A DNA stretch of 37,806 nucleotides from Alkalinema sp. RU_4_3 (GTDB taxonomy: Bacteria; Cyanobacteriota; Cyanobacteriia; Leptolyngbyales; Leptolyngbyaceae). Shown one piece after another: positions 1-37,806 of the stretch. The notes under the pieces are model-generated. The model had not been told where the DNA came from. It searched no databases and saw only the letters and a list, made by a program, of their open reading frames with translations. Each line of letters starts with the position of its first letter. The first letter of the stretch is position 1. The stretch spans positions 1 to 37,806 of the forward strand of contig JAAUSA010000021.1 in the NCBI GenBank assembly GCA_012031975.1, read 5' to 3'. The translations under genes and the position numbers were made by a program.

Positions 1-12
1 AACATAAGACTC

Positions 13-1008
13 ATGCAATCCAACCTCACCACACCCATCGGCATCGGCATGATCGGCACCGGCTACGCCGCCAAAGTCCGCGCCGAAGCCATCAATGCCG
101 AACCCCGCGCCAAGCTTGTGGCGATCGCTGGCAACACCCCTGACAAAACCGCCGCCTTCGCCCAAACCCACAACACCCAAGCCCTGCCTTCCTGGTCCGC
201 GATCGTCAACCACCCCGACATCCAAATCGTCGTGATCGCCAACCTCAACCAACAGCATGCCGACATCGCCCGCGCCGCCCTGTTCGCCAACAAGCATGTG
301 ATCGTCGAATACCCCCTCGCCCTCGATCTCTCCACCGCCCAATCCCTACAGTCCCTCGCCGACAACAAAAACCGCCTCCTCCACGTCGAACATATCGAAC
401 TCCTCGGCGGCGTCCACCAGGCCCTCCTCGCCAACCTCACCCGCGTCGGCAATCCCACCTACGCCCGCTACGCCACCGTCACTCCCCAGCGGCCCGCCCC
501 CGCCAAATGGACCTTCCACCACGAACAATTCGGCTTCCCCCTCGTCGGTGCCCTATCGCGCCTCCATCGCTTCACCCACGCCTTTGGGCAGGTCGAAAGC
601 GTCAGCTGCCGCGCCAACTACACCCCCAGTGACACAAACCCCCACCCCTACTACGGTGGCTGCCTCTGCTCCGCCCAGATTGCCTTTAAAAACGGGACGA
701 TCGCCGACATCATCTACGGCAAAGGCGAAACCGTCTGGATTCCCGAACGCAAACTTGAGGTCCAGGGCGATCGCGGTGCCCTCCTCTTCGACGGCGACGC
801 CGGATACTTTATTGATGGCGAGGGCCAGCAAGCGATCGAAGTCGCCAGCCGTCGGGGACTCTTCGCCCGTGATACTGCCGCCGTCTTGGATCACCTATTA
901 GAAGGTGAACCCCTCTACGTCACCTTACAGGAGAGTCTGTACACCCTAAAAGTGGCGGAAGCAACCCGCATCTCCGCTGAATCTGGGCAAATCATCCAGA
1001 TTTCGTAG
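13..1008 (+). CDS. bvdR: Biliverdin reductase (BvdR), Gfo/Idh/MocA fold
   Basis: Likely reduces biliverdin IXalpha to bilirubin with NAD(P)H in the cytoplasm, linking heme and bilin turnover. The 331-residue product has an N-terminal Rossmann dinucleotide site (MIGTGYAAK near residues 13-21), the NLNQQH segment typical of Gfo/Idh proteins and the conserved EYPLAL motif near residue 99. The stretch HVEHIELLGGVHQA and the later SRRGLF and LEGEPLYV segments match what I recall of Synechocystis BvdR closely, so I prefer this over a generic oxidoreductase. Length is normal and the frame is intact. The ATG lies 13 bases from the window edge, so the promoter and any upstream partner cannot be seen. 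No operon with the downstream kinase is evident, since about 200 bases separate them. Confidence 0.85.
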   Translation: MQSNLTTPIGIGMIGTGYAAKVRAEAINAEPRAKLVAIAGNTPDKTAAFAQTHNTQALPSWSAIVNHPDIQIVVIANLNQQHADIARAALFANKHVIVEYPLALDLSTAQSLQSLADNKNRLLHVEHIELLGGVHQALLANLTRVGNPTYARYATVTPQRPAPAKWTFHHEQFGFPLVGALSRLHRFTHAFGQVESVSCRANYTPSDTNPHPYYGGCLCSAQIAFKNGTIADIIYGKGETVWIPERKLEVQGDRGALLFDGDAGYFIDGEGQQAIEVASRRGLFARDTAAVLDHLLEGEPLYVTLQESLYTLKVAEATRISAESGQIIQIS

Positions 1009-1209
1009 AGAATTCAACCCGAACAATACCTAGAAGCCTAGGCCTATTCGACCCCATAATGTTGAATGGGACTGATACTTCTATGGTTTGTTGTGGAACC
1101 ATGAATAAAGGGTTATCTATGCATCTAACGATCGAACAACTGAGGTGATTCACGCCCCTTGGGCCTCACTCTCTATACATTTACCGCCCAATCTTTAGAT
1201 CGAGTTCCC

Positions 1210-2652
1210 ATGACAGAGTGCGCATTCATACCTAGCCCCTCAGAAATGCTGCCGGATGATCCGGTAGTACTTCAGATCATGGTCCATGATTTACAGAAGC
1301 AACTCGATCGCCTCCGTAATCCCACCGCTGGATTCCAGGGTGAAACCCTAGGCAAGCAGACCTCCTCCGCATTCTTGCGCCAATTGCTCGATAGCATTCC
1401 CGACCCAGTTTTTGTCAAAGATGAAGACCACAATTGGGTCATGGTCAACCAAGCCTACTGTCAGCTCATGGGAATCGATCGCCTCGATCGCATCGGCAAA
1501 ACCGACTACGACTTCATGCCCATGGAGCAGGCAGAGCTCGAATGGCTTATGGATGAACATATATTTGCCACAGAAGATGAAGACATCAGCGAAGCCTATC
1601 GGGTCGATGCCCTAGGGGAACCCCAGTATCTTTCCACCAAGAAAATCTGCTTCACCACCGATCAAGGCGAAAAACTGATGGTCGGAGTGATTCGGGACAT
1701 GACCGATCGCAAACAAATCGAAGACCTCGCCCATGATTCCGTCCTCCAGGCCAAGCTCAAAACTCAACAGCTCGCCGAGGCCCTCAAAGAATTGCAGCAA
1801 ACCCAGCTCCAGCTCATTCAAAGCGAGAAAATGTCCTCCCTCGGACAGCTCGTATCGGGCATTGCCCATGAAATTAATAATCCCGTTAATTTCATCCATG
1901 GCAACCTGATCCATGTTCAGCAATATCTCCGGGAATTAACCTTATTGCTATCCACCTATCGCGAATATCAGGCTTTTTTACCCGAGGAAGTATTACAGCT
2001 TGAGCAATATATAGATGTGCAATTTATTTTGCAAGATATCCCCAAGCTGATGGGATCAATGCAGGCTGGCACCCAGCGCATTCAGGACATTGTCTCCTCC
2101 CTAAGACTCTTCTCCCACCTCGATGAATCCGGCTGTAAACCCACCGATATCCATGAAGGGTTAGATTGTACGATTCGCCTCCTAAAAAGCCGTTTGCAGG
2201 CCGACCCCCTTTGTCAGGCGATTTCGATCGAATGTGTCTACGGTGATTTACCCCTAGTGGACTGCTACGGCGGTGAATTAAACCAGGTCTTCATGAATCT
2301 ATTAGTCAACTCGATCGATGCCCTCGCCAGCCGTCAAGCCAGCGTACTCAATACCCGAGACACCTTTGTGCCAATGATTATGGTGACGACAAAACAGATA
2401 CAAAATGAAGTTCTAATTAAAATTACAGACAACGGCACGGGCATTCCCAAGGAAGTTCAAAAACGGATTTTTGACCCCTTCTTCACCACAAAAGCGATCG
2501 GCAAGGGCACAGGCATGGGCCTCCCCATCAGCTACCAAGTGATCGTCGATCGCCACAAAGGCAAACTCAGCTTCACCTCCATCCCCAACGAGGGCACCAC
2601 CTTCAAAATCCAACTTCCCTTAGGTTTGAAAAACAAGACTACAATTGAATAG
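1210..2652 (+). CDS. PAS-domain sensor histidine kinase
   Basis: A soluble two-component sensor kinase that would autophosphorylate and pass phosphate to an unlinked response regulator; none is encoded nearby. From the ATG at 1210 the product is 480 residues. It has one PAS domain after a short N-terminal helix (starting at FLRQLLDSIPDPVFVKD). The phosphoacceptor box is GIAHEINNP with the histidine near residue 220. The HATPase_c domain shows the N box (NQVFMNLLVNSIDA), G1 (DNGTGIP), F box (FDPFFTT) and G2 (GKGTGMGL). No transmembrane segment is seen, so the signal is probably intracellular. The frame also extends to a TTG at 1159, preceded by GAGGTG at 1142-1147, which would add 17 residues; the start is undecided. 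The downstream DUF58 gene begins 20 bases later, suggesting cotranscription. Confidence 0.85.
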   Translation: MTECAFIPSPSEMLPDDPVVLQIMVHDLQKQLDRLRNPTAGFQGETLGKQTSSAFLRQLLDSIPDPVFVKDEDHNWVMVNQAYCQLMGIDRLDRIGKTDYDFMPMEQAELEWLMDEHIFATEDEDISEAYRVDALGEPQYLSTKKICFTTDQGEKLMVGVIRDMTDRKQIEDLAHDSVLQAKLKTQQLAEALKELQQTQLQLIQSEKMSSLGQLVSGIAHEINNPVNFIHGNLIHVQQYLRELTLLLSTYREYQAFLPEEVLQLEQYIDVQFILQDIPKLMGSMQAGTQRIQDIVSSLRLFSHLDESGCKPTDIHEGLDCTIRLLKSRLQADPLCQAISIECVYGDLPLVDCYGGELNQVFMNLLVNSIDALASRQASVLNTRDTFVPMIMVTTKQIQNEVLIKITDNGTGIPKEVQKRIFDPFFTTKAIGKGTGMGLPISYQVIVDRHKGKLSFTSIPNEGTTFKIQLPLGLKNKTTIE

Positions 2653-2671
2653 ACCTCGGATCTAATTGCCC

Positions 2672-3982
2672 ATGCTGCCCACCAGTCCGACATACCTTCT
2701 CCTCCTTGGCCCCGCAGCGATCGCCACGGCCCTCGCGCTCCTGACAGGGAATGTTTCCGGCGCCGTGGGATTGATGCTCCTGGCCGATTTGGTGATTTTA
2801 GGATTGATGATTTTAGATGGATTGCTCAGCCGCCCGGACCTGCCGACGATCGCCCGCAAGCTCCCCCATCGATTGTCGATCGGCCGCGAGAACCCGATCA
2901 CCCTTACCCTCACGGGCAAAGCGCCTAGTCTCGTTCAGATTCGTGACACCCCACCCGCTGAACATTTTCGCATCACGCCAGCGACCCTGACGACGACACT
3001 AGAAGCCGACAGCACCGTCGATCTGACCCACAGCGCCTTCCCGACCTACCGAGGGCAGTACCAATGGGGCGATATCTACCTGCGCCAGCGGAGTCGTTGG
3101 AGACTGGCCTGGATCGATCGCAAAATCCCCGCCCAAGAGACCGTCGCCGTTTACCCTGACCTCCTGGGACTGCGCGCCCTGACCATCCGTATGGCTCTCC
3201 AATCGGCTGGAGCCCTCCGCCAGAAGCGCCGCATCGGCATCGGCACTGAATTTACGGAACTGCGCGACTACAGCATGGGGGATGACCCTCGGTTGATCGA
3301 TTGGAAAGCCACCGCCCGTCGCAGTCGTCCTTTGGTGCGTGTGCTTGAACCCGAACAGGAGCAGACCCTGATCATCATGCTCGATCGCGGTCGGCTGATG
3401 ACGGCCCAAGTGGAAGGCCTGGCTCGGTTTGACTGGGGTTTGAATACGGCGCTGGCCCTGGCGCTTACTGCTCTTCACAGAGGGGATAAAGTGGGGTTTG
3501 CGGTGTTCGATCGCGCCATCCACACCTGGATTCCGCCCCAGCGGGGTCAAACCCATCTGAATCAGTTGATCGATCGCCTTACACCCATCCAGCCTGAACT
3601 GATCGAACCTGACTATATGGGCGCTGTCAGTACGTTGACTGCTCAACAGAGTCGGCGAGCGTTGGTGGTGATGATTACGGATTTGGTGGACCAGACGGCT
3701 TCGGCGGAGCTGCTGGGGGCGATGGGGCGGTTGGCGCCGCGTTATTTGCCGTTTTGTGTGACCTTGCGCGATCCCTTGGTCGATCGTCGGGCGAAGGAGT
3801 TTGCGTCAGATATTGAAGGGAATTATGCCCGTGGTGTGGCGTTGGATATGCTAAAAGATCGAGCCCAGGCCTTTGAGAAGCTGCGGCGGCGGGGAGTGTT
3901 GGTACTCGATGCGCCAGCGAGTCAGGTGTCGGATCAGTTGGTCGATCGGTATTTGCAGTTGAAGCTTCGGAATCAGCTTTAG
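2672..3982 (+). CDS. DUF58 domain-containing membrane-anchored protein
   Basis: Member of the DUF58 family, usually found beside MoxR-type AAA ATPases and von Willebrand A proteins; its biochemical role is not known. Two hydrophobic N-terminal segments (roughly residues 5-24 and 29-48) anchor it in the membrane. The family hallmark RDYSMGDDPRLIDWKATAR lies near residues 195-213, and a vWA-like region follows (IIMLDRGRLM, then VVMITDL). The length of 436 residues is usual. I chose the ATG at 2672 rather than the TTG two codons earlier. It follows the histidine kinase by 20 bases on the same strand. No MoxR ATPase is present in the window. Confidence 0.8.
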   Translation: MLPTSPTYLLLLGPAAIATALALLTGNVSGAVGLMLLADLVILGLMILDGLLSRPDLPTIARKLPHRLSIGRENPITLTLTGKAPSLVQIRDTPPAEHFRITPATLTTTLEADSTVDLTHSAFPTYRGQYQWGDIYLRQRSRWRLAWIDRKIPAQETVAVYPDLLGLRALTIRMALQSAGALRQKRRIGIGTEFTELRDYSMGDDPRLIDWKATARRSRPLVRVLEPEQEQTLIIMLDRGRLMTAQVEGLARFDWGLNTALALALTALHRGDKVGFAVFDRAIHTWIPPQRGQTHLNQLIDRLTPIQPELIEPDYMGAVSTLTAQQSRRALVVMITDLVDQTASAELLGAMGRLAPRYLPFCVTLRDPLVDRRAKEFASDIEGNYARGVALDMLKDRAQAFEKLRRRGVLVLDAPASQVSDQLVDRYLQLKLRNQL

Positions 3983-3994
3983 ATAATCGATAAA

Positions 3995-4027
3995 TAGGGG
4001 AACGATCCTGAATAATCGCCCCCCCTA
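3995..4027. terminator. Imperfect hairpin between convergent genes, possible terminator
   Basis: TAGGGG (3995-4000) and CGAT (4003-4006) pair with ATCG (4015-4018) and CCCCTA (4022-4027), giving an interrupted stem just after the DUF58 stop and before the convergent small ORF. There is no clean T tract on the + side, so intrinsic termination is only a possibility. Confidence 0.35.
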
Positions 4028-4079
4028 AAAACCATTCTCCAATTGACCCAGGGAACTTAATGTATGAAGAAACTAGAAA

Positions 4080-4304
4080 TTAGTAGCTATCGTCACCTTT
4101 AATCGTTTGGACCTCAATTAAGCGATCGGCCAAATTCAACCGATTGGCGATCGCCTGGCGCAGGGACAGCCGAATCGTCGGATCGGCGATCACCTGATTG
4201 GCCATTTCACGGCATTGGGCACCGCTCAGGATATCCATTTCATCGAGCCAGCGGAGCCTGTGATAAATCGTCTTCGGCGAAAGCTGAAGGGTTGCTGCTG
4301 TCAT
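4080..4304 (-). CDS. Small hypothetical protein, helix-turn-helix-like N-terminus
   Basis: A 74-residue protein that I do not recognise as a named family. A near-perfect Shine-Dalgarno (AAGGAGG on the minus strand, 10 bases before the ATG at 4304) strongly supports translation. The N-terminal half (LSPKTIYHRLRWLDEMDIL) has the spacing of a short helix-turn-helix. The C-terminal half is helical and charged (RQAIANRLNLADRLIEVQ). A weak promoter is visible upstream, TTACGA at 4348-4353 and TATACA at 4324-4329 in minus orientation, spaced 18 bases. It could be a small regulator, but nothing nearby confirms a target. Confidence 0.55.
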   Translation of the reverse strand: MTAATLQLSPKTIYHRLRWLDEMDILSGAQCREMANQVIADPTIRLSLRQAIANRLNLADRLIEVQTIKGDDSY

Positions 4305-4609
4305 GGGGAGATGGCCTCCTTAGTGTATAGAAATGGTGGTTATTGCATCGTAACCTTAGGCAGATCTAGCATAACGGTCAGTCAATCGGAGAATAGTAGC
4401 CATTGCGACTACCGTTACTTTTAATCATAAGGGGGATCGATCGATCTCCACCAATGAGAGATATGTGACTATATTTCAAAATGTAATGATTTGGTAATGG
4501 TTTGTTACTAAGGGGGTGGGGGTGAGGCGATCGACCCTCCAACTTGCATAGGCTCCATAGGCCCCGATAGACAAAGCTCCACAAGCAAACACAACCAGGA
4601 GCAATCGCC
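4305..4609. other. Intergenic region between divergent genes, with an inverted repeat
   Basis: About 305 bases carrying the divergent starts of the small minus-strand ORF and the plus-strand membrane protein. TAACGGT (4372-4378) and ACCGTTA (4411-4417) form a perfect 7-base inverted repeat around GTAG/CTAC, followed by CTTTT. This could be a weak terminator or an operator. The rest is AT-rich promoter-like sequence near 4465-4510 and contains no convincing ORF. Confidence 0.4.
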
Positions 4610-5377
4610 ATGGCCTCTCAACAAGCCCCCACTGCCACCCCCACCGCCACCCAAGAAAAACCTAAGCACCCCCTCCAACAGAACGTAACAGCCTCCATGA
4701 TGGTCACCATCCTTATCGTTGCCGTTCTCAGCCCCGTGGCAAAACACCAAATTCGCGAATTTTTCAAAACCAATCACATCAATAATCAACTCAAAGAACT
4801 CTTGGAAGTTCCCGCATTCAGCGCCCTTAAAAAAGCTGATCCCACCGTCTACGATCAAATCGAGAAAGACCTCGCAGTCTCCCTAAAAGCTGACGAACCC
4901 AGCGAAAATCAGAAAAAAATCATCGCTACTGCCCTCAGTAAAGCATTGCCCAAATATGCTGCCCAAGCCTCCGATGATGCCCTGCTCAACTGGACAAAAT
5001 CCCTTCAAAAAGCAGTTTTCCAAGATCCTCAGGCCTGCAAAGCCCAAATAGAAACAGGCACAACCATTAATCTAGACTCCCAGGCAAACCAAGAGCTGAT
5101 GGCTGCAACGGGTGGATTGGTCGAATCCGGTGCCCTGGGTCAAAAGCCTGCTCCCATTGATGCTACCCGGATAGAACAGGGTCTAAGTACCGTCCGATCG
5201 AACATCACAGCAATTCACGGCGATCGCACCGCCCTACTGGCCGACAGTCAGACCATGAAACAGGACCCCAAAAAATCCTGTGCCATCCTAAATGACTTCT
5301 ACGCAGAAATCGCCAAACTCCCCAAGCCTGAAGGCGGCGCAATCCTACGCAACATTTTTGGCAAACAGGCCTCCTAA
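4610..5377 (+). CDS. Hypothetical protein with one N-terminal membrane segment
   Basis: A 255-residue protein not matched to any family I know. After a short Thr/Ala/Pro/Gln-rich cytoplasmic head, one hydrophobic helix (about residues 30-46, from SMMVTILIVAVLSP) would anchor it in the membrane. The rest is a mostly helical soluble domain rich in Ala, Lys and Gln, with two conserved-looking cysteines (QACKAQ and KKSCAIL). The start is well supported by AGGAG eight bases before the ATG. It converges on the ABC permease gene with only six bases between the two stop codons. Function unknown. Confidence 0.65.
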   Translation: MASQQAPTATPTATQEKPKHPLQQNVTASMMVTILIVAVLSPVAKHQIREFFKTNHINNQLKELLEVPAFSALKKADPTVYDQIEKDLAVSLKADEPSENQKKIIATALSKALPKYAAQASDDALLNWTKSLQKAVFQDPQACKAQIETGTTINLDSQANQELMAATGGLVESGALGQKPAPIDATRIEQGLSTVRSNITAIHGDRTALLADSQTMKQDPKKSCAILNDFYAEIAKLPKPEGGAILRNIFGKQAS

Positions 5378-5383
5378 AGATCG

Positions 5384-6439
5384 CTAATTCATCTCCGACA
5401 AATTGATTCTGGGATCGACCGCCTTCAATAACAAATCCGCGATCAAATTTCCCAGAATCAACATCACCGCCCCCATCATCAGACTCGCCATCGTCAAATA
5501 CAAATCCTGGGCCTGCACCGCCTGCAAAATCAAACGCCCCAACCCCGGCCAATTAAAGAAAAACTCCGTAATAAATGCCCCGCTCAGCAAGCTCGCAAAC
5601 TCAAACCCCAGCAGGGTAATCAACGGGTTCACCGCATTGCGCAACGCATGGACATAGATCACCCGTGACTCCGGTAAACCCTTAGCCCTGGCCGTCTGAA
5701 TATAATCCTGGCGCAACACATCCAGCAATTCCCCCCGCATAATCCGCTGCAATCCCGCAAAACCTGTAATGCTCAGGGCGATCGTCGGCAAAATCATATG
5801 CCACAAGATATCCAGCACCTTGCCCAAGGGATTAAGATCATTATGGTAAATACTCGTCATATCCCCCACAGGCAACAGCGGCGACAGCTTCTGCGCCACA
5901 ATCAGCAATAGCAACCCCGTAATAAAACTCGGAAAACCCTGACCAATGTAGCTGATTACCCGGAGCGATCGCTCCACCCAGATATTCCGACTCACCGCAC
6001 TCATAATTCCCAGGGGAATTCCCACGGCCCAGGTAAAGATCAGCGAACTCATGGCGATCAGCAGCGTTGCTGGAATTCTTTCCCATAGCATCTCCGTCAC
6101 CGGACGGTTATAGACCATGCTCGGGCCAAAGTCCCCCCGCGACACAATATTCCACAGCCAAAAGACATATTGCTCCAGCCAAGATTTATCTAACCCCAAC
6201 TGCCGCCGTTTTGCTTCAATAAACTCCGGCGAAATCTTTGGATTCTCCTTCAACGTATCGAGGAAATCCCCCGGCGCCAACTGACAGATAAAAAAGCACA
6301 GCCCCGACGCGATCAACAGTGTCAGCAGCGCCTGCCCCAATCGCTTGTAGATATAAATCGCCGTATCACCCGAGAGCGATCGCCCCAGGTTTTGAGCGAA
6401 GACTTGCAAGGGAGGCGTGGTTTTGGCTGCGGTAGTCAT
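5384..6439 (-). CDS. ABC transporter permease, DppB/OppB (peptide/nickel) family
   Basis: Inner-membrane permease of a binding-protein-dependent ABC importer for peptides, nickel or related substrates. The 351-residue product has the DppB-type N-terminal helix and domain (APGDF, then the RRQLGLDKSWLEQY segment). About six transmembrane helices follow, and the EAA cytoplasmic loop is DYIQTARAKGLPESRVIYVHALRN read across two parts (near residues 240-263). The frame is intact and the length is usual. It starts 27 bases after the apt stop on the same strand, so the two are probably cotranscribed. The other transporter parts (second permease, ATPases, binding protein) are absent from the window, so the substrate cannot be inferred. 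Confidence 0.85.
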   Translation of the reverse strand: MTTAAKTTPPLQVFAQNLGRSLSGDTAIYIYKRLGQALLTLLIASGLCFFICQLAPGDFLDTLKENPKISPEFIEAKRRQLGLDKSWLEQYVFWLWNIVSRGDFGPSMVYNRPVTEMLWERIPATLLIAMSSLIFTWAVGIPLGIMSAVSRNIWVERSLRVISYIGQGFPSFITGLLLLIVAQKLSPLLPVGDMTSIYHNDLNPLGKVLDILWHMILPTIALSITGFAGLQRIMRGELLDVLRQDYIQTARAKGLPESRVIYVHALRNAVNPLITLLGFEFASLLSGAFITEFFFNWPGLGRLILQAVQAQDLYLTMASLMMGAVMLILGNLIADLLLKAVDPRINLSEMN

Positions 6440-6466
6440 GGCGATCGGGGAATAGGGAGAACTGGA

Positions 6467-6979
6467 CTAATATTCAATCAACGAAACGATCGGCACCTGC
6501 GGCAGATTCTTCCGCCCCTCCAAAAAGGTCAACTCACTCAGAAAGGCAAACCCCACCAACTCCCCACCGCCCAGTTCAATCAACTTCGCCGTCGCCGCCG
6601 CCGTACCCCCCGTCGCGATCACATCATCGACGATCAACACCCGCTTGCCCGGCTCGATCGCATCCTTGTGCATCTCCAGGCGATCGGTGCCATACTCCAG
6701 GGCATACTCCACCGAGTAAGCCTCCGACGGCAACTTCCCTGGCTTACGCACCGGCACAAACCCCGCCCCCATTTGACAGGCCATCGGCGCGGCAAAGATA
6801 AACCCCCGCGACTCCATCCCCACAATATAGTCAGGCTTGAAGTCCGCGCATTTCTCGCAGAGGGCATCTATAGTATGTTTGAACCCCTTTGCATCCTTCA
6901 GCAAAGTCGTGATATCGCGGAACAGAATCCCAGCTTTCGGGAAATCGGGGATGTCACGAATCAGCGCTTGGATATCCAT
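6467..6979 (-). CDS. apt: Adenine phosphoribosyltransferase
   Basis: Cytoplasmic purine salvage enzyme that makes AMP and pyrophosphate from adenine and PRPP. The 170-residue product is full length and starts [20 protein letters not shown], as Apt proteins do. It carries the adenine-site region [14 protein letters not shown] and the PRPP-binding signature [14 protein letters not shown] near residues 113-126. It is the first gene of an apparent two-gene unit with the downstream ABC permease. Confidence 0.95.
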
Positions 6980-7260
6980 AGATTGGCTTAGGAAAATACA
7001 TCAGGCCAAACATACCGCAAAACCGAACCGCAAAACAGAGCCCCATCGAACAGTCTCGCCGCCCATGACCCCGAAATTTCCCCAGGCTGGTCCCAAAAAT
7101 TCTGTTCCCAAACCTTTAGACTGTTATAAGCTGGAGATCGGGGCAAATTTTTAGTATCGATCAACTAGATCGCACCAGGGGAGATAACCGCCCCTGGACC
7201 TAGAGGTTTCCGCCTTCAGAGTTCCTGGCAGTGCATTCCATAGAAAGGTCAAAGTCGAAC

Positions 7261-7626
7261 ATGAGTGGGGCAAACATGACGCTGGCGGATAAGATTAATC
7301 ATCAACGGGTGAAATATATCGTCAGCAGCTACCAACTCGATGGGGATGCTCCCAGTGAGTTTTTAAAACGGCTTGATACCCTCGCCGATGACTATCCCCT
7401 GTCCTGGCTAGAGCTAGCCCTGGCTGAAGTCCTCGTCCTGAACTGGCTGATCGTGCCGATGCCCAGGGGCCTGGAATTTCTCCAAGAGGTCAAGTCTCGC
7501 CTGCAGCAGTGGCGGCGATCGGGCGTCCGCAATCTCCTCACCCCAAGCGAATTCCAGCGGATCACCAATCTCGACCCGACCCCTGTCTTCCGCACCCTCG
7601 CCCTCCACTCCACCATCAAGCGCTAA
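7261..7626 (+). CDS. Conserved hypothetical protein
   Basis: A small helical protein of about 121 residues from the ATG at 7261. Other in-frame starts are GTG 7231 and ATG 7276. It has the sequence character of a conserved cyanobacterial hypothetical (KINHQRVKYIV, FLKRLDTLADDYP, VPMPRGLEFL, LDPTPVFRTL), but I know no function. No membrane segment or catalytic motif is visible. Its stop codon overlaps the convergent comF stop (TAA 7624-7626 against TAG 7623-7625 on the other strand). It is divergent from apt with about 280 bases between them. Confidence 0.65.
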   Translation: MSGANMTLADKINHQRVKYIVSSYQLDGDAPSEFLKRLDTLADDYPLSWLELALAEVLVLNWLIVPMPRGLEFLQEVKSRLQQWRRSGVRNLLTPSEFQRITNLDPTPVFRTLALHSTIKR

Positions 7627-8285
7627 CGCGCCACCACCGCAATTCCCCAGACCCCAAATCCCGCCGCCACCAAGCTCCGCTGCGCCTCCCTGGCCGTGGC
7701 TCCGGTGGTGTAGATATCGTCCACCAGCAGCACCATCGGCTTCACCCCCTGGAACGGGGCAATCGAAAACGCCGATCGCAGATTTGCCTCCCGATCGACC
7801 AGGGACAACCCGTGCTGGGCCGTCGTCGATCGCGATCGCACCAGTAGTCGGCTGTCGAGTATCTGCTTGGTTTCCTGGGCAAAGCCCTGGGCAATCACGG
7901 CGGCCTGGTTATAGCCCCGCGCCTGCCGCTTGACTTCATGCATGGGAATGGGCACCAGTCTCAGTGGCGGCAACCGAGCTGCCCGCCAGCTCCGCCCCAA
8001 CCACTGTCCCAGCAGTTCTCCCACGGCCCGCTGGCCGTCATACTTCATGCCTAAAATTGCCCGCTTCAAGCCCCCCTCATAGGAGCCCCAGGCGAATACA
8101 GGCAGGGGTTCTAGTATGTCTAAGGGCCTTGCCCTAGCCCCACCCAGGAGTAGGCTCTGACAGCTAGGGCAGATCGCCTGCTCATTAGATCGATTGCACA
8201 AAAGACAATCCACCCGGAGGAAAAGATTCAAGGCAGCGTTCCAGGATTGCTTAGACCTTCGTTCGAGGCGATCGCCTAAACCCAT
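7623..8285 (-). CDS. comF: ComF family protein (phosphoribosyltransferase-like)
   Basis: ComF/GntX family member, linked in other bacteria to DNA uptake for natural transformation. The 220-residue product has the N-terminal four-cysteine zinc motif (CLLC then CPSC, residues 34-55). A type I phosphoribosyltransferase fold follows, with the PRPP loop VLLVDDIYTTGATA near residues 185-198 and the family segment YNQAAVIAQGFA. The start is supported by GGGAGGGAG directly upstream of the ATG. It follows ribH by about 60 bases on the same strand. In that gap CTGGT and ACCAG flank an AAGGAGGAG stretch and could form a small hairpin. Confidence 0.85.
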   Translation of the reverse strand: MGLGDRLERRSKQSWNAALNLFLRVDCLLCNRSNEQAICPSCQSLLLGGARARPLDILEPLPVFAWGSYEGGLKRAILGMKYDGQRAVGELLGQWLGRSWRAARLPPLRLVPIPMHEVKRQARGYNQAAVIAQGFAQETKQILDSRLLVRSRSTTAQHGLSLVDREANLRSAFSIAPFQGVKPMVLLVDDIYTTGATAREAQRSLVAAGFGVWGIAVVAR

Positions 8286-8346
8286 TTACTCCCTCCCTTG
8301 ACTGGTCTCCTCCTTTTACCAGATTTTTTTCGCTCAACCGGAGAAT

Positions 8347-8907
8347 TTAAGCCACACCACTGGGAAGGGTCTGGACAAAATTGCCGCTGAGGTTACTGTT
8401 GAGGTTACTGTGGCCCTGGGCGTTGGGCACCGATCGAATGCTGCGCATCAGGCTGGCCATTTCCAGGGCACTCATGCCGTACTCCCAGCCCAGGTTGGCC
8501 TTAATCCCGGCGCGCTCCATGGCCTGCTGCATCGTATCGGTGGTCAATACCCCAAACACCACGGGCACGCCCGTTTGGAAGGAGGCCGCCGCGATCCCCT
8601 TGGAGACCTCCGAGGACACATAGTCAAAGTGGGGCGTCTGGCCCCGAATCACCGCCCCCAGGCAGATCACGGCATCATAGCGCCCGGACAGCGCCAACTG
8701 CCTTGCCACCAACGGAATCTCAAAACTCCCCGGCACCCAGGCATAGTCCACCTGGCTCCCCTCTGGGTCCACATCCACGCCATGGCGTTTCAAACAGTCT
8801 TGGCAAGCGGCCAGCAGCTTCGTCACCACCATGTCATTAAAGCGACCCACGACGATCGCAAACTTAGCGGTCTCAGCCCCCGCAAAGGTTCCCTCAAAAA
8901 TAGCCAT
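8347..8907 (-). CDS. ribH: 6,7-dimethyl-8-ribityllumazine synthase
   Basis: Riboflavin pathway enzyme that condenses 5-amino-6-ribitylamino-uracil with 3,4-dihydroxy-2-butanone 4-phosphate. Motifs seen are GRFNDMVV near the N-terminus, [10 protein letters not shown], the phosphate-binding and catalytic [16 protein letters not shown] with its histidine, and VFGVLTTDT. At 186 residues it is longer than the usual 155-165. The extra C-terminal tail is Asn/Ser-rich and looks flexible ([10 protein letters not shown]). In Synechocystis ribH sits next to psbZ, but here psbZ is more than 10 kb away on the other strand. It is probably cotranscribed with comF. Confidence 0.93.
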
Positions 8908-9197
8908 CAGATGATATTACGCAAGGTATTCGGATACTGCATCGACACTATCAGATTACCCAGCTATTGGGATCACTCTCTAGACGGAGGTGAAACTGGC
9001 CTAGGGGATGGTAAGGCGATGGAGATGCTGGATGTCAACTGATGACGTACGCCACCAAGCGGTTTTTGGCCCTGGGAGCGATCTATTATGGGCATGGAAA
9101 TCCTTGGTGATGATGGCCCTCAGAAGGCAGTGCTGCCTGGGGATGTGGCTTTTATGCATTTGTTGTTTTGATCCGATTGCCCTTGAATGACATGTGA

Positions 9198-9632
9198 ATG
9201 AGGTCTGACCAAGTTATGGCTGGTTTGTTTGGCGCTGGTGTGAGGGGTTTGGGCCGTAGGGCTGCAATCAGTGGCTTGGTCGGTGGGTTGATCAATGGGT
9301 TGATCTGTGGATCCGTATTTGCCCGCGATCGACCCTGTCCCCGCCTGGAAGGCGATCGACCCGGCTTTAACAGTGTATGGCTGGCCAGTCCGACGGGTTG
9401 GGTGCAGGCGATTGGTCGTCAGCGTGATCAGCACTATGGTGTCGTCGTCCCGAGCCATGCTGAACAGGTGCTGTCTGAGGTCCAGGTCTGTGTCCCCGAT
9501 GCTTTTCTCGTGGAATCGCGCTGGGGCAACTATATTCAATCTGGCTTTTTCTATCGTCGGGTAGAGGCGGAAGCCCTATCGAAGGCGTTAGAATCTCGGC
9601 GGATTGACGCTAGGGTTATTTACTATCCGTAG
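9198..9632 (+). CDS. SPOR-like secreted or anchored protein
   Basis: A 144-residue protein with a hydrophobic N-terminal segment (about residues 20-42, ending near GSVFARD), probably a signal peptide or anchor. The C-terminal half resembles the SPOR/sporulation-repeat fold found in cyanobacterial envelope proteins. It has a YGVVVPS strand, VCVPDAFLV, NYIQSGFF, then EAEALSKALESRRIDARV, as in repeats that bind denuded peptidoglycan. The assignment rests on this pattern, not on a catalytic motif. It leads a plus-strand run with the FecR-domain and CHASE2-GGDEF genes. ATG 9198 is the first in-frame ATG and ATG 9216 is an alternative. Confidence 0.6.
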   Translation: MRSDQVMAGLFGAGVRGLGRRAAISGLVGGLINGLICGSVFARDRPCPRLEGDRPGFNSVWLASPTGWVQAIGRQRDQHYGVVVPSHAEQVLSEVQVCVPDAFLVESRWGNYIQSGFFYRRVEAEALSKALESRRIDARVIYYP

Positions 9633-9679
9633 CGGCTATCTCTTGGGCATCTATTTCTCAAAGTTGGTTTAGGTTCAGG

Positions 9680-10605
9680 GTGTTTGGGTCGTTTGAATTG
9701 TGCTGTTTCAGCAAACTGGAATTCCCTGTTGAACCTGTGATGAACTTATTTGCACTGGAAGTGGGGTTGATAGGCGAACCCGCTGTTTTCCAGGCTTATC
9801 CAATATCAGCCATCCCCCAGGCCATGGCCGTAGCAGATACGTCGCTGCGGTTACAAGTCTTGCGGGCCATCGATGTGAGTGCTGTGACCGGAACCGTGCT
9901 GGTTCGCCTAGGGGGTGGAACGTCCGAGCCCGCCCAAGTGGGTCAGCGCCTGCAGAAAATCGGCGACAGCATTGAAACCCAGGCGGGTGCGAAGGCCGTC
10001 CTGACCTTGGATACCCAGGCTGGGACCATTGAGCTGGCCCCCAATACGCTACTTCGCATCCAGCATATCGCCGTCAGCCCCAAGGGCGGCTATCAGACGC
10101 AGTTGTTTTTGGAACGGGGCCAGGCCAAGGTCAAGGTCAAGAAATTTGAAAACCTCGACTCCTCCTTAGAAATACAGACCCCGGCGGGGTGAGTGGGGTA
10201 CGGGGTACGGAGTTTGGTCTAACCGTGCAGCCCAATGGCGATACGGGGATCGGCACCCAGGAGGGCAAGGTGTTGGTGACCGGGCAGGGGCAGAGCGTAG
10301 AAATTCCGGCGGGCTACCAGACCCTATTGCGGCTGGGTCGTAGGCCGCAATCTGCCCAAACCCTGAGTAATCTGCCCCAGCTCAGGCTACGCTGGCTGAC
10401 CCAGACCCAGGCGGGCACCGTCCGGTTGGCGGGCCAGATCGATCCGATCAATCTTCTATTCGTCAATGCTGTGGCCTATCCCTTAGACAGCCAGGGCCGC
10501 TTTGATCTGCTCCTGCCTACCCCTACCAGCGATCGATCGCCCCTCACCGCCACGGTCATCACCCCCCTCGGACAACAACAGCGCTATGAACTGGCGATTC
10601 CTTAA
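9680..10605 (+). CDS. FecR-domain protein, frameshifted as sequenced
   Basis: Periplasmic or membrane-associated FecR-like protein, a family that senses envelope signals. In cyanobacteria it is often encoded next to CHASE2 signalling proteins, as here. The first frame (GTG 9680 or ATG 9740 to TGA 10190-10192) carries the FecR core: VTGTVLVRLGGG, GDSIETQAGAKAVL, IELAPNTLLRI and the start of the IQTPAG hallmark. The second frame (from 10189) continues with VSGVRGTEFGL and EGKVLV. Adding one G to the run at 10186-10189 restores the continuous motif IQTPAGVSGVRGTEFG. As given, the frames overlap as GTGA, so reinitiation or slippage is formally possible. The last 20 bases overlap the next gene. 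Confidence 0.7.
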
Positions 10606-12238
10606 CCGCATATTCCCTAGGTTCCGACCTAAAAAACTCCTGGCCCATTGGCCAGCGATGGTGGCCTGCGGATTGGTCTCGCTAATGTGGGCCTTGGGTC
10701 TTTGGCAGGGGCTGGAGCAGGCGACCTATGGCCCATTACTGCGACTGCGCGGGTCTATTCCCTGGGACGATCGCGTGGTGGTGGTGGCCATTGACCAGAA
10801 AAGTCTCGATGCCCTGGGTCATTTCCCCTGGAAGCGCGATCGCTATACCCAACTCCTCCAACGGCTCGACCAGGCCCAGCCCAACGTCGTCGCCTTTGAC
10901 CTGGTATTTTCTGAGCCGACGCCCGAGGATCCGGGCCTGGCCCAAGCTATGAGTCGCCATCGCATGGTGGTGCTGGCGGAGGCCTGGTCCCCCCAAGGAG
11001 AGCCTTGGCAGCCCACGGCGCTATTGCGAGAAAATGCCCTAGCCCTCGGCCATATCAGCGATCAGCCCGACCTCGACGGCAAGCTGCGTCAGATTCAGCC
11101 GATTGTTCGGAGCAAACCTGGTTTGAGCTATGCGGCCCTCCAAGCCTACCAACTCTTTGATGCTGACCCTAACCTGGGCCAACCGAGTTCCATGGTCTGG
11201 GTGAACTGGACAGGTCCGATCAGTCGCATCCCACAATATAGTTTTGTGGATGTGTTGTCTGGCCAAGTGACGCCCCAGCAGCTTTCCCACAAGATGATCT
11301 TCGTCGGCGTTACTGCCCCCGGTATGAACGCCATCACCTCCCCCTTTGACCTCAATCGCACCAGCGGCGTCCATCTCCACGCCACAATCGCCAACCAACT
11401 GCTGCAAAATCGGCCCCTGCTCCGTCTGAGTGATCCCCAGGCCCTGTGGTTATTCCCGTTGCTGACGGGTTTGTTTTACAGTCTGCTGTGGCGACGGCGG
11501 CAGCGCAGCGAGTTTTGGGGCGTGGCGATCGCCCTCTTTTTGAGCAGTGGGCTCTGGATGGCGATCGTCTTGGGTGCCTTTCATCTGGGCTGGTGGTTGC
11601 CGATCTTTTCGCCCATGGCACTCTTTGGGCTAACGGCGCTGTTGTTTTGGTTGGATTATGGGCGGCGACTAGAGGCCTCAAACCTTCGGCTGGGCCATCT
11701 GGCCAACTATGACGACCTGACCCAGGTGGCTAACCGTCGCTATTTTGACCAGCACCTTCAGCAGGAATGGAGTCGCATGGTGCGGGAGCGATCGGCGATG
11801 ACCTTGCTGCTGTGCGATGTGGATTTTTTCAAGCGCTATAACGATTACCAGGGGCATCTGGCCGGAGATGTCTGCCTCCGGCAGGTGGCCCTGGCCATTG
11901 GTACGGCCCTGAAGCGGCCCGCCGATGTGGTGGCGCGCTACGGCGGTGAGGAATTTGTGGTGATTTTGCCGAATACGGATTTGGCTGGGGCCTTGCAGAT
12001 GTCGCGGGAAATTCTCCAGGCCGTGCGCGATCTGAAGATTCCCCATGGGGATTCGCCAATTTCCCCCTACATCACCCTGAGTATTGGGGCGGCTAGCTGC
12101 CTGCCCGAAGTGATCAATGGCGCGGAAAAATTAGTGGCCGAAGCCGATCGCGCCCTCTACAAAGCCAAGCGCAGCGGTCGTGACCAAGTCAGTTGGTATT
12201 ACGACATCCCGGCCCCGACACCAGTGGATCAGCCCTAG
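10586..12238 (+). CDS. CHASE2-GGDEF diguanylate cyclase
   Basis: Membrane sensor that would make c-di-GMP from two GTP. From the ATG at 10586 the product is 550 residues. It has an N-terminal membrane helix (about 24-42), an extracytoplasmic CHASE2 domain (VVVVAIDQKSLDALG, FPWKRDRY, VVAFDLVFSE), and a cluster of three membrane helices (about 280-360). A cytoplasmic GGDEF domain follows (from ANYDDLTQVANRRYFD). The active site is RYGGEEF, and RPAD five residues upstream is an intact inhibitory I-site, so a catalytically competent, product-inhibited enzyme is expected. The start overlaps the FecR-domain gene by 20 bases, indicating translational coupling. The stop overlaps the convergent peptidase stop by four bases. 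Confidence 0.88.
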   Translation: MNWRFLNRIFPRFRPKKLLAHWPAMVACGLVSLMWALGLWQGLEQATYGPLLRLRGSIPWDDRVVVVAIDQKSLDALGHFPWKRDRYTQLLQRLDQAQPNVVAFDLVFSEPTPEDPGLAQAMSRHRMVVLAEAWSPQGEPWQPTALLRENALALGHISDQPDLDGKLRQIQPIVRSKPGLSYAALQAYQLFDADPNLGQPSSMVWVNWTGPISRIPQYSFVDVLSGQVTPQQLSHKMIFVGVTAPGMNAITSPFDLNRTSGVHLHATIANQLLQNRPLLRLSDPQALWLFPLLTGLFYSLLWRRRQRSEFWGVAIALFLSSGLWMAIVLGAFHLGWWLPIFSPMALFGLTALLFWLDYGRRLEASNLRLGHLANYDDLTQVANRRYFDQHLQQEWSRMVRERSAMTLLLCDVDFFKRYNDYQGHLAGDVCLRQVALAIGTALKRPADVVARYGGEEFVVILPNTDLAGALQMSREILQAVRDLKIPHGDSPISPYITLSIGAASCLPEVINGAEKLVAEADRALYKAKRSGRDQVSWYYDIPAPTPVDQP

Positions 12239-13137
12239 AGATGGCTGAGGGCTCCAATCAGGCCTAGGCAGCCCTGGGTGAGAAAGTCTAGATCAAGCGT
12301 ATTAATTTGATCCTGGGCGCTGTGGTAATGGGGGTTGCGCAGGTCGGCGGTGTCCGTGACCATGATTGCCCGATCGCCCCGGTCCCAAAAGGCGGCGTGA
12401 TCGCTGCGGCGCGTGGTGGGGATTAGTTCCCCCTTGAAGCCTGAGGGAATCCACCAGGTGGGGACTTGCTTGCCCATGAAGTGGCTGATACGCAGTAGAT
12501 CGGGGAGGGCCTTAAAGTTGCCGACCAGGGCCAAGTAGTCCCCCGTCTTGGGGTAGAGGCGATCGAGCCCCGTCAGGGGATATTGCTGGGATCCGGGGGT
12601 GCGATCGCGGTACCCCAGCATTTCCAACGACAGCATCAGCCGGATCGGTTCGCTGCCCAGATCCCTTGCATACTGTGCACTGCCGCACTGCGCGTACCCC
12701 ATTTCCTCCAAGTCAAAGGCAGCAAACCGGATTGGGTCGGGGGCAGGGTTGTTGGCGAAATGTTGGGCTAGGGCGAGCAGCACAGCGATTCCCGAGGCAT
12801 TGTCATCGGCCCCCCTTGTCCCTGGCACGGCATCATAGGTGGCCGCCATAAATCGGTGGACCCGTCCGCTGCCCCGGCACATCCAAGAGGTAGTTATAAA
12901 AGGTACGCCCCCGGAATTGAAAGGGGTGAATCGTCGGACGGCCCCAGTCGCACCACTGGGTTTGGATATATTGCTGCACATAGAAATGACCCTGGGTCGC
13001 CAAAAGGGATCGCGCTCACGGGCGATCTGCTCCAGGTGCCCCAGAAGTTGCTGTTGCAAGGCTAGAAAGTCAGGCTGAGTCACTATCTGGATCCAATAAT
13101 CGGGATGACCAGGCATCCCTCGGGTACAAAACGTCAA
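12235..13137 (-). CDS. M28 family zinc peptidase, with a compensating double frameshift
   Basis: Likely a di-zinc aminopeptidase of family M28. Motifs seen are PGTRGADDNASG (bridging Asp), FDLEEMG (catalytic Glu and Glu ligand), a later Asp (RRSDHAAFWDRGD) and HYHSAQD (His ligand). The frame is open, but the segment between plus positions about 12839 and 13002 reads as nonsense. In the other minus-strand frame it reads as family-like sequence: GHFYVQQYIQTQW, then GRTFYNYLLDVPGQ and GPPIYGGHYDAVPG. Adding one T in the run at 13002-13005 and removing one base at 12838-12839 restores it, including the zinc ligand in HYD, which the uncorrected frame shows as TYD. The start is uncertain (TTG 13137, ATG 13116 or a later GTG). 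Confidence 0.75.
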   Translation of the reverse strand: MTFCTRGMPGHPDYWIQIVTQPDFLALQQQLLGHLEQIARERDPFWRPRVISMCSNISKPSGATGAVRRFTPFNSGGVPFITTSWMCRGSGRVHRFMAATYDAVPGTRGADDNASGIAVLLALAQHFANNPAPDPIRFAAFDLEEMGYAQCGSAQYARDLGSEPIRLMLSLEMLGYRDRTPGSQQYPLTGLDRLYPKTGDYLALVGNFKALPDLLRISHFMGKQVPTWWIPSGFKGELIPTTRRSDHAAFWDRGDRAIMVTDTADLRNPHYHSAQDQINTLDLDFLTQGCLGLIGALSHL

Positions 13138-13281
13138 CGATATAAAAAGTTAACTTCATTCTTTAGGCGGAGAAAACGAAAGGAATGATCACAATTCTCC
13201 GGACAACCGTTCACAAAACTAGAAGAAATAATAATTTGCCTCTCTTGGGAGGTTTTGACCAGTGGGGGCATTCTAGGGAAG

Positions 13282-13393
13282 TCAAGGTGCTTTTGCGTTG
13301 TCCCCTTAGGTCAAATTTCACAGCTCAATCTCTTCCTATCAAGCTGTTTCGGATTTTTCGGGGCAGACCCTCCAACCGAAAAAAGCACCTTGA
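13282..13393. repeat. Perfect 13-base inverted repeat with 86-base spacer
   Basis: TCAAGGTGCTTTT at 13282-13294 is the exact reverse complement of AAAAGCACCTTGA at 13381-13393. The adjoining bases add another complementary pair, CTGTTTC near 13344 and GAAACAG near 13392. The arms could close a large RNA stem, or they could be the ends of a small degenerate mobile element. No transposase or target duplication is visible. Confidence 0.55.
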
Positions 13394-13533
13394 AACAGAA
13401 TTTTTGATGTCGGTTTCTAAAGCCTGATCCCCATCAGTTAAGGCTCAGTTTCGCCATAAATTTTTTTGTCGAAGGAATTAAGATCTGTGGAAATACCTAC
13501 CTTTAGATAGATATACTCACTTTGCGGTTTCTT

Positions 13534-13539
13534 TATAAT
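13534..13539 (+). promoter_or_regulatory. Possible -10 element for rlpA
   Basis: TATAAT matches the sigma-70 consensus 55 bases before the rlpA ATG. No good -35 hexamer lies at the expected distance, so an activator or another sigma factor may be needed. Confidence 0.35.
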
Positions 13540-13593
13540 TGCATTCAGATAATTCTGTAGTGCATCTTACAAAATCTGAACTCTAGCGACGAT

Positions 13594-14940
13594 ATGCCAA
13601 TCTCGAAACTGGCTTGGGTCGCTTCCGCCACTGCTGCGCTGATCCCCTGGGGCTGCAGTCTGTCGGAAGCAAAAAATGCCCAAGCAAACTCCGGAGCTGC
13701 GGCTTTTGGAGCCACGGCTCTGCTGTCTGAGGGTCCCCCCCAGACGATCGCCCTAGGCGATCCCCGAATATTAGTCGCCTTGAGCGATCCCCAGCCTTCC
13801 CTGGCTAATGATTCTCAAGGCGCTTTCCCCCATGATGCTCAAGCCCCATCCGATGCCACCCCTGGACTCCTAAAGTCCAACAATGGCATCCTACTCACCC
13901 TCGCTTCTCCGCTCGCCGAAGACCTGCTGGAACAGGACTTGGTTGAGCGGAATCTGCGATCCCTAAGGAGTTTGGTATCGATGTGGCCCGGATTGGGGGA
14001 TGGGAGCGAAGGAATTGTACTCGATCAGGATGCCCAGTCCTTGCCAATTCTGGGTCCAATCAAGGGTTTCTTCCAGACGCTATCTGCAGCTAAATCATTC
14101 TTCCCTACAGTTTGGGGCCACCCGGAAGGAATGGATGGGTTTTCGCAAACCCAGCGTAGAGAGAATATCTCGCAAATAATTATTTGCAAGCCTCTGGCTG
14201 GCAATGTGCGGTACCAATGGATCAACCCTGGAGCCAGCCCCGCAGTAGTGTTTCCCAGGTTTGGGTGCGGGGCTGTCTGATGGCGGCTTTGCCCGATCGA
14301 GACCAAGCCCAACGCATGACGGATCGGCTGAATGAAGCCTCCTGCGATCGGATGTGGCCACGGTGCCCCTGACGATCGCTCGGGAGAACGGTCAGCCCGT
14401 GGTGCGTCTAGGGAAGACGGTCCTGTTCACGGTGACAGCGGAGCTGGCCCGGAACTATGACCTCCACCGCGATCAGCTAGCCGTGCAGTGGCTCAACAAT
14501 GTGCGCCAGATGCTAGGCCGTCCGCCCATGACGATCGCCCAGGTCCAGACCCAGATGTATGGCCTCGATGATACGGGTAATATCCTCGATGGCACGGCAT
14601 CCTGGTATGGTCCCTACTTCCATGGGCGCCAGACGGCCAACGGTGAGATTTTCGATCAAGAAGATCTCACCGCGGCCCACCGCACCCTGCCCCTGGGTAC
14701 ATTTTTGCGGGTGACGAACCGCAAAATGGTCAGTCGGTGGTGGTCCGAATCAACGATCGCGGACCCTACATTGACGAAGAAGACTATCGGATTGTCGATC
14801 TGTCCCATCGGGCCGCCAAGGTGCTGGGGAGCGACGAGAAGGGCGTGGTGCCCATTGAGGCCGTGGTCCTGTCCCCGATTCCGGGTGGGACAGCGGATGT
14901 GACCTACGGTGCGGGTGGTGTAACGGTCGCAAAACTGTAG
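13594..14940 (+). CDS. rlpA: RlpA-like septal ring lytic transglycosylase, three frameshifts
   Basis: Envelope protein of the RlpA family, which cleaves naked peptidoglycan glycans. The N-terminus has a secretion signal (about residues 1-31, ending near KNAQA), then a Pro/Ala/Asp-rich linker. The middle frame (near 14240-14340) shows the cyanobacterial QVWVRGCLMAALPD block. The third frame holds the double-psi beta-barrel start (GTASWYGPYFHGRQTANGE, DLTAAHRTLPLGT). The fourth holds VVVRINDRGPYI with the catalytic Asp. The frames step by one base each time, always consistent with a missing base, at about 14205-14250, 14330-14354 and in the A run 14723-14726. Corrected length is about 449 residues. 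Three losses in one gene point to assembly error, though decay cannot be excluded. Confidence 0.78.
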
Positions 14941-15054
14941 AGAAGCCTGTCTTACAGGTGATGACTTTGGGTCGCCGATAAATGTTCCCGGTCGGCCCAA
15001 AGTTTTTTACTATGGGACAAAACCCCTGTGCGATCGCGCCTGGAGAATCGGCCT

Positions 15055-15462
15055 ATGGCTCGTACCCATTACCAATTACTGGACCTGCATCCTTCTGCTT
15101 CCCCGTCGGAGATTCGTCGGGCCTACCGGGAACTGAGCAAGCAGCTGCATCCCGACAAAAGTCTGTTGCCTCGTACGGTGGCCACCGATCAGTTTCAGTC
15201 CCTCAATAGCGCCTACGCCACCCTCTCCAATCCTGAGCAGCGCCGTCGCTACGACCAGCAGATTGGCTACACTCAATTCGTGGCCCTGCGCCCCCTGCCC
15301 AATCTCAGCCAACCCCAAACGGCGCCTAATCGCCATGAGGACGAGTGGGGCGATCGACCCCTGTCGTCGGGGGAAGTGTTCGCCCTGTTCATGATGGCAG
15401 TGACCTTGGTGGGATGTTTTGGGTTAGCGGTTGTGCTAGGCTTCAGTCATGGCCATCGGTGA
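15055..15462 (+). CDS. J-domain membrane protein (DnaJ-like)
   Basis: A 135-residue protein with an N-terminal J domain (residues about 4-65: HYQLLDLHPSASPSEIRRAY). It carries the invariant HPD tripeptide in QLHPDKS, so it should stimulate an Hsp70 ATPase. It ends in one hydrophobic helix (VFALFMMAVTLVGCFGLAVV), implying tail anchoring with the J domain in the cytoplasm. The start at ATG 15055 is preceded by GGAGAA; a GTG at 15028 is less likely. It lacks the zinc-finger and substrate domains of DnaJ. The DUF3143 gene begins seven bases after its stop, a pairing I recall as common in cyanobacteria. Confidence 0.82.
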   Translation: MARTHYQLLDLHPSASPSEIRRAYRELSKQLHPDKSLLPRTVATDQFQSLNSAYATLSNPEQRRRYDQQIGYTQFVALRPLPNLSQPQTAPNRHEDEWGDRPLSSGEVFALFMMAVTLVGCFGLAVVLGFSHGHR

Positions 15463-15469
15463 CTTGCGC

Positions 15470-15738
15470 ATGACATTACCTCCCTGAATACGCCCCTCTA
15501 TAACCATCCCCTACACCAGATTGAAGCCTGGTTGGAAGCCCAGGGCTGCGAGCGCGGCGGGGCGGCCCACTGTTGGAATTTGCAGCGATCGACTTGGCAG
15601 GCCGAAATTGCCCTGGAGTCCGATCAGATGATGGTTCGCTACCTCAATGCTGGCAACAGTGGCAAAGATTTAGCGCGATCGTTCTCCTACGCCCTGAGCC
15701 GCCAGGATCTGCAAAACGCGATCTTTGCTGGACCTTAG
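15470..15738 (+). CDS. DUF3143 domain protein, frameshifted near its start
   Basis: Small cyanobacterial family of unknown function (about 89 residues). The body reads NTPLYNHPLHQIEAWLEAQG, then CWNLQRSTWQAEI, VRYLNAGN and FSYALSRQDLQNAIFAGP, typical of DUF3143. The natural start is the ATG at 15470, but that frame hits TGA after MTLPP. One base is missing around 15480-15486 (a CCTCCC stretch), after which the correct frame runs to 15738. The correct frame has no normal start codon before a TTG at 15532. The gene follows the J-domain gene closely and is probably cotranscribed. Confidence 0.72.
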
Positions 15739-15751
15739 GTCCCAGAATCTG

Positions 15752-16240
15752 TTAGGTCTCGACAGCCTGGGTATGCAACCCTAGCCAGAGCTTGTCGGGG
15801 GTTTGGCCAACGATGTAGATTTCGATATTGATGGTGCCGAATCGGAAGACCTGGCATTGGTTTAGTCCCGTCGTCAGCAGCTTCACCAGGGCCTGATAGC
15901 GCTTGACGATCGCCTTCTCCTCCTCCCCATGCCAATCCTGGGACTCTGTGGCGATGGCAAAAAAAGACTCAAGTTCACAGGTTTCGACCGCTGTATCCTC
16001 CGGAAGGCCTAGCCATTGTTGGAGCGTGGGCGCATCGATGGGCTGGTCTACGGAGGTTTTGTCGGGCCATTGGATCAGGTCAAAGGCGGCATCGGTTTCG
16101 CTAATCCAGAACAAGTTGGCCACGGCGGCTTCTAGGGCAGGGACGATCGCCACTGGTTTTTTCTTCGATCGGCGCACCGCAGATTCCTCTGGGGCTTGAT
16201 CTTTCATCGGTTCTACCTGGGTCATAGCAGCAACGCCCAT
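15752..16240 (-). CDS. Nuclease A inhibitor family protein (NuiA-like)
   Basis: Resembles NuiA of Anabaena, which binds and inhibits the sugar-nonspecific nuclease NucA. The 162-residue product has a charged N-terminal extension (RRSKKKP) and then the family core: LFWISETDAAFDLIQWP, SQDWHGEEEKAIVKRYQAL, QVFRFGTINIEIYIVGQTPD and a terminal TQAVET. The match is over most of the usual 135-residue domain, so the extra length is at the N-terminus. No cognate nuclease gene is in the window. The gene converges on the DUF3143 gene with a 13-base gap. Either the first ATG (16240) or the one at 16225 could be used. Confidence 0.8.
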   Translation of the reverse strand: MGVAAMTQVEPMKDQAPEESAVRRSKKKPVAIVPALEAAVANLFWISETDAAFDLIQWPDKTSVDQPIDAPTLQQWLGLPEDTAVETCELESFFAIATESQDWHGEEEKAIVKRYQALVKLLTTGLNQCQVFRFGTINIEIYIVGQTPDKLWLGLHTQAVET

Positions 16241-16576
16241 ACCAAAACACCCCTATTTTATGATCACGCTTAGAAATAATTGACTTTCCTGAATCTAATC
16301 CGAAAAAACAGCGGAATTCCGTACAGCTTGTGTCAATTAATACATTGTAATTCTGGATTCAAAGTTGATCGCAGCAATCTATCTTGGAGAGGATTTAGTT
16401 GGGCCACTTTCCGGAGTAAAGTTCAAGTGGAATTGCTATTCCGGTTCGGCGAATCTACCCATTAAGCTGAAATAACACCCCTTGATTGATTGGTATATGT
16501 CGTTGGGCAGAGATTGATATGCCGATCACATCCGGGTGAAACGCTTTCAGTATTCACGCATGAGGAATCCACTGTC
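16241..16576. other. Intergenic region between divergent genes
   Basis: About 336 AT-rich bases between the nuclease inhibitor and the YCII gene, which are divergent, so both promoters should be here. Short open frames are present but none shows family character or a ribosome binding site. I see no strong terminator, riboswitch or repeat. Confidence 0.4.
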
Positions 16577-16843
16577 ATGGCTTGGTTTGTCAAAATAGAA
16601 GAAGGGATTGTCGATAAGGCGACATTTGACCAATATGTCCCGGCGCACCTGGCGTTCGTGCAGCAATTAATCGAGCGCGGCTATGGGGCAAAGACAGGCT
16701 ACTGGGCGCAGCGCGGCGGCGGCATGCTGCTATTTGAAGCGAGCTGCATGGAAGAGGCCGAAAAGATTATCTCCCAGGATCCACTGGTGAAAAACCACTG
16801 CGTGCATTACAAGCTCTACGAGTGGAATGTGGTGATGGGGTGA
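16577..16843 (+). CDS. YCII-related (YciI-like) protein
   Basis: A small dimeric alpha/beta-barrel protein of the YciI/YCII family. Some members are enzymes, but most have no known reaction. From the ATG at 16577 the product is 88 residues: WFVKIEEGIVD, then YVPAHLAFVQQLIERGYGAKTGYW in two parts, GGGMLLFEA and a C-terminal KLYEWNVV strand. The frame is open further upstream to 16490, but the YCII fold begins at this ATG and GAGG precedes it by about 11 bases. The SRP RNA gene lies immediately downstream on the opposite strand. Confidence 0.82.
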   Translation: MAWFVKIEEGIVDKATFDQYVPAHLAFVQQLIERGYGAKTGYWAQRGGGMLLFEASCMEEAEKIISQDPLVKNHCVHYKLYEWNVVMG

Positions 16844-16877
16844 GGCCTCCCCATAGGCCTACGTTTAAAACGCAGAA

Positions 16878-16971
16878 GACCCGGATTCCACGCCTGTCCC
16901 GAGCATCCCGTATTGCTGCTACCTTCCGGTCCTGACAAGATTTGGGCGTCGAAACCGCATGGGTCCGAGTC
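16878..16971 (-). ncRNA. ffs: Small signal recognition particle RNA (4.5S type)
   Basis: RNA core of the signal recognition particle, which binds Ffh (and FtsY) to target membrane proteins. On the minus strand the universally conserved apical segment is present: GTCAGGACCGGAAGGTAGCAG with the GGAA tetraloop, followed by the AGCA internal-loop side. The ends pair as GACTCGG with CCGGGTC, and GGCGT pairs with ACGCC further in, giving one long hairpin of about 94-100 bases. The true ends may lie a few bases outside. A promoter is visible immediately upstream in minus orientation. Confidence 0.9.
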
Positions 16972-16978
16972 AGCCTCC

Positions 16979-17009
16979 AATATAGCACGGTGCTGCTAGA
17001 GTTTGACAA
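16979..17009 (-). promoter_or_regulatory. Sigma-70-type promoter of the SRP RNA gene
   Basis: On the minus strand TTGTCA (17004-17009) and TATATT (16979-16984) are separated by 19 bases. A start about seven bases on would fall at the 5' end of the SRP RNA hairpin. The spacing is slightly long. Confidence 0.55.
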
Positions 17010-17056
17010 CTCGATGTTTTAGCTCGATGTTCTAGAAAAGGGAGGTAGGGGTTGTG

Positions 17057-17862
17057 ATGCATGGGTTTATTCCGGCGGCAAGGTTTTTGCCCTATTTGAG
17101 CTGGACGGATATTGAAGGGATGCCGGATCGCCATCGCACCGTGATCATTCAGCCCGTGGGGGCCATCGAGCAGCATGGACCGCATCTGCCTGTGGCCGTA
17201 GACAGTGCCATTGGTCTGGCCGTCCTGGGCGGGCGCTGGAACAGTTAGACCACCACATTCCTGCCTATGCTCTGCCGTCGCTCTACTATGGCAAGTCCAA
17301 TGAGCATTGGCATTTCCCCGGCACGATCACCCTGTCTGCCCAGACGATGATCCAGATGCTGATGGAGGTGGGGGAGAGTTTGTATCGATCGGGGTTTCGC
17401 AAGTGGATTTTGATGAATTCCCACGGGGGGCAGCCCCAGATCATGGAGATCGTGGCGCGGGACCTGCACCAGAAGTATGAGGACTTTGAGGTGTATCCCT
17501 TCTTCACCTGGCGGGTGCCCCATATTACCAAGTCCCTGCTGACGGAAAAGGAGGCAGCTCTAGCGATCCATGCCGGGGATGCCGAGACCAGCCTGCTGCT
17601 GGCGATTCTGCCGGAGACAGTCCATATGGAGCGGGCCGTTGCGGAGTATCCCCCCGTACCCGAGGGCATTTTGACCCTGGAGCGCAATCTGCCCTTTCCC
17701 TGGGTGACGCGGGATCTCAGCCGCAGTGGAATTATTGGCGATCCGACCCCCGCGACCGCCGAAAAGGGGGAACTGATTTGGGCCTCCTTAGCAGCGGGTT
17801 GGGCACAGACGATCACCGAGGTCCATCAATTTGTGCAGCCCCAGTTGTGGAAGGAGCCTTGA
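17057..17862 (+). CDS. Creatininase-family amidohydrolase, one frameshift
   Basis: Metal-dependent amidohydrolase of the creatininase family, whose members act on creatinine, formylated intermediates or cofactor precursors; the substrate cannot be told. The metal ligands are visible: GAIEQHGPHLPVAVD (Glu, His, Asp), NSHGG (His) and GDAETSLLL (Glu). The first frame ends at TAG 17246-17248. The rest reads on one frame over, with RALEQLDHHIPAYALP joining the halves if one C is added at 17230-17231. Corrected length is about 268 residues, normal for the family. GGGAGG at 17040-17045 supports the ATG at 17057. The 3' end overlaps the convergent CCA-transferase gene by 50 bases. Confidence 0.78.
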
Positions 17863-19462
17863 GGGGATGCTGGGTTTGCAGGTAGGTTAGGGTGGCGGCT
17901 GGGTCGCCCAAAACCCCATCGATCGTCTTCTCCCGCAGATCCGCCAAAATTGTCTTCAATCCCTTCCCCGGCCGATAGCCCAACCCCTGAAGATCGCCCC
18001 CATCCAGCCAAGGTTTCGCTAGGGACCAACGCGTTAGGTAGGCCCGAAGGACCTGGCGTCGGTTTGGCAGACAAACCCCCGCCAGGATTAAACAAGATCG
18101 ATCGAACCCCACCAAAACCCGACACCATTCGCTGGGGAGAGTCACCTCTGGCAAACGATCGATCGCCCCCACCGTCTCAACCCGCGCCAAACTCTCCGGC
18201 GGCATCTGGAGGTTTTGGGCGGCTTCGGTGCGATCGCTATTCCCCATCCCCATCAGCAATGTCTCGATCTGCAACTGCCAAGTCGGCGGTTTTGGACCAA
18301 ACCGCTGGATCCAAGCATCCAGTCGTCGGAGATTTTCCACCGTAGATTTAGAGAGTGTCAGGTGTGGATGAATACAGCCCAGGGCGCCTAACCGATCAAG
18401 GAACACCAACCCCCGCCGCCAATTTTCTCCTTCAAACAGGTATTTCAACTCCGATCGCAACCGCCCCTGAAGCGCTGGAACAGGCAACCCATGGTCCCGC
18501 ACCCGCTCATAAAACCCCGACTTCAGGGCCGATCGCAACCCCTCCCTGAGGTCCGGGTCAAACTCAAACCCCAGCCTGACCGCAAACCTAGCCCCGCGAT
18601 AGATCCGCGTCGGGTCTTCGAGGAAACTGCCGGGATGTAATATTCTGAGCTGTTTTGCTGCTAGATCCTGGCGACCGCCGAAGCGATCGATCAGCCGACC
18701 CGGTTCCCCATCGGTCAGACAGAGGGCCATGGCATTGACCGTAAAGTCCCGCCGAAACAGATCGCGATCGATATCGCTCCCGGTCACCACCGGATTCGCC
18801 CCTGGATAGAGATAAAACTCCGTCCGCGCGGTGGCCAGATCGATCGCCAGCCCCGCCAGTTCCCCATTGTTCCAAACCATTGCCGCCGTCTGAAATTTGG
18901 AGTGCAGCGTCAACTGGGCCTCCGGATAGGCGGCCTTCAGGGCCTCAGCCAGGATTAGACCCGCGCCGCGATCGCCCGCTGCCACGACCAGATCCAAGTC
19001 CTTCAGCCGGAGGGGTGTGGTCTCATCCCCCAGGAGCAGATCCCGCACGCCGCCGCCCACGAGGTATAGCTGCCAACCCTGATGGGAGGCCTGCTCCGCC
19101 GCGATGGTGAGCAAACTACGCTGCTCCGGAATCAGTCGCTGCCAGGAGAGGGTTTGGGTTTCGACTGTGGCTGGGGAAACGCGATCGATCTCCCCTAGGG
19201 CTACCTGCAAAGCCCCCAGATCAACGTCTTGCCCCATCAGCCAGGTGAGGGCCTCAGCATCGGCGAGCGTGGTTTCTGGGTCAGTGAGCGATCGGGTGGC
19301 CCGGTGGATGGCGATGGCCAGGGCCGTCGCGGTGGCCTGGGAAAGGGCTTGATTTTTGGCGCTTAGATCCATCACCCATTGGGTCGGGGTGCGCTGATCT
19401 TCGACTGACCGTAGGTCAGATCTGGGCAAATCCTCAAGCGCAAAGCGTAGAATCGAATCCAT
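17813..19462 (-). CDS. CCA tRNA nucleotidyltransferase / poly(A) polymerase family
   Basis: Class II tRNA nucleotidyltransferase that adds or repairs the 3' CCA of tRNA, or a poly(A)-adding relative. After about 120 helical N-terminal residues unusual for the minimal enzyme, the catalytic head shows LYLVGGGVRDLLLG and the metal-binding LKDLDLVV (Asp-x-Asp). It continues with RRDFTVNAMAL, RLIDRFGGRQDL and DPTRIYRGARFAVRLGF, the family's template-binding region. From ATG 19462 the length is 549 residues, longer than usual because of both ends. The frame is intact. The alternative upstream start at 19525 would overlap the psbZ promoter, so I reject it. Many cyanobacteria split A- and CC-adding activity, which sequence alone does not settle here. 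Confidence 0.82.
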   Translation of the reverse strand: MDSILRFALEDLPRSDLRSVEDQRTPTQWVMDLSAKNQALSQATATALAIAIHRATRSLTDPETTLADAEALTWLMGQDVDLGALQVALGEIDRVSPATVETQTLSWQRLIPEQRSLLTIAAEQASHQGWQLYLVGGGVRDLLLGDETTPLRLKDLDLVVAAGDRGAGLILAEALKAAYPEAQLTLHSKFQTAAMVWNNGELAGLAIDLATARTEFYLYPGANPVVTGSDIDRDLFRRDFTVNAMALCLTDGEPGRLIDRFGGRQDLAAKQLRILHPGSFLEDPTRIYRGARFAVRLGFEFDPDLREGLRSALKSGFYERVRDHGLPVPALQGRLRSELKYLFEGENWRRGLVFLDRLGALGCIHPHLTLSKSTVENLRRLDAWIQRFGPKPPTWQLQIETLLMGMGNSDRTEAAQNLQMPPESLARVETVGAIDRLPEVTLPSEWCRVLVGFDRSCLILAGVCLPNRRQVLRAYLTRWSLAKPWLDGGDLQGLGYRPGKGLKTILADLREKTIDGVLGDPAATLTYLQTQHPLKAPSTTGAAQIDGPR

Positions 19463-19512
19463 TTTTCTGCTAGGTTTACTATTATTACGGGTGAATTCCC
19501 GAGGGTGGCTAT

Positions 19513-19541
19513 TTGCGTCGGCCAAGCCTTAAAATTCTAAT
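19513..19541 (+). promoter_or_regulatory. Probable psbZ promoter
   Basis: TTGCGT (19513-19518) and TCTAAT (19536-19541) with 17-base spacing lie just upstream of psbZ, giving a leader of roughly 20 bases that contains the GGGAGAGG ribosome binding site. Confidence 0.4.
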
Positions 19542-19569
19542 AACTTGCTGTTTGTACTGGGAGAGGATC

Positions 19570-19758
19570 ATGGGTTTTATATTTAGCGCTGTGTTGGCTG
19601 CTTTGGTGTTGTTTTCCTTCGTGATGATTGTGGCTGTGCCCGTCGCCTACGCTTCTCCTCAGAATTGGGATACCTCCAAGCGCTTGCTGTATTTGGGCTC
19701 GGCCATTTGGGGTGGGTTGGTTGTGGCTACGGGTGTGCTGAACTTCTTGGTGGCCTAA
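19570..19758 (+). CDS. psbZ: Photosystem II protein PsbZ (Ycf9)
   Basis: Two-helix thylakoid membrane subunit at the edge of the photosystem II core, which stabilises the core with PsbC and PsbK. The 62-residue product is full length. It has helix 1 ([21 protein letters not shown]), the lumenal-side loop [16 protein letters not shown] and helix 2 ([19 protein letters not shown]). GGGAGAGG precedes the ATG. An intrinsic terminator follows, so psbZ looks monocistronic here. In Synechocystis it neighbours ribH, but that linkage is lost in this genome. Confidence 0.95.
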
Positions 19759-19785
19759 ACCCTAGGCTACATCGATTCCATTCCT

Positions 19786-19821
19786 AACCCCCAAAGAGAA
19801 TCTCTCTGGGGGGTTCTTTTT
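19786..19821 (+). terminator. Intrinsic terminator after psbZ
   Basis: AACCCCC (19786-19792) and AGAGA (19795-19799) pair with TCTCT (19803-19807) and GGGGGTT (19809-19815), followed by CTTTTT. This is a strong GC-rich stem with a T tract, 27 bases after the psbZ stop. Confidence 0.85.
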
Positions 19822-19873
19822 GGCTGAAATTCTGATTATGATAAGAGAGCTTAATAATTCTTCATAGACCGCC

Positions 19874-20188
19874 ATGCTCGATCCTCTGCCTTCGGACCCA
19901 GACCTGTTAAAACTCGTACTTGCGCCTCTTTTGGACGATTTTATCTATTGGTTTGAGCGATCGGGTCAGCTCCTAAGGGCCACCCCCCTTGCCTTTATGA
20001 CGCCGGAATCCCAGCAGGATTTGGGCGATCGCGTGAATCATGCCCTCCAGGAAGTCAAGGTGGCCCAGGCCCTACTGGCGGCCACCGACGGCCAGGCGGG
20101 CGTGGAGATGGCGGTGCTGATGAATTGGCACAGGCTGGTGGCGGAATGTTGGGGGGTGAGTATGAAGAAGCGATCTGCTAATCCCTAG
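19874..20188 (+). CDS. DUF2605 domain-containing protein
   Basis: A 104-residue cyanobacteria-restricted protein of unknown function, matching the DUF2605 pattern as I recall it: LLKLVLAPLLDDFIYWFERS, then QEVKVAQALLAATDGQAGVEM and WHRLVAECW. It is helical, soluble and has no catalytic motif. It sits between psbZ and a DUF2973 gene. DUF2605 and DUF2973 genes are usually neighbours, so the two products may work together. Confidence 0.75.
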   Translation: MLDPLPSDPDLLKLVLAPLLDDFIYWFERSGQLLRATPLAFMTPESQQDLGDRVNHALQEVKVAQALLAATDGQAGVEMAVLMNWHRLVAECWGVSMKKRSANP

Positions 20189-20326
20189 GAAGGATTTTCG
20201 GAATCCGCTAGAATAGATCGATACCGTTAGAAGAATGTGAAGTGTTAGACAGTTGAGCTGCGATCTGGGAGTCCCTTGGACTTCTGGGGCCAGCCGTCGG
20301 TGGTTCAGTTTTTTAGGGATCCAGCC

Positions 20327-20626
20327 ATGGTGTTACTCCACGTTCTTTACATTTTGGCCTTTACTGTCCTGGCTTGCCTGGCAGTGGGGAATTTGATTCG
20401 GAACCTCCTGACCCTGGGGCTGGATTCGACCCGCCCGGTGTCAGACTATCGTCGCCCAAGACCTGTGCCCCACCCAGAATTGCTGGATGCCAATGGCCGG
20501 ATGATCGATGAGCCGCTGCTCGTGATGAAGTCCATGAGCGTGGAAGATGCCCGCGAGCAGTTGGATGCGATTTACCGATCTTCGCCGGGTGGGCAATCCG
20601 GGTCTACCGGAGCCGAGGAAAGCTAG
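20327..20626 (+). CDS. DUF2973 domain-containing membrane protein
   Basis: A small cyanobacterial membrane protein of about 99 residues from the ATG at 20327. It has one N-terminal hydrophobic helix (LHVLYILAFTVLACLAVGNL) and then a basic, proline-rich cytoplasmic region (YRRPRPVPHPELLDANG) and an acidic helix (VEDAREQLDAIY). This is the DUF2973 pattern. AGGGA at 20315-20319 supports this start over a TTG at 20276. Function is unknown. It lies downstream of DUF2605 on the same strand and 57 bases before the GTPase gene. Confidence 0.75.
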   Translation: MVLLHVLYILAFTVLACLAVGNLIRNLLTLGLDSTRPVSDYRRPRPVPHPELLDANGRMIDEPLLVMKSMSVEDAREQLDAIYRSSPGGQSGSTGAEES

Positions 20627-20682
20627 CCTACCATAGGGGCATCCACGGTGAATCTTGAGTCTAGTCTCAACGCCCCTGCCCT

Positions 20683-21957
20683 ATGGACTTCGATCGCGCC
20701 AAAATCAATCTAGAGCAAAACCTGGCCAATCTCCGCCAGAAGCTCCCCAGCTTCAAACCTAGCCTGCCAAAATTCTCCAAACCCGGATTGCCGACGACCG
20801 AAGATGTCGTGGGTTGGTTTTCCTTAGATGAGAAGCGTCTGGCGGAAATTTTGCAGCAGGTGCGATCGAGTCTCCCCACCACCGAAGCGATCCTGGTGGG
20901 CAAGCCCCAGGCGGGTAAAAGTTCGATTGTCCGGGCGATCACCGGGGTTTCGCCCGAGATCGTTGGCCAGGGCTATCGGCCCCATACCAGCCACACCGAG
21001 CGCTACAGCTTCCCCGATGCAGACCTGCCCCTGCTGATCTTCACCGACACCGTGGGCCTCGGCGACGGCCAGAACGAAACCTCCGAGGTGGTTCAGGAAC
21101 TGCTGGGCAGCGTCGAAACGGACAAATCCCAGGCCAAGGTGATCATCTTGACCGTGAAGATCAATGACTTTGCAACGGACACCTTAAGAACGATCGCCCA
21201 GTCGATTCGATCGCGCCACCCAGAAATTCCCTGCCTCCTGGCCGTCACCTGTCTCCATGAGGCCTACCCCGACGTGCAGATGGACCATCCGGCCTATCCG
21301 CCGGAAATTGCCGAGGTCGATCGGGCCTTTAAGCAGATCAGCCGAGATTTTGCAGGGTTGTTCGATCGGGCGATCCTGGTAGATTTCACCCTAGAGGAAG
21401 ATGGCTATAGGGAGGTGTTTTACGGGTTAGACAAGTTGATGGAAGACCTGTCGGCCCTGTTGCCTAAGGCCGAAGCAAAGGCGATGCAGCAGTTGCTGGG
21501 CGATCGCGACACCGAGCAAATTGGCAATCTCTATCGCGCCACCGCCCGTCGTTATATCGCGCCCTTTGCGATCATGGCTGGGGCCTTGGCCGCTGTTCCT
21601 TTGCCCTTGGCCACCATGCCTGTCCTAACGGCGGTGCAGGTGTCGATGGTGGGGTTACTCGGGCGGCTCTACGGTCAGCAGCTCACGCCTTCCCAGGCGG
21701 GCGGGGTGGTCAGTGCGATCGCCGGGGGGTTCATTGCCCAGGCGATCGGGCGGGAATTGGTTAAATTTATTCCGGGGTTTGGGGCCGTGATTGCAGCTTC
21801 CTGGGCCACGGCCTACACGGTGTCCCTCGGTGAGGCGGCGGTGGTGTATTTCGGGGATTTGATGGGCGGGAAGAAGCCGGATGGCGATCGGATCCAAGAT
21901 GTCATGCAGGAACAATTCCAAGCGACTCAAAACCAGCTTAAATCCAGGGGGCAATAA
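20683..21957 (+). CDS. GTPase with C-terminal DUF697-like membrane domain
   Basis: A 424-residue Era/YcjF-type GTP-binding protein likely acting at the membrane. The P-loop is LVGKPQAGKSSI (about residues 70-81; GxPxAGKS rather than GxxxxGKS with Asn). G3 is FTDTVGLGDG. The TCLHEAYPD segment sits where the NKxD specificity motif is expected and does not match it well. The C-terminal region (about 285-400) has Ala/Gly/Pro-rich hydrophobic segments (PLPLATMPVLTAVQVSMVGLL, IPGFGAVIAASWATAYTVSLGE) typical of DUF697. An Asp-rich helical N-terminus precedes the G domain. Its TAA at 21955-21957 abuts the smc stop at 21958-21960 on the other strand with no gap. Confidence 0.75.
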   Translation: MDFDRAKINLEQNLANLRQKLPSFKPSLPKFSKPGLPTTEDVVGWFSLDEKRLAEILQQVRSSLPTTEAILVGKPQAGKSSIVRAITGVSPEIVGQGYRPHTSHTERYSFPDADLPLLIFTDTVGLGDGQNETSEVVQELLGSVETDKSQAKVIILTVKINDFATDTLRTIAQSIRSRHPEIPCLLAVTCLHEAYPDVQMDHPAYPPEIAEVDRAFKQISRDFAGLFDRAILVDFTLEEDGYREVFYGLDKLMEDLSALLPKAEAKAMQQLLGDRDTEQIGNLYRATARRYIAPFAIMAGALAAVPLPLATMPVLTAVQVSMVGLLGRLYGQQLTPSQAGGVVSAIAGGFIAQAIGRELVKFIPGFGAVIAASWATAYTVSLGEAAVVYFGDLMGGKKPDGDRIQDVMQEQFQATQNQLKSRGQ

Positions 21958-24900
21958 TTAACCTGAGGCGGCGGCAGCAGCAGCTTCATTGGCCTGCTGA
22001 CCTTCGAGCTGAATCCCCAGGACCTGGGTGTAGGCGCCTCGGGCCTGGGTGACGCCGATCGTCCGCTGGGCGATTCAATCATCGGACGACGCAGACTCAC
22101 CACAATGAACTGGGCTTGGGTGGCTTGGTGCTTAATCATCCGCGACAGGCGTTCCACATTGGCACCATCGAGGAACATGTCCACCTCGTCAAAGGCGTAG
22201 AAGGGCGAAGGGCGATAGCGCTGGAGGGCGAAGATAAAGCTGAGGGCCGTCAGGGATTTTTCGCCCCCCGACATGGAGGCGAGCCGGAGGACCTGCTTGC
22301 CCTTGGGGTGGGCGATCAGGTTGAGGCCGCCATTAAACGGATCCTGCTGGTCCTCTAGCTGAAGACGACCGTCGCCGTCGGACAGGGTGGCGAAGATCTG
22401 CTGGAAGTTCTCATCCACCACATCGTAGGCTTCCCGGAAGGCTCGCACCCGGAGTGTGGCGAAGTTTTCGATCCGTAGCAGCAGCTCGTTGCGTTCTTCG
22501 TCGAGGGTTTTGAGCTTGTCGCTGAGTTCGACTAGGCGCTCCTGGACCTTTTCGTATTCCTCTAGGGCCATCATGTTGACGGGTTCCATGGCCTGGAGGC
22601 GTTTTTGCAGGGAGCGGATTTCGTGCTGCAATTGGGCGACGTCTCGGACCGCTTCCTCGGGGATTTCCGGCATTGGATCGGGGAGTTCCGCTTCCTGGGC
22701 CGTGAGTTTTTCCAGCACCTCGGACAGTTCCTGGCGGCGGGTGGCCTGGGTCTCCACGAGCTTTTGGCGCTGCCAGTCGAACTGCTGGCGCTGACTTTGC
22801 TGTTCGCGTAGCTGGCGATCGAGCGCATCCCGTTTCGCCCGCTCTTCGCCCAGGGTTTTGTCCAGCTCGACTAGGGAGGCTTTGATCGTGGCAATGCCTT
22901 GGTTCAGTTCCGCCTGCTGTTCGCCCGTGCTGGTCTGCTGCTGGAGCAGTTGGGTTTGCTGGGCACGCAGGTCCGTCAGGCGATTGTGGGCTTCGATCGC
23001 CCGTTCCTCAAGTCGCTGACGCTGATTGGTCAGGTCGAGGATTTGCTGCTCGACGGCGCGGAGGGCGCGATCGCGATCGCTAACTTGCGTTTCCAAATCC
23101 CGGAGCTGGGCCTGAATCCCCTGCCATTCGCTGTGGGTTTGGGATTCTTCTAGGGCGTTGAGCTGGTTGCGCAGGGCCGCTAGGTTGGTTTCCATCTGGG
23201 GCAGGCTGCTTTCCAGGAGCTGGAGCCGGGATTTGGCGCGATCGAACTCCTCGGACTGCTGACTGAGCTGGCCGCCTAACCGGGAGGACTGGGCCTCTAG
23301 CTGTTGGATTTCCTTCGTCACCTGCTCTAGCTTCATCTGGAGTTCCCGATGGGACTGGCGGGCTTCAATGAGCTGCTTGGTCTGGCTTTGGTTCTCAAAG
23401 GTCGCTTTGGCCAGGGCGTCTTCGCAGCGGAAGAGGACCGTGTCGATTTGGGCGAGGCGATCGCGCAGTTCCTTCAGCTCCCCGGATTCCGTGGGGGCAG
23501 CCTTACCAAAGTGCAGGGAACCCCGGCCCATGTTACCCCCGGTCATGGCGCCGCTGGGTTCGAGTAGTTCGCCGTCGAGGGTGACCATGCGGTAGGTGCC
23601 GATGTATTGGCGGGCGAAGTCGATGCGCTCGAAGATTACGGTGGCGCCGAGGACGTAGGCGAAGACGTCCCAATAGTCGTCGTCGAAGTTAATCAAGTTG
23701 ATCGCGAAGTCTACGCAGCCCTTCAGGCCCTTGAGGGTATTGTCGTCGGGGATATGGGGCGCACGGATCTTGTTGAGGGGTAGGAAGGTGGCGCGGCCTG
23801 CTTTCTTCTGCTTGAGGATTTCGATCGCCGCCGCCGCAATACTGTCGTCATCCACAACGAGCTGGCCCATGCGTCCGCCCGCCGCGACCTCCAGAGCCGT
23901 CTGGTACTGGGGCTCCACCTGACCGAGCTGGGCGACCAAACCATGGACGCCCTTGATGTCCATTTTCATGATCATCTGGGTGGCATGGGTGCCCTGGGCC
24001 TCCTGGGTGGCCTGGGTTTGGGCTTCGAGCTTGTCGAGGCGGCGCTGTTTCTCGCGCTGTTCGTTGACGAGTCTGGCCTGGGTGTCTTCTGGATCTGGAT
24101 TTCCGAGTCGATGCCGGAGATCTTCTGGGCGATCACCTGGACCTTGGTGGTTGATTCCTCTAGGGCGGTGGTTAGGGCTTCCTTCTCCGATCGCTTCTCC
24201 GCCAGGGTCTGGGCCGTGGTTTTATCCGTGCTGGATTGGTCGGCTAGGGCGCGTTCGAGCAGACTGGTGCGTTCGCGGAGCTGGGCTTGCTCCGATCGCT
24301 GGGGTTCGAGGGTTTTAAGAATCTCGTCGATCTGGTGGCGCAGCTGGGTCTGCTCCTGGATCCAGGCTTCGGCGCTGGCGGCGGATTCGCTTGCCGCTTG
24401 GCGGGCCTGTTCTAGGGTCGTTTGCGCCTGTTGCCGGGCCTGTTGTTTCTCAACGAGATCCTTAGTCTCGATCCGCTGCTGCTGCTCCGTCAGTTGGGTC
24501 AGGGTTTTGGCGTTTTCCTCGATACTTTTTTGGGTGTTGGCAATATTGGTTTCGAGGTCGCGGCGTTGGGTTTGGAAGTCCTGTTCCTGGCGCTGGAGCT
24601 GGCGCAGTTCGGCCTCGCGGGTGGCGAGTTGGGACTGGAGGGCGATCTGCTCGGCTTCGCCCAGGGCACGCACCTTGGCGTTGAGTTCGTCGAGGCCAAG
24701 GCCCGTTTCTTTGATCTGGGTTTCCAGCGTAGCGATTTGGCTGGTGAGCTGGGCGTGTTCAGCTTCGCCCTTGGTCAGCTGAGATTGCAGCTTGTCGCGG
24801 TTTTTGACGGATTCTTGGTAGCGGAAGATCACTTCCCACTGCTCCTTGGCCTGCATCTCGGCCCGGAGTTTTTTATACTTCTCGGCCTTAAGCCTGTCCT

Positions 24901-25684
24901 GGGAAAGGCGATCGCGCTGGTCAATCAGTTCCCGCTCGACGATCCGATAGCGATCCTCATGGTCCTTGACGGCGTTGAGTTTGTCCTTGGCTTGGTTGAT
25001 CTTGCGATCGAAGGAGGCGACCCCCGCCAGTTCATCAATAATTTCCCGCCGTTCCCGCGCGTTCATCGAAATAATTCGGGTAACGTCCCCCTGGAGCACC
25101 ACGTTGTAGCCCTCGGGGTAGACGCGCAACTGATTGAGGCGATCGTGCAGGTCCGTCAGCGTACAGGGCTGGCCATTGATGTAATAGTTGGAGGTGTAGG
25201 TGCCCTGCTGGGTGACCCGCAGTTTTCGCGTGACGGACCATTCTCTGACGGGGCCTTCCACATAGTCCGGCAGCCGACCATTAGTATCCGGAGCTTCCAG
25301 CTCCACCACTTCCAGCATCGGCGCTGCGGCCCCATTGTCGGCCACCGTGGGCTCCATGGGTTTGCCCACCACTTCTGCGCCTTCCGCCGCCTGGCTGACC
25401 ATTTCCCACAGGTCCGGGTCCGCTGACAGATCAAAGGTGACGGTGACGGCGGCTTCCACGGTGCGCGATCGACCCGCCTGGGCCTGGTTGACGAGATCCG
25501 GCAGGCGCTCTGCCCGCATGCCCTTGGAGCCCGCTAAACCTAGACAGAACAAAATGGCATCCAGCAGATTGGATTTGCCCGATCCGTTTGGTCCGGATAT
25601 CACCGTGAAACCATTGAGGATGGGAACCGCTGTGGTGCCGCCGAAGGATTTAAAATTGGTTAACTCAATCCGTTTTACGTGCAC
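21958..25684 (-). CDS. smc: Chromosome segregation protein SMC, two frameshifts
   Basis: Structural maintenance of chromosomes ATPase that compacts and separates chromosomes with ScpA/ScpB. The N-terminus has MHVKRIELTNFKSFGG and the Walker A GPNGSGKSN (31-39). Two long coiled coils flank the hinge (GVHGLVAQLGQVE to KAGRATFLPLNKIR). The C-terminal head carries the SMSGGEKSLTALSF signature and FYAFDEVDMFLDG Walker B. As given it is split. One base is missing in the run at 24080-24082, just before the hinge, and one at 22068-22071 near the end. With both restored the tail reads QRTIGVTQARGAY and ends in a short Ala-rich stretch, stop at 21958-21960. Corrected length is about 1243 residues. An essential-type gene with two losses argues for assembly error. 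Confidence 0.88.
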
Positions 25685-25846
25685 GGTGGTCTTGGGTGGC
25701 GAGAGGGTTCAAAGTAGATGCTTGCGAAGGGCTCTGCTCTCAGTTATTGGGCAGAATTATCGCATTTTTGATTGCGCTCTAGTCTAATGCTGATCACTCG
25801 ATTCGATACATATTTTCTATAATTAGAACATTTGTCCTATAAAACG

Positions 25847-25961
25847 TCAAGCGCTAGGATAATACTGTGAGATCTCCTCGGTAAAAACATCCGCCAAATG
25901 GTTGAAGCGATCCGATCTGAGAGATTGGGGTAGAATCGCGTCGAGGTTGTTTGAAAGCATG
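25847..25961 (-). CDS. Possible small protein, unverified
   Basis: A 37-codon frame starting at the ATG at 25961 and running divergently from the serine hydrolase. The composition is protein-like (LDAILPQSLRSDRFNHLADV, then FTEEISQYYPSA), but there is no clear ribosome binding site and no family I recognise. It could instead be leader or promoter sequence between smc and the hydrolase gene. Confidence 0.25.
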
Positions 25962-26001
25962 GTTGATCGGGGGAGCGCTCCCTGGATCCGGTGTGTTGGC
26001 G

Positions 26002-27507
26002 ATGAACAGACAACTGGATCCGAACGGTGCATTTGACGCAAGCAATTCTATGGAAAGACCAATGGATAGACCCAGTAAGCGAGCTCCCCGTCAGCGCCGA
26101 GGCCAGTCAGCCCCTGGTTCGGTTTCGCTTGCGTCCAGCCGTGGGGCCAATCGTCCTGAGCGGCGCAAAAATCCCCTGGCCTTTCTCTCTATTCTAGGGT
26201 TTGGCAAATCTGCTGATCGGCCCAGCCGCCGCGATCGCGCCGCTGCCAAACCGCCGATGGCCCAAGCCGCTAAGCCGCCGATGGCCCAAGTGGTGCCGAT
26301 GCGTCCGGCCCGTCCGACCTCAAATCGGCTCAATCCTGTGGTGCCCCTGCGGCCCAACCAGGACCGTTCCCAGGAAGCCCGGCGCGATGGTCTACGACCA
26401 ACCAGAGGTCATCGCCGCCTCAGCCGCCGTCAGGAGCGAGCCCAACTGCCGCAGATCAATCTGCCCAGTCCCAGGACGCGATCGGGCCGGGGGATGCTCT
26501 ATGGTCTACGTCTATTGATTTTTGGGGTGGGCATTGCGGTGCTAGCCGGGACATTGTTGTCGATGCTCGATCCGGCCAGTCGGATCACCCCTAGCACCGC
26601 GACAGCGGAAAAGCCGCCCGCCGAGGCCCAGGTGGCCGCCGATGGGTTGGGTCTGACCCAGGAGATTCCCCAGCTCAAGGGCCAGATTCAAGCGCTATTT
26701 ACTGCCCAGAAACAATTGGCACCGGGCGTTTTGCTGGTGGACTTGGACAGCCGCGCCTTTGTGGATGTGAATGCTTCCCAGGCGTTTCCTTCAGCCAGCA
26801 CGATTAAGTTTCCGATCCTGGTGGCCTTTTTCCAGGATGTGGATGCGGGCAAGATCCAACTTGACGAACAGCTCGTGATGCGTAAGGAGCTGGTGGCCAC
26901 CGAATCCGGTGACATGCAGGAAAGCCCCGCCGGAACGAAGTTTTCGGCGCTGGAAACGGCCACCAAGATGATCGTAATCAGCGACAATACGGCCACCAAC
27001 ATGCTGATCGATCGCCTCGGCGGCATGCCAGCCCTGTCGGCGCGGTTCCAATCCTGGGGCATGGCTTCGACCCAGCTACGGGCCGTGCTACCCGATGTCC
27101 AGGGCACCAACACCACCAGCGCCAAGGATTTGGCTTCGCTGTTTGGGCAGGTGCAGTCGGGTAAGTTGATTTCGATTCGATCGCGCGATCGCCTCCTGGA
27201 AATCATGCGTCGGACGGAAAATGACACGATGCTGGTTAAGGGTTTGGGTCAGGGGGCTTCGATCGCCCATAAGACGGGCAGCATTGGTACCTTAGTTGGT
27301 GATATTGGATTAATCGACACCCCCTCAGGCAAACGCTACTTAGCCGCTGTGTTGGTCCAGCGGCCCAGGGATGACGATCGGGCGATCGAGTCGATTCGCC
27401 AGGTCTCCCGCCTCGCCTACCAGACCTTTGGCCAGGCTTCCACAGCGGCCCAGCCGACCGCCAAACCTGCTGATGCCCTTGGGCGATCGCGGATTGCCCA
27501 GCCGTAA
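26002..27507 (+). CDS. Class A beta-lactamase-like serine hydrolase
   Basis: A membrane-anchored penicillin-recognising enzyme of the class A beta-lactamase fold. The N-terminal 170 residues are basic and low-complexity, including two copies of KPPMAQ, and lead to one membrane helix (LLIFGVGIAVLAGTLLSML). The extracytoplasmic domain has the three usual motifs: SASTIKFP (Ser-x-x-Lys), ISDNTATN (Ser-Asp-Asn) and HKTGSIG (Lys-Thr-Gly). The omega-loop Glu166 motif (Glu-x-x-x-Asn) is not visible; the corresponding region reads VLPDVQGTNTTSAKDL. Without that Glu, deacylation may be poor, so a peptidoglycan role is at least as likely as drug resistance. The start is uncertain among TTG 25951, ATG 26002 and ATG 26050. 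Confidence 0.75.
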   Translation: MNRQLDPNGAFDASNSMERPMDRPSKRAPRQRRGQSAPGSVSLASSRGANRPERRKNPLAFLSILGFGKSADRPSRRDRAAAKPPMAQAAKPPMAQVVPMRPARPTSNRLNPVVPLRPNQDRSQEARRDGLRPTRGHRRLSRRQERAQLPQINLPSPRTRSGRGMLYGLRLLIFGVGIAVLAGTLLSMLDPASRITPSTATAEKPPAEAQVAADGLGLTQEIPQLKGQIQALFTAQKQLAPGVLLVDLDSRAFVDVNASQAFPSASTIKFPILVAFFQDVDAGKIQLDEQLVMRKELVATESGDMQESPAGTKFSALETATKMIVISDNTATNMLIDRLGGMPALSARFQSWGMASTQLRAVLPDVQGTNTTSAKDLASLFGQVQSGKLISIRSRDRLLEIMRRTENDTMLVKGLGQGASIAHKTGSIGTLVGDIGLIDTPSGKRYLAAVLVQRPRDDDRAIESIRQVSRLAYQTFGQASTAAQPTAKPADALGRSRIAQP

Positions 27508-27541
27508 CGCTTCACTCTTCCTTCTTCTCTCTTCTCTCTTA

Positions 27542-29860
27542 ATGAACATCCCCACCCTCCTCGCCCAAGAACTCTCCCTCACCCCCCAGCAAGTCCAAAG
27601 CGCCCTAGAGCTATTCACCGAAGGCGCCACCGTCCCCTTCATCGCCCGCTATCGCAAAGAACGCACCGGGGAAATGGACGAAATCCAACTGCGGGATCTG
27701 CTCGATCGCTTCACCTACCTCACCGAACTCGAAGCCCGCAAATCCACCATTCTCGATTCCATTCAAACTCAGGGCAAACTCACGCCCGAACTGGAAAAAC
27801 AAATCACTAGCTGTTTGAATAAAACCGAACTAGAAGACCTCTATCTCCCCTACAAACCCAAACGCCGCACCCGAGCCATGATCGCCCGTGAACGCGGTTT
27901 GGAACCCTTGGCGGTTTGGATTAAAGGGCAAAACGTCTCCAATGGCGGCGCAGTTAATTTAAACGCCGAAGCTGAGAAGTATTTGAACCCTGAAAATGGG
28001 ATTACAAACGCCGCCCAAGCGCTGGCTGGCGCATCGGATATTCTGGCCGAAGAAGTGGCGGACCAGGCCAAACATCGATCGTTCCTGCGCGAATGGCTGA
28101 CCGATACGGGATTGTTCGTCGCCAAGATTAGTGACAAACTTCCTGAAGGCAGTACGCAGTTTGAAATGTACCGCAATTACCAGTCCAAGGTGAAAACGAT
28201 CCAGCCCCATAATTTACTGGCGCTGTTTCGCGGTGAAACCGAAAACATTATTAGTTTCGATCTGACCTTTGATGAAGAGCAGGTTTTGGGCTACCTGGCG
28301 CAGCAGGAAGTTAAGACGAAAACCCCTGAGCTGCGGCAGTTTTACCTGGCCATGCTGAAGGATGCCTTTAATCGGTTGATGAAAACCTCGCTGATTGGCG
28401 AAATTCGATCGCAGTGCAAACTCTCCGCTGACATCGCCTCGATTAAAACCTTTGAATCGAATCTGCGAGAACTCCTCCTGTCCGCCCCCGCTGGGATGAA
28501 ACCGACTTTGGCGATCGACCCTGGTTTCCGCACAGGCTGCAAGGTTTCGGTGCTGGATCAGACTGGGAAGTTTTTAGAATACCAAGCGATCTTTCCCCAT
28601 ACGGGCGACTACAAACGGGAACAGGCCAAGGCCGATCTGAAAAAACTAATTGCTAAGTATCAGGTGAGTTTAATTGCGATCGGCAACGGCACCGCAGGCC
28701 GCGAAACCGATGATTTTGTCACGGAAATCCTGGCGGAAATCGAAGTCAAACCCGTCAAAGTCATGGTCAACGAATCCGGGGCCTCAATCTATTCTGCCAG
28801 CCCCGTCGCCATTTCGGAGTTTCCCGACCTCGACATCACAGTCCGGGGTGCGATCAGCATTGGGCGACGTTTGCAAGATCCGCTCGCAGAACTGGTGAAA
28901 ATCGATCCCAAATCGATCGGCGTCGGCCAATACCAACACGACGTGGATCAAAAACTCCTGAAAAAACAGCTCGATGAAACCGTCGAAAGCTGCGTTAACT
29001 ACGTCGGTGTCGATCTCAATACGGCGTCAAAGGAACTGCTGACGTTTGTTTCAGGAATTAACGCGACGATCGCCAACAACATCGTCCAATATCGTAACGA
29101 AAACGGTGCCTTCCAAGATCGCAAAGCCCTATTGAAAGTGGCAAACTCGGCCCCAAAGCCTTCGAACAAGCCGCTGGATTCCTGCGCATCCGAGGGGGCA
29201 AAAAACGCCCTCGACAACACCGCAGTCCACCCCGAACGTTATGCGTTGGTGAATGCGATCGCCAAAGATCTCGGTATCCCATTAACGGACTGCAAAACCC
29301 TGGCCCAGCAGCTATCGAGCAACCTGCGCAAATACATCAGCGAGGAAGTCGGCGAACCCACCCTGCGGGACATCGTGGCGGAATTGGAAAAACCGGGTCG
29401 CGATCCGCGTGCGGAGTTCCGGTATGCGACGTTTCGCTCCGACATCAAAGAGATTTCCGATCTGCGCCCTGGCCTTGAACTTGAGGGTGTGATTACAAAC
29501 GTCGTTGCCTTTGGAGCCTTCGTGGATATCGGCGTGCACCAAGATGGTTTGGTCCATGTGTCGCAGTTGGCCGATCGCTACGTATCTGACCCCACCCAAG
29601 TCGTAAAAGTCGGACAGGTGGTAAAAGTCACCGTCGTCGAGGTGAATGCCGGACTCAAACGGATTGCCTTGAGTATGCGATCGGGTGGCAGCACTTCACC
29701 CCCGCCCGACACCCGCAAACCCCAGGCCGGGAAACCCCAACTCACGAATAAACCCCAGGGCAAACCCCAGGCCGGAAACCCCCAACCTTCCCCGGAACCG
29801 ACCAGTTCTGAACCCGCTACCCTGGCGGACTTACAGGCCAGATTTGGGAAAAAACGATGA
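27542..29860 (+). CDS. tex: Tex family RNA-binding transcription accessory protein
   Basis: Soluble nucleic-acid-binding protein of the Tex/Spt6-like family. From ATG 27542 the product is 772 residues. It has an N-terminal helical domain (FTEGATVPFIARYRKERTGE), a YqgF-like RNase H fold (LAIDPGFRTGCKVSVLD), helix-hairpin-helix repeats (YVGVDLNTASKELL) and an S1 domain (VITNVVAFGAFVDIGVHQDG). The last 50 residues are a Pro/Gln/Lys-rich low-complexity tail. Between about 29142 and 29204 the frame reads unrelated residues. One base over, it reads LGPKAFEQAAGFLRIRGGK, the expected second HhH element. One missing A at 29142-29144 and one extra A in 29199-29204 explain this. Confidence 0.9.
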   Translation: MNIPTLLAQELSLTPQQVQSALELFTEGATVPFIARYRKERTGEMDEIQLRDLLDRFTYLTELEARKSTILDSIQTQGKLTPELEKQITSCLNKTELEDLYLPYKPKRRTRAMIARERGLEPLAVWIKGQNVSNGGAVNLNAEAEKYLNPENGITNAAQALAGASDILAEEVADQAKHRSFLREWLTDTGLFVAKISDKLPEGSTQFEMYRNYQSKVKTIQPHNLLALFRGETENIISFDLTFDEEQVLGYLAQQEVKTKTPELRQFYLAMLKDAFNRLMKTSLIGEIRSQCKLSADIASIKTFESNLRELLLSAPAGMKPTLAIDPGFRTGCKVSVLDQTGKFLEYQAIFPHTGDYKREQAKADLKKLIAKYQVSLIAIGNGTAGRETDDFVTEILAEIEVKPVKVMVNESGASIYSASPVAISEFPDLDITVRGAISIGRRLQDPLAELVKIDPKSIGVGQYQHDVDQKLLKKQLDETVESCVNYVGVDLNTASKELLTFVSGINATIANNIVQYRNENGAFQDRKALLKVANSAPKPSNKPLDSCASEGAKNALDNTAVHPERYALVNAIAKDLGIPLTDCKTLAQQLSSNLRKYISEEVGEPTLRDIVAELEKPGRDPRAEFRYATFRSDIKEISDLRPGLELEGVITNVVAFGAFVDIGVHQDGLVHVSQLADRYVSDPTQVVKVGQVVKVTVVEVNAGLKRIALSMRSGGSTSPPPDTRKPQAGKPQLTNKPQGKPQAGNPQPSPEPTSSEPATLADLQARFGKKR

Positions 29861-29935
29861 TTCGGTATTTCGGACCTGCGGTTTTGAAATTAACTCGTTA
29901 GAATGGTTTCATCAGCCTATTAGGTACGGACAGCG

Positions 29936-31841
29936 ATGGAAGTTGATTTTCAGACGATCGAAACGCGCAAAGCCACCCTCGAAAAGGCCCGCGCCGAACT
30001 GAAACTACATTTCGTAGGCATCGACGAGATCATCGATGAACTGCTCAATTACATCCAAATCTGGTACCTAATGCCGGAACTCTTGACGCGCCCGATCATC
30101 GTCAACCTCTGGGGCATGACCGGCGTCGGCAAAACCGATCTAGTCCGCCGCCTCGTCAAATGCCTCGACTACCAGGATCGCTTCGCCGAAGTTGAACTGA
30201 GCAACGTTGATTCCACCTCCTGGCGCAGCTCCGTCTCCGAGGTGTTGGAATCCAACGCGATCAACGATGGCAAACCTGCGATCGTCCTGTTCGACGAAAT
30301 CCAACGCTTCAACACCCTCAACCCCGACGGCACCCCGATCCAAACCACCAAGTTCACCGATTTCTGGGAAATGCTCAGCGACGGTAAATTGTCGAAACGC
30401 AGCAAGGACGACCTCGACTATTACATCCAGGACTACCTATTCCAGCAAAAGGATCTCAAACGCCGCCGCGATCGCGGTGAAGAAGATCTCGACGAAAACC
30501 CCATGATGGGTTTTTACGAAGCGCAGCAGTTGAAAACCATGCTGCAAATGGAGCAGGACTTGTCTGAAATTGCTGACATGCCGCGATCGCAAGTCATCGA
30601 ACAAATCCAACTGGCCAAGCGCAAGAAAAAGGTCTACGAACCCGTGGACCATGCCAAAACCCTAATTATCATCAGCGGCAACCTAGACGAAGCCTTCTCC
30701 ATGGCCCGCCAGATCTCCGAATCCGATGTGGATGCAGATATTTTCCATGCGTTCACCCAAAAGGTAACCATGGTGGATATTAAAGATGCCCTCAGCACCA
30801 AGTTCCGCCCCGAGCAGGTGGCAAGGTTTGGCAATATTCACTTGATCTATCGCAGCTTGAAGCGCTGTGACTTTGAGCGATTGATCGCGATCGAAATCGA
30901 TCGCATCATCACCAGCACCCGCGAGAAATTCGGCGTCGATCTAAAAATCGGCGATGGCATCCACGAACTCATCTACCGCAACGGCGTCTTCCCTGTCCAA
31001 GGCGTCCGCCCAGTGTTTTCCAGCGTAATCGATATTTTAGAAACCAATCTCTCGAAGTTTCTCTTTACGGCCTTGATGGGTCGGCAAACGACGATCGAGA
31101 TGGCCTATGATTTCGAAAAGTCCGTGATCAAGGCCAAGATCGGCCCGGTGGAAAGTGACGTGCCCTTCACTGGCCGCATTGACAAGATCCGCGAGAGTAA
31201 CCTGGCGGACACGATCGCCAATATCAGCGCCCATGAAGCGGGCCATGCCGTGGCCTACATGGTGTTGTTTGGTCTGGCTCCCTTGCAGTTGAAATCGAAG
31301 CTAGCCAACAGCTATGCCGGCGGTTTCACCCTTCCCCCACCAAATCCACGAAACCAAGGAAAATATCCTGCGCAAGATCAAGATCTATCTAGCCGGGGGC
31401 CTGGCCGAGGAGCTGGTGTTTGGGGCTGGCAATGCTTCCATGGGTCGGGTACACGATCGCGAACAGGCCACGAGTCTGGCGATCGACTACCTGCGCAAAT
31501 ACGGTTTCGATGAGCATTACCAGGCCCATTACACCCTGGAATATGCCTACGAAATGGATAAGACTTCCACTGACAAAGACGTGGAACGCATGATCACGCG
31601 TCTGGTTGTTGAAACCACGGAGCTATTGAAGGATCAGCGATCGCTGCTCCAGGAGTTGTCTTTGAAACTGGCGGCGGCGGGGAATTTGGAGGCGATCGAG
31701 GTGGCGGAAATTGGTGTCAAGCACGGTGTTGATGTGGTGGTCAAGGAGGAGGGCTATTTGCAGATTCCTGCCTACGAAGCGCTCCTTGGTGGTGAGAGTC
31801 TGACCATTACAGCTCCAGCAACGCCGCGCGCGACAGTGTAA
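29936..31841 (+). CDS. Soluble AAA+ (Clp-clade) ATPase fused to M41 FtsH-type peptidase
   Basis: Predicted ATP-dependent zinc protease of about 634 residues with no membrane helix. The ATPase has Walker A GMTGVGKT (60-67), Walker B AIVLFDE (115-121), a charged insertion (about 155-235), sensor 1 LIIISGN (243-249), a KFRPEQVARF segment with candidate arginine fingers and sensor 2 GVRP (356-359). These resemble ClpB/ClpX rather than FtsH. The peptidase follows, with SAHEAGHAVAY (431-441) as the zinc site, then LAGGLAEELVFG and HDREQATSLA, whose Asp matches the third ligand of FtsH. One extra C in the run 31334-31338 shifts frame inside the peptidase; removing it joins GGFTLP to HQIHETKEN. It follows tex by 75 bases. 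Confidence 0.8.
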
Positions 31842-32048
31842 TGATCGATCGCGCCGTTCGATCGGGTCTAAATCAAGCAGTTTGGGGATGATCGTTTCAA
31901 GTTCTGGATCGATCGTCCCAAATCTGGCGATCAGCATTCCTGCAACGTTGGCGCGATCGGCCTCTTCTCGGCCTTCTTCCTGTCCCACTGACCTGACCCG
32001 GCTCATTTCAGCCTGGTACAGGGTATCGATCTCTTGCATGGTCTTCAT
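31807..32048 (-). CDS. Rpn/DUF4351-like C-terminal tail protein, frameshifted
   Basis: A short frame starting at ATG 32048 with GAGGATAAC just upstream. It reads MKTMQEIDTLYQAEMSRV, then a Gly/Glu-rich stretch (GQEEGREEAD) and IARFGTIDPELETIIPKLL. This resembles the C-terminal tails of Rpn (PD-(D/E)XK transposase-like) and DUF4351 proteins of cyanobacteria; no nuclease domain is present. One base appears missing near 31853-31856. Restoring it gives IERARSIITLSRAALLEL and a stop at 31807-31809, overlapping the end of the AAA-M41 gene. The start overlaps the preceding antitoxin-like stop as ATGA. It may be a remnant or the second half of one frameshifted gene. Confidence 0.4.
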
Positions 32049-32311
32049 AAAGTTATCCTCAAACGACAAGCCCCATGGCTGGAAGTATCTTCGATGACGG
32101 AGGTCTGATCGATGGCAAGATTGCTCAGGTCGCATCGGAGGGATTGGCTGATGTAAAACTTGAGGAGTGCGTCCACGGACATGTCTTTGGTTTTGGCAAC
32201 TTTTTGGAGGGAGGCGATCGCGCTTTTGGGCAATTTTAGAGTTAAGGTTTCGGTTTCCCTGGGACGCCAGTGAATTTGTACCTGTTCTCCATCGATTTCA
32301 TGTTGACTCAT
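32045..32311 (-). CDS. Antitoxin-like small protein (ribbon-helix-helix-like)
   Basis: An 88-residue protein whose middle part (ETLTLKLPKSAIASLQKVAK, then DMSVDALLKFYISQSLR) has the strand-helix-helix pattern of a small cyanobacterial family that I associate with CopG/RHH-like antitoxins. The C-terminus (from about residue 68) does not look like that family, so the product may be truncated or frameshifted. The TGA at 32045-32047 overlaps the next ATG, consistent with translational coupling. A single missing base would alternatively fuse the two frames. No toxin is recognisable in the window. Confidence 0.5.
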   Translation of the reverse strand: MSQHEIDGEQVQIHWRPRETETLTLKLPKSAIASLQKVAKTKDMSVDALLKFYISQSLRCDLSNLAIDQTSVIEDTSSHGACRLRITL

Positions 32312-32588
32312 GGCTTAGGTGGCGTACGGTGTCCATGGTTCTATGATAGCGATGAACTGGGCAAAAGTGAGGATAGTAGAAGCTGATGGTGCGATGGTCT
32401 TCGACCGACCGCAGGTCATCGTACTCTTTTCATTCATCCTGAGTCCTCTATCTGAAGACCGATTTCGCGGACATAAGTTTAGATCGCTCCCTCTGGTTAA
32501 TCTTTGTGGAGAGGATGGTTGGGGTTGTCCAGATTTTCTATAATGGGGGCGAATTAGCTGATAGTTGTCGTTTGCTTCCCAATCTGCC

Positions 32589-32759
32589 ATGTCTGAAGAA
32601 AGTAAGTACGTCCCCACGAGCATTGAGAAGGTTTTTGAGTTGCTGGATACCAAGCTGATTTCCCTCGGCTTGCCTGCAACCAACATTGTCCGCCGTTGGG
32701 GTGAATTACACTTAGTATTGTGGAGAGTTGAATCTCTTTTCTCGCGTCGAGACTTGTGA
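32589..32759 (+). CDS. Possible small ORF or gene fragment
   Basis: A 56-codon frame with a plausible amphipathic start (YVPTSIEKVFELLDTKLISL) ending in SLFSRRDL. No ribosome binding site is clear and I recognise no family. Its place beside a transposase remnant makes a broken gene as likely as a real one. Confidence 0.25.
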   Translation: MSEESKYVPTSIEKVFELLDTKLISLGLPATNIVRRWGELHLVLWRVESLFSRRDL

Positions 32760-32830
32760 ACTGTAGCACGCGCCAGTTCTGAGAATTTCTAATTTTTTGT
32801 AACCGCCCCACTTCCTACGACATGATCGGC

Positions 32831-32908
32831 CCCCCAGCCCCCAAGTTTGGGGGAGCCGGAGTCATATTGGCTCAAAGTCCCCCAGAATTGGGGGATTTAG
32901 GGGGCCTG
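32831..32908. repeat. REP-like pair of G/C palindromes
   Basis: Two short palindromes of the same design: CCCCCAA-GT-TTGGGGG at 32838-32853, and CCCCCA-GAAT-TGGGGG at 32879-32894. They are separated by a short AT-containing spacer and flanked by further runs (CCCCCCAG on the left, TTTAGGGGG on the right). Such arrangements are typical of repetitive extragenic palindromes moved by RAYT transposases, and a RAYT remnant lies next to it. Confidence 0.7.
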
Positions 32909-33066
32909 CCAGCCTTGCCACTCCCAATCAACTTACTGTTCCAACAATCGATCGCATACAACAACACATCCCGGCAATGCGATCGCGTCAACAAAAAGTC
33001 CCGATTATTACAACGCGACGTAACGTGATAACAATAGCCCGAAACAAACAAACGGATTTTACGCAT
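32872..33066 (-). pseudogene. REP-associated tyrosine transposase (RAYT) remnant
   Basis: The frame begins MRKIRLFVSGYCYHVTSRCN and continues NRDFLLTRSHCRDVLLYAID. This is the N-terminal region of IS200-like/RAYT transposases, where the HVTSR strand precedes the HUH catalytic core. After about 44 residues homology stops (near 32935). The rest of the frame is simply translation of the neighbouring REP palindromes, ending at 32872. The HUH motif and catalytic Tyr are missing, so this copy cannot be active. Confidence 0.7.
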
Positions 33067-33191
33067 AATCCGTTATTCAGGGGTTGGCGATCACCACCAG
33101 CTCTAAATCACAGCCGATCGAGTAGACCCTGAAGTTAGTTGAATTTGTGCTAGAATCAAAACGATCTCTATTCAACCTGAGCTAGCAACCT

Positions 33192-33488
33192 ATGACGCTC
33201 TCCCTAGATCACCCCAAACTAACCTCCATCGAACAATCGATCGGCAGCGAAGTCTTTGCCTACCTCCAGCACCAGCAAGAACTCTTTGACCAAGCCCGAT
33301 CGCAACTGCTCCAAACCCACCCAAGACAGTTCGTCTGGTTTGAGAATGGCGTTGTTCTGGACAGCGATCGTGACGAATCAGCCCTCTTCCTCCGCACCCA
33401 AACCCAGCGCCCCGAGCAACCCTTCTTCCTGGCCCAAGTTCTGCAAGAAGATCCAAAGCTAGTGGTGCGATCGGGCTTTCTAAGATAA
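33192..33488 (+). CDS. Small hypothetical protein, DUF5678-like
   Basis: A 98-residue soluble protein. The central QFVWFENGVVLDSDRDE and the following PFFLAQVL strand resemble the small DUF5678-type proteins that cyanobacteria often encode directly upstream of a retropepsin-like protease, which is the arrangement here. Function is unknown. No membrane segment or metal site is visible. The next gene starts 15 bases downstream, so the two are almost certainly cotranscribed. Confidence 0.6.
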   Translation: MTLSLDHPKLTSIEQSIGSEVFAYLQHQQELFDQARSQLLQTHPRQFVWFENGVVLDSDRDESALFLRTQTQRPEQPFFLAQVLQEDPKLVVRSGFLR

Positions 33489-33503
33489 CGCTAGGAGATA
33501 ACC

Positions 33504-33788
33504 GTGGGCCAATACCCATACCAATCAATTTCTTCCGAAACCCCGGAAATCCCTATTCTCACTGTCAATCTTTTTCTCCCCGGAGATATTCATTCTCCCA
33601 AAATTTCCTGCGTCTCCATCCTCGATACTGGATCGGACTGCACGCTCCTGCCAATCACTCTACTCATGCAGGCAAGAGCAAGTACGATCGCCATGCTCCA
33701 AGAAAACCTCGATCTCAATCTGATCGTTAAAACAACTGGACTTTCTCTCAAAGCGATCGAGAAATTAAAAAAGGAACACAACCTTTAG
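33504..33788 (+). CDS. Truncated retropepsin-like aspartic protease, apparently chimeric
   Basis: A 94-residue protein starting at GTG 33504, with AGGAG eight bases upstream. The first half is the N-terminal lobe of a retropepsin-like protease, with the catalytic motif SILDTGSDCTLLP (Asp-Thr-Gly, near residues 38-50). At about residue 54 the homology changes. The tail TIAMLQENLDLNLIVKTTGL and then SLKAIEKLKKE looks like the C-terminal end of an Rpn-type or DUF-type protein. The second half of the protease domain is missing, so folding as a normal retropepsin dimer is doubtful. Recombination or deletion between two genes would explain it. Confidence 0.55.
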   Translation: MGQYPYQSISSETPEIPILTVNLFLPGDIHSPKISCVSILDTGSDCTLLPITLLMQARASTIAMLQENLDLNLIVKTTGLSLKAIEKLKKEHNL

Positions 33789-33862
33789 ACGCCAGCGATC
33801 CTCTCACTGCCGATCGCATCTACCCGTGGGCATTCATACCTTGTTGTGAGCTTCCCCCAACA

Positions 33863-34873
33863 TCAATCATGCTCCACTACCTTCACTTTTCCCCGAAAAA
33901 CCACATACTGATAGATATTGTAAAACAACATAATCGGAATCAAAAAACCCACAAAAATGATCATAAACACCAACGCACTCGGTGAAGCTGCCGCCTGATA
34001 GATCGTGATCTCCGTCGGAATAATATAGGGAAACACAATCAACCCCAACCCCAAAAACGTCAGCAAAAAAATCAAAATCGTCCAAACAAACGGTGTCCGC
34101 TCCTCCCGCCGCCCCAGACTCCTGAGCAGCAATCCCACCAGCCCCACCCCCAACAGCGGGATCGCCGAAAACACATACAGCAAAGGCGGACTAAACAACC
34201 GCTCCCTCGCCGCCACGTAAAACACAGGCGTCACGATCGTAATCAAAATCGCCCCCACCAACGTCGTCACCGCCGCAATCTTCGCCGTACGAAAATGCGT
34301 CTCCTGCAATTCCCCCTCCGTCTTCAAAATCAAATAGGTCGATCCAATCAGCACATAGCCTTGGATTAAAGTTAACGTCACCAAGATCGATCGCCAATCC
34401 AACCAATCCCACATCCCCCCCGTAAAATGCCCCAACGCGTCTACACTAATCCCCTCAATCACACTCCCCAGCGCAAACCCCTGCCCGAGCGCAGCTAGGA
34501 AACTCCCGACCCCAAAGGAGAGATTCCAGAGGGTTTTGCGATCGGAATGCTCCCGAAATTCAAAGGCGATCGCTCTGAAGATCAAGCCGAAAATCATCAT
34601 GAAAATTGGAATATACAAAGCACTGAGGATCGTCCCGTAAGCTAGCGGAAACGCCCCAAACAGTGCCCCAGCCATCACCACCAGCCAGGTTTCATTGGCA
34701 TCCCACACGTTACCCAAACTCGTCATCAAAATACTGCGCCGCTTCTCATCGGAACTCGTCAGCGACAGAATCCCCACCCCCAAATCAAACCCATCCAGCA
34801 TGATATACAGGAACAAAAACAAACCCAAAATCACAAACCAAACCTGCGGCAGAAAATGCAGTAATGCGTTCAT
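33863..34873 (-). CDS. cydB: Cytochrome bd quinol oxidase subunit II
   Basis: Membrane subunit of the bd-type terminal oxidase, which oxidises quinol and reduces oxygen without pumping protons. The 336-residue product has the family N-terminus (FLFLYIMLDGFDLGVGIL), the conserved NVWDANETWLV segment, FEFREH, and about eight hydrophobic helices. The length is normal and the frame intact. It starts 36 bases after the cydA stop, so the pair is one operon. I searched the bases downstream for a short CydX-type peptide and found none. Confidence 0.93.
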   Translation of the reverse strand: MNALLHFLPQVWFVILGLFLFLYIMLDGFDLGVGILSLTSSDEKRRSILMTSLGNVWDANETWLVVMAGALFGAFPLAYGTILSALYIPIFMMIFGLIFRAIAFEFREHSDRKTLWNLSFGVGSFLAALGQGFALGSVIEGISVDALGHFTGGMWDWLDWRSILVTLTLIQGYVLIGSTYLILKTEGELQETHFRTAKIAAVTTLVGAILITIVTPVFYVAARERLFSPPLLYVFSAIPLLGVGLVGLLLRSLGRREERTPFVWTILIFLLTFLGLGLIVFPYIIPTEITIYQAAASPSALVFMIIFVGFLIPIMLFYNIYQYVVFRGKVKVVEHD

Positions 34874-34909
34874 TCCAGTCCCCTTAAAATTGCGAATTAA
34901 ATAACCGTT

Positions 34910-36343
34910 CTACTGATTGGCCTCCGCTGGCCGCTGATCGGGCAACAATTCCGCTGGCTCCTCCTTCACCGAAGGCGCATTATCCAACTGCGGCAACGCC
35001 ATCTCCAAATTCGGCCCCGCCTGAATAATTCGACTGCCAAAATACAGCGTCATCACAAAGAGCAACGAATACACCCCCGCAAAGGCGAGCAAACTTCCCA
35101 GCACCGTCTCCGCCGGAATCACAGAAGCCGCATCCGCCGTCCGAATCTGGTTATACATCGCCCAAGGCTGCCGCCCCACACACCGGACAATCCAACCCGA
35201 CTCCACCGCGATATAGCCCAGAGGCGCCGCAAAAATCCAACTCAAGAGCAGAAGCTTTTGCTGCTCGATCGCCCCCGCCACCAATTTCCCCCGCAGCCAC
35301 TGCACCGCACTCAATCCCATCAGCGCCGCAAAAAAGAAACCAATCCCACTCATAATCCGGAACGAATAGTAAATCAATCCCACCATCTTGGGCCGATTCT
35401 CCCTGGGCCATTCCTTCAGCCCCAACACAGGCGCCGACAGCTTGGGTTTGAACTCCAGAATATAGCCAAGCCCCTGGGGCACATTCAGCTCCCACTTATT
35501 GCGCTCACCCTTTTCATCAGGAATAGCTAGCAAACTCCAATCCGCAGGTTGCCCCGCCGGAGAAGTTTCCCACTTTGCCTCCATGGCCGCTAGCTTAGTC
35601 GGTTGATACTCGTAAACCTGCTCCGCGCTTAAGTGGCCCACGAAGATTTGCAGAGGGGTGACTGCGATCGCCGCCGCCAAAACAATCTGGAGCGATCGCG
35701 TGAAAAACGCCACATTGCGATTTTTCAGAATATACCAAGCACTAATCCCACCGATCACAAATAGCGAAGTCTCCAGCGTCGCCAAAAACATATGGGCCAC
35801 ACTGCGCACCATAAACGGATTGAGAATCGCCTGGAAATAGTCACTCACAATAAATTTGCCATTCACCATCTCGCCACCAGCGGGCGTCTGTAACCAGGAA
35901 TTGGCCACCAAAATCCAAAAGGTCGAAAGATTCGCCCCAAAGGCCACCATAATCGTCGCCAGGTAGTGAATCACCGGATGCACCCGCCCCCAGCCAAACA
36001 GCATAATCCCTAAAAAGCCTGCCTCCAGCATGAAGGCCATCGCCCCCTCAAAGCCCAAAATGCTGCCAAAGAAATCCCCCACCGCCTCCGAAAACGGTGC
36101 CCAATTGGTGCCGAACTGAAACTCCATCGGCAGCCCAGAGGCCACCCCAATCCCAAAATTCAACACATAGAGCTTCGACCAAAACCTCGCATGGTAGTAA
36201 TAATCAGGATTGCGCGTCTTCAGCCACAGTCCCTCCACCACCACCAAATAGATCGCCATCCCCGTCGTCAAGACAGGCCACAGCATATGAAAAATCGCCG
36301 TCAAGGCGAACTGCATCCGAGACAGCGACACGGTATCCAGCAT
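34910..36343 (-). CDS. cydA: Cytochrome bd quinol oxidase subunit I
   Basis: Catalytic subunit carrying hemes b558, b595 and d. Heme-ligand positions are visible: His in IFHMLWP (near residue 19), His in SVAHMF, Met in the GRQPWAMYNQIRT motif, plus FEGAMAFMLEAGF with the two Glu residues of the di-heme site. The quinol loop keeps KLAAMEAKWE (Lys and Glu matching the E. coli K252/E257 pair) but lacks the long C-terminal insert of E. coli CydA, so this is a short Q-loop form. ATG 36343 is preferred over TTG 36388 because typical CydA begins here and GGGGA lies seven bases upstream. Length is 477 residues. Confidence 0.93.
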   Translation of the reverse strand: MLDTVSLSRMQFALTAIFHMLWPVLTTGMAIYLVVVEGLWLKTRNPDYYYHARFWSKLYVLNFGIGVASGLPMEFQFGTNWAPFSEAVGDFFGSILGFEGAMAFMLEAGFLGIMLFGWGRVHPVIHYLATIMVAFGANLSTFWILVANSWLQTPAGGEMVNGKFIVSDYFQAILNPFMVRSVAHMFLATLETSLFVIGGISAWYILKNRNVAFFTRSLQIVLAAAIAVTPLQIFVGHLSAEQVYEYQPTKLAAMEAKWETSPAGQPADWSLLAIPDEKGERNKWELNVPQGLGYILEFKPKLSAPVLGLKEWPRENRPKMVGLIYYSFRIMSGIGFFFAALMGLSAVQWLRGKLVAGAIEQQKLLLLSWIFAAPLGYIAVESGWIVRCVGRQPWAMYNQIRTADAASVIPAETVLGSLLAFAGVYSLLFVMTLYFGSRIIQAGPNLEMALPQLDNAPSVKEEPAELLPDQRPAEANQ

Positions 36344-36457
36344 CGCCAGATCCCCTGGGGCAAGGGTAGATTCATAGGGTAGATTCAAGCCGTTTTGTGA
36401 GGACTTCTACTATCCTAGCGATCCCAAACCACTTCCCTAAAGGCTTTTTAAGAAGTC

Positions 36458-37663
36458 TTAAGTCTCCTTAATAGATTCCGCTTCCTTCTGGCCCATCAGC
36501 CAATAGGTCTTCATCTTGCCCCGGCCCTTCACCGAAATCATCCCCCGCTTTTTGAGAGAAAACTGCGACTTTAGATCGGGATGCCGCAGCTGCTCATAGG
36601 TGGCCTCCGTCATCTGAATCTGCCCCGCCCGTCCCGTCGATTCCATCCGACTGGCCACATTCACCGTATCGCCCCAGAGATCGTAAATAAACTTCCGCTT
36701 ACCAATCACCCCGGCCACCACAGGCCCCGTATTAATCCCAATCCGAATCGCCAGCGGCTGATCGCCATCGGCAAACTGTACGGTCGCCGCCTGCATCGCC
36801 AGGGCCATCTGAGCGATCGCCGCCGCATGGTCCGCCCTCGGAATCGGCAACCCCGCCACCGCCATATAGGCATCCCCAATCGTCTTAATCTTCTCGACGC
36901 CAAACTGGTCCGCCAACTGGTCAAAGGCCGAGAAAATTTCATTCAGCCACTTGACGAGGTCAATGGGTGGCCTAGCCGCCGCCGTCGCCGTAAAGCCCAC
37001 AATGTCAGCGAACAAAATCGTCGCTGACTCATAATGTTCAGCAATGGCCTTATTGTCTTCCTTGAGGCGCTTGACGATCGGCTTCGGCAAAATGTTATGC
37101 AGCAGGCGTTCGGACCTGTCGGTCTCCATCCGCATCGTCTGCTCAATCCGCTTTTGCTGGGTGACATCCCGCGCCACCCAGACCACCGTATCCGCCGACA
37201 GCGGCGAAATCTGGGCATCGAACCAATAGACCTTGCGGCCAATCCGGGCCTGATAATCCACCTGCACCGTCTCCCTACGCCGCAGCGCCACCTGAATCGC
37301 ATTAAAATGCGTCGCCGCCTGCTCCACCGACATCACCTTATGGAGCTGCTTACCCACCTGGGCATAGAGTGCTTCACGGGGAAAGGCCGGATGGGTCCCC
37401 GCCACCCTTAGACAAAAGCCCTTGCGATCGTAGACCAACACCACCGCCGACATCGCATTGAAAAACGCCTGTAATTCTTCCTCGGACTGCCGCAGAATCG
37501 ACTCAATATGGATCGCCCGGTTCAGATCCGCTGTCAGGGCCGATCGCTCCCGCCAAAGCTCTGCCATTAGCAGATCGCCATGCTGGGCTACCACTTCCAG
37601 CTGACACTCCATATCCTGCACCTGGCGCTTCAGTTGGCCAATCTCATCCAGTAAATCCAGCAC
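36458..37663 (-). CDS. PAS-domain class III adenylate cyclase
   Basis: Soluble cyclase likely making cAMP. From GTG 37663 the product is 401 residues: a coiled-coil N-terminus, a PAS domain (ELQAFFNAMSAVVLVYDRKG to WVARDVTQQKR), a signalling helix (LLHNILPKPIVKRLKEDN) and a class III catalytic domain. The metal Asp residues lie in ILFADIVGFT and TIGDAYM. The Lys in EKIKTIGD and the Asp in YDLWGDTVNVASRM specify adenine rather than guanine. The true start may be ATG 37746. If one base were added near a CCC run, the frame would begin MTQYYPFPLDAQFHGRQ and join smoothly. It lies upstream of cydA on the same strand. Confidence 0.85.
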   Translation of the reverse strand: MLDLLDEIGQLKRQVQDMECQLEVVAQHGDLLMAELWRERSALTADLNRAIHIESILRQSEEELQAFFNAMSAVVLVYDRKGFCLRVAGTHPAFPREALYAQVGKQLHKVMSVEQAATHFNAIQVALRRRETVQVDYQARIGRKVYWFDAQISPLSADTVVWVARDVTQQKRIEQTMRMETDRSERLLHNILPKPIVKRLKEDNKAIAEHYESATILFADIVGFTATAAARPPIDLVKWLNEIFSAFDQLADQFGVEKIKTIGDAYMAVAGLPIPRADHAAAIAQMALAMQAATVQFADGDQPLAIRIGINTGPVVAGVIGKRKFIYDLWGDTVNVASRMESTGRAGQIQMTEATYEQLRHPDLKSQFSLKKRGMISVKGRGKMKTYWLMGQKEAESIKET

Positions 37664-37806
37664 AAACGGATCGTCGATCGCATCAAACTGCGATCGCTGC
37701 CTGCCATGGAATTGAGCATCTAAGGGAAAGGATAGTACTGAGTCATGCCTGGCGCTCGTGATCGATCAAACCTTCGCGATGCCCTACCCCTCAGAATACC
37801 CAGTCC

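Follow-up and report, generated by a model that had tools for sequence, protein, structure and literature searches.

A DUF559-linked, REPIN-like element probably lies within a decayed RAYT locus in the window analyzed here, a stretch of 37,806 nucleotides from Alkalinema sp. RU_4_3; the RAYT resembles subclass 2.1 and belongs to a family that is normally convergent to a GUN4-domain gene. The Y1 transposase locus has lost its catalytic part, and the palindrome pair found there is one of dozens of dispersed copies of an element whose partner would be a standalone DUF559 gene encoding a small Vsr-like nuclease, not the RAYT. Comparisons were made with a set of 42 genomes from one cyanobacterial order, and designations such as G001 and G006 refer to genomes of this set. 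The features of the locus, preceded by one RNA gene located elsewhere in the window, are as follows.

16875-16971, minus strand: bacterial small SRP RNA (Rfam RF00169, 60.8 bits).
32700..32759, plus strand: possible remnant of a GUN4 gene 3' end (GELHLVLWRVESLFSRRDL*), from by-eye likeness to GELP-tail-SLLSRRDL ends elsewhere.
32733..32790, minus strand: block B3, conserved RAYT-GUN4 intergenic region (TGCTACAGTTCACAAGTCTCGACGCGAGAAAAGAGA), promoter-like by eye, from a 36-site alignment.
32810..32824, minus strand: block B2 in the flank conserved 3' of RAYT (CATGTCGTAGGAAGT), common to G006, G022, G029 and named relatives.
32828..32906, minus strand: REPIN-like palindrome pair, GGCCCCCTAAATCCCCCAATTCTGGGGGACTTTGAG, spacer, CTCCGGCTCCCCCAAACTTGGGGGCTGGGGGGCC, from repeat search, folding and genome copies.
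32907..32943, minus strand: 37 nt, possibly the outer end of an extended element (GTGGCAAGGCTGGC), C-terminal RAYT codons (WNSKL), or both.
32944..33066, minus strand: RAYT/Y1 transposase relic, codons 1-41, matching the relatives' profile at E=4.4e-13 (positions 2-42 of 250).
33051..33074, minus strand: 8-bp inverted repeat across the RAYT start codon, AACGGATT..AATCCGTT, z -4.3.

The minus-strand ATG at 33066 opens a 64-aa ORF (33066-32872) of which the N-terminal part is RAYT-like. When the 42 genomes were searched with the 46-aa fragment, matches were obtained in nine genomes other than Alkalinema sp. RU_4_3 (10/42 with that genome itself). The best was to a 248-aa open frame of G006 (68% identity, E=5.7e-16), and a profile of 77 relatives matched the relic with 54 bits at positions 1-43. 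All five relatives tested matched Y1_Tnp (PF01797; E 2e-17 to 8e-19), and intact relatives, about 245 aa in length, carry the HUH motif SNHVH (NHVH), W-E and the tyrosine motif YIH[AG]NP. An alignment of seven intact relatives led to the named RAYT loci, of which the best 80 of 181 are considered below. When the relic fragment alone was compared with curated libraries, Pfam returned nothing better than an AT-hook at E=0.13 and NCBIfam returned REP_Tyr_transpos at E=0.054, its 13.4 bits falling short of the cut-off of 80. With these libraries sub-threshold, the RAYT identity of the relic follows from the matches to intact relatives and to the 77-member profile. A preliminary description of this locus, made from the sequence alone, had proposed an N-terminal RAYT fragment running directly into the palindromes. 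The first part of that proposal is borne out by the G006 and profile matches; the second holds for the reading frame but not for the homology, which stops near codon 41 (nt ~32944) and is separated from the palindromes by about 37 nt. The positions of the HUH and catalytic tyrosine motifs both lie past the fragment end (codon ~41), so the relic lacks these motifs and the copy in the window cannot act as a transposase. The inverted repeat across the start codon could be aligned in G006; as a trait of the RAYT family such a hairpin was rejected, with z<-2 in 2 of 80 relatives (best 80 of 181).

With respect to the palindromes, the arms at 32838-32854 and 32878-32894 show 88% complementarity; folded as single-stranded DNA, the 79-nt pair (32828-32906) gave z=-3.4, in agreement with the two matched G/C palindromes first described. 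The pair is termed REPIN-like because a short spacer separates two inverted G/C palindromes and because copies of it are dispersed. Dispersal was observed directly: a genome-wide search gave at least 51 matches to the pair in Alkalinema sp. RU_4_3 (40 of 107 first-look candidates scored), hence the palindromes are not unique, and manual merging of rows reduced these matches to 41 distinct sites. Both full pairs and solo halves are present among the copies. The exact 15-mer CCCCCTAAATCCCCC occurs 35 times in this genome, a count for which the reversed-pattern control is worthless because the pattern reads identically backwards. No GTAG/CGTC (GT[AG]G) foot is present in the pair, both ends of which are GGCC, and no target-site duplication was apparent by eye in the flanks of the listed copies.

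Alignment of the 3' flank places the palindrome pair within the RAYT relic. Three blocks, B1 (GGTGCCAGGTAACGGATCGC), B2 (TGTCGTAGAAA) and B3 (TGCTACAGTTTACAAGTCTCTGCGCGAGAGAAGAGA), make up a flank common to the C-terminal RAYT fragments of G015, G016, G022, G028, G029, G031, G032 and G041, and the same flank was seen in most, not all, of the 54 intact named relatives listed. In the window, B2 and B3 come directly after the pair (32824-32735). The B3 core pattern (32735-32757) was found at 24 sites in 17 of the 42 genomes, including once in Alkalinema sp. RU_4_3, while the reversed pattern used as a control gave 0 sites. Because B2 and B3 resume beyond the pair, most codons past ~41 and B1 are gone, with the pair in their place; and because what follows the pair immediately is the 3' flank of intact relatives, the locus decayed in part through an insertion or deletion in which the pair was involved. 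The earlier suggestion that the site marks the end-point of an insertion or deletion by which a REP destroyed its own transposase survives as to the event, not as to the palindromes being the RAYT's own REPs. No empty site was found by way of the neighbouring 98-aa gene, which occurs in 6 of the 42 genomes and never beside RAYT, and the plus-strand frame at 32700..32759 gave no match in Pfam. The 37 nt at 32907..32943 may be RAYT codons left where an internal deletion fused codon 41 in frame with codon 192, the outer end of an extended element, or both. The residues WNSKL can be aligned at RAYT position ~192, an alignment reached by 0-61 of 500 shuffles in pairwise comparison with seven relatives and by 222 of 2000 shuffles when a profile is used; in part, these nucleotides also resemble the longer ends of other copies of the element, the flanks of which are partly conserved (~GTTGCGGCAATGGCTGG).

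Broken RAYT genes were encountered elsewhere as well. The full-length RAYT profile gave matches in 19 genomes, several with partial matches only, and judged from such matches RAYT decay is common in the order. In G015 and G032 a palindrome-DUF559-palindrome cassette lies between N-terminal and C-terminal RAYT remnants, with several palindrome copies around the remnants of G032, and G001 has a palindrome-bearing DUF559 cassette adjoining B3 at the place expected for RAYT. Separately, C-terminal RAYT fragments standing alone, with their first residue between 160 and 216 of 250 and the conserved 3' flank behind them, were observed at six loci in several genomes.

DUF559 (PF04480) was matched at E<=1e-10 in 27 of the 42 genomes; 37 matches are listed, 30 of them with loci, and among the matches listed the gene is of low copy, 1-4 per genome. 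Genes were divided into standalone ORFs (<250 aa, n=22) and long ORFs (n=8), and palindromes were scored within 300 nt of the domain. Bracketing of the standalone genes was directly observed, with a palindrome on both sides of 16/22 and on at least one side of 20/22, compared with 2/8 and 4/8 respectively for long ORFs. Palindromes on both sides were seen at 0/70 testable intact RAYT relatives (from the best 80 of 181; same 300-nt distance), 1/30 Y1 loci and 0.07% of 4020 random windows. The only DUF559 match in Alkalinema sp. RU_4_3 has a palindrome pair upstream and a palindrome downstream. In G019, G020, G029 and G030 the DUF559 gene separates a left from a right half, as in the window pair but with a gene as spacer, and in other genomes, G026 among them, the gene stands between fuller palindrome groups. 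The palindrome count was higher in genomes with a standalone DUF559 gene (median 27, n=23) than in those without (median 5, n=19), with p=0.004, p=0.0009 when G024 was left out and p=0.0074 by within-genus permutation, tests which are incompletely independent as the compared genomes are kin. Contrary cases were found in both directions: G007, G014, G017, G018 and G028 have 20-85 palindromes and no standalone DUF559 at E<=1e-10, and G011, G024 and G025 have DUF559 yet only 0-2 copies of the 15-mer. Judged by this genome comparison, the palindromes track standalone DUF559 genes, not RAYT.

To compare gene and palindrome types, 26 DUF559 genes (the 22 standalone genes and four from RAYT loci) were sorted by N-terminal motif. 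Of the 12 genes of subfamily A (RIRG), 10 were accompanied by palindromes with an A-loop (CCCCCAATTCTGGGGG type) and the other two had no C4/G4 palindrome of the counted kind, while those of subfamily B (LPYN, LRQRPI) had mostly T-loop palindromes (CCCCCTTAAAAAGGGGG type; T-loop 9/12, A-loop 1, other 2). Two genes outside subfamilies A and B had T-loop palindromes. For the 20 A or B genes with an A or T class the association gave a Fisher p=1.2e-4, a value that is optimistic because the genomes are related. A similar division was seen among dispersed palindromes. In stretches of subfamily A genomes (G019, G023, G029, G030), which were chosen arbitrarily, the A:T ratio was 24:1, and the stretches of G012 and G035, also A genomes, held neither A- nor T-loop palindromes. 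In stretches of B genomes (G001, G005, G026), those of G001 and G005 picked mostly at known sites, the T:A ratio was 55:11, with ten of the eleven A-loop exceptions in G005. Palindromes of neither class were set aside in these counts (5, 1, 5 and 4 in the A genomes, 13, 3 and 2 in the B genomes, and 1 in G012). In Alkalinema sp. RU_4_3, the DUF559 gene of which belongs to subfamily A, A-loop and T-loop palindromes numbered 51:0, with 8 of neither class. As typed by these motifs, palindrome class matches DUF559 subfamily.

The association was also examined in named records. A tblastn search with the Alkalinema sp. RU_4_3 DUF559 protein returned 34 plasmid records, of which 22, from Cyanobacteria, Proteobacteria and Deinococcus, were tested for a G/C hairpin with a stem of 7 or more within 200 nt of the gene. 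The baseline was 114 ordinary genes in three 50-kb stretches from three records, and it includes genes without open spacers; against it, hairpins stood on both sides of 8/22 DUF559 loci and 3/114 ordinary genes (Fisher 1.6e-5), on either side of 20/22 and 25/114, and left and right flanks were alike at 11/22 and 1/114 (Fisher 1.6e-9). A 56-nt near-identical inverted repeat lies on the two sides of DUF559 in Deinococcus psychrotolerans, and CCCTCTCCC..GGGAGAGGG-like arms are found at DUF559 in Sinorhizobium meliloti, Azospirillum lipoferum and D. aetherius. No hairpin beside DUF559 was found in Synechocystis B12 (one of two plasmids) or Novosphingobium. The window region itself matches DUF559-carrying plasmids of Picosynechococcus PCC 7002 and Pseudanabaena ABRG5-3 (five of 13 matched records checked). 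With respect to the protein, a DUF559 profile built from 17 relatives matched PDB 3hrl (endonuclease-like protein) at E=2e-31 and PDB 3r3p ('Mobile intron protein'), which we take to be I-Bth0305I, at E=4e-7; the match to Vsr was weak. Residues E79, D81 and H85 are among the invariant positions and D68 is almost so, a pattern in keeping with a nuclease of the PD-(D/E)XK/Vsr-type fold class. The link between DUF559 and the palindromes thus draws on comparison in one order plus 22 named loci.

That another Y1 transposase, lost or missed in the draft, spread the palindromes, with DUF559 a passenger in palindrome-rich spacers, is unlikely. Some Y1_Tnp is present in 37 of the 42 genomes, DUF559 is of low copy, and the Alkalinema sp. 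RU_4_3 assembly is incomplete, a 97%-complete draft in 362 contigs from which an intact RAYT could be missed for that reason; the search for one in this genome, as the preliminary description had proposed, came back empty, with no Y1_Tnp at E<=1. A passenger role would not, however, predict bracketing on both sides, the likeness of left and right flanks or the match of subfamily to class, and the Y1 loci were bracketed only once in 30. Of the five genomes missing Y1_Tnp, the three with DUF559 have 35, 85 and 174 palindromes and the two without DUF559 have 0 and 0.

Very improbable is the relationship first proposed, in which the palindromes are the REPs of the relic's RAYT and REP transposition destroyed the transposase that made it. 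The relic does adjoin a REPIN-like pair, REP insertions within tnpA-REP genes are on record for subclass 2.4 in the part of PMC6006769 that treats it, and palindromes are enriched upstream of intact RAYT relatives (24 within 500 nt upstream vs 4 downstream). Set against this, none of the 70 testable intact relatives is bracketed and 11/70 have a palindrome on one side only (from the best 80 of 181), the pair is without a GTAG/CGTC foot, and the family resembles the REP-less subclass 2.1. Palindrome number is also unrelated to RAYT presence (medians 9 in the 19 genomes with and 16 in the 23 without, p=0.92) or to Y1 count (Spearman -0.11, p=0.47), and palindromes are abundant in the three genomes noted above that have no Y1 at all. 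The claim that RAYT acts on these palindromes thus found no backing, and RAYT ownership is most likely wrong. Spread with no mobilising enzyme, by recombination or replication slippage, with recombination between copies deleting RAYT segments, would suit the solo halves that occur besides pairs in Alkalinema sp. RU_4_3 and the several copies around the G032 remnants, and is likewise highly unlikely, since it does not account for palindrome class and number going with DUF559.

Under the preferred reading, a DUF559-linked element within a decayed RAYT locus, we infer both a mobilising role of DUF559 and the sequence in which the events took place. The DUF559 protein would nick or cut at the palindromes, which would then copy or move as REPs do with RAYTs; by analogy with that system, whether DUF559 cuts its cognate palindromes and so drives their copying appears to us evenly balanced. 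One palindrome copy would have inserted into a RAYT gene that was already dispensable, or undergone recombination across it, and we lean towards such an event in a gene already free to decay. In a wider sense a large class of G/C palindromic repeats hitherto without an owner, the cyanobacterial CCCCCTAAATCCCCC and the proteobacterial and Deinococcus CCCTCTCCC..GGGAGAGGG type, could have DUF559 (Vsr-like) nucleases as cognate enzymes; these would provide a second, non-HUH route to REP/REPIN populations, convergent with RAYT-REPs; we would give this generalization about equal chances of being right or wrong.

REP-like palindromes are common in bacterial genomes, and those of the GT[AG]G type have a known enzyme, RAYT. 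If the tie between DUF559 and palindromes is true, it would be a second enzyme family linked to REP-like repeats, and DUF559, still of unknown function in Pfam, would gain a role. Like REPINs/BIMEs and the REPtron, in which a RAYT is flanked by REPs, the present element occurs as inverted pairs in tens to hundreds of copies and flanks a class-matched, low-copy gene; it differs in lacking the GT[AG]G foot, and its partner gene encodes a DUF559 nuclease where those systems have a Y1 HUH transposase. Vsr-like homing endonucleases are carried by introns or are free-standing; the DUF559 profile matches one of these (PDB 3r3p, above), but the DUF559 gene differs in lying between palindromes, which are also found as isolated copies. 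Untagged cyanobacterial palindromic repeats (Elhai 2008, as cited in PMC3733652) are described there as short, dispersed and without GTAG/CGTC tags, a likeness to the present palindromes that is one of description alone. The protein partner of untagged repeats, the cyanobacterial ones included, is posed as an open question in that part of PMC3733652, and a class-matched nuclease partner makes this question testable. The RAYT family resembles RAYT group 1/TnpA-REP subclass 2.1 (PMC6006769), overlapping TIRYT (PMC3733652), in NHVH, W-E, Y1_Tnp, a length of ~245 aa with a C-terminal extension and lack of REP flanks. This likeness was judged from the published motif table of PMC6006769 (NHVH, W[EQ], ~238 aa, no REPs); the part of that paper dealing with the subclass describes finding no REP-like flanks. 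The tyrosine motif differs at one place, YIH[AG]NP here against YIELNP or Y[IV]HLNP in the tabulated subclass 2.1 (PMC6006769), and the present family differs further in facing GUN4 across a conserved block at 64/80 loci (best 80 of 181). In openly licensed PubMed Central literature, searches for DUF559 (alone and with cyanobacteria, mobile element or REPIN) and for palindromic repeats with homing endonuclease found, as far as titles and abstract openings show, no DUF559-palindrome link, and those on GUN4 with transposase/REP or NACHT found no published RAYT-GUN4 pairing.

The same convergent downstream gene was present at 68 of the 80 RAYT loci (best 80 of 181), and at 8 of the remaining 12 there are 306 nt or less beyond the RAYT gene. 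GUN4 was the domain found in 64 of the 68 convergent proteins and FGE-sulfatase in 3. GUN4 genes have been named as parts of suspected conflict systems, in the passages of PMC7159879 and PMC8195603 that mention them, and the convergent arrangement seen here connects these effector genes with a single-strand-DNA transposase of the Y1 type. The interval consists of B1-B3 and a length-variable tract which, read in the RAYT sense, is G-poor (10% G in 2540 nt taken together from tracts >=30 nt at 52 of 67 sites, vs 25% in the 120 nt upstream) and through which the GUN4-side reading frames run. B3 is also found beside GUN4-type genes without a RAYT family member. As a separate observation, in G033 (contig C143, 791-1408) the place of RAYT beside B3 and a GUN4-type gene is taken by another kind of Y1_Tnp protein, 206 aa long (E=5.7e-12). 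Judged by eye from the alignment, B3 looks like a promoter; no conserved pairs indicative of RNA structure were found in it, and a sigma-70 consensus scan of 32500-33200 gave 1 site, which is not B3, vs 0.9 in shuffles.

Rfam, applied to the window and eight loci, returned SRP RNA only; a SNORD57 hit in 32250-33200, obtained at a low threshold (E=0.002), was below the gathering score and was rejected as chance. At 29936-31841 on the plus strand, an AAA+/FtsH-like frame (by eye) is split into two overlapping ORFs of 525 and 175 aa, a possible frameshift.
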